Source: a bacterium | GTDB taxonomy: Bacteria > Chloroflexota > Dormibacteria > Dormibacterales > Dormibacteraceae | Assembly (NCBI GenBank): GCA_004299235.1 | Contig: SCQL01000027.1 | Coordinates: forward strand, 1-64,000 | DNA length: 64,000 bases | Direction: 5' to 3' | Shown: positions 1 to 64,000 of the stretch, piece after piece | Position numbering within the stretch: position 1 is the stretch's first letter | How the letters are laid out: the number at the start of each line of letters is the position of its first letter | Position numbers and translations under genes: made by a program | The notes under the pieces: generated by a model | Seen by the model: the letters and a program-made list of their open reading frames with translations, nothing else | Databases searched by the model: none | Told to the model about the DNA's origin: nothing

Positions 1-1
1 T

Positions 2-778
2 CTGGAGGTCGAGACCAACATCGTCACCGGCGCCCAGACGGCGGTGCAGAACGTCATCAAGTGCGTGCACGGAGCGGGCTTCGACATCGAAGACGTGGTG
101 TGCGCCGGCCTCGCCGCCGGCGAGGGCGTGCTCTCGCAGCAGGAGATCGAGCTCGGTGTATGCCTGGTCGAGATCGGCGCCGGCACGACCAGCGTGGTCG
201 TCTACACCGACGGCTCCGCGCGCCACCTGGCGGTGCTGCCCGTGGGCGGGAACCACGTCACCAGCGACATCGCCATCGGCCTCCGCACCACGCTCGAAGA
301 GGCGGAGAGCTTGAAGCTGAACTACGGCCACGCGCTCCCCGACGTGATCGACCACGCCGAGAAGGTCGAGGTCCGGCAGGTCGGCGGCGACCGCATCCAG
401 GCCCTGCCCCGCCGCTTCCTGGCCGAGATCATCGGCCCGCGCATGCGCGAGATCTTCCAGATGGCGCGCGAAGAGGTGCGCAAGAGCGGCTTCGACCAGC
501 TGCTGCCCGCCGGGGTCGTCGTCACCGGCGGCGGTTCACGGTTGATGGGCACGATGGACGCCGCCCAGTCCGTCTTCGACACCTCCGCCCGCCTCGGCCA
601 GCCTTTGGGCCTGGCCGGTCTGGCCGACAGGGCGCAGGGGCCCTCGTTCAGCGTCGCCGCGGGCCTCGTCAAATGGGGCTCGCGGGCTCCTGCCCGCGGC
701 TACTCCAACTCCCGCCAGCCCGCGACGTTCGGCACCACGTATCAAAAAACAGTGAGGTGGCTGCGCGATTTTTTCTAG
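2..778 (+). CDS. ftsA: Cell division protein FtsA, C-terminal part (5' truncated by window edge)
   Basis: Actin-like ATPase that tethers FtsZ to the membrane. The frame is already open at base 2, so only about 258 C-terminal residues are present. The nucleotide-binding motifs are recognisable: a phosphate-2-like VEIGAGTT at about bases 164-187 and an adenosine-loop [10 protein letters not shown] further on. The protein ends in WLRDFF, a short amphipathic tail typical of the FtsA membrane-targeting helix. The phosphate-2 motif differs from the usual DIGGGTTD (E for D, A for G, S for D). ftsZ follows 64 bp downstream, the classic order. Confident. Confidence 0.93.
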
Positions 779-842
779 AGAAGAAACCCGAAACCAACTA
801 GAGCTCGCCATAGCCAAACCAAAATTCGAGCAGGAGGACGTC

Positions 843-1904
843 ATGAAGGAAAGCGAATTGCACGAAGGGCGAGCGCGAATCAAGGTCGTCGGCTGCGGGG
901 GCGGCGGCGGAAACGCCGTCAATCGCATGATCTCGAAAGCGCTCAAAGTCCAGTTCATCGCCGTCAACACGGACAAGCAGGCGCTCGAGCGCTGCCAGGC
1001 GGACGTGAAGGTCCAGATGGGCAACAAGATCACCCGCGGCCTGGGCGCCGGGGGGGACTGGACGCGCGGCCGCGACGCCGCCGACGAGAGCCGCACCGAG
1101 CTCTCCGCGGTGGTCCAGGATTCGGACATGGTGTTCATCACCGCCGGCATGGGCGGCGGCACCGGCACCGGCTCGGCGGCCGTCGTCGCCGAGCTGGCGA
1201 AGGAGGCCGGCGCGCTCACGATCGGCGTGGTCACGCGACCGTTCGCCTTTGAAGGCCGCATCCGCAACGACACCGCCGAAGAGGGCATCAAGGCCCTCCG
1301 CAGCCAGGTCGATGCGCTCATCGTCATCCCCAACGACCGGCTCGCGCAGGTCGCCAGCTCCAAGACCACGCTCGAGGACGCTTTCCGCATGGCGGACGAT
1401 GTGCTCCGCCAGGGCGTGCAGGGGATCTCCGACCTGGTCACGCAGCCCGGCGTCATCAACCTCGACTTCGCCGACGTCAAGGCGATCATGGAAAACGCGG
1501 GCGAAGCGCTCATGGGCATCGGGCACGGCGCGGGCGACACGCGTGCCGAGGACGCCGCCAAGCAGGCGGTCTCCAGCCCGCTGCTGGAAACCTCGATCGA
1601 CGGCGCCAAAGGCATCCTCTTCAACATCACCGCCGGCAAGGACATCACCCTGCAGGAGGTGCAGAAAGCGGCCGAGATCGTGCGCGCGGCCGCGGACCCG
1701 GGGGCCAACATCATCTTCGGCGTCGTGCGCGACGACACGATGCAGGGCGAGATCAAGATGACCGTGATCGCCACCGGCTTCGGCGGCAAGACCCAGGCGG
1801 AGGCCAAGCAGGAGACCATGCGCCGCGTCGTCGAGCGGCCGGAGTTCGGCGCCGAAGAGCTCGGCGACATCAACATCCCGGCCTTCCTGCGCAACCGGAT
1901 GTAG
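843..1904 (+). CDS. ftsZ: Cell division protein FtsZ
   Basis: Tubulin-like GTPase that forms the Z ring at the division site. The GTP-binding signature GGGTGTG is at residues 104-110 and the T7 synergy loop [10 protein letters not shown] at about 206-215. At 353 residues it is shorter than most FtsZ proteins because the variable linker before the C-terminal peptide is very short. The end, [11 protein letters not shown], keeps the conserved peptide that binds FtsA or SepF. The start is fixed by AGGAGG at 832-837, five bases before the ATG. It lies between ftsA and nrdR. Confidence 0.97.
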
Positions 1905-1916
1905 AGGACAGAGACA

Positions 1917-2378
1917 ATGCGCTGCCCGTACTGCGGTCATCACGACCTGAAAGTGGTCGACTCTCGCGACTCGGAGATCGGGGAGGCGATCCGCCGCCGG
2001 CGTGAGTGCCTGCAGTGCGGGCAGCGTTTCACGACTTACGAACGCATCGAGGCCGTTCCGTTCTACGTCACCAAGAAGGACGGCCGGCGCGAGGACTTCG
2101 ATCCCCAGAAGCTGTTCACGGGTCTCAAGAAGGCGACCGAGAAGCGAGACATCTCGCCGGAGCGGCTGCGGGCGATCGTCGACGACATCGAGGCGGAGCT
2201 CCGGCGTTCCGGCCGGGTCGAGATCCCGAGCGGAGAGATCGGCGAGATGGTGATGGACCGGCTGCGCGACCTGGACGAGGTCGCCTACATCCGTTTCGCA
2301 TCGGTGTACCGCGAGTTCATGGACCTGCAGCAGGTCAAGCGGGAGATCGAGCAGGTCCTCAGCACCAGACGTCCGTAA
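1917..2378 (+). CDS. nrdR: Transcriptional repressor NrdR
   Basis: Zinc-ribbon/ATP-cone repressor of ribonucleotide reductase genes; it senses ATP/dATP and binds NrdR boxes. The zinc ligands are Cys3, Cys6, Cys31 and Cys34, and the ATP-cone spans about residues 49-139. Its length of 153 residues is typical. It starts 12 bp after ftsZ and is followed 10 bp later by pgeF, so it is probably co-transcribed with the division genes. No ribonucleotide reductase operon is in the window. Confidence 0.96.
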   Translation: MRCPYCGHHDLKVVDSRDSEIGEAIRRRRECLQCGQRFTTYERIEAVPFYVTKKDGRREDFDPQKLFTGLKKATEKRDISPERLRAIVDDIEAELRRSGRVEIPSGEIGEMVMDRLRDLDEVAYIRFASVYREFMDLQQVKREIEQVLSTRRP

Positions 2379-2388
2379 CCTTCAGGGC

Positions 2389-3102
2389 GTGGGCGCCACG
2401 CCGCAGGTCTTGAAGATCCCTGAGCTCGAAGCCGAGACCGGTCTGATTCACGGCTTCTCGACGATGGCGCTGGGCTCCGTCGGACTCACGCATGCCCCAG
2501 ATCCCGCGCCGGTGCTGGCCTCGCGCCGGGACTTCGCCCGCGCTCTGGGGATCGACGGCGAGACTCTGACCACGGCGGGGGCGGTGCACGGGGCTGCGGT
2601 CGCGCGCGTCGACGAGCCGCACGAGGTGGTCCGCGGTGTGGACGCGATGGTCACCGCCAAGCTCGGCGTGGCGCTGTTCGCCACCTTCGCCGACTGTTAT
2701 CCGATCGTGCTCTGGGACGCGCGGAACAGGTGCGCCGCGCTGGCCCATGCCGGCTGGCGCGGGACGGTGGCAGGCGTCGCGACCGCCACGGTGAAGTTCA
2801 TGAGGGACGAGTTCGGCACCACGCCGGGCGACATCCGCGCTGGGATCGGCCCCGGCATCTGCCGGCAGTGCTACGAGGTGGGGGAGGACGTCGCCTCGCG
2901 GTTCGACTCGCGTTTCGTCACCCCCGGCTCGGGCGATCGCGCCCTTCTCGACCTCGCCGCCGCCAACCGAGCGCAGCTCGAGGCGGCCGGCGTCAGGGAC
3001 GTGCACGTCCTCGGCCTGTGCACGAAGGAGACGCCGTACCTGCCCTCGCACCGCCGGAGCCCGGACGGGACGCGCTTCGGCGCCATCGTCGCCTTGCGAT
3101 GA
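2389..3102 (+). CDS. pgeF: Polyphenol oxidase/laccase-domain protein (PgeF/YfiH family)
   Basis: Member of the YfiH/DUF152 family. Characterised members act on purine nucleosides, and the E. coli homologue edits L-Ser-containing UDP-MurNAc peptides. The metal/catalytic set is visible: His67 in AVHGAAV, Cys103 in ADCYPI and His120 in ALAHAGWRG, followed by the conserved IGPGIC segment. The start is GTG. Its stop overlaps the yggS ATG (ATGA). The ftsZ-nrdR-pgeF-yggS order is common in Gram-positive and related phyla. The precise substrate here is unknown. Confidence 0.9.
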   Translation: MGATPQVLKIPELEAETGLIHGFSTMALGSVGLTHAPDPAPVLASRRDFARALGIDGETLTTAGAVHGAAVARVDEPHEVVRGVDAMVTAKLGVALFATFADCYPIVLWDARNRCAALAHAGWRGTVAGVATATVKFMRDEFGTTPGDIRAGIGPGICRQCYEVGEDVASRFDSRFVTPGSGDRALLDLAAANRAQLEAAGVRDVHVLGLCTKETPYLPSHRRSPDGTRFGAIVALR

Positions 3103-3761
3103 AGGTGAGCGGCGCGGGGACGACCGTCGTGGAACGCCTGGCGTGGGTGAGCGCCCGCATCGCGGCCACGGGGAGCAACCCGGACGAGGTCGCCATCGTC
3201 GCCGTCACCAAAGGCTTTGACGCCGGCGTCTGCAGGCAGGCGCTGGGCGCGGGACTGAGCATGCTGGGAGAGAACCGCGTCCAGGAGGCGATCAGGAAGA
3301 TGGGTGAGGTGGACGCCGCGGCATGGCACCTGATCGGCCATCTCCAGACCAACAAGGCGCGACAGGCCGCCGGTCGCTTCGCGCTCATCCAGTCCGTGGA
3401 TTCCGTGCGCCTGGCGGAGGCCCTGGCCCGCGCGACGCCGTCGCAGGCCGTCCTGGTGCAGGTCAACGTCGCGCGCGAGCCGCAAAAGTCGGGCGCCGAC
3501 CCCGACCGGGCGCTCGAGGTCATCGCGGCGGTGGCGAAGCTCCTCGACCTCCAGGGGCTGATGGCCATGGGAGCGTCCGCGGGCGATCCCGCGCCCGCCT
3601 TCAACGAGCTCCGGTGCCTGCGCGACGAGGCCGAGCAGAGGCTGGGCAGGCGGTTGCCCATCCTCTCGATGGGGATGAGCGGGGACTTCGAGGCCGCCGT
3701 GGCCGCTGGAAGCACGATGCTACGATTGGGCCAGGCGCTGTTCGGACCTCGCGCCACCTGA
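3099..3761 (+). CDS. yggS: PLP homeostasis protein YggS (PLPBP family)
   Basis: Pyridoxal-phosphate-binding alanine-racemase-like barrel protein with no known catalytic activity; it buffers intracellular PLP. The PLP lysine is Lys38 in VAVTKG, and the conserved GENRVQE, WHLIGHLQTNK and SMGMSGDFEAA blocks follow. It is 220 residues, normal for the family. ATG 3099 is chosen over a longer in-frame extension because it overlaps the pgeF stop and matches the family N-terminus. In related genomes sepF often follows, but here yggT comes only 4 bp downstream. Confidence 0.94.
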   Translation: MKVSGAGTTVVERLAWVSARIAATGSNPDEVAIVAVTKGFDAGVCRQALGAGLSMLGENRVQEAIRKMGEVDAAAWHLIGHLQTNKARQAAGRFALIQSVDSVRLAEALARATPSQAVLVQVNVAREPQKSGADPDRALEVIAAVAKLLDLQGLMAMGASAGDPAPAFNELRCLRDEAEQRLGRRLPILSMGMSGDFEAAVAAGSTMLRLGQALFGPRAT

Positions 3762-3765
3762 CGAT

Positions 3766-4017
3766 ATGGCATTGATCGTAACCCTCATCATCTACGCCCT
3801 CTACGCCTTCATCATCGCCGTCCTGGTGCGGGTTGCCTTCTCGTGGGTGAGCCCGTTCCCGACCAACTCCGTCTCGCGCTTCGCCGTCCAGGTGACCGAG
3901 CCCGTGCTGGCGCCGGTGCGCCGGCGGCTGCCGCCGGTGTCGGGCATCGACCTCTCTCCCTTGGTGGTCACCCTGGCGGCATATTTCCTGATCGCCGCGC
4001 TCCGCAATATCGGCTGA
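3766..4017 (+). CDS. YggT family membrane protein
   Basis: Small (83 residues) integral membrane protein. It has two hydrophobic segments, at about residues 3-24 and 62-80, flanking a conserved loop with EPVLAPVRRRLP. YggT proteins are found in division clusters and are linked to osmotic and envelope functions, but their molecular role is not settled. It sits 4 bp after yggS and 3 bp before ileS. divIVA, which often follows yggT, is absent. Confidence 0.88.
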   Translation: MALIVTLIIYALYAFIIAVLVRVAFSWVSPFPTNSVSRFAVQVTEPVLAPVRRRLPPVSGIDLSPLVVTLAAYFLIAALRNIG

Positions 4018-4020
4018 GCG

Positions 4021-6894
4021 ATGTCCAACCACGCCGGTCGCGAGCAGGGCGCGATGTTTGAACCCGTAATCCAGAAGGTCAGCTTCCCCGAGCTGGAGAG
4101 GCGGCTCATGGCGCGATGGGCGGACGAGGGCACCTTCCAGAAATCCCTCGAGCTGCGCGCCGGCCGGCCGCGCTTCGTCTTCTACGAGGGACCGCCGACC
4201 GCCAACGGCAGGCCGGCAACCCACCACATCCTCGCGCGCGCGTTCAAGGACCTCTTCGGCCGTTACAAGACCATGCGCGGGTTCTACGTCGAACGCAAGG
4301 CGGGCTGGGACACGCATGGGCTTCCGGTCGAGATCGAGGTCGAAAAGAAGCTCAAGATCTCGGGCAAGTTCGAGATCGAGAACAAGATCGGCATCGAGCG
4401 GTTCAACGAGATGTGTCGCGCGAGCGTGCACGAGTACGTGTCCGACTGGGTCGCCTTCAGCCAGCGGATGGCCTTCTGGCTCGACTACGAGGCCGCCTAC
4501 TGGACGCTCACCTCGGACTACATCCAGTCCGTCTGGTGGGCGCTCAGCGAGATGTGGAAGCAGGGCCTGGTGTACAAGGGCTTCCGGGTCGCGCCGTACT
4601 GCTCCCGCTGTGCCACCCCGCTCTCGAGCCACGAGCTCGCGCAGGGGTACCGCGACAACGTGCCCGACCCGAGCGTCTTCATCCGGTTCCGCCTGAAGAA
4701 GGACCCGAAGACTTCGATCCTCGCGTGGACGACCACGCCATGGACGCTGCCGGGCAACGTCGCCCTGGCGGTCGACAACGACATCGACTACGTCAAGGTC
4801 AGGGATGGGGACGAATTCCTCATCCTGGCCGAGTCCCGGCAGGGGGTCCTCGACCACCCGTCAGACGTGGTCGAGCGCATGAAGGGCCGTGATTTGGTCG
4901 GGCTCGACTACGAGCCGCTTTTCCCATATTCGGTCCCGGCCGAAGGCCGCGCCCACTACGTCGTCGACGCGGACTTCGTTTCGACCGAGGAAGGTACCGG
5001 GGTGGTCCACACGTCGGCCCTCTACGGTGTCGACGACCTGCGCCTCAGCCAGGACAAGGGCATCCCTTTCCGGCACACGGTCGGACTGGACGGCAAGTTC
5101 CTGCCCTACGTCCAAAAGTTCAAGGGCCTTCACGTCAAGGAGGCCGACCCGGTCATCCTCGACGACCTCAAGGCACGCGGCCTGCTTTACAAGGCCGAGA
5201 CGATCCTCCACACCTATCCCGAGTGCTGGCGGTGCAAAACTCCGCTCATCTATTACGCCCTCGACTCGTGGTACGTGCGCACCACGGAGCGCAAGGCGGA
5301 GCTGATCGCGAACAACGCCGCGACCAACTGGGTGCCCGCGCACGTCAAGACCGGCCGCATGGGTGACTGGCTGGAGAACAACGTGGATTGGGCGATCTCG
5401 CGTTCGCGCTACTGGGGGACGCCGCTGCCGTTCTGGGTGTGCGAGGCGTGTGGCGAGCAGCGCTGCGTCAGCTCGGCTTCAGAGCTCGGCCTCAAGGACG
5501 ATGCCGACCTGCACCGGCCCTACATCGACGCCGTCACCCTGCCGTGCGAGAAATGCGGCGCAGTCATGCGGCGCGTCGCCGAGGTGCTGGACTGCTGGTT
5601 CGACTCGGGCGCGATGCCGTTCGCGCAGCGCGGCTACCCGGCCAACGGTGAGCAGGCATTCGAAGAGACCTTTCCCGCGGATTTCATCTCCGAGGCGATC
5701 GACCAGACCAGGGGCTGGTTCTACTCGCTGCTCGCCATCTCGACGCTGCTGTTCAAGCGGAACTCGTACCGCAACGTCATCTGCCTCGGCCTGGTCGTCG
5801 ATCCCAGGGGCAAGAAGTCGTCCAAGTCGCGGGGCAATGTGCTCGATCCGAACTACCTCTTCGACAACTTCGGCTCGGACGCGCTGCGCTGGTATTTCTA
5901 CACGTCAACCCAGGTCGGCGAGAACTATCGCACCGGCCCAGACACCCTCAGGGAGACGGTGCAGCAGTTCTTCATCCCGCTGTGGAACTGCTACTCGTTC
6001 TTCGTCACCTATGCGCGCCTCGACCAATTCGACCCATCGCAGCCGGCTGTCCCGGTGGCCGAACGGCACGTGCTCGACCGGTGGCTGCTCTCGCGGCTGA
6101 GCGGGCTGACGGCATCGGTCTCGGCTGGGTTGGACCGCTACGACGCGAACGAGCCGGCACGCCGGATCCAGCGGTTCGTCGACGAGCTGTCGAACTGGTA
6201 TGTCCGCCGCTCGCGGCGGCGGTTCTGGAAGTCGCAGGCGGACCGGGACAAGCTCGCCGCGTACCAGACCCTGCACGAAGCGCTGCGCACCCTCTGCCAG
6301 CTGACGGCGCCGTTCGCGCCGTTCGTGACGGACGCGATCTACCGGAACCTTTCAGGCGACCGGTCGGTCCACCTGTCCGACTTCCCTGAGCCCGCGCCCG
6401 TTTACGACGCGCAGGTCGAGACGGACATGGCAAGGGCGAGGCAGGCGGTGGAGGCCGGCCTGGCGGCTCGCGATGCGGCGCGCCTCAAGGTCCGGCAGCC
6501 TCTTGCATCCTGTGCCCTGACCGGCGAACCCCTCCCCGAGGACATGGCCGCGATCGTGCGCGAGGAGCTGAACGTCAAGAGCCTGACCTTTGGGGCGCAG
6601 GAGGTGAAGCTGGACACCGCGATCACGGAGGACCTGCGCCTCGAAGGCCTCGCGCGCGAGGTCGTCCGCGCCATCCAGGACCGCCGCAAGAAACTCGGGC
6701 TCAACGTCGAAGATCGAATCAACACGCGCTACGAGGCAGACGGCATGCTCGTGCGTGCGTTGGAACGGCACGCCGATTACATCAAGACCGAGACGCTGTC
6801 GGTGACGCTGGAGCATGGGCGCGACGACGGCTACAACGGCGAGCAGATGATGCTCGAAGGAGAGCAGATCTGGATCGGCCTCAAGCGAAACTGA
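4021..6894 (+). CDS. ileS: Isoleucyl-tRNA synthetase with altered HIGH motif
   Basis: Class Ia synthetase charging tRNA-Ile, 957 residues. It has a Rossmann domain with CP1 editing insert, an anticodon-binding domain and a C-terminal region like that of the eukaryote-like IleRS type. The first signature, normally HxGH, reads ATHH at residues 66-69 in PPTANGRPATHHILAR. The second reads KSSKSRGN at about 598-605. The ATHH pattern resembles the GxHH variant known in some type 2 IleRS. ATG 4021 is used; ATG 4054 is an alternative. The conserved WDTHGLPVE and DCWFDSGAMP blocks support the function. Confidence 0.95.
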   Translation: MSNHAGREQGAMFEPVIQKVSFPELERRLMARWADEGTFQKSLELRAGRPRFVFYEGPPTANGRPATHHILARAFKDLFGRYKTMRGFYVERKAGWDTHGLPVEIEVEKKLKISGKFEIENKIGIERFNEMCRASVHEYVSDWVAFSQRMAFWLDYEAAYWTLTSDYIQSVWWALSEMWKQGLVYKGFRVAPYCSRCATPLSSHELAQGYRDNVPDPSVFIRFRLKKDPKTSILAWTTTPWTLPGNVALAVDNDIDYVKVRDGDEFLILAESRQGVLDHPSDVVERMKGRDLVGLDYEPLFPYSVPAEGRAHYVVDADFVSTEEGTGVVHTSALYGVDDLRLSQDKGIPFRHTVGLDGKFLPYVQKFKGLHVKEADPVILDDLKARGLLYKAETILHTYPECWRCKTPLIYYALDSWYVRTTERKAELIANNAATNWVPAHVKTGRMGDWLENNVDWAISRSRYWGTPLPFWVCEACGEQRCVSSASELGLKDDADLHRPYIDAVTLPCEKCGAVMRRVAEVLDCWFDSGAMPFAQRGYPANGEQAFEETFPADFISEAIDQTRGWFYSLLAISTLLFKRNSYRNVICLGLVVDPRGKKSSKSRGNVLDPNYLFDNFGSDALRWYFYTSTQVGENYRTGPDTLRETVQQFFIPLWNCYSFFVTYARLDQFDPSQPAVPVAERHVLDRWLLSRLSGLTASVSAGLDRYDANEPARRIQRFVDELSNWYVRRSRRRFWKSQADRDKLAAYQTLHEALRTLCQLTAPFAPFVTDAIYRNLSGDRSVHLSDFPEPAPVYDAQVETDMARARQAVEAGLAARDAARLKVRQPLASCALTGEPLPEDMAAIVREELNVKSLTFGAQEVKLDTAITEDLRLEGLAREVVRAIQDRRKKLGLNVEDRINTRYEADGMLVRALERHADYIKTETLSVTLEHGRDDGYNGEQMMLEGEQIWIGLKRN

Positions 6895-6914
6895 CGACGG
6901 GACGCATTCTGTTC

Positions 6915-7343
6915 GTGGTCGCCGCCATGGCCGTGTTCGTGGCCGACCGGCTGACCAAGAGCCTGGTCGCGGCGGAGATCCCGTACGGGACCGAGGTCGC
7001 GGTGCTCGGACACCTGGTCGGGATCACGAACCTGCGCAACTCGGGCGCGGCCTTCGGCTTGGCGCCGGCCGGCTCCGGCTTCTTTCTGGTGGCCTCGGTG
7101 GTCGTGGCCGCCGGCCTGGTGGTCTACGTCGTCCGCAACCCAGGCAACACGTGGACCGAGGCGGTGCTCGGGCTGATCATGGGCGGCACCCTCGGGAACG
7201 GCTTCGACCGCGTCGTCTTCGGGACGGTGACCGACTTCGTCAACTTTCACTTCTGGCCGGTGTTCAACGTCGCGGACTCGGCGATCAGCATCGGTGTCGT
7301 GGCTCTGGCCGCCGGGTATTTGCTACGCAAGCCCGCCGCCTGA
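6915..7343 (+). CDS. lspA: Lipoprotein signal peptidase (signal peptidase II)
   Basis: Membrane aspartyl protease that removes signal peptides from prolipoproteins. It is 142 residues with four hydrophobic helices. Conserved blocks are NSGAAFG, GNGFDRVV and FNVADSAISIG; the last two carry the catalytic Asp pair. Start GTG 6915 gives a slightly short N-terminus, but the frame also reads LTTGRILFVV before it without an ATG, GTG or TTG, so a CTG start is possible. Its TGA overlaps the next gene. Sits between ileS and an rluD-type gene, as in many bacteria. Confidence 0.92.
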   Translation: MVAAMAVFVADRLTKSLVAAEIPYGTEVAVLGHLVGITNLRNSGAAFGLAPAGSGFFLVASVVVAAGLVVYVVRNPGNTWTEAVLGLIMGGTLGNGFDRVVFGTVTDFVNFHFWPVFNVADSAISIGVVALAAGYLLRKPAA

Positions 7344-8221
7344 TCGCGGCGGCGGCGGCATCCCGCCTGGATCGATTCCTCGCCGAGCACGCCGGCGACC
7401 TCAGCCGCTCGGCGGCGGCGCGACTGATCAAGGCGGCGGCCGTCCGGGTGAACGGCAGGCCGGCGCGGGCGTCCGACCGCATCGCTCCGGGCGATGTGAT
7501 CGAGTACGAGCCGGCTGCGGCCGAGGTGTTGGCGGCCTCGCCGGAGGCGATCCCGCTGGAGGTCGTCTACGAGGACAGCGACCTCGTGGTCATCAACAAG
7601 CGGGCAGGCATGGTCGTCCACCCCGCCCCGGGACACCACTCCGGCACGCTCGTCCACGCGCTGCTCGGCATGGGCGGGAGCTGGTCGGCGGCCGGCGGCG
7701 AGGTGCGGCCGGGAATCGTCCACCGGCTCGACAAGGGGACCTCCGGGCTGATCGTCGCCGCCCGCAACGATGTGAGCCACCGCGCGCTCGCGTCGCAGTT
7801 GAGCGACCGCACCTTGAGCCGCTCCTACCTGGCGATCGTGCGCGGCCGTCTCAAGGCCGACGCGGGCGAGCTCGAGGGGCCGATCGGCCGGCACCCGAAG
7901 GAGCGCAAGCGCATGGCCGTGGTCAAAGGCGGGCGCTTTGCCCGCACCCGCTACGAGGTGGTCGAGCGCCGGCGCGGACATACTCTTGTGCGCTGTGACC
8001 TCGAAACCGGCCGGACCCATCAGATCCGCGTGCACCTGGCGGCGCTCGGTCACCCGGTGGCGGGCGATGCCGACTACGGTGGACGCGAGCCTGGCGCCCC
8101 CGACCGGCCGATGCTCCATGCGTGGCGGCTGCGCCTGCGCCATCCAAGAACGGGCGCCGAGATGAGCTTCGAGGCCGCGCCGCCAGCCGATTTCGAAAGC
8201 TTCTGGTCATCGCGGCCGTGA
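7340..8221 (+). CDS. RluA/RluD-family 23S rRNA pseudouridine synthase
   Basis: Converts specific uridines to pseudouridine in rRNA. An N-terminal S4 RNA-binding domain (about residues 5-65) is followed by the synthase domain with the catalytic motif HRLDKGTSG, then [11 protein letters not shown]. The boundaries fit the family if translation begins near base 7340. That codon is CTG, overlapping the lspA stop (CTGA). No ATG, GTG or TTG occurs in frame between ATG 7151, deep inside lspA, and the conserved S4 domain. The stop overlaps the gmk GTG. Target uridines cannot be told from sequence. Confidence 0.9.
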
Positions 8222-8814
8222 AGCGAGGACTGCTGATCGTCATCTCCGGTCCCTCGGGTGTCGGCAAGGACACCCTGATCCGGCGATTGCTCGAGCTGGA
8301 CGGCAACCTGCGTTACTCGGTCTCGTGCACCACGCGCGCGCCCCGCCCCGGGGAGGTGGACGGCGTCAGCTACACGTTCGTCAGCCGGGAACGCTTCGAG
8401 CAGCTGATCGAGGAGGGGGCGTTTCTCGAGCACGCCACCTATGACGGCAACCTGTACGGCACGCTGGTCGAGCGGGTGGAGGAGGCTCGGGCATCGGGAC
8501 ACGACATCGTCCTGAAGATCGAGGTGCAGGGCGCCGAACAGGTGAGGGTCCGGCTGGGCGAGGCGCTGTTCATCTTCATCGTCTCGCCCTCGACGCAGGA
8601 GCTGGAGCGGCGGCAGGAGCTGCGCAACAGCGAGAGCCCGCGGGACCTCGCGTCGCGCCGGAAGATCGCAGAGACGGAGATGACCTACGCGTCGCACTAC
8701 GACCACGTGGTCGTGAACGACGAGCTCGAGCGCGCGGTGGCAGAAGTGCTGGCGGTCATCCATGGCGCACGCCGGCGCGACCTTCAAGAAGAAGCGCGGG
8801 AAGGGCAGACTTAG
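8218..8814 (+). CDS. gmk: Guanylate kinase
   Basis: Phosphorylates GMP to GDP. The P-loop GPSGVGKD is at residues 11-18, followed by the GMP-binding block with [14 protein letters not shown] and Y-FV. It is 198 residues, typical length. Start GTG 8218 overlaps the previous stop (GTGA), which is preferred to the upstream ATG 8122 because the family begins just before the P-loop. The omega subunit gene rpoZ, usually between gmk and coaBC, is not present; coaBC starts 23 bp later. Confidence 0.95.
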
Positions 8815-8837
8815 CCCATGCGAGAAGAGCCCCGGAC

Positions 8838-10067
8838 GTGCCTCTAGACCCAACTCCCGTCCCCGACGAGCTGCGAGGCCTCCGGGTCGGGCTGCTGGTC
8901 TCGGGCGGGATCGCGGCGTACAAGCTGGTCGACCTGGCTTCCGCGCTCACGCAGGCGGGCTGCGAGGTGCGCGTGGCGATGACCCCCTCCGCCACCCGCT
9001 TCGTCGGACCCCCCTCATTCCAGGGCGTGACCGGGAACCCCGTCCTGACAGGGCTGTGGCCCACCGACGGCGCCGCGGAGCCTCACGTCTTCCTCGGGGA
9101 CTGGGCCCAGGTGATCCTGCTCGCGCCGGCGACGGCCAACGTCATCGGCCGCATCGCCGGTGGCCGCTCCGATGAGATCGTCTCCGCCACCGTGCTGGCC
9201 GCACGCTGTCCGGTCGTGGTGGCGCCGGCGATGAACGACGCGATGTGGTCGAAGCCCGCAGTGGAGGACAACATCACGGCCTTGAGGCGGCGGGGGATGA
9301 CCATCGTCGAGCCTGAATCGGGCCACCTCGCCAGCGGGCACGTCGGCGCCGGCCGCCTGGCCGGCTCGTCGCCGCTGCTGACGGCAATGGCGGGCGCGGT
9401 CCGATCGCGATACGACCTGGCGTCGAGGCGGGTGGTCGTCACCGCCGGCGGTACTCGGGAGCCGATCGACCCCGTGCGGTTCATCAGCAACTACTCGAGC
9501 GGCAAGATGGGCTTCGCCATCGCCGCGGCGGCGGCGGACCGCGGCGCGCGGGTCACGCTCGTGACGACCGCCTCACACCCCGCGCATCACGGCGTCAACG
9601 TCGTCCCGGTCGAAACCGCGGAGCAGATGCGGGACCAGCTGAGATCATGGATGAAAGGCGCCGACCTGCTCGTGATGGCCGCGGCGGTGGCGGACTTCAG
9701 GCCGGCCAAGACCACGCGGGCCAAGATCCGCCGCGAGGAGACGCCGCGACTCACGCTGGAGCTCGAGCCGGTCCCGGACCTGGTCGCCGCGCTGGGCAGC
9801 GACAGGGAATTGGCCGCCGTCTTTCGGGTCGGCTTCGCGGCCGAGGGGTCTGATCTCGCCGCCAGAGCGCTCGACAAGATGAGGAGAAAAGGCCTGCATG
9901 CGATCGTCGCCAACGACATCTCGCGCACGGACATCGGTTTCGGCAGCGACCACAACGCCGGTGTGATGCTGTTCGCCGACGGGGCGCGCCACGACCTCGA
10001 GCGCACGACCAAGCGCGAGATGGCGGATCGGATCCTGGACCTGGTCCTGCCTCATCTGACCCGCTAG
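8838..10067 (+). CDS. coaBC: Bifunctional phosphopantothenoylcysteine decarboxylase / phosphopantothenate-cysteine ligase
   Basis: Two consecutive steps of coenzyme A synthesis. The N-terminal flavin-dependent CoaC domain (about residues 15-190) shows SGGIAAYK, APATAN and APAMNDAMW. The CoaB ligase domain (about 195-400) shows TAGGTREPIDPVRFISN-SSGKMG and VANDIS. The CoaC substrate-clamp motif, usually ACGD, reads LASGHVGAGR, so its Cys is replaced by Ser; this is tolerated in some phyla. GTG start, 409 residues. priA follows 4 bp later, matching the usual coaBC-priA order. Confidence 0.95.
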   Translation: MPLDPTPVPDELRGLRVGLLVSGGIAAYKLVDLASALTQAGCEVRVAMTPSATRFVGPPSFQGVTGNPVLTGLWPTDGAAEPHVFLGDWAQVILLAPATANVIGRIAGGRSDEIVSATVLAARCPVVVAPAMNDAMWSKPAVEDNITALRRRGMTIVEPESGHLASGHVGAGRLAGSSPLLTAMAGAVRSRYDLASRRVVVTAGGTREPIDPVRFISNYSSGKMGFAIAAAAADRGARVTLVTTASHPAHHGVNVVPVETAEQMRDQLRSWMKGADLLVMAAAVADFRPAKTTRAKIRREETPRLTLELEPVPDLVAALGSDRELAAVFRVGFAAEGSDLAARALDKMRRKGLHAIVANDISRTDIGFGSDHNAGVMLFADGARHDLERTTKREMADRILDLVLPHLTR

Positions 10068-10071
10068 CCAC

Positions 10072-12051
10072 GTGCTCTATGCCGAGGTCGCGGTCGAGGC
10101 GGCGCGGGGGCTGGGTCGCGAGACGTACAGCTACGCGGTGCCCGAAGGCCTGGATGTCGTCCCCGGTCATCGGGTCACCGTCCCGTTCGGCCGGCGCAGC
10201 ACGTATGGATTCGTCGTCTCGCTCGGCACCGACGAACCCGGGGTGGACGCCAAGCCGATAGCCACTGCCGGCAGCGAACCGCTGCTGCTGCCGCACCAGG
10301 TCGCGCTGGCGCGATTGGTCGCCGACCACTACTGGGTGCCGCTCATCGAATGCCTGCGCGCCATGCTCCCGCCGAGGGTGCGATCGACCGGGACCATCGG
10401 CTCCCGGGCATCGAACCGCCAGCGCCGTCATAGCCGCCTGGTGGAGCTGGCCACCGCTCCGGTGTTGACCGCGCAAGCGGCGGTCCTGACCGGCGAGCAG
10501 CAAGCCGCGCTCGAGGTGATCGGCTCCAACCAGCTCACGCTCCTGCACGGGGTCATCGCCAGCGGCAAGACCGAGGTCTACCTCGCGGCGGCGGAGCGAG
10601 CCCTTGCCGAGGGCCTGCGGGTGCTCCTGCTCGTACCCGACATCTCCCTGACGCCGCAGCTCGTCCAGCGGGTGCGGGCCCGGCTGAGGGCGCCCATCGC
10701 CGTGCTGCACAGCCAGCTGACCGAGCTCGAGCGGGCGCAGCAGTGGTGGCGCGCGAGGCGGGGCGAGGCGGAGGTTGTGCTCGGCAGCCGCTCCGCCGTG
10801 TTCGCGCCCATCCCGCGCCTCGGCCTGATCTGCCTGGACGAGGAGGGATCGGCCGCCTACAAGCAGGACCGGACGCCGCGCTACGAGACCGGCTGGGTGG
10901 CGCGCAAGCTCGCCTCCGTCTGCGGCGCTCGGCTGGTCGCCGGTTCGGCGACGCCGAGCGTGGTCACGTACCACGAAGCGGCGCGCGGCGAAATGGCCCT
11001 GGCCAAGCTGACGAAACGCGTTCGCGGCCGTGACGCCGAGCTAGAGGTCGTCGACATGCGCGATGAGGTGGCGGCGGGCCATCGCCACGCGCTCTCGCGC
11101 CGCCTCCTCGAGGTCGTCGACCGCACGCTCGAGGATGAGGAGCAGGTGATCCTTTACCTCAACCGGCGCGGTATGTCGACCTTCGTCCTGTGCCGGGACT
11201 GCGGCCGTTCGGTGCAGTGCCTCGGCTGCTCGGTGGCGCTGGTCCAGCACGCAGAGATCGATGGGCTCATCTGCCACTACTGCGGATATTCACGGCCCAT
11301 GCCCGCGACCTGTCCGCACTGCGGCAGCCGGAACATCCGCGGCCTGGGCATGGGCACCCAGCGCCTGGAGACCATGGTGAAGAAGCTCTGGCCGCGAGCC
11401 CGCGTCCTGCGACTGGACAGCGACTCGGCGCGGGGGCCTGACTCGTACTTCGACATCTGGGAGACCTTCAGCGAGCAGCGAGCCGACATCCTGGTCGGGA
11501 CGCAGCTCGTGACGCGCGGCCTCGACCTGCCGGCGGTGACCTGCGTGGGCGTGGTCGATGCCGACCTGCCGCTGCATTTCCCCGACTATCGATCGGCCGA
11601 GAACACTTTCGCCATGGTCGTGCAGGTGGCCGGCCGGGCCGGGCGCGACGGTCGTGCCTCCAGGGTCGTGGTGCAGACCAGCAACCCCGAGCACTACGGT
11701 CTGCGCTACGCGGTGGCGGGCGACTACGAAGGCTTTTACGACGCCGAGCTGCCGTCTCGGAAGGCATTCGCCTTCCCGCCGTTTGCGGAGCTGGCGGTGC
11801 TGACCCGGACGGACGCCGACGACGGGCGGGCTGCGGGCGCTGCACGCGAGGCGGCTGAGGCGCTGGCCACCGGCCTGTTGAAGGAGGGAGTCGAAGGCAT
11901 CCGCGTGATGGGGCCGTCGCCGGCCTTCATCCACCGGCTGCGCGGAGACTATCGGTGGCAGGTCACGCTGAAGGGCGATGGCCTGGAGCGGGCGCGGCAT
12001 CTCGCTCCGCGGGGGAAGGGTTGGAGCTACGACGTCGACCCGGTGACCTGA
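10072..12051 (+). CDS. priA: Primosomal replication protein N' (PriA helicase)
   Basis: Superfamily 2 DNA helicase that reloads the replisome at stalled forks. The N-terminal 3'BD fold is followed by Walker A GVIASGKT (about residues 160-167; usually GVTGSGKT), a Walker B reading DEEG (256-259) where PriA normally has DEEH, an eight-cysteine zinc cluster in the CRDCG/CLGC/CHYC/CPHC segment, and helicase motifs VGTQLVTRGLD and QVAGRAGRDGR. 659 residues, somewhat short. GTG start. The loss of the DEEH histidine could alter ATPase coupling. Confidence 0.93.
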   Translation: MLYAEVAVEAARGLGRETYSYAVPEGLDVVPGHRVTVPFGRRSTYGFVVSLGTDEPGVDAKPIATAGSEPLLLPHQVALARLVADHYWVPLIECLRAMLPPRVRSTGTIGSRASNRQRRHSRLVELATAPVLTAQAAVLTGEQQAALEVIGSNQLTLLHGVIASGKTEVYLAAAERALAEGLRVLLLVPDISLTPQLVQRVRARLRAPIAVLHSQLTELERAQQWWRARRGEAEVVLGSRSAVFAPIPRLGLICLDEEGSAAYKQDRTPRYETGWVARKLASVCGARLVAGSATPSVVTYHEAARGEMALAKLTKRVRGRDAELEVVDMRDEVAAGHRHALSRRLLEVVDRTLEDEEQVILYLNRRGMSTFVLCRDCGRSVQCLGCSVALVQHAEIDGLICHYCGYSRPMPATCPHCGSRNIRGLGMGTQRLETMVKKLWPRARVLRLDSDSARGPDSYFDIWETFSEQRADILVGTQLVTRGLDLPAVTCVGVVDADLPLHFPDYRSAENTFAMVVQVAGRAGRDGRASRVVVQTSNPEHYGLRYAVAGDYEGFYDAELPSRKAFAFPPFAELAVLTRTDADDGRAAGAAREAAEALATGLLKEGVEGIRVMGPSPAFIHRLRGDYRWQVTLKGDGLERARHLAPRGKGWSYDVDPVT

Positions 12052-12128
12052 AGCCGCGGGGGCGGAATCAGGGGACCGCGCGCACTCGCGGCCGTCCCTG
12101 AGAGGCTTGGGAGCACAGGCGTGGCAGG

Positions 12129-12134
12129 TAGAAT
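12129..12134 (+). promoter_or_regulatory. Putative -10 box TAGAAT for def (leaderless type)
   Basis: TAGAAT ends 7 bases before GTG 12142, so transcription would start at or next to the start codon. The gap after priA (about 90 bp) holds no other signal that I can see. Confidence 0.5.
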
Positions 12135-12141
12135 CGAATTC

Positions 12142-12657
12142 GTGGCCGTACGACCGATTCTCAATTTCGAACACCCGGTCCTGCGCGAGAAGGCGAAGAA
12201 AGTCGCGCGCGTGGACACGTCCATCCAGCGTCTGATCGACGACCTGGCGGAAACCATGCTCGCCGCGCCGGGCGCGGGCCTGGCCGCCAACCAGATCGGC
12301 GTCCCGCTGCGAGTGTGCGTGGTCAAGGGCGACGACAACCAGATCTGGGGGCTGGTGAATCCCGAGATCGTCAAGAGCGACGGGGTGCAGGTCGGATACG
12401 AGGGCTGCCTGAGCTACCCGGGTTGGGTGGGCGAGGTGGCTCGCCGCGAGACGGTCGTCGTCAAGGGCCGCAACCGTCGCGGCAAAGAGGTGCGCATCAA
12501 GTCCACCGGATTCACCGCGCGTGCCTTCCAGCACGAGCTCGACCACCTCGACGGCGTTCTTTTCATCGACCGATTGACCAACCTCGAGACCCTGCGGCGG
12601 GTCGACGAGTTGATGGCCGAGGAAAAGGAAGCCGCTGTCGCGGCGGCTTCGGGCTAG
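12142..12657 (+). CDS. def: Peptide deformylase
   Basis: Metalloenzyme removing the N-formyl group from nascent proteins. All three signatures are present: GLAANQIG, EGCLSYPG (metal Cys) and HELDH (two metal His and the catalytic Glu). GTG 12142 gives the family N-terminus VAVRPILNFEHPVL; the alternative GTG 12121 would add seven residues and lie upstream of the apparent -10 box. Paired with fmt, which begins just after the stop, so formylation and deformylation are encoded together. Confidence 0.95.
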   Translation: MAVRPILNFEHPVLREKAKKVARVDTSIQRLIDDLAETMLAAPGAGLAANQIGVPLRVCVVKGDDNQIWGLVNPEIVKSDGVQVGYEGCLSYPGWVGEVARRETVVVKGRNRRGKEVRIKSTGFTARAFQHELDHLDGVLFIDRLTNLETLRRVDELMAEEKEAAVAAASG

Positions 12658-12662
12658 CCTTC

Positions 12663-13484
12663 CTGAAGCTGGTTTTCGCGGGTACGGCCGGATTCGCCGT
12701 GCCCTCTCTGCGGTTGCTTCACGCGGCCGGCCACGACATCCGGCTGGTGGTCACCCAACCGGACAAGCCCGGCCACCGGATGAAGGTGACGCCGTCGCCG
12801 GTCAAGGCGGCGGCGGCGGAGCTCGGGCTCGAGGTGTACCAGCCGGCTCGGATCCGCGAACCGGAGGTGGGGGAGAAGCTGCGTGCGTCGAGCCCCGACC
12901 TGTTGGTGGTGGTCGCTTATGGGCAGATCATCCCGGCGTCCGTGCTCGCGATCCCGCGGCGTGGAGCCGTGAATGTTCACGCCTCCCTGCTGCCGCGACA
13001 CCGTGGTGCGGCGCCGGTCGCGCGCGCCATCCTCGCCGGCGACGCGGTCACCGGGGTCACGATCATGCGGATGGACGAGCAGCTGGACCACGGTCCGATC
13101 CTGGCGACCAGCGAGGTGGCGATCGCGCCGGGGGAGGAGGCGCCGCACCTCACCGAGCGCCTGGCGGCAGCCGGCGCGGACCTGCTGGTCGAAACGCTTG
13201 GGCGCCTGGATGAGATCGAGCCGGTCGACCAGGATCACGCCGCGGCGACGGTGGCGCCGCGACTCCGTCGCGAGGACGGGGAGCTCGACTGGAGCCTGGG
13301 GGCGCAGGAGATCGACCGGCGCGTTCGCGCTCTCCAACCGTGGCCGGGCGCGACGCTGCCGACAGCCCGCGGGCGCGTCAAGGTGCTGAGCGGGCGTGTC
13401 GAGGGCGACCGCTACGTGCTCGAGCTGGTGCAGCTGCCGGGCAAGAGGCCCGCGCCGGCAAGGCAGGTCCTGGGCGATGCCTGA
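12663..13484 (+). CDS. fmt: Methionyl-tRNA formyltransferase
   Basis: Transfers a formyl group from 10-formyl-THF to initiator Met-tRNA. The N-terminal Rossmann domain begins LKLVFAGTAGFAVPSL, and the active-site block NVHASLLPRHRGAAPV plus DHGPIL are present. It is 273 residues, about 35 shorter than usual, mostly in the C-terminal OB domain. No ATG, GTG or TTG is in frame near the beginning; CTG 12663 gives exactly the family N-terminus. The next upstream ATG (12315) lies deep in def. The stop overlaps smpB by 8 bases. Confidence 0.92.
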   Translation: MKLVFAGTAGFAVPSLRLLHAAGHDIRLVVTQPDKPGHRMKVTPSPVKAAAAELGLEVYQPARIREPEVGEKLRASSPDLLVVVAYGQIIPASVLAIPRRGAVNVHASLLPRHRGAAPVARAILAGDAVTGVTIMRMDEQLDHGPILATSEVAIAPGEEAPHLTERLAAAGADLLVETLGRLDEIEPVDQDHAAATVAPRLRREDGELDWSLGAQEIDRRVRALQPWPGATLPTARGRVKVLSGRVEGDRYVLELVQLPGKRPAPARQVLGDA

Positions 13485-13941
13485 AAGAGACGAGCGCGAG
13501 CGGGACGTCGCGGTCAACCGGCGCGCCTACCACGACTACTTCGTCGACGAGAAGTACGAGTGCGGAGTCATGCTCACCGGGCCCGAGGTGAAGTCGGTGC
13601 GAGGCGGGCGGTGCAACCTGCGCGACGGTTTCGTCCGCATCGACGGACGTGAGGCCTGGCTCGAGAACGTGCACATTTCGCCGTACGTCCAGGCCAACGC
13701 CATGAACGTCGAGCCGATGCGGCCGCGCAAGCTGCTGCTGCACCGCAAAGAGATCTCGACTCTGATCGGGAAGGTGCGTCAGAAGGGATACACCCTCATC
13801 CCGCTGCGCGTGTATTTCTCGCGCAACCGGGCCAAGATCGAGGTGGGGTTGTGCCGGGGCAAGCGCGAGTACGACAAGCGGGAGGCGATCGCCGAGCGGG
13901 ACGCCAAGCGCGAGATCGCCCGGGCGATGCACCGGGGCTGA
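13477..13941 (+). CDS. smpB: SsrA-binding protein SmpB
   Basis: Binds tmRNA and delivers it to stalled ribosomes in trans-translation. 154 residues. Conserved blocks include VNRRAYHDYF, GPEVKSVRGG, CNLRDGFV and the C-terminal YDKREAI-RDAKREI tail that forms a helix in the ribosomal mRNA channel. ATG 13477 overlaps the end of fmt. The tmRNA gene ssrA lies about 1.1 kb downstream, separated by one minus-strand gene. Confidence 0.96.
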   Translation: MPERDERERDVAVNRRAYHDYFVDEKYECGVMLTGPEVKSVRGGRCNLRDGFVRIDGREAWLENVHISPYVQANAMNVEPMRPRKLLLHRKEISTLIGKVRQKGYTLIPLRVYFSRNRAKIEVGLCRGKREYDKREAIAERDAKREIARAMHRG

Positions 13942-13971
13942 GCGTCTTCCCGACTCGGGGACAGGACAGCT

Positions 13972-14937
13972 TTAAGCGGCCAGCTTGATTCCGATCGCCC
14001 GCAGGCGCTTGTTGAGTGAGTCGAACGCGAAATTCAAAATCTCGCTCTCGGTGTGGCCGAATTCTGTGATGTAGCGTGGGTCGGGAGGCTCGAGCGTGCC
14101 CGAGATGAGGGGCAGGCACTCGATGAGCGTCTTCTGGATCAGCGGCGCAAATCGCTCGGGGTTCTCACGCACCGCCTCCTGCAGCACCTTGATCCCAAAG
14201 TTGACGTGGCGCGATTCGTCGCGCGCAATGGCCGTGAAGCCGCGGTAGAAGCCCCTGTCCGTCGTCCCGATCTCCCGCATCGATTCGAGCTCGAAGCGCT
14301 GGCCGGTGAGCGCGAGGGTTGCCTCGATGACGATGTGGTACAGGGTGATGCCCTCGATGAAGGCGTCCAAGTCTTTCGGGTTGCTGGCGAGGCGCTGCGC
14401 GGCTGAGGGCAGGCGGTCGTAGAAGAGGGTGTTGTAGCCCTCGTTGGCATCGGGACGGATCTCGGCGAGCAGCTGTTGCAAATCGCGCGCCTCGGTGCCT
14501 ACGACCTCGTGCCACCAGCGCTCGAAGAACACGGTGTGGCGGGCCTCATCGACCATCTGAGTGGACAGGAAGATCTCGATCTCGGGCGAAGGCGCCGCCC
14601 ACACGAAGGGCGCGAGCGTGGACGTGACCCTCTCCTCTCCATTGAAGAAGAGGCGGTGCGACCACAGCGTCGACTTACGCTCCAGGTCGGTCGCCTCCAG
14701 CCAGTCCTGCCGGTCGAGGGTGAAGTCGAGGTCGGCGACCGCCCACTGCTGCGACTCCCACCGGCGGTAGAGATCCGCGTAGCTGGGCATGTTCTCGATT
14801 CCGCGGTCGATGAAGGAGAGGACGTCGTCGATGCGGATGTCGCCAAGCTGCTTGAGATCCGCCCGAGCGATCCTCTCCAGGTCCGGGTCGAGCTGCTCCC
14901 GCTTCTGCTCAACGGCCATATCGGATTCCGCGTCCAT
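13972..14937 (-). CDS. R2-like ferritin-fold di-metal protein (possible R2lox oxidase)
   Basis: Ribonucleotide-reductase small-subunit-like helical bundle of about 321 residues. The carboxylate/His ligand set is complete: a Glu in FFNGEERV, E and H in DEARH, a Glu in HIVIEATLAL, and E and H in DESRH. The size and the DEARH/DESRH spacing resemble R2-like ligand-binding oxidases (Mn/Fe) more than canonical NrdB, and no nrdA is nearby; this subtype is inferred. ATG at 14937 is chosen because the longer frame to 15003 would run across the ssrA promoter. An internal ATG at 14919 is also possible. No physiological role can be assigned. Confidence 0.65.
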   Translation of the reverse strand: MDAESDMAVEQKREQLDPDLERIARADLKQLGDIRIDDVLSFIDRGIENMPSYADLYRRWESQQWAVADLDFTLDRQDWLEATDLERKSTLWSHRLFFNGEERVTSTLAPFVWAAPSPEIEIFLSTQMVDEARHTVFFERWWHEVVGTEARDLQQLLAEIRPDANEGYNTLFYDRLPSAAQRLASNPKDLDAFIEGITLYHIVIEATLALTGQRFELESMREIGTTDRGFYRGFTAIARDESRHVNFGIKVLQEAVRENPERFAPLIQKTLIECLPLISGTLEPPDPRYITEFGHTESEILNFAFDSLNKRLRAIGIKLAA

Positions 14938-14976
14938 TAGACCAGAGGAGGAGGTGTGAGGTGGGTGCGCCACGGG

Positions 14977-14982
14977 TAGAAT
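14977..14982 (+). promoter_or_regulatory. Putative -10 box TAGAAT for ssrA
   Basis: Lies 27 bases before the mature tmRNA 5' end, implying a short 5' leader of about 20 nt to be removed by RNase P. Confidence 0.5.
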
Positions 14983-15009
14983 CTGGGGTGCAACCGAGTT
15001 CACCTTCGT

Positions 15010-15388
15010 GGGGGCGTCTGGTCTCGACGGGGCAGTTGAGCTTCGGGATTGCGAGCCGAGAGCCGCGTGCGTTACAGCGCAGCGTTTACAAACGCCAACA
15101 AGACCAACGGTCTTGCCCTCGCCGCGTAAGCGGTAGAGACATGATCCCCGGGACTTAGATCCCGGGCGCTGCCCCCGGTCAATCCGGCGGACCGGGGAGC
15201 GGTGTCACAGAAGACCGGATTGCCGCCTCGGGGGCGCCACGGCCCTGGGGCGGGACGAGCACCGCGGCTGGCAGAAGCGGATCCCGTCGGGAGGAGCCGC
15301 CAAGCGAGAACCAAAATCCTGGACACGCTCGTAGAGATCCCGGGGGACGCTGCTTCGGACGCGGGTTCAATTCCCGCCGCCTCCACCA
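15010..15388 (+). ncRNA. ssrA: Transfer-messenger RNA (tmRNA)
   Basis: One-piece tmRNA of 379 nt. The 5' end GGGGGCG (15010-15016) pairs fully, with one G-U, with CGCCTCC just before the 3' ACCA (15385-15388). The T arm with GGGTTCAATTCCC precedes it, and the conserved TCTCGACGGGG follows the 5' strand. The tag reading frame runs from GCA 15079 or GCG 15082 to TAA 15127-15129 and encodes (A)AFTNANKTNGLALAA. The ALAA end is the usual degradation signal. CCA is encoded. SmpB is encoded nearby. Confidence 0.96.
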
Positions 15389-15476
15389 AGTTTCGTATTC
15401 GGAATCGGGTCGAATCAGGGCCTTTGACCCTACCCTGACCCTGGTCGGGAACGCCACCGTTTGCCCGCCGGCGCGT

Positions 15477-15482
15477 TATGCT
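15477..15482 (+). promoter_or_regulatory. Putative -10 box TATGCT
   Basis: Lies 8 bases before ATG 15491 and 2 before ATG 15485 of the small gene downstream of ssrA; if used, the transcript would be nearly leaderless from ATG 15491. Confidence 0.3.
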
Positions 15483-15484
15483 CC

Positions 15485-15763
15485 ATGAACATGGTCAACG
15501 TGGCCGACGTAGTGGTAGGCGCAACCACTGACCAGCAGGCGCTTTCGGTGTCGGTGGCCGTGCCGAATGGGGAGGAGCCTCCCTACCGGGTGGACGCGGT
15601 GGCAGAGATCACCGTGGGCAGCGTCACGTTCGTCGCAAAAACGGTCACTCTCGGCCGGTCAAGTTCATTCCTCGCCGGCGCCGGGGATGCCATCCTTGGC
15701 GCCCGGACCTTCGATGACGAGTCTGTAGACGCCATCCGGGAGGCCCGCAACCAACGTCGGTAA
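15485..15763 (+). CDS. Small protein of unknown function upstream of a PIN toxin
   Basis: 92 residues; family not recognised. It is mostly beta-strand-like (alternating V/A/T) with a charged helical end (DDESVDAIREARNQRR). Its position directly before a PIN-domain toxin frame suggests an antitoxin, but no known antitoxin DNA-binding motif (AbrB, RHH, Phd or HTH) is visible, so that role is only positional inference. The coding bias is less GC-extreme than in the flanking core genes. Confidence 0.5.
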   Translation: MNMVNVADVVVGATTDQQALSVSVAVPNGEEPPYRVDAVAEITVGSVTFVAKTVTLGRSSSFLAGAGDAILGARTFDDESVDAIREARNQRR

Positions 15764-15780
15764 GGCCGCCCGCTGCGGCG

Positions 15781-16383
15781 GTTGCCGATGCCAGCCTTGC
15801 CGTTAAGTGGGTGATCCGAGAACCCCTCAGTGGAGAGGCCCGCCGACTCCTTGCGGACTGGGAGAGCGCCAACATCAGCCCGGTGGCACCGGTCCTGTTC
15901 GCCACGGAGTGCGCACAAGCCTTCTATCGCAGGGTCAATGCAGGTCAAATCACCGTTCAGCGGGCCCAGGCGCTCTTTGACGCTCTTTTCGCTCGTGGCG
16001 TGCGATTGATCAGGCTGTCGCCTGCCGTAATAAGGCGGAGCATCGAAATGGCTGCGGGTTTCGGACTCCCGAACCTCTACGACTGTCAGTACGCGGCGAC
16101 GGCGGAATTGCTGCGGACCGACTTCTGGACGGGCGACAGAGCCTTTCGCGATGTTGCCCAAGCTACGCTGCCGTACGTGCATTGGATGGTGAACGGATGG
16201 GACGAGTTTGAGGGCGCTCTTTGCGATGCTCGCCGACGTTGCCCTCGGCCACCCGGACGGAAAAGTCTACATCCTTGGTGGCGGCGTCGAGATTCTGAAA
16301 CCGCCAGCGCTGCCTTTCGTCGAACATCTCCTTCGTTGCGAAGATCGAGTTCACTCCTGCCGAAACCGGACGACCTCGGGTAA
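15781..16383 (+). CDS. PIN-domain (VapC-like) toxin, start missing and C-terminus overrun
   Basis: PIN ribonuclease fold with its four acidic positions visible: Asp in ADASLAVKW, Glu in FATECAQAF, Asp in LYDCQYAA and Asp in WTGDRAF. The frame is open from 15718, but no ATG, GTG or TTG precedes the first catalytic Asp; the first GTG (15811) lies after it. The family end (PYVHWM) is reached near 16190, yet the frame continues to 16383 over the next gene. The gene is probably decayed or carries sequencing indels. Base 15781 marks where homology begins, not a real start. Confidence 0.55.
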   Translation, partial: VADASLAVKWVIREPLSGEARRLLADWESANISPVAPVLFATECAQAFYRRVNAGQITVQRAQALFDALFARGVRLIRLSPAVIRRSIEMAAGFGLPNLYDCQYAATAELLRTDFWTGDRAFRDVAQATLPYVHWMVNGWDEFEGALCDARRRCPRPPGRKSLHPWWRRRDSETASAAFRRTSPSLRRSSSLLPKPDDLG

Positions 16384-16613
16384 TCGAAGTCGTGCCACTG
16401 GACAGCGACGCTCGACCACTCGGCCCGCCTGCGCAAGTCGAGGCGAATCCCCAACAGAATCCCGAATATCCCGGTCTTCCCGTCTCGGTCCAGATCGTGC
16501 TCAACATCCGAGACCTTCCAATCGAGCGCGCGCAGTCCCTTGCATTCGCAGTATTGGTCGATGGGCACGAACTCGCCTCGGTGCCCCTTCACATCATCGC
16601 CCCGCGGGCTTGA
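16208..16613 (+). pseudogene. DUF6941-like protein, frameshifted
   Basis: TTG 16208 opens a frame reading RALFAMLADVALGHPDGKVYI then LGGG, the usual beginning of this small beta-rich family. At about 16319 the homologous reading moves to another frame (SNISFVAKIEFTP, then VPLDSDARPLGPP and LAFAVLVDGHELASVPLHI) and stops at 16611-16613. One extra base near 16319 explains the break. The family is common in bacteria but uncharacterised. Together with the damaged PIN gene it forms a disrupted patch. A sequencing error remains possible. Confidence 0.6.
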
Positions 16614-16686
16614 GCTAGAGGTCGCGCGTCAACAAAACAACAGGTCGACGTGGAATCGCCGTGCCGCTGGGAGGGTATGAGTTCTC

Positions 16687-17115
16687 GTGAGCACGAGCTT
16701 TGGAGATTTCAACCGGGCGTTGATCCAGGACCTGCGCGCCCATGGCGGTAAGGCCACGGCTGGTCCTTTCGTGGGTCGCGACGTGCTGATCCTCACCACC
16801 AAGGGTGCCAAGACCGGCGCGGAGCGCGAGACTCCGCTCGCCTATTCACGAGATGACGGCCGCTACGTCGTGATCGCATCCAAAGGCGGCGCTCCGACCC
16901 ATCCCGCCTGGTATCACAACCTCGTCGCCCACCCCACCGTGACCCTCGAGGTGCTCGGCGACAGGTTCGACGCGCGCGCGCACGCCGTTGATGGCGAGGA
17001 TTACGAGCGCCTCTACGCCGAGCACGCCCGGACCATGCCGGCATTCAATGAATACCGCCGCAAGACCTCGCGCAAGATTCCTGTCGTCGTGCTGGAGAGG
17101 ATCGGTCCCGGTTAG
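16687..17115 (+). CDS. Deazaflavin (F420)-dependent nitroreductase family protein
   Basis: Split-barrel flavin/F420 oxidoreductase of the Ddn type, 142 residues. The family signature is clear: TKGAKTGAERETPL, then YVVIASKGGAPTHPAWYHNL and AHPTVTLEV. Members reduce quinones or other acceptors with F420H2 in actinobacteria and Chloroflexi; the substrate is not predictable. GTG start; GGGTATGAG just upstream may be the -10 region. The next gene has its own promoter-like box. The family hints that this organism makes F420, but no F420 biosynthesis genes are in the window. Confidence 0.88.
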   Translation: MSTSFGDFNRALIQDLRAHGGKATAGPFVGRDVLILTTKGAKTGAERETPLAYSRDDGRYVVIASKGGAPTHPAWYHNLVAHPTVTLEVLGDRFDARAHAVDGEDYERLYAEHARTMPAFNEYRRKTSRKIPVVVLERIGPG

Positions 17116-17205
17116 GCACGGCGCGGGCGGGGCCGCCTCGGTCCGCCGGCGGAATCGCTGAAGGCCCCGTTGCTCTGGATGGTGCCGACCCGGGGTCAAA
17201 CCGGG

Positions 17206-17211
17206 TAACCT
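17206..17211 (+). promoter_or_regulatory. Putative -10 box TAACCT (leaderless type)
   Basis: Ends 7 bases before GTG 17219 of the LapA-like gene; the roughly 100-bp gap upstream contains nothing else recognisable. Confidence 0.45.
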
Positions 17212-17218
17212 TCGGCCG

Positions 17219-17830
17219 GTGCCCGACCTGAGCCACCTATGGCAGCGCTTCCTGCTCGCAAGCTCACTTTTGGTGGGCCTGCTCATCGGCGCCGCCGCCA
17301 CCGTTTTCGGCTACAGCAACCTGGGCGCCGTGGACGTCCGGTGGTCGCTTTTCCACCTCGATGACGTCCCGCTCTGGACCGTGGCTGTCGTTCCTCTCGC
17401 CCTCGTCCTGATCGCCGGTACGCTCTATCACTGGATGGACGGCCTGCACCACTTCACCGAGCACATGCGGCATCGACGCCGCGTCAATGAGCTGGAGGCC
17501 GAGATCGTCTCGCTCCGCGCGCACCTGGACCACGTGCTCGAGATGCCGGATCAGTCTTCGTCCAGGCTGTCCGCCAAGCACATCGTCGCCGCCACCCTGC
17601 CGCCGGCGGAGGACGTCACCGAACTCGCCCCCACCGAGATGGAGGCGTTGCCCGGGCCGGTGGAGCAGGAAGTAGGAACCGGCGGCAGCGCTGGGAGAGC
17701 CCAGCGCAAATCGTCCGGGTCGCGCAGGCATGTCGCGCACCCGGTTTCGGCGGAGCCTGTGGCCGCCTCCGCCGCCGGCGCCGGGCCAACCGAGGTCGCA
17801 GCCCCCTCAAGCCGCGCCTCGGAGGCTTAG
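17219..17830 (+). CDS. LapA-like (DUF1049) membrane protein
   Basis: 203 residues with two transmembrane helices (about residues 11-32 and 52-75). A coiled-coil-prone charged segment (RRRVNELEAEIVSLRAHLD) and a low-complexity Ala/Pro/Ser tail follow. The two-helix plus coiled-coil layout matches the LapA/YciM-associated DUF1049 family, which in proteobacteria acts in envelope assembly; the role here is unknown. Followed 5 bp later by a LOG-family gene, so probably co-transcribed. Confidence 0.65.
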   Translation: MPDLSHLWQRFLLASSLLVGLLIGAAATVFGYSNLGAVDVRWSLFHLDDVPLWTVAVVPLALVLIAGTLYHWMDGLHHFTEHMRHRRRVNELEAEIVSLRAHLDHVLEMPDQSSSRLSAKHIVAATLPPAEDVTELAPTEMEALPGPVEQEVGTGGSAGRAQRKSSGSRRHVAHPVSAEPVAASAAGAGPTEVAAPSSRASEA

Positions 17831-17835
17831 GGATC

Positions 17836-18606
17836 ATGTCCGACCGCCGGCGCGCGGGTCGTCTTGTCGTCCCCAGGCAGCAGGCGCCGGCCGACAAGAT
17901 GCTGCTCGAGCGCAGCGCGATCGAAGAGCTCAGCCACCACGCCGATCCCTGGCGCGTGCTCCGAATCCTCTCCGAATTCGTCGAGGGCTTCGACGCGCTG
18001 AACGAGGTCGGGCCGGCGGTGACGGTGTTCGGCTCCGCGCGATCGCGCCCCACCGATCCGTACTACGCCGACGGCGTGGCCCTGGGCGCGGCTCTCGCGC
18101 GCCGAGGCTTCGCCGTCATCACGGGCGGCGGGCCGGGAATCATGGAGGCGGTCAACAAGGGCTGTCACGAAGCGGGAGGCCTCTCGGTCGGGTGCAACAT
18201 CGAGCTGCCGCACGAGCAGGCGCTGAACCGATACGTCGATCTCGGGGTCGAGTTCCGATACTTCTTCGTCCGCAAAAACATGTTCGTCAAGTACGCGCGG
18301 GGCTTCGTGATCTTTCCCGGTGGCCTCGGGACCCTCGACGAGCTTTTCGAATCGCTGACCCTCGCGCAGACGGGAAAGATCGAGCACTTCCCAATCGTCC
18401 TGTTCGGCACGCCCTACTGGAGCGGGCTGCTCGATTGGATGCGGAGGGTGGTGCTGCCCAGCGGCGCCATCTCGCCCGATGACCTGAACCTGTTGAGCCT
18501 CACAGACGACCCCGAGGAAGCGGCGGAGATGGCGACGAGGCCCCTGCCCATCAGCGTCGAAGCACCGCGTGCCGACACCGGGGAACCGAAGGCGGGCGCG
18601 AAATAG
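17836..18606 (+). CDS. LOG family protein (TIGR00730, Rossmann-fold nucleotide hydrolase-like)
   Basis: 256 residues with the family motifs GGGPGIMEAVN and PGGLGTLDELFE. Characterised members are cytokinin riboside 5'-monophosphate phosphoribohydrolases or related nucleotide phosphoribohydrolases. The extended N-terminus (about 60 residues) and the RKNMFVKYARGF segment resemble the larger bacterial TIGR00730 subgroup. The substrate is not predictable. ATG start five bases after the LapA-like gene. Confidence 0.88.
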   Translation: MSDRRRAGRLVVPRQQAPADKMLLERSAIEELSHHADPWRVLRILSEFVEGFDALNEVGPAVTVFGSARSRPTDPYYADGVALGAALARRGFAVITGGGPGIMEAVNKGCHEAGGLSVGCNIELPHEQALNRYVDLGVEFRYFFVRKNMFVKYARGFVIFPGGLGTLDELFESLTLAQTGKIEHFPIVLFGTPYWSGLLDWMRRVVLPSGAISPDDLNLLSLTDDPEEAAEMATRPLPISVEAPRADTGEPKAGAK

Positions 18607-19685
18607 CCACCGTAGCGCCGCTCGACTTCTACTTTCTGACCGATGGCGGCCAGACGGCCGATACCGTCGCGCAGAGGGTCGCGGCCTTTCTCGATGGGGC
18701 GACGAGGACGATGGAGATCGCCATCTACGACCTGCGCCTGGACACCGGCCCGTCCGCCACCATCCTCGCCGCCTTTGAAGCCGCGCAGAAACGCGGCGTC
18801 ACGGTCCGGCTCCTCTTCAACCAGGACCACCCAGGCATCCCGGAGCCGCCGCCGGCGGAGGTCGACTGGACCTTCATCGACCGCTTGAGGTCGATCGGCA
18901 TCGAGGTCAAACCCGTTCCCGGCGTGCCCGACCTCATGCACCACAAGTACGTCGTGCGGGACGCCGGCACGCCGCTCGCGTCTGTTCTGTCCGGCTCGAC
19001 GAACTGGACCAACGACTCCTGGAACCGCGAGGAGAACGCCATGTTCACGATCGCGTCCTCCGAGATCGCGGCCGACTACCGGGCGGACTTCGAGGAGCTC
19101 TGGGAGCGACCGGTGGTCGCAACCTCCGGCCGCATCTCCTCGCCGTGGTCGGTGCTGGCCGATGGGACACGCGTGCGGCCCTACTTCTGCCCCGGACGAG
19201 GCATGAAGCTCGTCCACGCGATGGCGCGATCGATCGCCTCGGCGCGCCGGCGCATCCGGGTGTGTTCCCCGGTCATCACCTCGGGCCCCATTCTCGGCAC
19301 CCTGGCGGAGGTCTGTGAGCACCCCGGCATCGATATCTCGGGTGTGTACGATGCGACTCAGATGGATGAGGTCCAGCACCAGTGGGCCGACCAGGCCAGT
19401 TCGGCCTGGAAGATCACCGCGTTCCACAGCATCGCGTCCGCGGTGAGGTTCGGCGCGAAACGTTCCACGCCCTACGCGAAGGGCTCGGTGCACGACTTCA
19501 TGCACGCCAAGATCCTGGTCGCCGACGACTACGTATACGCCGGCAGCTTCAACCTTTCCCACAGCGGCGAGCAGAACGCGGAAAACGTGATCCAGGTCGA
19601 AAGCGCCGCGCTCGCGGACGGCTGCGCCGCATACATCGACCGCGTGGCGGCGCGGTACGGCGGTCGCCCTCTTCAGGTGGTATAG
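18603..19685 (+). CDS. Phospholipase D family protein (two HKD motifs)
   Basis: Two complete HxKx4D motifs are visible, HHKYVVRD and HAKILVAD, each followed by the usual GS-N block (GSTNWTND, GSFNLSHSG). It is therefore a likely active phosphodiesterase or phosphatidyl-processing enzyme; the substrate is unknown. The first ATG is 18711, but coding continues upstream (DFYFLTDGGQTADTVAQRV) as expected for the first strand and helix of the fold. No ATG, GTG or TTG lies between there and the previous stop. ATA 18603 overlapping that stop is shown as the outer limit; the true start is unresolved. Confidence 0.8.
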   Translation: MATVAPLDFYFLTDGGQTADTVAQRVAAFLDGATRTMEIAIYDLRLDTGPSATILAAFEAAQKRGVTVRLLFNQDHPGIPEPPPAEVDWTFIDRLRSIGIEVKPVPGVPDLMHHKYVVRDAGTPLASVLSGSTNWTNDSWNREENAMFTIASSEIAADYRADFEELWERPVVATSGRISSPWSVLADGTRVRPYFCPGRGMKLVHAMARSIASARRRIRVCSPVITSGPILGTLAEVCEHPGIDISGVYDATQMDEVQHQWADQASSAWKITAFHSIASAVRFGAKRSTPYAKGSVHDFMHAKILVADDYVYAGSFNLSHSGEQNAENVIQVESAALADGCAAYIDRVAARYGGRPLQVV

Positions 19686-19689
19686 CAAG

Positions 19690-21084
19690 CTGCCGAGCCG
19701 TCGGGTCCTCTGGGTCGGCGCCGCGGTGGTCGCACTGCTGGCCGTCGTGCTGCTCGTTCTGGCGCCGCGCGTCCAGCCCACCACCGGCACGCTGCTGGTC
19801 GTCGTTTCAGGGCGAGCCGAGGGATCGCTGCCCTCTTTGCCGTTGATGGTCCACGGCAGCGGGCGGTGGGTCGCCCTCGGCAACGTGTCGGGCGACGTGC
19901 CGGCCGCTCCGAACCAGCGTGAGCTGGTGCAGGTATCGATCGCGGTGGGCGCCTACGACGGCATTCGTCTGGGCGCCGATGAGCAGGCGCTGCCGATGAC
20001 CGTGACGGCCGGTCGTGTGGAGCCCCTGCTGCTGGGCATCGATTCCGGGCATCTGCTCGCGGGTGCCGTCTACGCCGGCAACGACGACGTCAACCTCGGC
20101 CTCGGAGAGCTGGGAGGCAAGTTCGTGGCGCTGCCTCCTTTCGACCTGGAGGATCAGTCCGGACGCGGGTTCAACGCCGTGACCACAGCCGGCAAGGACC
20201 TCGTGATCGCGGCGTTTCACACCACCTGCCACGAGACCTGCCCGTTGTACACCGCGCTGTTCTTCCAGCTCGCCAAGCACGCCACGCCGGGGGTGATGCT
20301 CGCCGAGGTCACCACCGACCCCACGGTCGACACCCCTGCCGTGCTCGCCGACTATGGACGCCGGACCGGCGCCGGCTGGACGCTGGCGACCGGCACCCCG
20401 CAGGCGCTGAGCGCGTTCTGGAAACCCTTTGGTGTGCAGCTCGCGAGCGGGGACAGCCACGTGTCCACGCTCGCCCTGGTCGACCGGCATGGGTACGTGC
20501 GCCTGGTCTACCGCGGCGTCCCCGACGTCGGCAAAGCCATCCCCCCGTCTCTGATCACGACCCTCAGCGCCCAGGGCCTGCACGAGCTTGCGTCCGGTGG
20601 CGACGGATGGGGCGCGCCGGATATCCTCAAAGCGCTGCTGACGATCGCCGGCCCGGAGCAGCCTTCGCCGGGCGGGAGCGGCAAGGCTCCACCCTTCGCG
20701 CTGACGGGCACCGACGACCGGAAGTTGGGCCTCTCGGACCTGGCGGGGCGGCCGGTGGTGATCAATTTCTGGGCCACCTACTGCCCGCCTTGCAGAGCTG
20801 AGATGCCCCTTCTCCAGAGCCGGGTACAGGGTCAATCCGAGGTGCAGCTGGTGCTCATCAACGAGGGGGACAGCCCGCAGGCCGCGCGCGATTTCCTGAA
20901 CGCGGCCGGCATCCACCTGCCGGCGCTGCTGGACACCGACCTGAGCGTCGGCCGGGCGTACGGAGTGTCCGCGCTGCCGATGACCGTGTTCGTGCGCGCC
21001 GACGGGTCGATCGCGGGCCGGCAGCTCGGCCAGCTGGATGACCGCGTCCTGGCCGCCCAGATGTCGAATCTGACCACTCAGTAG
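19690..21084 (+). CDS. DUF4382-like / Sco1-SenC / TlpA thioredoxin fusion protein
   Basis: Membrane-anchored extracytoplasmic protein. A basic N-terminus and one helix (RRVLWVGAAVVALLAVV) lead to a beta-rich region of about 100 residues resembling DUF4382. Next is a Sco-type domain with Cx3C (TCHETCP) and the distal copper His (GDSHVSTLALVD). Last is a TlpA-type thioredoxin domain with CPPC in ATYCPPCRAEMP. The context (ctaA, ctaB next) points to copper delivery and thiol reduction for cytochrome c oxidase CuA. The first standard start, GTG 19726, would remove the basic residues before the helix; CTG 19690 restores them. Confidence 0.85.
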   Translation: MPSRRVLWVGAAVVALLAVVLLVLAPRVQPTTGTLLVVVSGRAEGSLPSLPLMVHGSGRWVALGNVSGDVPAAPNQRELVQVSIAVGAYDGIRLGADEQALPMTVTAGRVEPLLLGIDSGHLLAGAVYAGNDDVNLGLGELGGKFVALPPFDLEDQSGRGFNAVTTAGKDLVIAAFHTTCHETCPLYTALFFQLAKHATPGVMLAEVTTDPTVDTPAVLADYGRRTGAGWTLATGTPQALSAFWKPFGVQLASGDSHVSTLALVDRHGYVRLVYRGVPDVGKAIPPSLITTLSAQGLHELASGGDGWGAPDILKALLTIAGPEQPSPGGSGKAPPFALTGTDDRKLGLSDLAGRPVVINFWATYCPPCRAEMPLLQSRVQGQSEVQLVLINEGDSPQAARDFLNAAGIHLPALLDTDLSVGRAYGVSALPMTVFVRADGSIAGRQLGQLDDRVLAAQMSNLTTQ

Positions 21085-21086
21085 AG

Positions 21087-21998
21087 TTGTCAGCGGTGGT
21101 GTTCTTTCGCCGTCTCGCCGTGGTCACCGCGCTGTTCGCCTACCTGCAGATCGCACTCGGCGGCACGGTGAGGGTCTCAGGTTCCGGGCTGGGCTGTCCC
21201 GACTGGCCGCTTTGCCACGGTCGCCCCTATCCGCCGGCGGACGTCCACGCGATCATCGAGTACTCGCATCGGGCGGTCGGCAGCGTCACCGGCCTGCTCA
21301 TCATGGCGACGGTCGTGCTCGCGTGGGTCGTCTTTCGCAGCCGGCGGCCGGTGGTCGCGTGGCTGGCCACGGCTTCGCTGGTCGGCGTGGTCGGGGAGGG
21401 AGTGCTTGGTGGCGTGGTGGTGGCTCACGATCTCGCGCCGTGGGTGGTCGTCGCGCATCTGGGCCTGGCGATGATGATCCTCGGGTTCCTGGTCGCCACC
21501 GCGGTGATGTCGATGCCGCCGTCCGACGGCGTCAGGGACGCGATGTTCCGGCGGCTCGCGGCGGTGTCCGCCGGCGCGACGTATGTGCTGCTGCTCACCG
21601 GCTCGACGGTCGTGGCCAGCGGCGCGGATGAGAGCTGCCGCTCGTGGCCGCTGTGCGGCGGCGGCTGGGCGCTCGACTTCGACGGCGTGAACGCGTTCAC
21701 CATGCTGCATCGCGGCGCCGTCTTGCTGATCGGGCTGCTGCTCGTCTACATGCTCGTGCTGGCGACAAGACGGCCGGGTCTGCGAGTGGTGGCGGCAGCC
21801 ACGCTGACGGTGGTCGCCTTGCAGGTGGCGGTGGGGGCGGGCTCGGCGCTGACCGACGCCGCGCTTTTCAACGGCCTCCACGTCGCCATGGCGACGCTGG
21901 TCTGGTCTGGCGTCCTGGCCACCGCGCTGCTCACCCTCCCGCGCGCGGACGGCGCCCGGCAGGTGGCGCAACTTGAGGTCGAGCAGGAATCCGCATGA
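21087..21998 (+). CDS. ctaA: Haem A synthase (COX15/CtaA family)
   Basis: Converts haem O to haem A for aa3-type oxidases. 303 residues with about eight transmembrane helices in two homologous halves. Haem-ligand histidines lie in EYSHRAVG, VAHLGLA, MLHRGAV and GLHVAMA; the extracellular Cys pairs are GCPDWPLC and SCRSWPLC. TTG start 2 bp after the previous stop; the stop overlaps the ctaB ATG (ATGA). Confidence 0.93.
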   Translation: MSAVVFFRRLAVVTALFAYLQIALGGTVRVSGSGLGCPDWPLCHGRPYPPADVHAIIEYSHRAVGSVTGLLIMATVVLAWVVFRSRRPVVAWLATASLVGVVGEGVLGGVVVAHDLAPWVVVAHLGLAMMILGFLVATAVMSMPPSDGVRDAMFRRLAAVSAGATYVLLLTGSTVVASGADESCRSWPLCGGGWALDFDGVNAFTMLHRGAVLLIGLLLVYMLVLATRRPGLRVVAAATLTVVALQVAVGAGSALTDAALFNGLHVAMATLVWSGVLATALLTLPRADGARQVAQLEVEQESA

Positions 21999-22885
21999 GT
22001 TCCTTGACGGCTGCGACCCCGCGCGGGATCGGGCGTGTTGCCCGCGACTATCTGAGCCTGCTCAAGCTCCGCATCGTCGTGCTGCTCGACGCGACGGCGG
22101 TCGGGGTCATGGTCCCGGCGGCCCAGGGCCACCCCCGCCTGCTGCCGGTGCTTGCGGTGCTGGCCGGAGGTACGCTCGCCGCCGGCGGAGCGCACGCGAT
22201 CAACTGCTGGTTCGACCGCGATATCGATCGGGCGATGAGCCGGACGCGGCTGCGGCCGCTGCCGGAAGGACGCATCCCGCCCTGGCACGCGCTGGCGATC
22301 GGGATCGTCCTCAACATCCTCGCCTTCGCCGTACTGTGGGCCGGCGCCAACCTGCTCGCGGCCGTGCTGGCGCTCGCGGGCGCGCTGATCTATGTCTTCG
22401 TCTACACGATCTGGCTCAAGCGCTCGACGCCCCACAACATCGTCATCGGCGGGGCGGCCGGCGCCATGCCCCCCCTGGTCGGCTGGGCGGCGGTCACCGG
22501 CCGGATCGACCTCACCGCGCTGGCGCTCTTTGCCGTGATCTTCTTCTGGACGCCCCCGCATTTCTGGGCCCTGGCGCAGGTGATCAAGACCGACTACGCC
22601 CGCGCGCACATCCCCATGCTGCCCGTGGTCTCAGGCGAGCGCTCGGCCAAGCGGCAGAGCATCGTCTACGCCGCCCTGACCGCGGTCGTCAGCGTCGTCC
22701 CGTTCTTCACGGGCTCGGCCGGAGCGGTCTATCTCGCGGGGGCTGTGGTGTTGGGCGTGGGGCTGGTCGGCATCACGGTGCTCGACCTGGATGGGCGCCG
22801 GTGGACACGGCGGCTGTTCGCTTACTCGATCGTCTATGTCGCGCTGCTCTTCAGCCTGTTCGCCATCTCACCTTTTCTGCCGTAG
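21995..22885 (+). CDS. ctaB: Protohaem IX farnesyltransferase (haem O synthase)
   Basis: UbiA-type membrane prenyltransferase, 296 residues with about nine helices. The two Asp-rich substrate motifs are visible in NCWFDRDIDRAMSRT and in the KTDYARAHIPMLP segment. Overlaps ctaA by four bases, so the two haem-modification steps are translationally coupled. Together with the Sco fusion this is an oxidase-assembly operon; the structural oxidase subunits are outside the window. Confidence 0.95.
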   Translation: MSSLTAATPRGIGRVARDYLSLLKLRIVVLLDATAVGVMVPAAQGHPRLLPVLAVLAGGTLAAGGAHAINCWFDRDIDRAMSRTRLRPLPEGRIPPWHALAIGIVLNILAFAVLWAGANLLAAVLALAGALIYVFVYTIWLKRSTPHNIVIGGAAGAMPPLVGWAAVTGRIDLTALALFAVIFFWTPPHFWALAQVIKTDYARAHIPMLPVVSGERSAKRQSIVYAALTAVVSVVPFFTGSAGAVYLAGAVVLGVGLVGITVLDLDGRRWTRRLFAYSIVYVALLFSLFAISPFLP

Positions 22886-22894
22886 GACTGTCGG

Positions 22895-23551
22895 GTGGAG
22901 ATCGTCCGCCTGCACCTGGCGCGCATCGACGCGTTCAACCGCATACCGGTGCACGGCTTTGTCATCAAGCATCCCCGGGCCGGCGCGATCCTGGTCGATA
23001 CCGGTGTGGGCTGGCCGACGGAGCTCGTCCAGGAATGGAAGGTGGTCAACCGCCACGCCGCCGACGCGCTTGCGGAGCACGGCCTCAGCCCGGCGGACGT
23101 CCAGATCGTGATCAACAGCCATCTCCACTTCGACCACTGCGGCCAGAACGCCGTTTTCAAGCACGCGCCGTTTTACATCCAGCGCCCTGAGCTGGAGCGC
23201 GCTCGGCGTGAGGAGAAGCTGACCGCCGAATGGTTTGACTTCGCGGGCGCGCGCTTCGAGCTGGTCGACGGTGATGCGCAGATCGCCGATGGAGTCCGCG
23301 TCGTGGCCACCCCCGGCCACACGGTCGGCCATCAGAGCGTGGTCGTCGACACGCCCGATGGCGGAGCGGTGATGATCGGTGATGCCGCGTACACCGCCGA
23401 CATCTACCGCGAGATGGACGGCGCCGACCTCTCGAAGTGGGACGGCCAGTATGCCGACCGAACGGCCTGGTCGGACTCGCTGCGCAAGCTGCACGGCCTG
23501 CACCCGCATACCGTGCATTTCTGTCACGACACCCGGGTCATCGACCGCTGA
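22895..23551 (+). CDS. Metallo-beta-lactamase-fold hydrolase (AHL-lactonase-like family)
   Basis: 218 residues. The di-zinc motif reads NSHLHFDHCG (HxHxDH), later His in TPGHTVGHQS and Asp in IGDAAY, with a final His in the last segment. The arrangement resembles the N-acyl homoserine lactonase family, but many relatives hydrolyse other esters or lactones, so the substrate is open. GTG start 9 bp after ctaB; its stop overlaps the next ATG. Confidence 0.85.
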   Translation: MEIVRLHLARIDAFNRIPVHGFVIKHPRAGAILVDTGVGWPTELVQEWKVVNRHAADALAEHGLSPADVQIVINSHLHFDHCGQNAVFKHAPFYIQRPELERARREEKLTAEWFDFAGARFELVDGDAQIADGVRVVATPGHTVGHQSVVVDTPDGGAVMIGDAAYTADIYREMDGADLSKWDGQYADRTAWSDSLRKLHGLHPHTVHFCHDTRVIDR

Positions 23552-24384
23552 TGCCCTTCGGACCTCTGGTCGGCGTCGACTGGTTGCGGGCGCACCTCGA
23601 TGATCCGGAGGTGCGCGTGATCGACTTCCGGTGGTATCTCGACGGGCGCAACGGTGCTGACGCCTACTCGCGCGGTCACATCCCGGGCGCCGTCTTCGTC
23701 GACCTCGAGGCCGTGACGGGCAGCGAGGGGGGAGGCCGCCATCCTCTGCCCGCGGGCGAGCAATTCGAAATGGAGATGCGCAAGGCCGGCATCAGCGCCG
23801 GCACCAAGGTGGTGGCTTACGACGATGCCGGCGGCTCCGTGGCGGCGAGGTTGTGGTTCCTGCTCGGCTGGTTCGGTCACCAGGCGCAGGCGGTGCTCGA
23901 CGGCGGCCTCCAGGCGTGGGGTGATCGCCTTCCTCTGCTTGAGGTAAGAGGTCCGTCCCTGGCGCCCGGCGGCTTCAGGTACCGCGAGCCGGATCGATCG
24001 CGCATCCTCGACTTCGACGCCGTCCGCCGGCTCCGGGACGTGCCGCTGTTCGACGCCCGCGCCGGCGAGCGCTATCGCGGTGAGAAGGAGCCGATCGATC
24101 CCAAAGCCGGCCACATCCCGGGCGCGCTCAGCGCTCCGTGGCTGGAGAACCTGGGACCCGACGGCGCGTTCAAGTCGCCCGCGGAGCTGCGGCGGCGGTT
24201 TTTGGCGCTGGGCGCCGTCGAGGCACGCGGGGCGGTCGTCTACTGCGGGTCGGGCGTGAATGCGTGCCATGACCTGCTGGCCATGGAGGTGGCCGGCCTG
24301 TCGAACGTCCGCCTGTACGCGGGGTCCTGGAGCGACTGGTCACACCATGACGCTCCTGTGGCCACCGGCAATGACCCGGGTTAG
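23551..24384 (+). CDS. Sulfurtransferase with two rhodanese domains (SseA-like)
   Basis: 277 residues with an inactive N-terminal rhodanese domain (about 10-135) and an active C-terminal one (about 155-270). The catalytic loop is YCGSGVNACH, closer to 3-mercaptopyruvate sulfurtransferases (CGSGVTA) than to thiosulfate-specific rhodaneses. Both DARAGERY and GHIPGA blocks are present. ATG 23551 overlaps the previous TGA. Might serve sulfur transfer or detoxification; the donor is not certain. Confidence 0.9.
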   Translation: MPFGPLVGVDWLRAHLDDPEVRVIDFRWYLDGRNGADAYSRGHIPGAVFVDLEAVTGSEGGGRHPLPAGEQFEMEMRKAGISAGTKVVAYDDAGGSVAARLWFLLGWFGHQAQAVLDGGLQAWGDRLPLLEVRGPSLAPGGFRYREPDRSRILDFDAVRRLRDVPLFDARAGERYRGEKEPIDPKAGHIPGALSAPWLENLGPDGAFKSPAELRRRFLALGAVEARGAVVYCGSGVNACHDLLAMEVAGLSNVRLYAGSWSDWSHHDAPVATGNDPG

Positions 24385-24415
24385 GCCCGTCGCGCGCGGG
24401 ACGCACCGCGTCGAC

Positions 24416-24421
24416 TAGGAT
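24416..24421 (+). promoter_or_regulatory. Putative -10 box TAGGAT for fabI (leaderless type)
   Basis: Ends 7 bases before GTG 24429, placing transcription start at the start codon. Confidence 0.5.
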
Positions 24422-24428
24422 TTCGGGC

Positions 24429-25217
24429 GTGATTCTGAAAGGCAAACGTATTTTGATCGCGGGCATGAGCGATCGGCGCAGCATCGGCTACGCGATCGCG
24501 GTCGAGGCGCAGCGGGAAGGCGCCGAGCTGCTCCTCACGAGCTTCGGCCGGATGATGAGCATCACGCAGATGACGGCCAAGAAGCTCAACCCGGTGCCCG
24601 AAATCATCGAGATGGACGTGACCAAACCGTCCGACATCGCCGCCGCGGTGGAAGCCGCCGCCAAGCGCTGGGACCGGTTGGACGGGCTCGTCCACTCCGT
24701 CGCCTACGCGCCGCCTGACGCGCTCGGCGGCCAATTCTTGAATACTCCCTGGGCCAGCGTCGCGACGGCGCTGCAGGTCAGCGCCTTCTCCTTCAAAGAG
24801 CTGGCGGCCGGGTTCCTGCCGTTGATGAAAGAGCACGGCGGTTCACTTATCACGCTTGATTTCGACAACTCGACGCACGCGTGGCCGAAATACGACTGGA
24901 TGGGCGTTTCCAAAGCGGCGCTCGAGTCGGTGACCCGCTACCTCGCGCGAGATCTCGGCCGCTACAAGATTCGCGTCAACGCCATCTGCGCCGGACCCCT
25001 GGCCACGCTGGCGGCGAGCGGCATTCCCGGTTTCAAAGATTTCGAAGAGGTCTGGGAACAGCGCGCGCCGCTCGGCTGGAACCTCCAGGACAAGTCCTCC
25101 GTCGGGCGCGCCGCGTGCGCGCTGCTTTCCGACTACCTGGACATGACCACGGGTGAGCTGCTGCACGTCGACGGCGGCTACCACGCGATGGGGGCTGACC
25201 TGCCGCCAGCCGACTGA
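24429..25217 (+). CDS. fabI: Enoyl-[acyl-carrier-protein] reductase (FabI/InhA-like)
   Basis: NADH-dependent last step of fatty-acid elongation. Short-chain dehydrogenase fold with the FabI-type nucleotide motif GMSDRRSIGYAIA and catalytic Tyr155/Lys162 (Y-x6-K in KYDWMGVSKAALESV). That segment and the 262-residue length look more like mycobacterial InhA than E. coli FabI. GTG start with its own promoter-like box. A two-gene MaoC-type dehydratase pair 1.5 kb downstream could act in the same pathway. Confidence 0.93.
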   Translation: MILKGKRILIAGMSDRRSIGYAIAVEAQREGAELLLTSFGRMMSITQMTAKKLNPVPEIIEMDVTKPSDIAAAVEAAAKRWDRLDGLVHSVAYAPPDALGGQFLNTPWASVATALQVSAFSFKELAAGFLPLMKEHGGSLITLDFDNSTHAWPKYDWMGVSKAALESVTRYLARDLGRYKIRVNAICAGPLATLAASGIPGFKDFEEVWEQRAPLGWNLQDKSSVGRAACALLSDYLDMTTGELLHVDGGYHAMGADLPPAD

Positions 25218-25261
25218 CCCCACATCTTGTACCCGTTGGGGACAACTGCCCCACATCGTGT
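25218..25261 (+). promoter_or_regulatory. Pair of 13-nt direct repeats, possible operator
   Basis: CCCCACATCTTGT (25218-25230) and CCCCACATCGTGT (25249-25261) differ at one base and start 31 bp apart. Between them TGGGG pairs with CCCCA (25237-25253) around a 7-nt loop. They sit directly upstream of the putative -10 box of the RNase H-like gene, so they may be an operator; this is inference. Confidence 0.4.
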
Positions 25262-25267
25262 TAGGCT
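25262..25267 (+). promoter_or_regulatory. Putative -10 box TAGGCT
   Basis: Lies 17 bases before the AGGAGG of the RNase H-like gene, giving a short leader that contains a Shine-Dalgarno sequence. Confidence 0.4.
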
Positions 25268-25284
25268 CTTCCGCATCCTACTTC

Positions 25285-25290
25285 AGGAGG
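25285..25290 (+). promoter_or_regulatory. Ribosome binding site AGGAGG deciding a TTG start
   Basis: Perfect AGGAGG eight bases before TTG 25299. It selects this start over the longer in-frame extension to 25227; ATG 25292 is too close and out of frame. Confidence 0.7.
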
Positions 25291-25298
25291 AATGCAGT

Positions 25299-25712
25299 TT
25301 GCGGGAGTGCCTGGTGATCTATGTTGACGCCGCTCTCGACAAGAACGGCCGGGCCGGATGTGGCCTGGCCGTTTTCATTGGCGGGCGGGCCGTCTATACG
25401 GAATCGTTCGGCTTTTCGCATCTTGGCGGATCCGCTCAGCTGGAGGCGCACGTATGCGCGGGTGCGCTCGACCTGGCCGCCGCGCGCTGGCCTCATCACC
25501 GCGTGATCGTGCGCACGGATTGCGCTCCCGTAGTGCGAAGTCGTATGCCGTCAAGTGACAGTTTTCGCATCGCCGTGCATGAAGTTCGTGAGCGATGCAG
25601 GCGCGGCTGGCGCGTGGTTCGTTATGTCAGCCGTAAAGCAAATCCTGCACACGAACTTGCACGCGAAGGTTTGAAAAGTCTTGCCAGACAACCGGTCCTG
25701 GCTGCGGCATAA
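25299..25712 (+). CDS. RNase H-fold protein, fourth carboxylate altered
   Basis: 137 residues with an RNase HI-like strand/helix order. Three acidic residues are in place: Asp10 in IYVDAA, Glu49 in SAQLEAHVCAGAL and Asp74 in VRTDCAPV. The last motif, usually NxxADxLA, reads NPAHELA (His118-Glu119), so the fourth Asp is missing and Glu may substitute. It could be an RNA-DNA hybrid nuclease or one of the RNase H-like proteins without proven activity. GC content is lower than in neighbours. TTG start set by a strong RBS. Confidence 0.65.
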   Translation: MRECLVIYVDAALDKNGRAGCGLAVFIGGRAVYTESFGFSHLGGSAQLEAHVCAGALDLAAARWPHHRVIVRTDCAPVVRSRMPSSDSFRIAVHEVRERCRRGWRVVRYVSRKANPAHELAREGLKSLARQPVLAAA

Positions 25713-25742
25713 ACGCTTTCTGGAAATCTCAATAAGCGCGGT

Positions 25743-25748
25743 TATACT
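25743..25748 (+). promoter_or_regulatory. Putative -10 box TATACT
   Basis: Good match to the -10 consensus about 67 bases upstream of ATG 25815; no convincing -35 element is visible. Confidence 0.5.
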
Positions 25749-25758
25749 GCGGGTCTGA

Positions 25759-25783
25759 CCCGGACTATTACCGGGCTTGTTTT
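25759..25783 (+). terminator. Hairpin with T-rich tail in the leader of the AT-hook gene (attenuator-like)
   Basis: CCCGG (25759-25763), loop ACTATTA, CCGGG (25771-25775), then CTTGTTTT. It lies between the TATACT box and the ribosome binding site, so it would form at the very 5' end of the mRNA. It may stabilise the transcript, attenuate it, or terminate read-through from upstream. The 5-bp stem is short for a strong terminator. Confidence 0.35.
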
Positions 25784-25814
25784 CAGTCGGTTTTTATTGA
25801 TCGCAGGAGTCGAA

Positions 25815-26183
25815 ATGGAAGCAGAAGAATCAGCGGAGGGTCAACCGGCCCCGAAACGGCGTGGACGTCCGCCGGGCTCGAAGAACACGGCTGTCCGGCC
25901 GCGCCGCAAGCGCGCCGGCGGCGGCGATTTGATCGAGCAGCTCAACACGATGATCGCCGATCTCATCAAGGAGAACCGCAAGCTGAAGCGGCAGGTCGTG
26001 AAGCTGACCACACGTGGATCAGCGGCCGCCACCAGCACCGTCGAACGCGGCTTGCGCACCATCCAGCGGCGAGTGCAGCGGGCGCTCACCGGACCGGCCA
26101 AGCGCAGGCGTCGAGGAACGGCGGCCGAGGCGCCGGGACGCGGTAAGACGGTCGCCCGCCGGGGGCGTAAGACCAGCAGTTAG
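25815..26183 (+). CDS. Small basic AT-hook / coiled-coil protein, candidate nucleoid protein
   Basis: 122 residues. An acidic N-terminus is followed by an AT-hook-like core (KRRGRPPGSKN, about residues 13-23), a heptad-rich helix (LIEQLNTMIADLIKENRKLK, about 44-63), and a Lys/Arg-rich tail. No enzyme domain is visible. The composition suggests a DNA-binding, dimerising chromatin-like protein; the family is not recognised. ATG 25815 has CAGGAG five bases upstream (25804-25809), which decides it over the longer frame to 25797. Has its own promoter-like box and hairpin leader. Confidence 0.7.
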   Translation: MEAEESAEGQPAPKRRGRPPGSKNTAVRPRRKRAGGGDLIEQLNTMIADLIKENRKLKRQVVKLTTRGSAAATSTVERGLRTIQRRVQRALTGPAKRRRRGTAAEAPGRGKTVARRGRKTSS

Positions 26184-26210
26184 CCTTCCACACGCCCAGC
26201 AGTCGGCGAC

Positions 26211-26606
26211 CTAGCGTGCTGACTGCTGGGCGGTGAACCCGGCGGCGAATTCCATTTGCTTGGCGGTGCGGTACGCGTCGACGATGCTGTAAACCCACAG
26301 CGTGCCGCCGCCGAGTTCCATGGGCACGCCCACAGCGAGCCCGATGACGCTCAGGTCGAGGTCGAGACCGAAAAACTGCAGGCCGCCGATGCCAAGCAGG
26401 TAGGCGATGCCCTTCAGGTTGTGGCCGAGGTAGAAATGCCCGCATCCAGGGATGATCGCGAGCGCGGCCGCGACGATCGGACTTTTTCGAGGCCGGATCA
26501 CGGTGCCCCGGTAGCGACCGGACGCGGGGGCTCCACATCGGGGGCACGGAGCGTTCGGATCTGTCAACAATGCGCCGCAGTTGCCACACAGGACATCTGA
26601 TGCCAT
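26211..26606 (-). CDS. Zinc-ribbon membrane protein of unknown function
   Basis: About 131 residues. Two CxxC knuckles (CGNC and CPRC) form an N-terminal zinc ribbon. At least two hydrophobic segments follow, the first containing IVAAALAIIPGCGHFYLGHN, a pattern seen in TM2-like or DUF5683-type small membrane proteins. Function unknown. ATG at 26606 places the zinc ribbon at the N-terminus; ATG at 26621 would add five residues. Divergent from the dehydratase pair. Confidence 0.65.
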   Translation of the reverse strand: MASDVLCGNCGALLTDPNAPCPRCGAPASGRYRGTVIRPRKSPIVAAALAIIPGCGHFYLGHNLKGIAYLLGIGGLQFFGLDLDLSVIGLAVGVPMELGGGTLWVYSIVDAYRTAKQMEFAAGFTAQQSAR

Positions 26607-26672
26607 GCCGTACGTGAACATTAGACATCGGCAGCGCGCCGGATTCCGGTTTTCCGCGGGAGGTTTTTTTGA

Positions 26673-26678
26673 TAGCCT
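26673..26678 (+). promoter_or_regulatory. Putative -10 box TAGCCT
   Basis: Eleven bases before GTG 26690, in the 83-bp divergent gap between the zinc-ribbon protein and the dehydratase pair. Confidence 0.35.
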
Positions 26679-26689
26679 CCGAATGACTC

Positions 26690-27130
26690 GTGCCGGACCT
26701 TGAGGCGGAGATGAGCACGTCAACGTCAGTCATCGAGCGGCTGCGGGCGCGCATCGGCGTGGCGGCGCCGCTGACCCAGGCGACCGTCGAGGCGGGCCAC
26801 CTGCGGAGATTCGTCGAGGCGATCGGCGACCCCAACCCGAGGTGGCGCGAAGAGGCGCCTCCGACCTTCCTGGTCGCGCTGGCGCCGGTCTCACTGCACC
26901 TGGCCGAAGCCGAGGCATACGGCAGGGGCTGGCTGAACGGCGGGAACCGCTTCGAATACTTCGAGCCGGTGAGGGTCGGGGACAGGATCACCGCTGTGGG
27001 CCGTGTCGCCGACGTTTACGAGAAGAGCGGCTCGAGCGGCAGCCTGCTTTTCATCATCTTCGAGACCGATTACGTCAATCAGCACGGGCGGACCGTCGCC
27101 CGGCTGAACGGCACGATGATCCGGCGATGA
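26690..27130 (+). CDS. MaoC-type hot-dog dehydratase subunit (FAS1-like, HadA-like)
   Basis: About 146 residues in the N-terminal MaoC/FAS1-type dehydratase fold: the GHLRRFVEAIGDPNPRW segment, then NRFEYFEPVRVGDRI and the strand-rich end. This half normally lacks the catalytic Asp/His and pairs with a catalytic partner. The next gene, overlapping by four bases, supplies that partner, as in mycobacterial HadA-HadB. GTG 26690 or ATG 26711 could be the start. Confidence 0.78.
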   Translation: MPDLEAEMSTSTSVIERLRARIGVAAPLTQATVEAGHLRRFVEAIGDPNPRWREEAPPTFLVALAPVSLHLAEAEAYGRGWLNGGNRFEYFEPVRVGDRITAVGRVADVYEKSGSSGSLLFIIFETDYVNQHGRTVARLNGTMIRR

Positions 27131-27519
27131 GGCTGAATGTCGGCACGGAGCTGCCGGAGCTCGTCAAGCACCCCACGACCCGCCAGCTGGTGAAGTACGC
27201 CGGAGCTCAGGGCGACTTTTACGAGATCCACTACGACCAGGAGTACGCGCGCAGCGTCGCGCTGCCGGGCGTCATCCTTCACGGCCTGCTCAAGGCTGCG
27301 TTCCTCGGCCAGCTCGTCACCGACTGGCTTGGCGATCGCGGCCAGCTGATGACGTTCGAGGTGAGTTATCGAGGCATCGACGTTCCCGGCCGGCCCTACC
27401 GCTGCCGCGGCCGGGTGAGCGCGGTCGACGGCGCCGACTTGACGCTCGAGGTTTGGGGCGAGGACCCCGACGGCAATCGCACCACTATCGGCCGTGCGAC
27501 CGTCGAGATGCGGGATTAG
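27127..27519 (+). CDS. MaoC-type hot-dog dehydratase, catalytic subunit (HadB-like)
   Basis: 130 residues. The hydratase-2 motif is present as GDFYEIHYD with catalytic Asp and His, followed by LPGVILHGL. It probably dehydrates (3R)-hydroxyacyl-ACP or hydrates enoyl-CoA together with the preceding subunit. ATG overlaps the previous TGA (ATGA), so 1:1 translation is likely. The subunit architecture matches the FAS-II dehydratase of actinobacteria; acyl carrier specificity cannot be read from the sequence. Confidence 0.82.
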   Translation: MRLNVGTELPELVKHPTTRQLVKYAGAQGDFYEIHYDQEYARSVALPGVILHGLLKAAFLGQLVTDWLGDRGQLMTFEVSYRGIDVPGRPYRCRGRVSAVDGADLTLEVWGEDPDGNRTTIGRATVEMRD

Positions 27520-27535
27520 CCCGTGACGCTGTCTC

Positions 27536-28357
27536 TCATCGCGAGGCGGGCGATGCGGCCTCGGCGGCGTTCGCGCGCCTGGCCAGGCTCGGCCAGGCTC
27601 GGGCGGTGATCGTGCTCGTAATCCTGCCGATGGTGTTCAAGCCCCGCCGGTAGCCGGCCGCGGATCGCACGGCCGACTGCGCGCGCAGCGCCAGCACGAC
27701 CGAGGCGTCGATCACGCAGTAGCCGCCGACGATGACCGAGGGCGGGTTGCCCGACGGGATGTGCGTCCAGGGCGCGACCGGCAGCCAGTACCAGTTGCCG
27801 AGGCTCGTGCCGACGATCTCCAGCGCGCCGGTGGCGATGAAGATGCCCGCGAACAGGGCCCAGCGTGGCGAGCGCAGCACGAACCACGCGAAGACCGGCA
27901 GGCACAGGGCGCCCTGGAGGTCCCACCGGCCCGAGACCAGCGGCAGCACCGTCAGGCCCGCAAGCGCCCAGGCGCCGGCGGCGCCGAGGATGGCATAGGC
28001 GACGCGGCGACCGTGCCGCAGGACGACCGGCGTGCGCGCGAAAAGCAGTCCGAAGAGGTAGACGAGTCCGTGGCCCGGCGGGACGAACAGCGGCAGGTTG
28101 TGCATTCGATAGCGGTACACGCCCCAAATCAGCGAGCCGAAGATCTCGAAGCCGGTCGCGACGACCACGCACATCCAAACCTGGGCGCGCTGTTCCCGGG
28201 GCGCTTTGAGCGTGGTCAAATACAGGACGGCGAAGGTGACGAGCCCGAGCAGCCACTGCTGCCATAGCGCGGTGACGTGGCTGTCCGCAAGCAGAAGGAA
28301 GGGCAGGTACGTCAGCCCATATGCATTCACCCAGTAGGGCTTGAAGCGCGCGATCAC
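27536..28357 (-). CDS. Polytopic membrane protein of unknown function
   Basis: 273 residues with about seven or eight hydrophobic helices. Distinctive conserved-looking motifs include FVPPGHGLVYLFGLLFAR and, near the C-terminus, GTSLGNWYW followed by PSGNPPSVIVGGYC, where polar residues sit in membrane segments. I do not recognise the family. GTG start; a TAGCAT box lies nine bases upstream on this strand. Divergent from bioY across 111 bp. Confidence 0.7.
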   Translation of the reverse strand: MIARFKPYWVNAYGLTYLPFLLLADSHVTALWQQWLLGLVTFAVLYLTTLKAPREQRAQVWMCVVVATGFEIFGSLIWGVYRYRMHNLPLFVPPGHGLVYLFGLLFARTPVVLRHGRRVAYAILGAAGAWALAGLTVLPLVSGRWDLQGALCLPVFAWFVLRSPRWALFAGIFIATGALEIVGTSLGNWYWLPVAPWTHIPSGNPPSVIVGGYCVIDASVVLALRAQSAVRSAAGYRRGLNTIGRITSTITARAWPSLARRANAAEAASPASR

Positions 28358-28366
28358 CGGGAGCGA

Positions 28367-28372
28367 ATGCTA
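28367..28372 (-). promoter_or_regulatory. Putative -10 box TAGCAT (minus strand)
   Basis: Nine bases before the GTG at 28357 on the minus strand; leaderless or nearly so. Confidence 0.35.
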
Positions 28373-28468
28373 ACCGTCTCCTGCTCGGCCGCGGCCGGGC
28401 GGTCGGTGCCTCAAGCCACAATAGGCAGCGACATCACGCCGTCCTGAGTTTGGTTGAAGGAGATAGCA

Positions 28469-29059
28469 ATGGCAGTGCAGCCGGCCGTCGTTCGCCACCC
28501 TGGAGTCCTTGCCGACCTGATCCCGGGCACCTGGGTCCGCGACGCGGCCCTGGTCGCCGGCTACGCGGCCTTGGTCGGCCTGTCCGCCCAAATCGTGATC
28601 AGGCTGCCTTTCACGCCGGTCCCGATCACCGGACAGACCTTTGGCGTGCTCCTCGGCGCGATGGTGCTCGGCTGGAGGCGCGGACTGCTGGGGATGGTCG
28701 TGTACACGCTGGTCGGGCTCGCCGGGCTGCCGTGGTTCGCCGGGGCCACCGGGGGTGCGAACGCGATCTTCCTGCCTTCGTTCGGCTATATCGTCGGCTT
28801 CATAGGCGCTGCCGCCGTCATCGGCCGGCTGGCCGGGCTCGGGCTGGACCGGACGCCGTGGGGCGCGCTGGGGGCGATGATCGCCGGCAATGTGGTCGTC
28901 TACGCGGCCGGCGCCACCTGGCTGGCGTTCGCGATTCACGTCGGGCCGGCGACGGCGCTGGCGCTCGGCGTCACCCCGTTCCTCCTCGGCGACGCCCTCA
29001 AGGCTCTGATCGCCGCCGGGCTGCTTCCCGGCATCTGGATGATCGCCGGCCGGCGCTAG
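28469..29059 (+). CDS. bioY: Biotin transporter BioY (S component)
   Basis: 196 residues, six hydrophobic segments. The BioY signatures are visible: PFTPVPITGQTFGVLLGA, then the GLAGLPWFAG region and the C-terminal DALKALIAAGLLPG. It works alone or with an ECF energising module; no ecfA/ecfT genes are here. ATG 28469 follows AAGGAG (28457-28462) at six bases, which excludes the upstream TTG 28454. No BirA-type palindrome was found upstream. Confidence 0.92.
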   Translation: MAVQPAVVRHPGVLADLIPGTWVRDAALVAGYAALVGLSAQIVIRLPFTPVPITGQTFGVLLGAMVLGWRRGLLGMVVYTLVGLAGLPWFAGATGGANAIFLPSFGYIVGFIGAAAVIGRLAGLGLDRTPWGALGAMIAGNVVVYAAGATWLAFAIHVGPATALALGVTPFLLGDALKALIAAGLLPGIWMIAGRR

Positions 29060-29072
29060 CCTTGGTGGCGGC

Positions 29073-29987
29073 TCACTCGCCGGGCTCGGGCAGCTCGGGA
29101 GGCTCGTCCGGCGCGCTCGGCGGGTCGCCAGACGCCGGCTCGGCTTCGACCGGCGACACGGGCTCCGAAGGCGGTACTGCTGCCGCGCCGGGTGATGGCG
29201 GCGGTGGCGCAGCCGGCAGCACGTCCGCCCAGGCAGATGGGGCTGGGGCAGGCGCCGCGGGGGCCGGCGGCGGCGTCCCGAAGTCCGCCCTGTAGTCGGG
29301 CCGGGTGGCACGGTGGACGACGGAGGCGGCCGGCAGCGTCGGTGGGCGGGGGCGGCGGGCGACGCTGAGCCACCAGTAGGCCGCGGCGCCCAGGATGCCG
29401 AGCCCACCGAGGATCGGCAGGAACACGAATGGCGGCTTCGAGATGACGTCGAGCCCGCTCAGGGTGCCTGCGACCGGCGAGGGGCTGGGCGAGTCGCTCG
29501 GGCTCGCCGTGGCTGCCGGCGATGGCGAAGGCGAGTCCGCCGGTGAGGGCGATGCGGACGGGGTGGGCGTGGGAGGTCCCTGCAGGGCGAAGTTCGCGCA
29601 GGGGTTGGGCGCCACGCTGGCGCAGAGGTGGTGAACCCCGGGGCTGTCGCCGGGGAATGGCTTCACGCGGGTGGTGAAGTTGCCGCTGCCGTCCGCGTTC
29701 GCGCCGCCGGCCACCTTGTTGCTGGGCGGATCCCAGTAGAGCGTCATCGCCTCGTTGGCCAGGAAGGAGGAACCGTTGACCGTGATCGCCGTGTCCGCTC
29801 CGCCGGCGGTGACGTCGAGGGTCAGGAAGGCGTTGAAGGGCGTTGGGGTTGGAGGCGGCGGGGGCGCGGTCGATGGCGCTGGCGAGCTGGTGGGTGACGG
29901 TGCCGGCGTCGAGGTCGAAGTCGCGGGGCTCGTCGCAACCAGCAGCAACCACAGGGGTAGGGTCGCGAGGACCCGGATCAGCCTCAT
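29073..29987 (-). CDS. Secreted/anchored Pro-Ser-Thr-rich surface protein
   Basis: 304 residues. A signal peptide (LIRVLATLPLWLLLVATS) leads to a Pro/Ser/Thr linker. A small beta-sandwich-like domain (about residues 52-135) with a disulfide-capable Cys pair (HHLCASVAPNPCANF) follows. Then come a second Ser-Pro repeat linker, one transmembrane helix (about 185-205), and a Pro/Ala/Glu-rich tail. The layout suggests an exported domain with a cytoplasmic disordered tail. Function unknown. Confidence 0.72.
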   Translation of the reverse strand: MRLIRVLATLPLWLLLVATSPATSTSTPAPSPTSSPAPSTAPPPPPTPTPFNAFLTLDVTAGGADTAITVNGSSFLANEAMTLYWDPPSNKVAGGANADGSGNFTTRVKPFPGDSPGVHHLCASVAPNPCANFALQGPPTPTPSASPSPADSPSPSPAATASPSDSPSPSPVAGTLSGLDVISKPPFVFLPILGGLGILGAAAYWWLSVARRPRPPTLPAASVVHRATRPDYRADFGTPPPAPAAPAPAPSAWADVLPAAPPPPSPGAAAVPPSEPVSPVEAEPASGDPPSAPDEPPELPEPGE

Positions 29988-30015
29988 CCGAAGCTCGGAA
30001 GGTTAGCAGGCCTCT

Positions 30016-30777
30016 TCACACTGGCGGCCAGGGGACCGACCACGCCGATGCCGGCTCGGGGAACCGCCACCCGGGGTCGAGCACCCCGCGCAGCCGCCGC
30101 TTCAGCGCTTGCACCTCCGCCGGGCTGATCAGCTCGTCCAGCCTCTTCGCCAGCGCAGCTTTCTCCACCTCCCGCAGCGCCCGCTCCACGTCGCCGCAGA
30201 GCTCGGGCGGCAGCGGCCCGCCCGAAAAATCCCAGATCACGGTGCGCAGCTTGTGGTCGGCGTGGAAGGTGAGGCCGTGGTCGATGACCCACACCCGGTC
30301 GTCGGCATCGAACAGGCAGTGGCCCGACTTGCGGTCGGCGTTGTTGGTGATGACATCGAAGAGCGCGACCCGCACCCAAGTGTCGCGATGGACGGTCTGC
30401 TCCCCCAGGAAGTGGCGGCGGTCGGCCTCGATGAACAGTTGCACCGCGCCCATGCCGTGCGGTGCCTGGCGCCTCAAGACCGTGGGCGGGATGTTCGGCC
30501 AGCCCAGGACCTTGCTGAGCTCATAGGCCGCGATCTCACGCCGGTGAAGCGTTCCCGCCTGGAAATCCCACAACGGCGACTCGCCCCTGGCCGGCTTGTA
30601 GACCACCGTCAGGCCGGAGGGCGGATGCGGGTTCAGCCTGGCCAGGAAGGTGTAGTTGGACGCTCTGCGCAGGAGGCCGATCACCTCCATGTCGGGGAGC
30701 TCGGCGAGAAGACGTTCGGTCTCTTGGGCATGCGCGCCCGGCGCGGGCCCGGCGCTAGAAGATCGGCCGCGCGCCAT
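30016..30777 (-). CDS. SCO1664 family protein (PI3/4-kinase-like fold)
   Basis: 253 residues matching the TIGR03843 family. Motifs VVYKPARGESPLWDF, LHRREIAAYELS, NADRKSGHCL and VWVIDHGLTFH resemble the ATP-binding lysine, catalytic-loop Asp/Asn and metal Asp of kinase-like PI3/4K folds. In actinobacteria it is encoded beside DUF3090, as here: the DUF3090 stop lies within this start region (23-base overlap). Probably a small-molecule or protein kinase, but the substrate is unknown. Confidence 0.85.
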   Translation of the reverse strand: MARGRSSSAGPAPGAHAQETERLLAELPDMEVIGLLRRASNYTFLARLNPHPPSGLTVVYKPARGESPLWDFQAGTLHRREIAAYELSKVLGWPNIPPTVLRRQAPHGMGAVQLFIEADRRHFLGEQTVHRDTWVRVALFDVITNNADRKSGHCLFDADDRVWVIDHGLTFHADHKLRTVIWDFSGGPLPPELCGDVERALREVEKAALAKRLDELISPAEVQALKRRLRGVLDPGWRFPEPASAWSVPWPPV

Positions 30778-31261
30778 TGGCGACCGGGCAGGGGTGGCCT
30801 GATGGGTCCATGGGCAGCCCGCAGCGAGGGCAGAGCGGGCGGCCGGCGGTCAGCACCTTCTGCGCCTGCTTGGAGAAGCCGATCGCCTGCTCGTGGCTCA
30901 GCCAGAAGCGCACTCTGGCAGAGTCGTCGGAGGAGCCCTCGTCGCCAGCGGCGGCCTGGCTCGCGACCAGGACGAACATCCGGCGCGCTTCGTGATATCC
31001 CAGGCCCATCTCACCGACCTGCCACTCGGGCTCGCCCGGTTCGAGGCCGGCGCCCTCCGGCGACTGTTCCGGCATCTGGATGCCCTGGGCCTCCATCATC
31101 TGGTGCAGCCGCAGGATCAGCGCCTGGATCTGAGACTTCTCGCAGGTCAAGGTCAGAGTGCGGCCCGAACCGCGGGCCAGCAGGTAAAAACGCCTCTGGC
31201 CTGGCTGGCCGACGGTGGCCACCGCGATGCGGTCGACAGGGTCGAGCTCGAAGATCGGCAT
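30755..31261 (-). CDS. DUF3090 family protein
   Basis: 168 residues of the TIGR03847/DUF3090 family, recognised by LARGSGRTLTLTCEKSQIQAL and EWQVGEMGLGY. The C-terminus carries a CPRC/CPVANG zinc-knuckle-like segment. Function unknown; it is consistently paired with SCO1664-type genes, in some genomes also with a histidine phosphatase. ATG at 31261; a TAGGCT box lies eight bases upstream. Divergent from dnaK. Confidence 0.88.
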   Translation of the reverse strand: MPIFELDPVDRIAVATVGQPGQRRFYLLARGSGRTLTLTCEKSQIQALILRLHQMMEAQGIQMPEQSPEGAGLEPGEPEWQVGEMGLGYHEARRMFVLVASQAAAGDEGSSDDSARVRFWLSHEQAIGFSKQAQKVLTAGRPLCPRCGLPMDPSGHPCPVANGARPIF

Positions 31262-31269
31262 TGCTGCTT

Positions 31270-31275
31270 AGCCTA
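31270..31275 (-). promoter_or_regulatory. Putative -10 box TAGGCT (minus strand)
   Basis: Eight bases upstream of the DUF3090 ATG on the minus strand; leaderless spacing. Confidence 0.45.
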
Positions 31276-31368
31276 GGGGTTGTTTTGAGGCGCCTGCAGA
31301 GGGGAAGAAGATCAGAGGTACTTATTTCGAATGGCGCCGGCCGCGCGACCTGGAGGATTAGCTGACTT

Positions 31369-33279
<1,911 letters not shown>

Positions 33280-33294
33280 GACCCGAGCCGCTCT

Positions 33295-34440
33295 GTGAAG
33301 TTGGTCACGTACCTGCGGTCGCGAACCCGGCTCTGGGCGGCCGCAGGGCTGTGGGCCGGCCTTTTGCTGCTGGCCTTCGACCTCTACGCCTCGGCCGTCA
33401 CCTACATCCCCCAATACCGAGTCCGAAACGACTTCCGGCTCATCTACGGCGCGGCGCTCACGGGCCTCGATCACGGCTACGGCCACCTTTACGACCTGAC
33501 GGCGCAAAAGGCCGCGGTGGAGGGGCTTGGGTCGGGCTTCTACTGGTCGCCGTTTCTGAACCCACCGCCGCTGGCCTGGCTCGGGACTCCTTTCACAGTC
33601 CTTCCCTTCGGCGTCGCGATCGTGGCCTGGACCGCCCTGATCGTTGCCGCATCGCTGCTCGCCTGGCACCTGGCCGCGCCGGGCGGCCGCCTGGCGCGCG
33701 CCGCCCATCTCGCCCTGTGGTTGGGGCTCTTCCCGGTCGCGTTCGGCTTGATGGTGGGGCAGCCGGTCGCCCTGGCGGCTGCCGCGTTGGCCGCATGCTG
33801 GTGGCTGGCCGGCCACAACCGCACCGTGGCGGCCGGGCTCGCCCTGAGCCTGATCGCCATCAAGCCGCAGGTCGCCTTGCTCGTGCCGCTGTGCCTGCTC
33901 GCGTCAGGCCATGGGCGCATCTTCGGCGCCTGGCTCTCGGCCACCGGGCTGGCGGCCCTGGTCGCGCTGGCGTTGCTCGGCCCGGAGGGGCTGCACCGCT
34001 ACCGCGAGGTGCTCGCCCTGGCCTCGCAGTGGGAGCCGACGCGGCGTTACGCCATCGCCGGCCCGCTCGGCCTCGGCCCGCAGCTCTACGCCGTGCAGGC
34101 GCTGGTCGTGGCCGGGGCCCTCGCGGCGGCCTGGCGCCAGCGCCATGCCGGTGTCGGGCCGCCGATCGCCGCGGGCATCGTCGGCTCCCTTCTCTTCACC
34201 CCCTACGTCGGCTTCCAGGACTTCGCCATGCTGGTCGTCGCGGGCTGGCTGGTCCTGCGGTCCCAGCCCACGCCATGGCAGGTGGCGCTGCTGGTCGTGG
34301 GCTACGTGCTGCTGGAGCTCGCGCTGCTGTTGCCGGCCGTACCGATCCTGGTCGCGGAGGCGTGCTTTCTGGCGACGTTGTGGTGGCCGGCCGCCATCCG
34401 CCCACCGACGATCGATGGCGAGCTGGTGCCTGCCACCTGA
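33295..34440 (+). CDS. Membrane glycosyltransferase, GT87 family
   Basis: 381 residues, about ten transmembrane helices. The luminal/extracytoplasmic Asp of the GT-C fold lies in RVRNDFRLIYGAAL, and WSPFLNPPPLAWL matches the GT87 proline block. The family includes polyprenyl-phosphate-mannose-dependent alpha-mannosyltransferases. GTG start 15 bp after dnaK. The donor would fit the polyprenol-phosphate mannose synthase encoded near 62.5 kb; this link is inferred. Confidence 0.8.
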   Translation: MKLVTYLRSRTRLWAAAGLWAGLLLLAFDLYASAVTYIPQYRVRNDFRLIYGAALTGLDHGYGHLYDLTAQKAAVEGLGSGFYWSPFLNPPPLAWLGTPFTVLPFGVAIVAWTALIVAASLLAWHLAAPGGRLARAAHLALWLGLFPVAFGLMVGQPVALAAAALAACWWLAGHNRTVAAGLALSLIAIKPQVALLVPLCLLASGHGRIFGAWLSATGLAALVALALLGPEGLHRYREVLALASQWEPTRRYAIAGPLGLGPQLYAVQALVVAGALAAAWRQRHAGVGPPIAAGIVGSLLFTPYVGFQDFAMLVVAGWLVLRSQPTPWQVALLVVGYVLLELALLLPAVPILVAEACFLATLWWPAAIRPPTIDGELVPAT

Positions 34441-34467
34441 GCCCATCCACGCCCTGTCGCAGGGCAT

Positions 34468-34543
34468 TGGAGCCGACGGTGGGATTCGAACCCACGACCT
34501 GCCACTTACGAGGCGGCTGCTCTGCCAACTGAGCTACGTCGGC
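34468..34543 (-). tRNA. tRNA-Thr (anticodon CGU)
   Basis: Full cloverleaf on the minus strand. Acceptor GCCGACG pairs with CGTCGGC; D arm GCTC/GAGC; anticodon stem GCCGC/GTGGC with loop CTCGTAA (anticodon CGT, codon ACG); T arm GTGGG-TTCGAAT-CCCAC; discriminator T. The CCA end is encoded (34468-34470). 76 nt with CCA. Confidence 0.95.
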
Positions 34544-34597
34544 ATGGGAGGCGCAAATTCTGAGCGGAAAACGGCGCGTCGCCGCGGGCGCCTAGGC

Positions 34598-34603
34598 TAC
34601 CAT
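34598..34603 (+). promoter_or_regulatory. Putative -10 box TACCAT (leaderless type)
   Basis: Ends eight bases before ATG 34612 of the acetyltransferase. Confidence 0.45.
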
Positions 34604-34611
34604 CGACGGAG

Positions 34612-35100
34612 ATGAGAACACTGGATGTCGAGCGCCTCGCGGCCGGTGATTATGGCCTCATCAAGCCGCTTTTGGTCGAGCTCCACCTCGGCGAGCAGGT
34701 CCACTATTCGGACCATCCGCAGCTGAGTCGCGGCGAGATCGAGCACCACCTGGCGGACGTCCCGTCGGCGTTTCGGGGTGAGAACATCGTCTACGCCGTC
34801 CGCGACGAGGTGGGCGAGGTGATCGGCTTCTGCTGGATCGTCCTCTACGACCCGGGGACCGGGCTCGAGGGTGAGGTCGCCGAGGTTTACGTCGCCACCG
34901 AGCACCGTGGACGGGGCATCGGCGAGATGCTGCTCAAGCGGGCGGTGAAGCTGTTCCAGGAACGCCATGTCACGCTCGCCTACGTCTGGACGCGCCCGGA
35001 CAACGAGTCCGCGGTCCGCCTCTATCGATCGGCCGGCTTCCAGACCAGCCGGCAGCTGGTCATGACCTGGTACCCGACGGAGCCCTCTCGCAGCAGCTGA
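34612..35100 (+). CDS. GNAT family N-acetyltransferase
   Basis: 162 residues. The acetyl-CoA pyrophosphate loop reads HRGRGIGEML after strand EVAEVYVAT; motif B is NESAVRLYRSAGF. The closing strand ends VMTWYP. The substrate cannot be predicted. ATG start with leaderless-type box upstream; flanked by tRNA-Thr (opposite strand) and the HtrA-like gene. Confidence 0.87.
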   Translation: MRTLDVERLAAGDYGLIKPLLVELHLGEQVHYSDHPQLSRGEIEHHLADVPSAFRGENIVYAVRDEVGEVIGFCWIVLYDPGTGLEGEVAEVYVATEHRGRGIGEMLLKRAVKLFQERHVTLAYVWTRPDNESAVRLYRSAGFQTSRQLVMTWYPTEPSRSS

Positions 35101-35111
35101 CCCTCCCTTTC

Positions 35112-35117
35112 TACACT
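35112..35117 (+). promoter_or_regulatory. Putative -10 box TACACT
   Basis: Ten bases upstream of TTG 35128 of the HtrA-like gene. Confidence 0.35.
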
Positions 35118-35127
35118 TGCGGGTAGG

Positions 35128-36249
35128 TTGATCCCTCCAGGCGGCGACTTGCGCCCGAACGACTCAGAAACCTCCCGGCGCCGCCGCTCCGGCCCAATCG
35201 CGTTTGCCGCCGCCGGCCTGGCGTTGACGGCGCTGGTCGCCGCCGCCGTGACGCTTGGCGTGCTCCAGCTCCAATCACGTACCAACACCCAGCAGGTCAA
35301 CCTGCGTTCGGGCGTGACCATCTCCGAGGACTCCGCCATCGTCCAGGCGGCGGCCAAGGCCAGGCCGGCGGTCGTCAGCGTGGTCACGCAGCAGCAGCCC
35401 TTCCTGGTCCGCGGCTCCGGCTACCTCGCCACGAGCGACGGCTACATCGTCACCAACATCGGCGTCATCGCCGGGGCCGCCACGATGACCGTCCTGGTCG
35501 CGGACGACACCAAGCCGCGCGCCGCGCGTCTGGTCGACTACGACTGCGAAACCGGCGTGGCGGTGATCAAGGTCGATGACGTCAGCGGCCTCCCGACGCT
35601 TGCCTTCGCCGACCCGACCGCCCTCGTCCAGGGCCAGGTGATCGTCGCCGTCGGCGGTCCGCTGGAGGGCGGAGCGGTCACGCCCGGCCATGTGAGCGCC
35701 ATGCACCGGATGATCTCGGTCGCCGACCCGGTGGCCGCCGGCCACAAGCTGGAATTCAGCGACTCCATCGAGACCGATGCCGTCATCGACACCGGCGTCT
35801 CCGGCGGGCCGCTGCTCAATGTCGGCGGCCAGGTGATCGGCATCGCCATGGAGGCCCGGCCGCCGGCGGGACCGGCCGGCTTCGGGCTCAATGCCGCCGA
35901 CATCGTGGACGACGTGCAGCAGATCCTGCTGACGGGTCAGGTGGTCGTGGCCTCCCTTGGCGCCGCCAACACCGACCTCAGCGCCGGGATGGCCGAGCTG
36001 GCCGGGCTGCCAGAGGGCGGCGAGCTGCTGTCGGTCGACAAGGGCGGGCCGGCGGAGTCGGCCGGCCTTCAGCCCGGAGACGTCGTCACTCAGATCGATG
36101 ACGTCAAGCTCGACGGAGCGCATCCGCTGCGCCTCCTGCTTCGCTCACGCTTTCACCCCGGCCAGCGCGTCACGGTGACCTATTCGCGAGCGGGCGCCTC
36201 GGCGCAGATCCAGCTGACCCTGGCGGGGCAGCACCCGACGTGCGCATGA
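35128..36249 (+). CDS. HtrA/DegP-like membrane protein lacking catalytic His and Asp (probable pseudoprotease)
   Basis: 373 residues: cytoplasmic basic N-terminus, one transmembrane helix (about 22-45), trypsin-like domain (about 65-255), PDZ domain (about 265-368). The Ser motif is kept (GVSGGPL, Ser225). The His motif, normally TNxHVV, reads TNIGVI (Gly112), and the Asp motif, normally DLAVLK, reads GVAVIK (Gly143). Proteolysis by the usual triad is therefore unlikely; a binding or regulatory role is more plausible. TTG 35128 is used; TTG 35149 is an alternative. Its stop overlaps argS. Confidence 0.85.
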   Translation: MIPPGGDLRPNDSETSRRRRSGPIAFAAAGLALTALVAAAVTLGVLQLQSRTNTQQVNLRSGVTISEDSAIVQAAAKARPAVVSVVTQQQPFLVRGSGYLATSDGYIVTNIGVIAGAATMTVLVADDTKPRAARLVDYDCETGVAVIKVDDVSGLPTLAFADPTALVQGQVIVAVGGPLEGGAVTPGHVSAMHRMISVADPVAAGHKLEFSDSIETDAVIDTGVSGGPLLNVGGQVIGIAMEARPPAGPAGFGLNAADIVDDVQQILLTGQVVVASLGAANTDLSAGMAELAGLPEGGELLSVDKGGPAESAGLQPGDVVTQIDDVKLDGAHPLRLLLRSRFHPGQRVTVTYSRAGASAQIQLTLAGQHPTCA

Positions 36250-37928
36250 CGATGGACTCGGCGCGTGGCATCAGGGACCGGATCGCGGGCGCGCTCGAGG
36301 CCGCGGTGCGCGCGCTCGGTGTCCAAGGCGAGATCCCGGATCTCGAGCTCGGGCGCGCGAAGGGCAGCGACCGCGGGGAGTATGCGAGCCCGGCGGGGCT
36401 GAAGCTCGCCAGGCTGATGCGGCAGGCGCCGCCGCAGATAGCGGGCCGCCTGGCCGGCGCCATCGCCCTGCCGGACGGGGCGGCCGCCGTGGAGGCGGTC
36501 GGGGGTTATGTCAACTTCCGGCTGACGCCCGAGTGGCTCCAGCGATTGGTGGCCGAGGTGGCCGCGCACGGGCCGGGCTACGGCGCCTCCGGCACCGGCG
36601 AAGGCGAGCGCATCCAGGTGGAGTTCGGGAGCATCAACCCGACGGGACCGATGCACATCGGCCACGGTCGCGGTGTCATCCTCGGCGACTCGATCTCCCG
36701 CCTGCTCGAGTTCACCGGCCACGACGTCCAGCGCGAGTACTACGTCAACGACCAGAACACGCAGGCGCGCCTTTTCGGCGAATCCGTGTACGCGCGCCTC
36801 CATGGCGACGAGCCGCCTGAGCGCGGCTATGCCGGAGCGTATGTGGCCGAGCTTGCCGAGATGGCGCGCCGCGATCTGCCCGGAATCGACGCCCTGCCAC
36901 ACGCCGAAGCCGAGCCCAGGTTGCGCGGGTACGCGATCGCGGTGATGGTCGAGCGCATCCGGGCCAGCGTGGCCCGGCTCAACGTGCGTTACGACGAGTG
37001 GTTCCGCGAATCCGAGGTGTGGCAGCAGGGACTGGCGGAGCTGGCCATCGAGCGCCTGCGCGAGTCCGGCTATTTGAAAAAGCGCGACGGTGCGCTGTGG
37101 TTCGGGCCCGCCCTCGAGGAGGAGGACGGCCTGGTCGATCAGATGGTGTCGGAGGAGGAGGACCGGGTGGTCATCCGCTCGAACGGCGAGCCGACCTACT
37201 TCGCGTCAGACCTCGGTTACCTGCTGAGCCGCTTCGAGCGTCGGGCTTTCAACCGGGTGGTCGAGATCTGGGCCGCCGACCACCATGGCTATGTCTCGCG
37301 AATGAAGTCGGCCACCGCCGCCCTCGGCCTGGACCCGTCGAAGCTCGTGGTCATCCTGAATCAGATGGTCAACTTGCAAGAGGGCAAGATGTCCAAGCGC
37401 GCGGGCCGGTTCGTCACCCTCGACGAGCTCGTGGACCGGGTCGGTTCCGACGCCGTCCGTTACTTCTACCTCCTGCGCTCGCCGGACACCACCATCGAGT
37501 TCGACCTGGAGCTTGCGGTCACCCAGGGCAACGAGAACCCCGTGTACTACGCGCAATACGCGCACGCGCGGCTGGCCAACGTCGAGGCGACGGCAAGCGA
37601 GCGGCATCCGCGATTGCCGGAGCGGGCGGAGGTCTCGTTGCTCGTGCATCCATGGGAGCTCGACGTGGCTCGCCAGCTCGCGTTCTGGCCGGAGGTGGCC
37701 GCGGACGCCGCGCGGCTCCTCGAGCCGCACCGCATCCCGTACTACGTGCAGGACCTCGCCACCGCGGTGCACCGCTTCTATCACGCGGGCAACGAGACCA
37801 GCGACCATCGGGTGGTGGTCGACGACGAGGCGGTGACCCGAGCGCGCTTGGAACTGTGCCGGGCGGCGCGTCACACTTTGAAGACCGCGCTCGGCCTCAT
37901 GGGAGTCACCGCTCCCGACCGCATGTAA
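36246..37928 (+). CDS. argS: Arginyl-tRNA synthetase
   Basis: 560 residues. N-terminal Add-1 tRNA-binding domain (about 1-110), HIGH motif in NPTGPMHIGHGRG, KMSK motif in EGKMSKRAGRFV, and the C-terminal DALR anticodon-binding domain. All signatures are canonical. ATG 36246 overlaps the TGA of the HtrA-like gene (ATGA); GTG 36240 is also in frame. A TAAGGT box at the stop codon probably serves the next gene. Confidence 0.96.
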   Translation: MTMDSARGIRDRIAGALEAAVRALGVQGEIPDLELGRAKGSDRGEYASPAGLKLARLMRQAPPQIAGRLAGAIALPDGAAAVEAVGGYVNFRLTPEWLQRLVAEVAAHGPGYGASGTGEGERIQVEFGSINPTGPMHIGHGRGVILGDSISRLLEFTGHDVQREYYVNDQNTQARLFGESVYARLHGDEPPERGYAGAYVAELAEMARRDLPGIDALPHAEAEPRLRGYAIAVMVERIRASVARLNVRYDEWFRESEVWQQGLAELAIERLRESGYLKKRDGALWFGPALEEEDGLVDQMVSEEEDRVVIRSNGEPTYFASDLGYLLSRFERRAFNRVVEIWAADHHGYVSRMKSATAALGLDPSKLVVILNQMVNLQEGKMSKRAGRFVTLDELVDRVGSDAVRYFYLLRSPDTTIEFDLELAVTQGNENPVYYAQYAHARLANVEATASERHPRLPERAEVSLLVHPWELDVARQLAFWPEVAADAARLLEPHRIPYYVQDLATAVHRFYHAGNETSDHRVVVDDEAVTRARLELCRAARHTLKTALGLMGVTAPDRM

Positions 37929-37931
37929 GGT
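37926..37931 (+). promoter_or_regulatory. Putative -10 box TAAGGT
   Basis: Overlaps the argS stop codon; it would give a roughly 30-nt leader carrying AAGGAG for the metallo-hydrolase gene. Confidence 0.35.
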
Positions 37932-37957
37932 TCGGATTTCCCCCCACCGGCATTCAC

Positions 37958-37963
37958 AAGGAG
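37958..37963 (+). promoter_or_regulatory. Ribosome binding site AAGGAG deciding a TTG start
   Basis: Six bases before TTG 37970. The frame is open far upstream through argS, so this site is what defines the start. Confidence 0.65.
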
Positions 37964-37969
37964 AGAGAT

Positions 37970-38614
37970 TTGGACGTCACCTGGCTGGGACATGGCTGCT
38001 TTCGGCTGCGCGGCCGCGGCGCGGCAGTCGTGACCGACCCCTACCCGCCGGCGATCGGGCTCAAGCTGCAGCGGCTGGACGCCGACCTCGTGACGGTCAG
38101 CCATGAGCACGAGAACCACAACTACACCCAGATACTGCGCGACGCCTACGAGATCCGGGGGCCGGGCGAGTATGAGGTCGCGGGCATCAGCGTCATCGGC
38201 GTGCCCACCTATCACGACGCGGAGAAAGGCGCCAAGCAGGGTCGCAACACCATCTACCTGATCGAGATCGACGACGTGCGAGTGTGCCATCTCGGCGACC
38301 TCGGTCACCGACTCGACGACGCGGATGCCGAGGCCATCTCCGCGCCGGACGTGCTGCTCGTCCCGGTCGGCGGCCGCACCGCGATCAACGCCGCGGAGGC
38401 GGCGGAGGTGGTCCGCCAGCTCGAACCGCGCTACGTCGTGCCCATGCACTACGCCATCCCCGGGCTGAAGCTGGAGCTCGACACCATCGACCGGTTCCTC
38501 AAAGAGATGGGCGTGAAGCCGTCCGAGCCTCAGCCCAAGCTGTCCGTCATGGCCTCGTCGGGGGATTACGAGACCAAGGTCGTCGTCCTGGAGCCGAAAG
38601 TCGAACCCAGGTAA
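37970..38614 (+). CDS. Metallo-beta-lactamase-fold hydrolase (UlaG-like)
   Basis: 214 residues resembling the UlaG-like family of MBL-fold proteins. It begins LDVTWLGHGCFRLRG. The metal loop reads VTVSHEHENHNY (HxHxxxH; the usual Asp is Asn, as HENH) with later His in YHDAEKG, Asp in HLGDLGH and His in MHYAIPG. The MBL-fold metal site thus looks largely kept, with one Asp-to-Asn change. Substrate unknown. TTG start set by AAGGAG. Confidence 0.8.
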   Translation: MDVTWLGHGCFRLRGRGAAVVTDPYPPAIGLKLQRLDADLVTVSHEHENHNYTQILRDAYEIRGPGEYEVAGISVIGVPTYHDAEKGAKQGRNTIYLIEIDDVRVCHLGDLGHRLDDADAEAISAPDVLLVPVGGRTAINAAEAAEVVRQLEPRYVVPMHYAIPGLKLELDTIDRFLKEMGVKPSEPQPKLSVMASSGDYETKVVVLEPKVEPR

Positions 38615-38646
38615 GCGTCGCGCGTCCCGTCGCCCAGCCGACCCGG

Positions 38647-38652
38647 TAACAT
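38647..38652 (+). promoter_or_regulatory. Putative -10 box TAACAT for pyrG
   Basis: About 25 bases upstream of ATG 38678. The short leader carries GGAGG at 38668-38672. Confidence 0.4.
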
Positions 38653-38677
38653 GGTTAAAACCGCCCTGGAGGTCTGC

Positions 38678-40330
38678 ATGTCGAAGTACGTTTTCGTGAC
38701 CGGGGGTGTCGTCTCCTCGCTTGGGAAGGGCATCACGGCGGCGTCGATCGGGAACATCCTGAAAGCCCGCCACCTCACCGTCTCCCTCCAGAAGCTCGAC
38801 CCGTACCTGAACGTGGACCCCGGCACGATGAGCCCGTACCAGCACGGCGAGGTGTTCGTCACCGACGACGGCGCCGAGACCGACCTCGACCTCGGGCACT
38901 ACGAGCGCTTCGTCGACGAGAACCTGACCGTCGCCTCCAACGTCACCACCGGCAAGATCTACCAGGAGGTCATCGCGCGCGAACGTCGAGGCGACTACCT
39001 CGGCGCCACCGTGCAGGTCATCCCCCACGTCACCAACGTGATCAAGGAAAAGATCCTCCGGGCGTCACGCGACCCGCAGGCCGATGCCGTCGTGGTCGAG
39101 GTGGGAGGCACCGTCGGCGACATCGAGAGCCTTCCGTTCCTCGAGGCGATCCGCCAGCTGAAGAACGACCTCGGCCGGCAGAACGTCTTTTACGTTCACT
39201 GCTCGCTGGTCCCGGTCGTCCACGGCCAGGAGATGAAGACCAAGCCGACCCAGCACTCGGTCCATGCCCTGCGCGCCATCGGCATTCAGCCCGACGCCAT
39301 CATCTGCCGTTCTGAGATCGCGATCGACGCCGACCTCAAGGAGAAGATCGCGCTGTTCTGTGACGTGCCGCGCGAGGCAGTCGTCTCGGTGCCCGACGTC
39401 GAGTCGATCTACGAGGTGCCGCTCATGCTCGAGGCCGCCGGACTCGGGAAGGTCATGGCCAAGCACTTCGAGCTCGACGAGACGGCGCATCTGCCGGACC
39501 ACGGGCCGTGGATCCAGCTGGTCCACCGCATCAAGCATCCGCGCGCGACGGTGCCCGTCGCCCTGGTCGGCAAGTACGTGGCGCTGCCTGACGCTTACCT
39601 GAGCGTCATCGAGTCGCTGCGGCACGCCGGCATCCACCACGGCCTGGACATCGAGATCCGCTGGGTCTCATCCGAGAAGCTGGACGCCGGCGACACCTCG
39701 CCGCTGATGGGCGTCGCCGGCATCGTGGTGCCCGGTGGCTTCGGGTACCGCGGCATCGAAGGCAAGGTGCAGGCGTCGCGATATGCGCGCCACAACCGCA
39801 TCCCATACCTCGGCCTGTGCCTCGGCATGCAGTGCGCGGTCATCGACTTCGCGCGTGAGGTCCTCGACGCGCCGGACGCCAACTCCACCGAGTTCGCGGC
39901 CTTCACCTCGACGCCGGTCATCGACCTGATGCCCGAACAGAGGAATGTCGACCAGATGGGGGCTTCGATGCGGCTCGGCCTGTACCCGTGCAAGCTGCTG
40001 CCCGGCTCGCTGGCGCACAGGGCCTACGGCGAAGAGGTCGTTTACGAGCGGCACCGCCACCGCTTCGAGTTCAACAACGAGTACCGCGAGTCGATGGGCG
40101 AGGCGGGCATGGTTTTCAGCGGCGTTTCGCCGAACGGCCGGCTGGTCGAGATCGTCGAGCTGGCCGACCACCCATGGTTCGTCGCCAGCCAGTTCCATCC
40201 CGAGTTCCGCTCGCGTCCGAACCGCGCGCACCCGCTCTTCCGTGACTTCGTGCGTGCGGCCTTCCTGCAGAGCGGTATCGACCAGATGGAGCTTCGCCCG
40301 GCCGAGCTGCTGGAAGAGACCGACAGCTAG
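38678..40330 (+). CDS. pyrG: CTP synthase
   Basis: Amidates UTP to CTP with glutamine. 550 residues. Synthetase domain begins [17 protein letters not shown] (P-loop) and contains the [13 protein letters not shown] and [13 protein letters not shown] blocks; the class I glutaminase domain has the nucleophile Cys in LGLCLGMQ and the His/Glu pair in QFHPEF. ATG 38678 with GGAGG five bases upstream is preferred to the upstream ATG 38651. The GlpX-like gene follows after 3 bp. Confidence 0.97.
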
Positions 40331-40333
40331 CAG

Positions 40334-41302
40334 GTGGAGCAGCAGAGAGGGGCGATCCCGTCGTTTCAGGCGCGCGCCGAGCTGTCGCTCGAGCTCGTGC
40401 ACGCCACGGAGGCGGCGGCGCTGGCCGCCGCGCGCCTGCTCGGCAAGGGCGATCCGGACCGGGTCAGCGAGGTCGCCGGAGAGGCGATGCGCGGCGTGCT
40501 CGAGGCCTCCAGCAGCTCGGGCACCGTCGTCCTCAGCCCGCGCAACGAGTCCTACCTCGCGCCGGGCACCGTCCTTGCCGGCGGCGACCGGCGGGTCGAC
40601 TTCGGGCTCTTTCCGGTCGAGGGGGCGAGCCAGGTCGCGCGCGGCGCCGCCAGCGCGGTTTCCGTGCTGGTCGCGGTCGAGCCGGGCGGCTTCGCCCAGC
40701 TGCCGGAGGTGTGGCATGTCGAGAAGATCGTCGCCGGCCCGGCGGCGCGCGGCGCGATCGATCTCGACGACCCGATCGCCGACAACCTTCGCCGCATCGC
40801 CTTCGCGCGCGACGCCCGCGTCCAGGACCTCACGGTGGCCATCCTCGACCGTCCCCGCCACCAGGACCTCATGGCCGAGGTCGCGGCCGCCGGCGCGCGA
40901 ATCCTCGCCCTCGGGGAGGGTGATTTCGCCGGCGCCGTCATGGCGGCCCTGCCCGGTACCGGGATCGACGCCGCGATCGGCATCGGCGACCTGCACGCAA
41001 CCCTGATCGCAGCCTGCGCGGTGCGGTGTCTGGGCGGTGAGCTGCAGGCGCGGCTGTGGCCCCGCAACGAGGAGGAGAGGCTCCTCATCGGGGACCAGGC
41101 GCCCCGGGTTTTCGGGGTTGCCGACCTGGCCCCGGCCGCCGAGGTCGCCGTCGCCATCACCGGCGTCAGTGGCGGCCAGCTCCTGCCGGGAGTGATGTTC
41201 GGGAGCGGCTACGCCGAAACCTCGTCGCTGCTCATGTCCAGCCGGCACGCCACCGTCCGGCGGCTGACCACCCGCCATCACGTGGCCGGGGACCCGAGCT
41301 AG
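40334..41302 (+). CDS. Class II fructose-1,6-bisphosphatase (GlpX) homologue with degenerate active site
   Basis: 322 residues aligning with GlpX over nearly its whole length: VHATEAAALAAAR, GKGD, EAMRGVLE, EKIVAGPAARGAIDL, TVAILDRPRH, CLGGELQARL. Three of the four metal-site motifs are replaced. GEGExDEAPML reads SPRNESYLAPGT (68-79), DPIEGT reads FPVEGA (93-98), and GGAPEG reads GDLHAT (218-223). Only the Asp in GKGD remains. The fold is probably kept but bisphosphatase activity is unlikely. It may have become a ligand sensor or regulator, possibly linked to pyrG beside it; this is inference. Confidence 0.85.
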   Translation: MEQQRGAIPSFQARAELSLELVHATEAAALAAARLLGKGDPDRVSEVAGEAMRGVLEASSSSGTVVLSPRNESYLAPGTVLAGGDRRVDFGLFPVEGASQVARGAASAVSVLVAVEPGGFAQLPEVWHVEKIVAGPAARGAIDLDDPIADNLRRIAFARDARVQDLTVAILDRPRHQDLMAEVAAAGARILALGEGDFAGAVMAALPGTGIDAAIGIGDLHATLIAACAVRCLGGELQARLWPRNEEERLLIGDQAPRVFGVADLAPAAEVAVAITGVSGGQLLPGVMFGSGYAETSSLLMSSRHATVRRLTTRHHVAGDPS

Positions 41303-41369
41303 CGGCAGGGCGGCACTCCGGCTGCCTGGATTAGGGAGCTCCGGGCCGGGGTATCACATACACGAGCAG

Positions 41370-42254
41370 ATGAACGATAAGGACGCCCTGACGCCGCCAC
41401 CGGGCGGGAGCTATATTCCCCCGCCCCCGAGCTTCCCTGTGTCCTCGGACATCCCGCCGCAGTCGCCGTACCACCACGCGCCGGCGCCGCCAAGCTCCAA
41501 CCGCGGCCTCATGGGCGGCCTGGGAGCCGTCCTCGCCGCGGCCTGGGCGTTCGTCAAGTTCGGGGGGATCCTGCTGTTCAAGATTCCGGCCCTGGGGACG
41601 CTGCTCTCGCTGGTGGTCAGCTTCGGCGGCTATGCGCTGTTCTACGGCCCCTGGTTCGCGGTCGGGCTGGTCGTGATGATCTTTGTGCACGAGATGGGAC
41701 ACGTGGTCGAGATCCGGCGCCAGGGCATGCAGGCGACGGCGCCGATCTTCATCCCGTTCATGGGCGCGGCCATCTTCCAGCGCTCACACCCCACCGACGC
41801 CCTCAAGCAGGCCCAGATCGGAATTGCGGGCCCCATCGCCGGCACCCTCGGCGCCACCGCCGCCTTCGTGCTCTACGGGTCGACGCACTCCCCGGTCCTG
41901 CTGCTCACGGCCCTCATCGGCTTCTACATCAACCTGTTCAACCTGATCCCGGTCTGGCAGCTGGACGGGGCGTGGATCCTCGCGCCGGTCTCGAAGTGGT
42001 TCCAGGTCGCGGGCTACGCGCTGATCGCGGCGGGCGCCCTGTTCCTGGGCTTCTTCAGCCCGCTGGTGATCATCATCGCCGTGCTCGGGATCCCGACTTT
42101 GATCCAGCGCTTCCGCGATGCCAACAACCCGTACTACACGTCGGTTTCCGCTCGCGGCCGGTGGGCCATGGGCGCCGCGTGGCTGGCCCTTGTCATCTAT
42201 CTCGGAGTCGCAAGCCTTCAGGCGAGCAGCTTGCTCGGTTCCTTCGCTCGCTAA
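41370..42254 (+). CDS. Site-2 protease-type membrane metalloprotease (M50)
   Basis: 294 residues. A Pro-rich cytoplasmic N-terminus (about 1-45) is followed by six or so helices. The zinc motif HEMGH is at residues 107-111 and the second motif, [10 protein letters not shown], lies two helices later. Intramembrane cleavage of regulators is the typical role; no substrate such as an anti-sigma factor is encoded nearby. The 67-bp gap upstream shows no clear promoter. Confidence 0.88.
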
Positions 42255-42257
42255 ACT
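42252..42257 (+). promoter_or_regulatory. Putative -10 box TAAACT for rpmE
   Basis: Overlaps the stop of the protease gene, 16 bases before TTG 42274; GGAG at 42265-42268 serves as ribosome binding site. Confidence 0.4.
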
Positions 42258-42273
42258 TTCCCATGGAGTTACT

Positions 42274-42483
42274 TTGAAAGCACAGATCCATCCCACCTAC
42301 TACGAGGACGCGGTCGTCACCTGCGTGTGCGGGAACACGTTCACGACCGGGTCGACGCGCAAAGAGCTCAAGACCGAGATCTGCTCCGTCTGCCACCCGT
42401 TCTTCACGGGCACCCAGCGGATCGTGGACACCGGCGGTCAGGTCGAGCGGTTCCGCAAGCGGGCTGCGAAGACCAGAGCGTAG
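42274..42483 (+). CDS. rpmE: Ribosomal protein bL31
   Basis: 69 residues, zinc-binding (C+) form: CVCGNTF and [10 protein letters not shown] supply four cysteines. Begins MKAQIHP, the family N-terminus, from a TTG with GGAG five bases upstream. Starts the conserved rpmE-DUF1385-prfA-prmC-tsaC-glyA run. Confidence 0.96.
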
Positions 42484-43488
42484 ATGGCCGTCCCGGAGGT
42501 AACCGCTCCGGAGACGGGGACTCCGCCCCACAACCTGGCGCCGGAGGCCGCTCCCGCGCCCGCGGCCCAGGCGCCCCGGAGCTCGGGCGGCGGGGCCGAG
42601 CCGTTTTTCTATGGCGGCCAGGCGGTCATCGAGGGCGTGATGATGCGCGGCAAGCGTCACTACGCGGTCGCCGTGCGCCTGCTGAACACGCATGAGATCG
42701 TCGTCGACCGCGGTGAGCTGAAAGCGTCCATCTACGTCAACCCGATCTGGAAGCTGCCCTTCATTCGCGGCCTCGCCCTCATCGGAGAGCAGCTGCACCT
42801 CGGGATGAAGTCTTTGATGTGGTCGGCCAACATGGCGGCCGGCGCCCAGGACGTCGAGATCAGCAAGAAGGAGATCGGCGGCTCGGTCGCGGTCGCGGGC
42901 GTGTTCGCGCTGGCGATCTTCATCGGCCTGCCTCTGCTCCTGGCGAGCGTCGCGGTCCACCGCAGCGGCAGCTTTCTCTTCGTCCTGGTCGAGGGCTTGA
43001 TCCGCGTCGGCCTGGTCCTCGGCTACCTGTCCGCGATCGCCCTGCTGCCAGATGTGCGTCGCGTCTTCCAGTACCACGGGGCGGAGCACAAGACGATTAA
43101 CGCGTTCGAATCGGGATGGCCCATCGACGTTCCGTCCGTGCGCCGCGCCAGCACCCTTCACCCGCGCTGCGGGACAGGGTTCCTGCTCGTCGTTCTCGTC
43201 GTCAGCGTGATCGTCTTCAGCGCCGTGGCGATCTTTCACCCGAACTGGTTCTGGCTCGTGCTGAGCCGGCTGCTTGCGATTCCGATCATCGCGGGCGCCG
43301 GGTTCGAGCTCATCCGGTTCATGGCGCGCCACCGCCACCACCCCGTGGTGCGCGTCATGCTGCTGCCGGTGCTGGGGACGCAGAAGTTCACCACGCGTGA
43401 GCCCTCCGACGACATGCTCGAGGTTGCGATCACCGCCTTCAACAGCGCCCGCCAGGGTGAGGAGGACACCGCCGGAGCGGCGGCGTGA
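42484..43488 (+). CDS. DUF1385 family membrane protein
   Basis: 334 residues. A Pro/Ala-rich start is followed by the hallmark GGQAVIEGVMMRGKRHYAVAVR and about four transmembrane helices, with FQYHGAEHKTINAFE and HPRCGTGFLL between them. The family is a conserved neighbour of prfA in Gram-positives and Chloroflexi and is of unknown biochemical function. Start directly after the rpmE stop; the stop overlaps the prfA GTG. Confidence 0.9.
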   Translation: MAVPEVTAPETGTPPHNLAPEAAPAPAAQAPRSSGGGAEPFFYGGQAVIEGVMMRGKRHYAVAVRLLNTHEIVVDRGELKASIYVNPIWKLPFIRGLALIGEQLHLGMKSLMWSANMAAGAQDVEISKKEIGGSVAVAGVFALAIFIGLPLLLASVAVHRSGSFLFVLVEGLIRVGLVLGYLSAIALLPDVRRVFQYHGAEHKTINAFESGWPIDVPSVRRASTLHPRCGTGFLLVVLVVSVIVFSAVAIFHPNWFWLVLSRLLAIPIIAGAGFELIRFMARHRHHPVVRVMLLPVLGTQKFTTREPSDDMLEVAITAFNSARQGEEDTAGAAA

Positions 43489-44555
43489 TCGACCGGCTCG
43501 AGGCGATGGCTCGCCGGTATCAAGAGATCGAGAACGAGATGGGGCGGCCGGAGGTCGCCTCGGATCACGCCCAGCTGACCAAGCTCGCGCGCGAGCAGCA
43601 CGCTCTGCGAGAGACCGTCCAGGCCTACGACGCATATCGCCGCGCACGCCAGGAGATCGAGTCGGCTCGGGAGCTGATCCGGCAGGAAAAAGACGCGGAG
43701 ATGCAGGAATATCTGCGGGCGGAGGAGCACCACGCCTCGGCCGAGCTCGGCGAGCTCGAGGAGAAGTTGAAAGTGCTGCTGCTGCCCAAGGACCCCAACG
43801 ACGAGCGCGACGTGGTGGTCGAGATCCAGGGCGCGGAGGGTGGGGAGGAGGCGGCGCTGTTCGCCGCCGACCTCTATCGCATGTACCAGAGGTGGGCGGA
43901 GCGCAAGGGCTGGAAGGTCGAGGTCGCGGACGTCTCGCCCAGCGACAAGGGCGGCTTTGACAAGATCGAGTTCGAGGTCCACGGCCACGGCGCTTATTCG
44001 CAGCTCAAGTACGAGGGCGGCGTGCATCGAGTGCAGCGCGTGCCGAAGACGGAGGCGCAGGGGCGCATTCACACGTCGGCGGCGACCGTCGCCGTCATGC
44101 CCGAGGCGGATCCCGTGGAGGTGGAGCTCAAACCCGAGGACATCGAGATCAAGACCTCGACGTCGACCGGCCCCGGCGGCCAGAGCGTGAACACCACGTA
44201 TTCGGCGATTCGCATCACGCACAAGCCGACCGGGATGGTGGTGAGCATCCAGGACGAGAAGTCTCAGCTCCAGAACAAGGAGAAGGCCCTGCGCGTGCTG
44301 CGGGCGAGGCTGTACGAGCTGAAGCTCGCCGAGCAGCAGGCCGCGATCGGCGCGCAGCGCCGCGGCATGGTGGGCAGCGGCAACCGGTCCGAGAAGATCC
44401 GCACCTACAACTTCAAAGAGAACCGGGTCACCGACCACCGGATCAAGCTCACGCTGCACAAGCTCGACCAGGTGATGGCGGGCGATCTCGACGAGCTGGT
44501 CACCGCCCTGGTCAACGCCGAGCGGGCGGCGCAGCTCGACGGCGCTCCCGCCTGA
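43485..44555 (+). CDS. prfA: Peptide chain release factor 1
   Basis: Releases peptides at UAA and UAG. 356 residues: coiled N-terminal domain, codon-recognition region with the tripeptide in [14 protein letters not shown] (PxT type), GGQ loop in [11 protein letters not shown]. The GGQ glutamine is the methylation target of PrmC encoded next. GTG start overlapping DUF1385. Confidence 0.96.
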
Positions 44556-44565
44556 CCCAGCTCCG

Positions 44566-45396
44566 TTGACTGTGCTCGAGGTCCTCAAACTGGCCTCGAA
44601 TCACCTGCACAAGCGCGGCTCGGATTCGGCTCGCCTGGATGCGGAGGTGCTGCTCGCGCACGCGCTGGGGGTGCGCCGGCTCGACCTCTACTTGCGGTTC
44701 GACCGGCCGCTGTCGGAAGCGGAGCTTGGACCGTATCGAGCCCTGGTGGCGCGCCGGGTTCGCGGCGAGCCGGTCGCGTACCTGGTCGGGCACAAGGAGT
44801 TCATGGCGCTGGACTTCGAGGTCACGCCCGCGGTCCTGGTGCCGAATCCGGACACCGAGGTCCTCGTCCAGCGTGCGGTGGCCCTGGCGCGCGAGTCCGG
44901 GCGGGCGCTTCGCGTCGCCGACGTCGGCACCGGCAGCGGCTGCATCGCCATCGCCGTCGCGCACTACGCGCCGGGTGTCGAGGTGTGGGCGGGCGACATC
45001 AGCGGCGCAGCGCTGGAGGTGGCGGCTGGCAACGTGGCCAAGCACGGGTTGGAGACGCGCGTCCATCTGGTCTGTGGCGATCTGATGGCGCCGCTGCCCG
45101 GGGCCTTCGACCTGGTCTGCGCCAACCTTCCCTACCTGGCGGCGGGATCCGAGCTGGCGCCGGAGGTGCTGGCGCAGCCGGCGCGAGCCCTGTATGCGGA
45201 GGCGGATGGCGCCGGGCTGGTAACGCGGCTATTGGCGGAGGCGCCGGCGCGGCTCAATCCCGGCGGCAGGGTGCTCGCGGAGGTCGACCCCTCAATCCTT
45301 GCGGTCGTTCTCGACGCGGCGGGCGGGCATTTTGGCGAGCACGTCGTGCACCGCGACCTTGGCGGCCACGAGCGGGTGCTGGAAGCATGGTCCTGA
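44566..45396 (+). CDS. prmC: Release factor glutamine methyltransferase PrmC
   Basis: SAM-dependent N5-glutamine methyltransferase for RF1/RF2. 276 residues. N-terminal helical domain, SAM motif VADVGTGSGCIAIA, and catalytic NLPY (in CANLPYL), a normal variant of NPPY. TTG start 10 bp after prfA. Overlaps tsaC by 10 bases. Confidence 0.94.
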   Translation: MTVLEVLKLASNHLHKRGSDSARLDAEVLLAHALGVRRLDLYLRFDRPLSEAELGPYRALVARRVRGEPVAYLVGHKEFMALDFEVTPAVLVPNPDTEVLVQRAVALARESGRALRVADVGTGSGCIAIAVAHYAPGVEVWAGDISGAALEVAAGNVAKHGLETRVHLVCGDLMAPLPGAFDLVCANLPYLAAGSELAPEVLAQPARALYAEADGAGLVTRLLAEAPARLNPGGRVLAEVDPSILAVVLDAAGGHFGEHVVHRDLGGHERVLEAWS

Positions 45397-45971
45397 AGCC
45401 GACGCGGGCCGGGCTCACGCGCGCCGCCCAGCTGATCCGCGGTGGGAGCGTGATCGCGTTCCCGACCGACACGGTCTACGGGCTGGGGGCGGCCGCGGAT
45501 GACGAGGTGGCGAGGCGCCGGGTCTACCAGATCAAGGGCCGGCCGGCCGGGCTGCCGCTCATCCTCATGGTCGCCGCCGAGTCGCAGCTGGAGGGCTGGG
45601 TGCACGTCGATTCGCGGGCAGAGGCGATGATCCGGCGCTGGTGGCCGGGACCGCTGACCTTGATCCTGCACGCCAAGGGCGGAGGCACGCTCGGGGTTCG
45701 CATTCCCAAGCACCAGGTCGCGCTCGACCTGCTCAGCGCCGCGGGGCCGCTGATGACGACCAGCGCGAACCTTCACGGTAAGGATCCGGCGATGACGGCG
45801 GAGGACGCGGGCGCGTTGCCGGGCGTGATGGTGGTGCTGGACGGGGGCGCGGCGCCAGGAGGCCTGGCGTCCACGGTGCTCGACCTCACCGGCCCCGAGC
45901 CGCACGTGCTGCGCGAAGGCGCCATCCCGACCTCCGAGCTGCTGGGTCCGCCACCCCCTCACGCCGGCTGA
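45387..45971 (+). CDS. L-threonylcarbamoyladenylate synthase (Sua5/YrdC/YciO family)
   Basis: First step of t6A tRNA modification: makes threonylcarbamoyl-AMP from Thr, bicarbonate and ATP. 194 residues with the YrdC signature IRGGSVIAFPTDTVYGLGA and the later WPGPLTLIL and TTSANLHGK blocks. No C-terminal Sua5 domain, so it is the short YrdC/TsaC form. ATG 45387 is used, not the longer open frame from 44985. Standard prfA-prmC-tsaC-glyA neighbourhood. Confidence 0.93.
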   Translation: MVLKPTRAGLTRAAQLIRGGSVIAFPTDTVYGLGAAADDEVARRRVYQIKGRPAGLPLILMVAAESQLEGWVHVDSRAEAMIRRWWPGPLTLILHAKGGGTLGVRIPKHQVALDLLSAAGPLMTTSANLHGKDPAMTAEDAGALPGVMVVLDGGAAPGGLASTVLDLTGPEPHVLREGAIPTSELLGPPPPHAG

Positions 45972-46001
45972 CGGCGCGCACGCCGACCGCCTGAGCCGAG
46001 A

Positions 46002-46007
46002 TAGGAT
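46002..46007 (+). promoter_or_regulatory. Putative -10 box TAGGAT for glyA (leaderless type)
   Basis: Ends six bases before ATG 46014, so there is no room for a leader RNA such as a riboswitch. Confidence 0.5.
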
Positions 46008-46013
46008 TCGCTC

Positions 46014-47288
46014 ATGGCCGCACCCATCACCACGATGACCTTTCGCGCCCTCGACCGCGACGATCCCGAGGTCGCCAACCTCATCCGCAAGGAGTTCAAG
46101 CGCCAGTCCGAGACGCTGGAGCTCATCGCGTCGGAGAACCTGACCAGCCCGGCGATCCTCGAGGCGCTGGGCACGCTCCTCACCAACAAGTACGCGGAGG
46201 GCTATCCCGGCCGGCGCTATTACGGCGGCACGGGGGAGGTGATCGACAAGATCGAGTCCCTGGCCGTGGAGCGGGCCAAGGAGCTGTTCGGCGCCGAGTA
46301 CGTGAACGTCCAGCCGCACGCCGGCTCGCAGGCCAACGCCGCCGTGTACATGGCCGTCTGCCAGCCGGGCGACCGGGTGATGGGGATGGACCTGTCCGCG
46401 GGCGGTCATCTGACCCACGGCAGCCCCGCGAACTTCAGCGGCAAGCTCTACGAGATCCATTCGTACGGCGTCGACCGCGAGACCGAGCTCATCGACTATG
46501 ACGCGATGGAGAAGCTGGCGGAGCGGGTGCGGCCCAAGATGATCCTGGGAGGCTTTTCGGCGTACTCTCGAATCGTCGACTGGGCGCGGATGCGACAGAT
46601 CGCCGACTCGGTCGGGGCGACGTTCTTTGTCGACATGGCGCATGTCGCCGGCCTGGTCGCGGGCGACCAGTACCCGTCACCGATTCCCTACGCGGACGTC
46701 ACGACCACGACGACGCAGAAGACGCTGCGTGGCGCCTGGGGCGCGATCATCCTGTGCCGCAACGAGTACCAGAAGGCGATCGACTCCGCGGTGTTTCCCG
46801 GCATCCAGGGCGGACCGCTGATGCACGCCATCGCGGCCAAGGCGGTGTGCTTCGGAGAGGCGCTGAGGCCGGAGTTCAAGGTCTACGCCAAGCAGGTGGT
46901 GGTGAACGCCAAGGCGCTGGCCGGCCGCCTCATGGAGCGGGGGCTGCGCCTGGTGAGCGGAGGCACCGACAACCACCTGATGCTCATCGACCTGCGCCCG
47001 CAGAAACGGACCGGGAAGCAGGTCCAGGAGGTGGCGGACACGGTCGGGATCACGCTCAACCGCAACTCGATCCCGTTCGACGAGGCGTCCAAGTTCAATC
47101 CCAGCGGCGTGCGCGTCGGCACCCCTCTGGTGACCACGCGCGGCATGCGCGAGGCGGAGATGGTGCAGATCGCCGACTGCATCGCCGACCTCGTCGAACG
47201 CATCGATGATCGCGCGGTGCTCGACTCCGTTCACGAGCGCGCGCTCGACCTATGCCGAAGGTTCCCGGTTCCCTACTCGTTCGACTGA
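46014..47288 (+). CDS. glyA: Serine hydroxymethyltransferase with unusual PLP-lysine context
   Basis: Interconverts serine and glycine with THF, feeding one-carbon metabolism. 424 residues; ELIASENLTS, NKYAEGYPGRRYYGG, VNVQPHAGSQAN and VDMAHVAGL are canonical. The PLP lysine is Lys236, but the near-invariant His before it is Gln235 and the next residues differ (TTTTQKTLRGAWGA in place of TTTTHKTLRGPRGG). Catalysis may still occur, though cofactor geometry could differ. Own promoter-like box. Confidence 0.95.
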   Translation: MAAPITTMTFRALDRDDPEVANLIRKEFKRQSETLELIASENLTSPAILEALGTLLTNKYAEGYPGRRYYGGTGEVIDKIESLAVERAKELFGAEYVNVQPHAGSQANAAVYMAVCQPGDRVMGMDLSAGGHLTHGSPANFSGKLYEIHSYGVDRETELIDYDAMEKLAERVRPKMILGGFSAYSRIVDWARMRQIADSVGATFFVDMAHVAGLVAGDQYPSPIPYADVTTTTTQKTLRGAWGAIILCRNEYQKAIDSAVFPGIQGGPLMHAIAAKAVCFGEALRPEFKVYAKQVVVNAKALAGRLMERGLRLVSGGTDNHLMLIDLRPQKRTGKQVQEVADTVGITLNRNSIPFDEASKFNPSGVRVGTPLVTTRGMREAEMVQIADCIADLVERIDDRAVLDSVHERALDLCRRFPVPYSFD

Positions 47289-47306
47289 GCTCTCGCGCTT
47301 CGACCG

Positions 47307-48416
47307 GTGAGTGACTTCGTCGGCGGCGACGCCCTCGTCAACCTGCGCGACCACCTGCTGCCCGGGCTGTGGCCGCTTCTGGTCGCGTTCGCGCTGTGCG
47401 CCCTCGTCGTCCCGGTCGCGATTCGCGTGTCTCGCCTGACGGGCTTGATCGCCGAACCCGGCGGGCGTCACTCGCACAGCAGGCCGACCCCACTGCTTGG
47501 CGGCCTCGCCATGTTCGCCGGCTTCGCGGTCGCGGTGCTCGTCTTCCTGCCCGGTTACCCGGAAACGCCAGGCGTGCTGGTCTCGTCGGGCCTGGCCGCA
47601 CTGCTGCTCATCGCCGACGACCGCTGGCCGGTCCGCCCCGCCATCAAGTTCGGCCTCCAGGCGTTCGTGGCCCTGCTCGCGGTGGTCGTCTTCGGCTTCA
47701 AGATCACGTTCCTGGGGCTGCCGGGGCAGCACGTCGTCCACCTCGGCCTGCTGATCACCCCGATCAGCCTCTTCTGGCTGCTGGGGATGCAGAACACCGT
47801 CAACTTCCTCGACGGCGTCGACGGGCTGGCCGCCGGCGTGATCTTCATCGTCGCGGTGACGCTGATGCTCGCGGCGGCCGGGCTCCGGCAGGTCGAGGTC
47901 GTGCAGCTCGGCGGCGCGCTGGCCGGCGCGTGCGCCGGCTTTCTGCTCTTCAACTTCCATCCCGCCCGCATCTTCATGGGCGACTCCGGCTCGCACTTCC
48001 TCGGCATGGCTCTGGGCGTCATCTCGATCCTGGGCGTGGCCAAGGTCGCTGTCGCCTTCGCCCTGGCGGTCCCTGTCCTCGCCCTGGCCCTGCCGATCGC
48101 GGACACCGCGTGGGCGATCCTGAGGCGGCGGCTCCAAAAGGCGTCGGTCGCCACCCCCGACCAGGAGCACCTCCACCACCGCCTCCAGGCGTTTGGGCTG
48201 GACCCGCGCCAGACCTGCTTCGTCTTCTATGCCGCGAGCGCTCTGCTGGGTGCGCTCGGGCTCACGCTCTTCGGCCACGGCAGGATCCTCGCGGTGGCCC
48301 TGGCGACCTCCGCGGCGCTCGCGTCGACCGTGGCCGCGGATCTTCTGCAGCGGACCGGCTGGCGCGTGCCCGCGTCCTACCTGCGCCGCCTGCTCGCCAC
48401 CCAGGGTTCCCGGTAG
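47307..48416 (+). CDS. Undecaprenyl-phosphate GlcNAc-1-phosphate transferase (WecA/TagO-like)
   Basis: MraY-superfamily membrane enzyme, 369 residues and about eleven helices, making the lipid-linked sugar primer of wall polymers. Key blocks: RHSHSRPTPLLGG, the DDR loop, NTVNFLDGVDGLAAG, FNFHPARIFMGDSGS and HLHHRL. It lies just upstream of the atp operon, an arrangement typical of actinobacteria. A WecG/TagA-type glycosyltransferase is encoded at 61 kb and could use its product. Confidence 0.9.
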   Translation: MSDFVGGDALVNLRDHLLPGLWPLLVAFALCALVVPVAIRVSRLTGLIAEPGGRHSHSRPTPLLGGLAMFAGFAVAVLVFLPGYPETPGVLVSSGLAALLLIADDRWPVRPAIKFGLQAFVALLAVVVFGFKITFLGLPGQHVVHLGLLITPISLFWLLGMQNTVNFLDGVDGLAAGVIFIVAVTLMLAAAGLRQVEVVQLGGALAGACAGFLLFNFHPARIFMGDSGSHFLGMALGVISILGVAKVAVAFALAVPVLALALPIADTAWAILRRRLQKASVATPDQEHLHHRLQAFGLDPRQTCFVFYAASALLGALGLTLFGHGRILAVALATSAALASTVAADLLQRTGWRVPASYLRRLLATQGSR

Positions 48417-48419
48417 AAT
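48414..48419 (+). promoter_or_regulatory. Putative -10 box TAGAAT for the atp operon
   Basis: Overlaps the wecA stop codon and ends ten bases before ATG 48430. Confidence 0.45.
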
Positions 48420-48429
48420 TCGGCGGGGC

Positions 48430-48642
48430 ATGGCGCCCACTCCGAGTGCGGGCCCGACGGGGGCTGACATGGCCGGAATCGGGGTCTATTTCGCAGCCGC
48501 GGTTCTTCTGCCGCTGCTCGGGGGAGTGGCGCTCGACAAGGCGCTGCACACGGCGCCGGTGTTCGTCCTGGTAGGACTGTTCGTGGGGCTTGCGGCCGGT
48601 GCGGCCGGGATCTGGTTGAAGGTAAGGGAGCTTTCGAAGTGA
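48430..48642 (+). CDS. AtpZ/AtpI-type small membrane protein of the ATP synthase operon
   Basis: 70 residues, two hydrophobic helices joined by a short loop (VYFAAAVLLPLLGGVALDKAL, then FVLVGLFVGLAAGAAGIWL). The layout matches the AtpZ/F1Fo-associated family at the head of many atp operons, proposed to help c-ring assembly or Mg/Ca movement. ATG 48430; ATG 48469 is a shorter alternative. Overlaps the next gene by four bases. Confidence 0.75.
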   Translation: MAPTPSAGPTGADMAGIGVYFAAAVLLPLLGGVALDKALHTAPVFVLVGLFVGLAAGAAGIWLKVRELSK

Positions 48643-48986
48643 CGTCGGGCGGGGTGCTCAAGGAAACGGTGGTGGCCTGTGCGGTCTGCGCCGCCGCGGT
48701 CGCGGTCATCGCGGCGGTGACGGGTCGACTGTCGCTTGGCATGGGCGTCGCGGCAGGGCTGCTGCTCGGTTCGCTCAACGGCTACCTGATAAGAGCGCTG
48801 CTCGACCGCCGCGCCCCCTTGGTCGCGGGGAGCCTGCTTCGCCTCCTCGCCTTCAGCGCGATCGTGGTCGGGGCGGCGCTGCTGCTCGGCCGCGCGGCGT
48901 GGACCCTGCCCCTTGGCATCGGCGTCGCTCAGCTGGTGATGGTCGCGGCCGGCTTGCGCCGGGGGCTCCGGGGGCTCCGCGCATGA
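48639..48986 (+). CDS. ATP synthase subunit I-like membrane protein
   Basis: 115 residues with four predicted helices and basic ends, in the place of AtpI between the AtpZ-like gene and atpB. AtpI acts as a c-ring assembly chaperone in several bacteria. Sequence similarity is weak, so the call rests mostly on position and topology. GTG start and stop both overlap their neighbours by four bases. Confidence 0.65.
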   Translation: MTSGGVLKETVVACAVCAAAVAVIAAVTGRLSLGMGVAAGLLLGSLNGYLIRALLDRRAPLVAGSLLRLLAFSAIVVGAALLLGRAAWTLPLGIGVAQLVMVAAGLRRGLRGLRA

Positions 48987-49762
48987 TCCGAGCCGATTTG
49001 GCCGGAACGCATCCCACCATCGACCTGGGATGCGGTGCTCTCTGCACGCTCAACTACGACAGCCTGATATCCAGCGGCATCGCGCTGGCGGCGACTCTGG
49101 CCGTGGCCCTCTGGGTGCGGTCCAAGCTCAAGGATGGCGAGCCCGGCCGGGTGCAGGCGATCTTCGAGTGGGGTTACGACCAGCTGCGCGGGCTCATCAG
49201 GAGCAATGTCTCCGAAGGGGCGCTCTTCATCCTGCCGCTGGCGATGACGCTCTTCCTCTACATCCTCATCGCCAACTGGATCGAGCTCTTGCCCCTGGGG
49301 CTCGTCCCCATCCTGCATGGCGCGAACGCGGACCTCAACCAGACGCTGGCGATGGCGCTCATCGTGATCGTGGTCGTGCAGTGGTACAGCATCCGCGTCC
49401 TCGGCCTGCGCGGTTATCTGGGGCGCTTCACCAAACCCTTCGAGCTGCCGCTGGCGGCTCGCATCGTCTTCATACCGCTTAACGTCCTCGAAGAGGCGGT
49501 GAAGCCGCTGACGCTGTCCCTGCGGCTTTTCGGCAACATCTTCGCGGGGGCGGTGATGATCGGCCTGATCGCTGGATTCGGTACCCTGGCCCTTCCAGCC
49601 GTGGGCACGATACCGGGGACGGTGGTCGGCTCGGTCTTGCTCGCCGTGTGGAAAGCGTTCGACGTCATCTTCATCGGTTTCATCCAGGCGTTCATCTTCA
49701 TGCTGCTAACGGTCATCTACTTCGGCGCGGCCCGCGAGGGTCTCGAACACGAACACCATTAG
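48983..49762 (+). CDS. atpB: ATP synthase Fo subunit a
   Basis: 259 residues, about six helices. Proton channel subunit; the essential Arg is in LTLSLRLFGNIFAG and the C-terminal helix carries AFIFMLLTVIYFG. ATG 48983 overlaps the previous gene. The atpE RBS begins at 49761, overlapping the stop. Confidence 0.95.
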   Translation: MIRADLAGTHPTIDLGCGALCTLNYDSLISSGIALAATLAVALWVRSKLKDGEPGRVQAIFEWGYDQLRGLIRSNVSEGALFILPLAMTLFLYILIANWIELLPLGLVPILHGANADLNQTLAMALIVIVVVQWYSIRVLGLRGYLGRFTKPFELPLAARIVFIPLNVLEEAVKPLTLSLRLFGNIFAGAVMIGLIAGFGTLALPAVGTIPGTVVGSVLLAVWKAFDVIFIGFIQAFIFMLLTVIYFGAAREGLEHEHH

Positions 49763-49771
49763 GAGGGTTTC

Positions 49772-50023
49772 ATGACAGATCACGGTCTCGTTCTCGCCGG
49801 CGCGCTGGTGGCTTTCGGCCTCGCCATCGGATTGGGCGCTATCGGCGCTGCGGTTGGCGACGGCCTCGCCGGCAATGCCTTCATCAGCGGCGTCGCACGG
49901 CAGCCTGAGGCCCAGGGCCGGATGATCCCCTGGCTCTTCACCATCGTCGGCCTGGTCGAGGCCATGTACTTCATCAACCTGGCCTTCGGCTTCGTGTTCC
50001 TGTCGAACGTCCCCGCCAAGTAA
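49772..50023 (+). CDS. atpE: ATP synthase Fo subunit c
   Basis: 83 residues, hairpin of two helices joined by the polar loop RQPE. The ion-binding carboxylate is the Glu in GLVEAMYF. The first helix lacks the Gln needed for sodium binding, so proton coupling is expected. Preceded by a perfect AGGAGG (49761-49766), the strongest RBS of the operon, as expected for the highest-stoichiometry subunit. Confidence 0.96.
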
Positions 50024-50545
50024 ATGCTGTTTCTCGCCGGCGTCGCGGGCGTCATCCAGATCGACGGGACGGTGATCGTCGAGCTGATCACCTTCCTCGT
50101 CATGCTCGCCGTGCTCGCCCGCTGGGTGTATCCGGAGATCGTGAGGCTGGCGGAGGCGCGCCAGCGCGTCATCGCCGAGCAGCTGAAGGAGGCCGAGCAG
50201 GCGCGCGCCGACGCGGCGGCATACCTCAATGAGGCCGAGGTCAAGCTCAACGACGCCCGCAAGACGGCGCAAGGGCTGATCGACGCGGCCGGCAAGTCAG
50301 GCGATCAGCTCCGCCAGGAGCTGAGGCAGAAGGCTGAAGAGGAAGCCCGGCGGATCGCCGAAGCGGCGCGCAAGGAGATCGAAGCCGAGCGCGATCGGGC
50401 CGTGCTGTCGGTGCGGAACGAGGTCGCGGGGCTGGTCGTGTCGGCGACCGAGAAGGTCATCGGCGAAACCCTCGACGACGCGAAGCACCGCCGGCTCATC
50501 GAGCGGGCCATAGCGGAGGTTGCTGGTGGCGACGGCAGCAGCTAG
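50024..50545 (+). CDS. atpF: ATP synthase Fo subunit b
   Basis: 173 residues: one N-terminal membrane helix (about 12-34) then a long charged coiled coil forming the peripheral stalk, rich in Ala, Glu, Arg and Lys. ATG follows the atpE stop with no gap. Overlaps atpH. Confidence 0.93.
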   Translation: MLFLAGVAGVIQIDGTVIVELITFLVMLAVLARWVYPEIVRLAEARQRVIAEQLKEAEQARADAAAYLNEAEVKLNDARKTAQGLIDAAGKSGDQLRQELRQKAEEEARRIAEAARKEIEAERDRAVLSVRNEVAGLVVSATEKVIGETLDDAKHRRLIERAIAEVAGGDGSS

Positions 50546-51056
50546 GCGGTATGCGAAGGCCGTCTTCGAGCTGGCTCAGCAGGAGGGCCAGGTAGCGGCG
50601 TGGAGCCGCCGGGTGTCGAAGGTCGGTGAGCTCCTGTCAGATCCCCAGGTGGCTGCCGTGCTCACCAACCCGACGATCGCCGCAGACCGGCGGATGGAGC
50701 TCGTATCCGTGGACGCGGCCCTGCTCGACGCTGAGGCCGTCAACCTCGCCAAGCTGCTCATCGAGTCGAATCGGGTCCAGGACGTCGGCGCGATCGCCAA
50801 AGAGTACGAGCGGCTCGCCGACGCGGCCGCCGGCCGCGTCCGCGCCACGGTTACAACCGCCGTCGAGCTGGCGCCGGCGGACCGCGACCGCGTCGCGGGT
50901 GAGCTCTCGAAACGCCTCGGTAAGGAAGTCCGCCTGGAGGTCGTCACCGACCCGCAAATCCTGGGCGGCATGAAGCTCCAGTACGGCGATCGCCTCGTCG
51001 ACGCCAGCGTCTCAACCCGATTACAGCAGCTGCGCCGCCGTCTGGCGGCCTCGTAG
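50526..51056 (+). CDS. atpH: ATP synthase F1 subunit delta
   Basis: 176 residues. The N-terminal helical domain begins [18 protein letters not shown], and the C-terminal signature [21 protein letters not shown] is present. Links F1 to the b subunit. GTG 50526 gives the family N-terminus; TTG 50520 is two codons longer. Overlaps atpF by 20 bases. Confidence 0.94.
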
Positions 51057-51067
51057 GAGTAAGCCAA

Positions 51068-55077
<4,010 letters not shown>

Positions 55078-55079
55078 AC

Positions 55080-55484
55080 ATGCGGGTACCGCTGCGGGTC
55101 GTGAGCGTGGAGCGCAGCCTCTTCGAGGGGGATGTCGACTTCATCGTCGCCAACGGCGCCGACGGCGAGCTCGGCGTCCTGCCGCGCCATGCTCCGCTCA
55201 TGACCATCCTCAAGCCCGGAGCGCTCAAGATCACCCAGGGCTCGGAAGAGCAACTGCTCTTCGTCGGCGGCGGGTTTCTTGAAGTGCTGCCGGATCGCGT
55301 GACCGTGCTCGCCGACGTTGCCGAGCACGCCGATGAGATCTCGGTCGAGCGCGCGGAAGAGGCGCGCAAGCGTGCGCAGGAACGACTGGCTGGAACGCTC
55401 ACCACGGCCGAAGAGGTCGAGTTCCAGCAGGCGCTGGCGATGGCGGAAGCGCGCCTTCGCCTCGCGCGCATGCGCCGACCCTGA
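55080..55484 (+). CDS. atpC: ATP synthase F1 subunit epsilon
   Basis: 134 residues: N-terminal beta sandwich with GELGVLPRHAPLMT, then two C-terminal helices that can inhibit ATP hydrolysis. ATG two bases after the atpD stop. Last gene of the operon; no clear terminator follows. Confidence 0.94.
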   Translation: MRVPLRVVSVERSLFEGDVDFIVANGADGELGVLPRHAPLMTILKPGALKITQGSEEQLLFVGGGFLEVLPDRVTVLADVAEHADEISVERAEEARKRAQERLAGTLTTAEEVEFQQALAMAEARLRLARMRRP

Positions 55485-55495
55485 TCCAAGCCGGT

Positions 55496-55501
55496 TACGT
55501 T
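55496..55501 (+). promoter_or_regulatory. Putative -10 box TACGTT for murA
   Basis: Six bases before TTG 55508 and nine before ATG 55511, in the 26-bp gap after atpC. Confidence 0.35.
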
Positions 55502-55510
55502 TAGGTCTTG

Positions 55511-56830
55511 ATGAAGACCCGCACGCCTCGTCGCGAGCACGCGCTGCAGATCACCGGCGGGAGGCAGATTGCAGGCTCGATCTGCATCAGCGGATCCAAG
55601 AACGCCGCCCTGCCCGAGATGGCCGCCGCGCTGCTCACCACCGAGCCGCTCACCCTCCACAACGTGCCCAAGGTGACGGACACCCAGCTGATGGCGGAGA
55701 TCCTGACCGTCCTCGGCGGTAGCAGCGAGGGCATGGGCTCGGTCGTGCTCCGCATGGCGGGCGCGCGGGCCAGTGACGTCCCCGACGGCCTCGGCCGGCG
55801 GATGCGCGCGACGATCGTGCTGCTCGGCGCGCTCCTCGGACGCTTCGGGCACGCCCGCGTTCCTCGACCGGGCGGCGACGACATCGGTGCGAGGCGCTTC
55901 GAGCAGCACCTGCGCGGGCTGCAGCAGATGGGCGCGCACATCACCGAAACGCAGACGGAGATCGTCGCCGAGGTGGATCGCCTGCGCGGCGGGCGGATCG
56001 TCTTCGACCTGCCGACCGTGACCGGCACGGAGAACATCCTGCTCGCGGCGGTGCTGGCGCAGGGGCGGACCGAGATCTTCAACGCCGCGCGCGAGCCCCA
56101 TGTCCAGGACCTGTGCCGCCTGCTGGGAAAGATGGGGGCGCGGATCGAAGGCATCGGCACCGAGCGCCTGGTCGTCGACGGCGTTCGCGAGCTCGGTGGC
56201 GCAGAGCACACGGTCATCGCCGACTACCTGGAGGCGGGCACCTATGCCATTGCGGTGGCGGCGGCCGGCGGCGAGCTGCGCATCGACTGCAGCCGGCCGG
56301 AGGACCTCAAGATCGTGCTGCTCAAGCTCGAACTGGCCGGCGCCCGCGTCGAGGTGGGGGATGGCTGGTTTCGAGTGGGACGCCGGCCGCGGACGCGGAT
56401 CAAGCCCATCGACATGTCGACGTGGACGTTTCCAGGATTCCCCACCGATCTGCAGGCGCAATACATGGCGCTGATGACACAGGCGGACGGCGAGACGGTA
56501 ATCTCCGAGTACGTCCACGAGAACCGCTTCCAGCACGTGACGCAGCTCGCCAAGATGGGGGCGGGGATCGCGGTCGAGGGGAGGATCCACGCCATGGTGC
56601 ACGGCCCGTGCCGCCTTCGAGGCACCGAGGTCGCCATCCCCGACATCCGATCCGGCGCCGCCCTGGTCGTCGCCGCGCTCTGCGCCGAAGGCGAGAGCGT
56701 GCTCCGAAACGCCTGGCACGTCGAGCGCGGCTACGAGGACATGGCGGGCAAGCTCGCATCGGTCGGCGCCCAGGTCAAGACGATCACCGTCGACCCGGAC
56801 CCAGCCGGCTCAGATCACTCCTACGAATGA
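55511..56830 (+). CDS. murA: UDP-GlcNAc 1-carboxyvinyltransferase MurA with Cys-to-Asp active site
   Basis: First committed step of peptidoglycan synthesis, adding enolpyruvate to UDP-GlcNAc. 439 residues. The SGSKNAALP block and catalytic Asp in FPTDLQAQY are conserved. The loop Cys (Cys115 in E. coli, the fosfomycin target) is replaced: PGGDDIGAR in place of PGGCAIGAR. Asp here is known in naturally fosfomycin-resistant MurA. ATG 55511 is used; the adjacent TTG 55508 is possible. mreB follows after 6 bp. Confidence 0.95.
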   Translation: MKTRTPRREHALQITGGRQIAGSICISGSKNAALPEMAAALLTTEPLTLHNVPKVTDTQLMAEILTVLGGSSEGMGSVVLRMAGARASDVPDGLGRRMRATIVLLGALLGRFGHARVPRPGGDDIGARRFEQHLRGLQQMGAHITETQTEIVAEVDRLRGGRIVFDLPTVTGTENILLAAVLAQGRTEIFNAAREPHVQDLCRLLGKMGARIEGIGTERLVVDGVRELGGAEHTVIADYLEAGTYAIAVAAAGGELRIDCSRPEDLKIVLLKLELAGARVEVGDGWFRVGRRPRTRIKPIDMSTWTFPGFPTDLQAQYMALMTQADGETVISEYVHENRFQHVTQLAKMGAGIAVEGRIHAMVHGPCRLRGTEVAIPDIRSGAALVVAALCAEGESVLRNAWHVERGYEDMAGKLASVGAQVKTITVDPDPAGSDHSYE

Positions 56831-56836
56831 TGATCG

Positions 56837-57844
56837 GTGCTCTCTAAGAAGATCGGGATCGACCTCGGCACCTCGACGGTGCTGATCTATGTCAAAGGTG
56901 AGGGGATCGTGATCAACGAGCCCTCGCTGGTGGCCGTGAATCGCGATGGCTCCCGCATCCTCGCCGTCGGCAGGGAGGCCTTCGAGATGGTGGGGCGCAC
57001 TCCGGACACGATCCAGGTGGTGCGGCCGATGCGTGAAGGCGTCATCGCCGACTTCGTGGTGACCGAAGGCATGCTGCACCACTTCATCGGCAAGGTCCAG
57101 GGCCGCCAGCGGATCTTCAAGCCCGAGATCATGATCTGCGTCCCGTCCGGGGTGACGTCGGTGGAGCGTCGGGCCGTCACCGAAGCCGCCATCTCGGCCG
57201 GCGCCCGCCAGGCCTGGCTCATCGACGAGCCGCTCGCGGCCGCCATCGGCGCCGGCCTGCCGATCGCGGAGCCAAGGGGCAACGCGATCTGCGACGTCGG
57301 CGGCGGCACCACCGAGATCGCCGTAATCTCCCTGTCCGGCATGGTCGTCGCCCATTCGATCCGCGTCGGCGGGAACCGCATCGACGACGCGATCACCGGC
57401 TACCTGAAGCGGAAGCACAACCTGTTGATCGGTGAGCGGACCGCCGAGGAGGTCAAGATCGCGGTCGGCTCCGCGGTGCTGATGAAGGACCCGCTCGTCA
57501 CCGAAGTGCGGGGCCGTGATCTGGTCTCAGGTCTGCCCAAGAACCTCGACATCTCGTCCAACGAGGTGACGGAGGCGATCCAGGAGCCACTGCGGCTCAT
57601 CGTCGGAGCGGTCCGCAGCGTGCTCGAGGAGACGCCGCCGGAGCTGGCGGCCGACATCTTCGACCGCGGCATCGTCCTGTCCGGTGGAGGCGCCCAGCTG
57701 CGAGGATTGGACCGCTACCTGGCCATGCACACCGGCATTCCCGCTGTCGTCGCGGACGAGCCTCAGACATCGGTCGTGCGCGGCACCGGCCTGGCGCTCG
57801 AGCACTTCGAGGTCTTGAAGCGGAACCAGTCCTACCTGCGTTGA
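56837..57844 (+). CDS. mreB: Rod shape-determining protein MreB
   Basis: 335 residues, actin fold. Phosphate 1 GIDLGTSTV, phosphate 2 CDVGGGTTEIAVI, adenosine motif LSGGGAQLRGL, and the LIDEPLAAAIGAG segment. It organises lateral wall synthesis, implying rod or elongating cells. mreC and mreD do not follow; instead a glycosyltransferase overlaps its stop. A murA-mreB (mbl-like) pairing next to atp is also seen in Firmicutes. Confidence 0.95.
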   Translation: MLSKKIGIDLGTSTVLIYVKGEGIVINEPSLVAVNRDGSRILAVGREAFEMVGRTPDTIQVVRPMREGVIADFVVTEGMLHHFIGKVQGRQRIFKPEIMICVPSGVTSVERRAVTEAAISAGARQAWLIDEPLAAAIGAGLPIAEPRGNAICDVGGGTTEIAVISLSGMVVAHSIRVGGNRIDDAITGYLKRKHNLLIGERTAEEVKIAVGSAVLMKDPLVTEVRGRDLVSGLPKNLDISSNEVTEAIQEPLRLIVGAVRSVLEETPPELAADIFDRGIVLSGGGAQLRGLDRYLAMHTGIPAVVADEPQTSVVRGTGLALEHFEVLKRNQSYLR

Positions 57845-58959
57845 CCGGCCTGCACGTGGTGGTCGACGGGATGGGTCTCGATCGACCCCGGGCCGGGGTC
57901 GGCGTGTACACGAGCCAGATACTTCACGCCATGGCGGTCGACAGGCCCGATTGCCGCCTGACCGTTTTCGGACCGCCAGGGGCGTCCGTCCACGTACCGC
58001 ATGCCCGCTACCGGCCGCTGCCGCGAATGCGGTTCATCGGCCGCCACCTGCAGTGGCCCGCGCGGATCCGGCAGTTGCAACCCGACGCCTACTTCGGCCC
58101 CGCCGGCGCCTTGCCGCTGGGGAACGTGGGCTGTCCCTCGGTCATCACCGTGCACGACCTCGCCATCTACCACAACCCCGCCTGGTTCCCAGGCCGCCAG
58201 CCGCTCAGCACGCGGTTCGTCGTCCCGCGCTCGGTGCTGCGGGCCGGCGTCGTGATCGCGGTCTCGGAGAACACGGCGCGGGATGTCGTCGAGATCTTCG
58301 GCGTGCCGCGCTCGCGAATCGAAGTCGTGCCTCACGGCGTGGCCGCGACGTTCGCGCCGATGAGCGCCGAGGACCTGGCGGCCGCCCGAGCGCGCCTCAA
58401 GCTGCCCGAGCGCTTCATCCTCTTCGTCGGCACCATCGAGCCGCGCAAGAACCTCGCCACCCTGCTCGAGGCGTGGGCGATGATGCGCGACCGGCCCGAC
58501 CTGGTCATCGTCGGCGGGTGGGGTTGGCGGTACGAACCGATCCGCGAACGGATGGGACGACTGGGCCCCCGGCTGCATCACCTCGACGGGCTCGACCCGG
58601 CCGAGCTGCCGGCCGTCTACAACCTGGCGCGGGTGCTGGCGCACCCGGCCTGGTACGAGGGTTTCGGCCTGCCGCCGTTGGAGGCGATGGCGTGCGGCAC
58701 GCCCGTGGTGGTGTCGGATCGATCGAGCCTGCCGGAGGTGGTCGCGGATGCGGGGCTGACAGTCGCCGCGGACGATCCGGACGCATGGCGAAAGGCGCTG
58801 GAGAAGGTGGTCGGAGACACCGAGGTGGCGTCCGACCTGCGGCGACGGGGGATCCTGCGCGCCGCACAGTTCAGCTGGCCGCGCGCAGCAGACCTCACCT
58901 GGCGCGCCATCGACACGGCTGTCCAGCGCCGGACGCCCGCCGGGCGCACGTCCGGCTAG
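57841..58959 (+). CDS. Glycosyltransferase family 4 protein
   Basis: 372 residues in GT-B fold. N-terminal Gly-rich acceptor loop PRAGVGVYTSQI, VHDLAIYHNP, SENTARDVVEIFGV, then the donor domain FVGTIEPRKNLATLLEAW and the EX7E-like block YEGFGLPPLEAMACGTPVV. Resembles mannosyl- or rhamnosyltransferases of surface polysaccharides. TTG start overlapping the mreB stop. Convergent with the next glycosyltransferase; their ends overlap by four bases. Confidence 0.85.
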   Translation: MTGLHVVVDGMGLDRPRAGVGVYTSQILHAMAVDRPDCRLTVFGPPGASVHVPHARYRPLPRMRFIGRHLQWPARIRQLQPDAYFGPAGALPLGNVGCPSVITVHDLAIYHNPAWFPGRQPLSTRFVVPRSVLRAGVVIAVSENTARDVVEIFGVPRSRIEVVPHGVAATFAPMSAEDLAAARARLKLPERFILFVGTIEPRKNLATLLEAWAMMRDRPDLVIVGGWGWRYEPIRERMGRLGPRLHHLDGLDPAELPAVYNLARVLAHPAWYEGFGLPPLEAMACGTPVVVSDRSSLPEVVADAGLTVAADDPDAWRKALEKVVGDTEVASDLRRRGILRAAQFSWPRAADLTWRAIDTAVQRRTPAGRTSG

Positions 58960-60068
58960 AGGACCTCCCTGATCACCTCGGCGACGCCGGCCGCGCAGCG
59001 CTCCCAGGTGTACGTGGCGGCGCGGGCGCGGGCGGCTCGGGCCAGCCTCGTGCGCAGCTTCTCGTCGCCGAGCGCGACCGCCAGCACTCCGGCCAGCTGC
59101 TCTGAATCCGCCGCGTCCTGGAAGTAGAGGGCGGCCTCGCCGCCGACCTCGGGCAGGGATGAGGTTTTGGCGGCCACCACCACCTTGCCGCGCGCCATCG
59201 CCTCCAGGACCGGCAGACCGAACCCCTCGTACAGGCTCGGTGCGAGCACGGCCTCGGCGCGCTTGTAGAGCAGCTCCAACGTGGGTTGGTCGACCTGGCC
59301 CAGCACCCGGCAGCGCGGTGACTCCCGCAACTTGGCCGCCATCACCGGGTCGCGTTCCGGCCCCGCGACGGCGAGGGTGAGGCCGTCCAGGCGTTCGACT
59401 GCCGCCAGGGCGGTCGCCTGGTTCTTGCGCGCTTCGATGCGGCCGACCTGCAGGACGAACCTGCCGTCCAGCCCAAGCTCGGCCAGGCGCGAGGCCGGCG
59501 CCACCTCCGACGAGCGCCTGCCGGCGCCGGGCGGCACGACGCGAATCCGCTCGGGGGCGACTCCATAGAGCGAGACGAGGTCCGCTTTGGTCGATTCGGA
59601 GACCGCGATCAGAAGCGGGCAGCGCAGCGCCGCCCAGCGCGTGCTCAGCCGGAGGTACAGGCGGTCGGCGGACGAGTAGGCCTCGGGATGGCGCTCGAAA
59701 GCCAGGTCGTGGACGACGGTCACCATCTTTCCGGGCCAGGCGAATGGGACGGCGTGGGCGGGGACGAACAGAAGGTCGGGGCGGTGGCGGGCGAGGGCGA
59801 ACGGGAGGCGGACCTGCGACCACAGCCTGCGGAAGGGGAGCACCATGAGGTCGACGCCGAGGTCCGCGCGCGGGCGCGAGGCGTAGAACCGCCACTGCAG
59901 CTCGGGCGCCGCCGCGCCCAGGCGCGAGCAGACCTCTCGCGTGTACACCTCGGTCCCGGTGGCGACCGCGCGCGTCGCCGGATTGATATCGACCGCGACC
60001 GTCTTCTTAACCTGCAGTTGTGACCCCCATCGCCGGCACGACCTTAAGCTATCGACAGTGCGGAGCAC
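58956..60068 (-). CDS. Glycosyltransferase family 4 protein (minus strand)
   Basis: GT-B enzyme similar in layout to its neighbour: GTEVYTREV, VVHDLAFERHPEAYS, SESTKADLVSLYGV, LQVGRIEARKNQATALAAV and YEGFGLPVLEAMARG. Homology starts at VKKTVAVDINP (about base 60011). GTG 60068 is the only standard start but would overlap the divergent deacetylase promoter and gene; CTG 60017 is nearer the homology. About 353-370 residues depending on start. Confidence 0.82.
   Translation of the reverse strand: MLRTVDSLRSCRRWGSQLQVKKTVAVDINPATRAVATGTEVYTREVCSRLGAAAPELQWRFYASRPRADLGVDLMVLPFRRLWSQVRLPFALARHRPDLLFVPAHAVPFAWPGKMVTVVHDLAFERHPEAYSSADRLYLRLSTRWAALRCPLLIAVSESTKADLVSLYGVAPERIRVVPPGAGRRSSEVAPASRLAELGLDGRFVLQVGRIEARKNQATALAAVERLDGLTLAVAGPERDPVMAAKLRESPRCRVLGQVDQPTLELLYKRAEAVLAPSLYEGFGLPVLEAMARGKVVVAAKTSSLPEVGGEAALYFQDAADSEQLAGVLAVALGDEKLRTRLARAARARAATYTWERCAAGVAEVIREVL
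60045..60050 (+). promoter_or_regulatory. Putative -10 box TAAGCT (leaderless type)
   Basis: Ends seven bases before GTG 60058 of the deacetylase. The same bases read TAGCTT on the minus strand (60051-60046), so the site could serve both directions. Confidence 0.45.
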
Positions 60069-61053
60069 GATGGGGCAAGTCGCGGCGGGATTGCTCCTCC
60101 TGCTTGCGTGCGGCTACCTCCTCCAGGTGAACGACTCCGCGCGGCCGCCCTCCGACTCGCCGCCGGCGACGCCGGCGCCGGCATTGGTGGCCAGGGTTGC
60201 CGACGCCGGCGATCCCAGCTCGGGCCGCGACTACTTCGTTTCACGGTCGCAATCGGAGGTCATCCCCTTGGGCCGGCAAAACGTCGACCTGCCCATCCTC
60301 ATGTATCACTACATCCGCCAGCCGCCGGCGCCGAGAGGTGACTGGATGGGCTTCAAGCTGTCGGTGTCTCCGGCCGACTTCCACGCGCAGATGGATTGGC
60401 TTGGCGCCAACGGGTACCACCCCGTCGACTTCAACGACCTCCGCGCGTACTTTTCGGGCCGGCAGCCGCTGCCCAGCAAGCCGATCGTGATCACGTTCGA
60501 CGACGGCTACGCGGACCTGTTCACCACCGCCTATCCAATCCTGCTGGCACATCGATTCAAGGCCGTCGCATACATCGTCAGCGCGTTCGTCGGCCAGTCT
60601 CGTTATGTCAGCGCCGCCCAGGTCGTCCAGATGGATCGCGCCGGGATCGAGATCGCATCGCACACGGTCGACCACGCCAACCTGGCGCGCTCGTCGCCGC
60701 CCTCGATCATGCGCGAACTCCTCGATTCGAAGAGGTGGCTCGAGCAGGAGTTGGGCCACCCGGTGCTCGACTTCGCGTACCCGTCTGGCAAGTTCAACGC
60801 GCAGGTCGTCGCCGACGTCCGGCTCGCCGGCTACGACACGGCCGTGACGACGCAGTCCTCGACCAGCCACAGCCTGGCCGACCGGTACACATGGGCGCGA
60901 GTGCGGGTCGGGGGCGGCGAGTCGCTGACGGAGTTCATTCAAAATCTGGGACCGGTCATGAAGGCCGACCGAATCACTGTCGTGGACGTCAGGACGCCAG
61001 CTCTCGGTCCGCCCACCCTTGCGGCGCCGTTCCCCCTGATGCTGCCGCAGTAG
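60058..61053 (+). CDS. Secreted polysaccharide deacetylase (NodB/CE4 domain)
   Basis: 331 residues. N-terminal signal/anchor (GQVAAGLLLLLACGYLL), low-complexity Pro/Ala linker, then the CE4 domain: TFDDGYADLF (catalytic Asp pair), metal His pair in SHTVDHANL, and the FAYPSGKFN block. Deacetylates N-acetyl sugars outside the cell, probably of the polymer built by the surrounding genes. GTG 60058 is chosen from the -10 spacing; ATG 60070 would also keep the signal sequence. Confidence 0.87.
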   Translation: MRSTMGQVAAGLLLLLACGYLLQVNDSARPPSDSPPATPAPALVARVADAGDPSSGRDYFVSRSQSEVIPLGRQNVDLPILMYHYIRQPPAPRGDWMGFKLSVSPADFHAQMDWLGANGYHPVDFNDLRAYFSGRQPLPSKPIVITFDDGYADLFTTAYPILLAHRFKAVAYIVSAFVGQSRYVSAAQVVQMDRAGIEIASHTVDHANLARSSPPSIMRELLDSKRWLEQELGHPVLDFAYPSGKFNAQVVADVRLAGYDTAVTTQSSTSHSLADRYTWARVRVGGGESLTEFIQNLGPVMKADRITVVDVRTPALGPPTLAAPFPLMLPQ

Positions 61054-61782
61054 TTGGCGCGGGAGACCAGGGTCCTGGGCGTCCGGGTGGACTGCCTCGA
61101 CATGGGAGCTGCTCTCGGACGTATCGACTCGCTCGTGGAAGGCGGCGGGCGCCATCTCGTGGCGACGGTGAACCCCGAGTTCGTCATGCGTGCCCACGCC
61201 GATCGCGAGTTCGCTCGGGTGCTCGAGTCCGCTGACCTTTGCCTGGCCGATGGCATCGGCGTGGTCTGGGCCGCACGGCGGCAGGGCTGCGAGATGAGCG
61301 AACCCGTCACCGGAGTCGATCTGATCCCACCCCTCGCCGCCACCTGCGCCCGACGCGGCTACCGGCTCTTCCTGCTCGGTGCGGCCCCCGGCGTCGCCGC
61401 TGAGCTCGCGACCCTGTTGAAGGCGCAGCACCCCGGCCTTGATGTCGCGGCCCACTCGGGCTCGCCCGATCCCGCATCGGACACCGAGACGTTGGCTTTG
61501 ATCCACGCCCACCACGCGCAGGTGCTGCTCGTCGCCTACGGCGCACCCAAGCAGGAGCTCTGGATCGATCGCCTGCAGGAAAAGCTGGGCGTCGCCGTCG
61601 CGATCGGAGTCGGCGGCGCCTTCGATTACCTGACCGGACGCGTCCCGCGCGCGCCCGCGTGGATGCGAAGCGCGGGGTTGGAGTGGCTGCACCGGCTCGT
61701 CCACCAGCCGTGGCGGATCCGCCGAATGGCCGTCCTGCCGGCGTATGCGTTCAAGGTCGTTCGGAGCGGCCGGCCCATATGA
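61054..61782 (+). CDS. WecG/TagA/CpsF family glycosyltransferase (GT26)
   Basis: 242 residues. Signatures TVNPEFVMRAHADREF, ADLCLADGIGVVWAAR, FLLGAAPGV, AYGAPKQELWI and GVGGAFDYLTG are the GT26 core. TagA/WecG enzymes add ManNAc or related sugars to undecaprenyl-PP-GlcNAc, so this enzyme could extend the WecA product. TTG start immediately after the deacetylase stop. Confidence 0.9.
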   Translation: MARETRVLGVRVDCLDMGAALGRIDSLVEGGGRHLVATVNPEFVMRAHADREFARVLESADLCLADGIGVVWAARRQGCEMSEPVTGVDLIPPLAATCARRGYRLFLLGAAPGVAAELATLLKAQHPGLDVAAHSGSPDPASDTETLALIHAHHAQVLLVAYGAPKQELWIDRLQEKLGVAVAIGVGGAFDYLTGRVPRAPAWMRSAGLEWLHRLVHQPWRIRRMAVLPAYAFKVVRSGRPI

Positions 61783-61783
61783 T
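61778..61783 (+). promoter_or_regulatory. Putative -10 box TATGAT (leaderless type)
   Basis: Overlaps the stop of the GT26 gene and ends eight bases before GTG 61792. Confidence 0.45.
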
Positions 61784-61791
61784 GGCGAGCC

Positions 61792-62511
61792 GTGGCCAGT
61801 GTTCCCTCGCCGCGACTCAGCGTCGTGATCCCCTGCTACAACGAGGAGCAGCGCCTGCCGCGCACCATCGAGCGGATCGAGCGCTATCTCGGCGGCAGGG
61901 GAACTTCGTACGAGCTGATCCTGGTCGACGACGGCAGTACTGACGGCACCCGCCTGGTGATGGATGCCGCCGCCGGGCGGCAGGACTCGGTGAGGATCGA
62001 GGCGCTGCCTCGCAACCGGGGCAAGGGCCGTGCGCTGGCGGAGGGCGTGGCCGTCGCGACAGGCGCTGTGATCCTGGTCACCGACGCCGACCTTTCGACG
62101 CCGATCGAAGAGCTCGACAAGCTCGAGGCGGCGCTCGAGGCGGGCGCCGGCGTGGCCATCGCTTCGCGGGCGCTCAGGGGATCGCGGGTCGAGATCTCGC
62201 AGCCCGTCTACCGCGTGCTGATGGGCAAGGCTTTCAACCTCATCGTGCAGCTCGTCCTGCTGCCGGGCATCTGGGACACGCAGTGCGGCTTCAAGCTCTT
62301 TGCCTCGGAGGTCGCGCATGCAGCGTTCGCCGGTCTCACCACCGACGGCTTCGGCTACGACCCGGAGGTGCTCTATCGCGCCAAACGACGGGGCGTGCGA
62401 ATTGCGGAAGTGCCCGTGGTATGGCGCAACTCAGCACCGACCAAGGTGAGTCCGATTCGCAGTTCGCTCGACATGTTCAGGCACGTCGTCAGGATCAGGT
62501 TTCGCGGATGA
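61792..62511 (+). CDS. Glycosyltransferase family 2 (dolichyl-phosphate glucosyltransferase-like)
   Basis: 239 residues. GT-A motifs SVVIPCYNEEQRLP, LVDDGSTDGT, VTDADLSTP (DxD), then DTQCGFKLF and GYDPEVLYRAKR. The QCGFK block is typical of polyprenyl-phosphate glucose synthases. Likely makes lipid-linked sugar donors for GT-C enzymes. Its stop overlaps the next ATG. Confidence 0.85.
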   Translation: MASVPSPRLSVVIPCYNEEQRLPRTIERIERYLGGRGTSYELILVDDGSTDGTRLVMDAAAGRQDSVRIEALPRNRGKGRALAEGVAVATGAVILVTDADLSTPIEELDKLEAALEAGAGVAIASRALRGSRVEISQPVYRVLMGKAFNLIVQLVLLPGIWDTQCGFKLFASEVAHAAFAGLTTDGFGYDPEVLYRAKRRGVRIAEVPVVWRNSAPTKVSPIRSSLDMFRHVVRIRFRG

Positions 62512-63233
62512 GCATTACTGAGAGGACGGCTCCGCCGACCGAGGTCCTGGTCGTTCTGCCCACATACAACGAGAGCCAGAACCTGGAGAAGGTGGTCGCC
62601 GGCGTACGGCATCTCGGACACGACGTCCTGATCGTCGACGACGGTTCTCCCGACGGCACCGGCGAGATCGCCGACCGGTTGGCGGCGACGGACTCCGGCG
62701 TGCGGGTGCTGCACAGGGGGCGCAAGCTCGGGCTGGGCAGCGCCTATCAGGATGCGTTTCGCATCGGCCTGGCGGAGGGCTCGGCGCTCTTCGTCGAGAT
62801 GGATGCCGACGGCTCGCACCTGCCGGGCGACCTCGATAGCATCGTCGCGGCGGCACGCGGCTGTGGTGGCCTTGCCATCGGCTCGCGCTACATCCGCGGC
62901 GGCGAGATCGTCGGCTGGCCGCCGCACCGCTGGCTTTTGTCCTGGGCGGCCAACACCTACTGCCGGATCCTGCTCGGCCTCCGCACGCATGACTGCACGT
63001 CGGGCTATCGCTGCTACACACGCGAGCTGCTCACCCAGATCGGGCTCGAAGAGGTCGTCTCGCAGGGATACTCGTTTCAGATCGAGATGGTGCACCGGAC
63101 CAAGCGGGTGGGCTACCCCGTTCTGGAGGTCCCCATCCGCTTCGAGGATCGGGTCGCCGGCGCCTCCAAGGTCTCCCGCGGCGAGGTCCGGCGTGCGTTG
63201 TGGACGGTCCTGCGCCTGAGCCTGAGGAGATGA
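62508..63233 (+). CDS. Polyprenol monophosphomannose synthase-like glycosyltransferase (GT2)
   Basis: 241 residues. LVVLPTYNESQNLEKVV, IVDDGSPDGTGEIAD, EMDADGSHLP (DxD), GSRYIRGGEIVGWP and DCTSGYRCYTRELL match Dpm1/Ppm1-type enzymes without a membrane extension. Would provide polyprenyl-phosphate-mannose for GT-C/GT87 enzymes such as those at 33.3 kb and 63.2 kb. ATG 62508 overlaps the previous stop (ATGA). Confidence 0.9.
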   Translation: MSITERTAPPTEVLVVLPTYNESQNLEKVVAGVRHLGHDVLIVDDGSPDGTGEIADRLAATDSGVRVLHRGRKLGLGSAYQDAFRIGLAEGSALFVEMDADGSHLPGDLDSIVAAARGCGGLAIGSRYIRGGEIVGWPPHRWLLSWAANTYCRILLGLRTHDCTSGYRCYTRELLTQIGLEEVVSQGYSFQIEMVHRTKRVGYPVLEVPIRFEDRVAGASKVSRGEVRRALWTVLRLSLRR

Positions 63234-64000
63234 CCGAAGTGGTGGCGCACCTCCCCACCAGCGGGGAGGGCGGCGCGAGGGGCCGGGCGGGGGGGCGGGG
63301 CTGGCGATCAGGGATCGAACCGTGGCGCCTGCCGCTGCTCATGGGCCTCGTCCTCGCCGCCGTCACCGCCCTGCCTTATCTCTACGCGTATGCGGCGCAG
63401 CCCCAGGGTCACGTGTTCATGGGCTTTTTCTACCTGGGTGACGATGCCAACACGTACCTGGCCAAGATGCGACAGGGCTGGGAAGGGGCGTGGGCGTGGC
63501 AGAACCGATACACGACCGAGTCGAGCCCCGCCGCCTACCTGTTCATGTTCTGGATCGTGCTCGGCCACCTGGCGGCGATCACGAACCTGCCGCTCATCGT
63601 CGTCTTCCACCTCGCCCGGGTGGCGGCGGCGTTCGCCCTGGCGGCCGCGGCCTGGCTCTTCATCCGCCACTTCATCCAGGACCGCTCGGCCAGGCGCTTC
63701 GCGTTCTTCTTCTGCGCGATCGGGCTTGGCATGGGCTACGTCATCCAGGCCCTCGGCCACCCGGTGGTCTTCGGCCACCGAACCGACACGCTCGACTGGC
63801 GCATGCCCGAGCTGACCGCGTTCTACTCGGTGCTGGCGCTGCCTCATTTCGCGTGGTCGGGGGTGTTCGCGGCCGCCGGCGTCGCCCTCACCCTCAAAGC
63901 GATCCAGCGGGGCAGCCTCTGGCTGGCGGTGCTCGCCGGAGCCGCGTGGCTCGGCCAGGCGTCGATCCATCCGCAGATGCCGATCCTCATGGGCGGTGCG
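63230..64000 (+). CDS. Large polytopic membrane protein, probable GT-C type (3' truncated by window end)
   Basis: The frame is open from ATG 63230 to the window edge (257 codons) without a stop. A Gly-rich N-terminus leads to several membrane helices. After the first helix the loop reads FYLGDDANTYLAKMRQGWEG, an acidic pair at the place where GT-C glycosyltransferases keep their catalytic Asp. That, plus the GT2 donor-synthase neighbours, suggests a lipid-linked-sugar-dependent glycosyltransferase; the family is not certain. ATG overlaps the preceding TGA. Confidence 0.7.
   Translation, partial: MTEVVAHLPTSGEGGARGRAGGRGWRSGIEPWRLPLLMGLVLAAVTALPYLYAYAAQPQGHVFMGFFYLGDDANTYLAKMRQGWEGAWAWQNRYTTESSPAAYLFMFWIVLGHLAAITNLPLIVVFHLARVAAAFALAAAAWLFIRHFIQDRSARRFAFFFCAIGLGMGYVIQALGHPVVFGHRTDTLDWRMPELTAFYSVLALPHFAWSGVFAAAGVALTLKAIQRGSLWLAVLAGAAWLGQASIHPQMPILMGGA

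Follow-up and report, generated by a model that had tools for sequence, protein, structure and literature searches.

Introduction

GlpX is the class II fructose-1,6-bisphosphatase (FBPase), and active GlpX paralogues are already known. E. coli YggF is an active-type second GlpX copy, and the plasmid-borne GlpX of B. methanolicus (pBM20, L234) is also a second copy; its catalytic residues are kept (DEDDTYRRDDE), unlike those of the gene described here. In two solved class II enzymes, the nucleophilic Thr is essential: the T84A variant of M. tuberculosis GlpX is inactive (PMC5892879), and so is the T89A variant of F. tularensis GlpX (PMC10289334). A precedent, and a precedent only, for a non-metabolic role within the superfamily is SuhB, which has the inositol monophosphatase fold; in E. 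coli it is a component of the complex for rRNA antitermination, where it acts together with Nus factors (PMC4807359, PMC6614801).

Here, we analyzed a 64,000-nucleotide stretch of DNA (the window; contig SCQL01000027.1) from a member of the Dormibacteria (Candidatus Dormibacterota), an almost uncultured group of soil bacteria. The window carries a GlpX homologue, glpX*, directly behind the CTP synthase gene pyrG. Our search for a GlpX pseudoenzyme in open-access papers found none on point, which is weak evidence of absence.

Results

glpX* belongs to the GlpX family by sequence and fold

The open reading frame of glpX* occupies exactly positions 40334-41302 of the forward strand, begins with GTG, and encodes a 322-residue, catalytically degenerate GlpX paralogue (annotated from PF03320, TIGR00330, and an AlphaFold2 model). 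The start call is supported by relatives, which open at the same "MEQQR" with either ATG or GTG; a wrong start codon or frame was rejected on this ground.

We searched the protein against GlpX family profiles. It matched PF03320 over residues 16-315 with 268.4 bits (cut-off 27) but reached only 205.4 bits against the NCBI equivalog TIGR00330, whose cut-off is 259.3. The best match among solved GlpX enzymes was M. tuberculosis GlpX (E 2.9e-56), in agreement with an earlier note, made from the letters alone, that had claimed GlpX homology along the whole length. The same note had described the framework as intact, consistent with an AlphaFold2 model of mean pLDDT 92.8 that superposed on M. tuberculosis GlpX (6ayv) with a TM score of 0.90, Z 44.3, and an rmsd of 1.4 over 304 residues at 37-38% identity. 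The closest named contigs carrying glpX* were Dormibacteraeota MAGs, at 78-82% identity.

Compared with the class II enzymes of M. tuberculosis, E. coli, and F. tularensis, glpX* shares the full-length fold, the Arg pair that binds the 6-phosphate, and the furanose-contact motif; unlike them, it has replacements at every one of the four ligands of its two-metal site as well as at the Thr nucleophile, and it scores below the equivalog cut-off. By sequence and fold, glpX* is a member of PF03320, and because defining features of the enzyme were absent when tested, we place it outside class II FBPase as an enzyme.

The catalytic site is replaced while the sugar-phosphate contacts are kept

We took the roles of the GlpX active-site residues from PMC5892879 and PMC10289334 and used M. 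tuberculosis (Mt) numbering. At Mt D27, E51, D79, D82, T84, Y114, R159, R161, D181, D183, and E208, the window copy has S, P, F, E, A, H, R, R, E, D, and A, respectively. All features below lie on the forward strand. Ser45 (40466-40468) takes the place of the metal ligand Asp27 (Asp33 in E. coli; role as in PMC5892879). The GEGEK loop reads SPRNE (40535-40549), with Pro69 for the ligand Glu51, followed by Arg70. The DPI(E/D)GT motif reads FPVEGA (40610-40627), so that Asp79 becomes Phe93 and the nucleophile Thr84 becomes Ala98 (T84A), and GGxPE reads GDLHA (40985-40999), with Ala222 for the ligand Glu208. The two-metal site has thus lost each of its four ligands (D27S, E51P, D79F, and E208A). 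The fifth metal ligand, Asp82, is the sole survivor, kept as Glu96.

The three replaced motifs are as the earlier note quoted them (SPRNE---SYLAPGT, FPVEGA, and GDLHAT). Its statement that three of four metal ligands are missing was right about the loss and too low in the count, since none of the four listed in PMC5892879 remains.

The contacts to the 6-phosphate and the furanose are retained. Mt R159, R161, and D183 correspond to R173, R175, and D197; by our alignment, Arg173-Pro-Arg175 (40850-40858) is the 6-phosphate anchor, and Glu195-Gly-Asp197 (40916-40924) is the motif contacting the furanose hydroxyls (Mt Asp181/Asp183). In an alignment of 46 paralogues and 17 canonical GlpX proteins (A1), both 6-phosphate Arg residues were invariant in all 63 sequences. 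Among glpX* copies, Arg159 and Arg161 were present in 50 of 50, and Asp183 in 45 of 50, with Glu in the remainder. Tyr114 of the 6-phosphate pocket is less constant: the window copy has His there, and roughly half of the copies from family f1 have Gln or His. Judged from these residues, glpX* is very probably dead as an FBPase, and the chances that it binds a sugar phosphate seem to us about even.

The degenerate copy forms one ancient clade under purifying selection

A second, low-scoring PF03320 copy was present in 53 of the 61 genomes of the class that we examined. Tallied from profile matches, glpX* occurs in 34/37 genomes of family f1, 8/8 of f2, 11/12 of f3, and 0/4 of f4. The copies of f1, f2, and f3 formed one clade (SH-aLRT 99), placed beside the canonical copies of f3 with a support of 86 in trees that were midpoint-rooted only. 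The degenerate second copy is ancient, and a sequence error or one-off was rejected, as the motifs are lost throughout the orthologous group.

Active-site loss was graded across the families. In the order Mt D27 to E208 given above, the residues are R E K D S Y R R D D E in f3, R P L/other D V/I/A Y R R D D E in f2, and S/R P Y/F E A Y/Q R R E/D D A/E in f1. Glu208 persists in f2 and in some f1 sequences, Glu51 and Glu208 persist together with a Ser at position 84 in the majority of f3 sequences, and genus g99 (family f2) retains Asp79. Because of these retained residues, some metal binding may persist in f2, some f1, most f3, and g99 copies.

In six genome pairs from f1 and f3, the dN/dS of glpX* was 0.05-0.19, indicating purifying selection; in the same genomes, the values were 0.04-0.08 for canonical glpX and 0.03-0.08 for pyrG, and glpX* was higher on the whole. 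Internal stops were found in none of the full copies. With catalytic residues lost group-wide, an active-type paralogue, and purifying selection, glpX* is a pseudoenzyme as read from its sequence, and it very probably has a preserved function. The view that it is a preserved pseudoenzyme rather than a product of random decay had been put forward from the window alone; it gains from the single clade spanning three families, the intact second glpX, dN/dS far below 1, the invariant Arg pair, and the open frames. With its graded loss of the active site and its sugar grip kept, this group lends itself to testing how a phosphatase that needs metal turns into a binding protein that does not.

Basic residues occupy or flank former metal-ligand positions

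We then examined the 79 positions at which canonical GlpX has an invariant, non-basic residue, looking in each family for a fixed basic one. Family f1 had one, the Arg at Mt 52 of the GEGE loop (29/29 copies; Arg70 in the window). Family f2 had two, Arg at Mt 27 (8/8) and another at a site that is not among the metal ligands (E79R in window numbering). Family f3 had two as well, Arg/Lys27 and Lys79 (9/9 each). Canonical GlpX had none of these basic replacements. The gain of charge extends beyond the metal site, given that E79R in f2 lies away from the ligands. Each family carries a positive charge at the position of a lost ligand or next to one, suggesting that side chains may have taken over from the cations; we infer the nearness of the new residues to the old metal sites from alignment columns.

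The best explanation in our view, to which we give a probability of roughly 0.55, is that glpX* is a preserved, metal-free, sugar-phosphate-binding pseudoenzyme with a signaling output; it is probably a sensor or regulator and not an enzyme. This branch of class II FBPase would have arisen once, in Dormibacteria. The Arg-Pro-Arg and xGD motifs would still hold a hexose phosphate by its 6-phosphate and its sugar ring; fructose 6-phosphate, fructose 1,6-bisphosphate, or a relative are candidates. The fixed Arg or Lys at the former divalent-metal places would supply positive charge, such that the ligand is bound without metal and left uncleaved. Ligand-bound glpX* might then act as a signal to, or an allosteric partner of, a protein of central metabolism or one encoded in the same operon. 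Should a sugar-phosphate sensor be confirmed, it would be the first regulatory GlpX branch known to us.

glpX* is mostly coupled tightly to pyrG, in what is probably an old glpX slot

pyrG (38651-40330, forward strand; PF06418 and PF00117) ends 3 bp upstream of glpX*, as first noted from the window. Downstream, on the same strand, lies a conserved block of an M50-family metalloprotease gene (41370-42254; PF02163), rpmE for ribosomal protein L31 (42268-42483; called by synteny and its resemblance to the Pfam-confirmed L31 of L232), a DUF1385 gene (42484-43488; PF07136), prfA for release factor 1 (43485-44555; PF03462/PF00472), and prmC (44566-45396; PF17827), followed by sua5, glyA, and a wecA-like gene. 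Within f1, the order argS-MBL-pyrG-glpX*-M50-rpmE-DUF1385-prfA-prmC recurs in most genomes. The gap between pyrG and glpX* is 3-20 nt in most f1 genomes, and in 10 of 11 f3 genomes the two genes overlap by a 4-nt GTGA. In f2 the link is looser, with about 1.35 kb between the genes in L046, L048, and L051 and an inverted arrangement in L045. A readthrough fusion of pyrG and glpX*, which share a frame in the window, was rejected because the frame relation differs among relatives.

In Acetoanaerobium (L232), a member of the Clostridia, a pair of active-type glpX genes precedes rho, rpmE, tdk, DUF1385, prmC, prfA, and sua5, with a wecA-like gene farther on. We took this order from the Acetoanaerobium record; no paper was found for a ywjI-rho-rpmE order in B. 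subtilis. From pyrG to murA (38651-56830; pyrG-glpX*-M50-rpmE-DUF1385-prfA-prmC-sua5-glyA-wecA-atp genes-murA), the window partially matches L232, with M50 at the place of rho. We infer that glpX* sits in an old glpX slot common to the Clostridia superoperon. Within this comparison, glpX adjoins pyrG in Dormibacteria only.

Because glpX* is probably co-translated with pyrG, CTP synthase is a candidate partner, although a doubtful one. A direct reading is that glpX* regulates or scaffolds CTP synthase, tying CTP supply to the hexose-phosphate level. Adjacency and likely translational coupling in f1, f3, and part of f2 speak for it, as does the persistence of the coupling in g99, where canonical GlpX is missing. 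Against it, the slot upstream of rpmE-DUF1385-prfA-prmC-sua5-wecA holds an active-type glpX in the Clostridia genome, so that the position of glpX* may be inherited; the two genes are separated, or on opposite strands, in the four f2 genomes named above; and f4 has pyrG without glpX*. We consider such direct regulation fairly unlikely, and less probable still is the more specific version in which a metal-free fructose-phosphate sensor, with Arg and Lys side chains replacing the catalytic divalent cations and made in step with CTP synthase, tunes pyrimidine nucleotide synthesis to the gluconeogenic sugar-phosphate pool. Overall, the conserved tight spacing supports co-expression, as the earlier note had proposed, over a shared function; the role with CTP synthase that it also proposed draws on the adjacency and is weakened by the old glpX slot and by the f2 arrangements.

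Canonical GlpX and genomes with a single copy

The genome of the window carries a separate, intact glpX (C1:87532-88455; L052), which scored 423 bits against PF03320 and passed TIGR00330 with 349.2 bits. This canonical protein belongs to the same family as glpX* and is about 38% identical to it; it differs in having intact D27, E51, D79, E82, T84, and E208 and in being unlinked to pyrG. Both copies coexist in f1, f3, and most of f2, and outside genus g99 a canonical copy accompanies glpX* in all but a few incomplete assemblies. Neither the window genome nor g99 yielded a class I or class V FBPase as a replacement, with no match to PF00316 or PF01950; a PFK-family gene is present.

All six genomes of g99 (G173-G178; L239-L244), which are 67-89% complete, had only glpX*, coupled to pyrG and with R, A, D, D, and V at Mt 27, 51, 79, 82, and 84; neither canonical GlpX nor a PF00316 or PF01950 match was detected in them. 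By our own arithmetic (the product of the missing fractions), the chance that random gaps removed the canonical gene from all six is about 7e-5, so assembly gaps alone are an improbable cause. Conversely, f4 keeps canonical GlpX, and its pyrG locus continues to rpmE without glpX*.

Pseudoenzyme paralogues of oligomeric enzymes often act as inactive subunits, and glpX* could likewise be an inactive subunit or decoy in mixed tetramers with canonical GlpX, tuning its activity. The GlpX enzymes known so far form 222 homotetramers (PMC5892879), glpX* has kept the fold and framework, and the two copies usually occur together. However, the INDEPENDENCE of the two copies, with the dead copy alone in g99 and the live copy alone in f4, indicates that glpX* is not an obligate GlpX subunit. 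A mixed tetramer therefore cannot be the general answer, and we regard it as unlikely.

Automatic annotation would name both copies GlpX and credit a gluconeogenic FBPase to genomes, such as those of g99, that may lack any.

A new activity, an RNA-related role, and decay

It is quite improbable that glpX* is a neofunctionalized enzyme with metal-independent sugar-phosphate chemistry, for example an isomerase or a phosphatase with another nucleophile. The sugar and 6-phosphate pocket is kept, the 1-phosphate site has been rebuilt with family-specific fixed residues, and most f3 copies have a Ser at the nucleophile position. However, a shared catalytic site would be expected to be uniform, and the replaced site differs between families (Pro/Arg/Phe/Ala in f1, Arg/Pro/Leu/Val in f2, and Arg/Lys/Ser in f3).

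By analogy with SuhB, glpX* might instead bind protein or RNA as a factor of the transcription or translation machinery, with sugar binding as a relic. SuhB shares the fold distantly (Z ~12), without a family-level sequence relationship, and acts with Nus factors (PMC4807359, PMC6614801), and glpX* lies among translation genes, where rho adjoins glpX in the Clostridia genome. However, contact with RNA or RNA polymerase has no positive support, and the strict retention of Arg159 and Arg161 in all copies would go unexplained; we consider this reading very unlikely. That glpX* is a decaying gene held by its place in an essential operon is hardly credible, for although it evolves faster than canonical glpX, its dN/dS is far below 1, its frame is open in every full copy, and its pocket residues are invariant over deep divergence.

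Other divergent GlpX copies

Families f15, f33, and f36 of the phylum also carry a second GlpX-like copy (L204, L220, L224, L250, L251, L252, L253, and L254), in which the nucleophilic Thr is replaced by Arg (DPIDGR) in 8/8 sequences. The metal ligands are mostly kept in these copies, and this loss of the nucleophile is separate from, and apparently independent of, that in glpX*. A further divergent copy (L226 11384-12424; G131) has N, G, and F at Mt 27, 181, and 183 and keeps the Thr nucleophile. Finally, canonical GlpX of f1 (L001/L052) has Ala or Gly at Mt Asp181, a sugar-hydroxyl contact, in 8 and 2 of 13 sequences, respectively; judging by this position, its substrate preference may differ.
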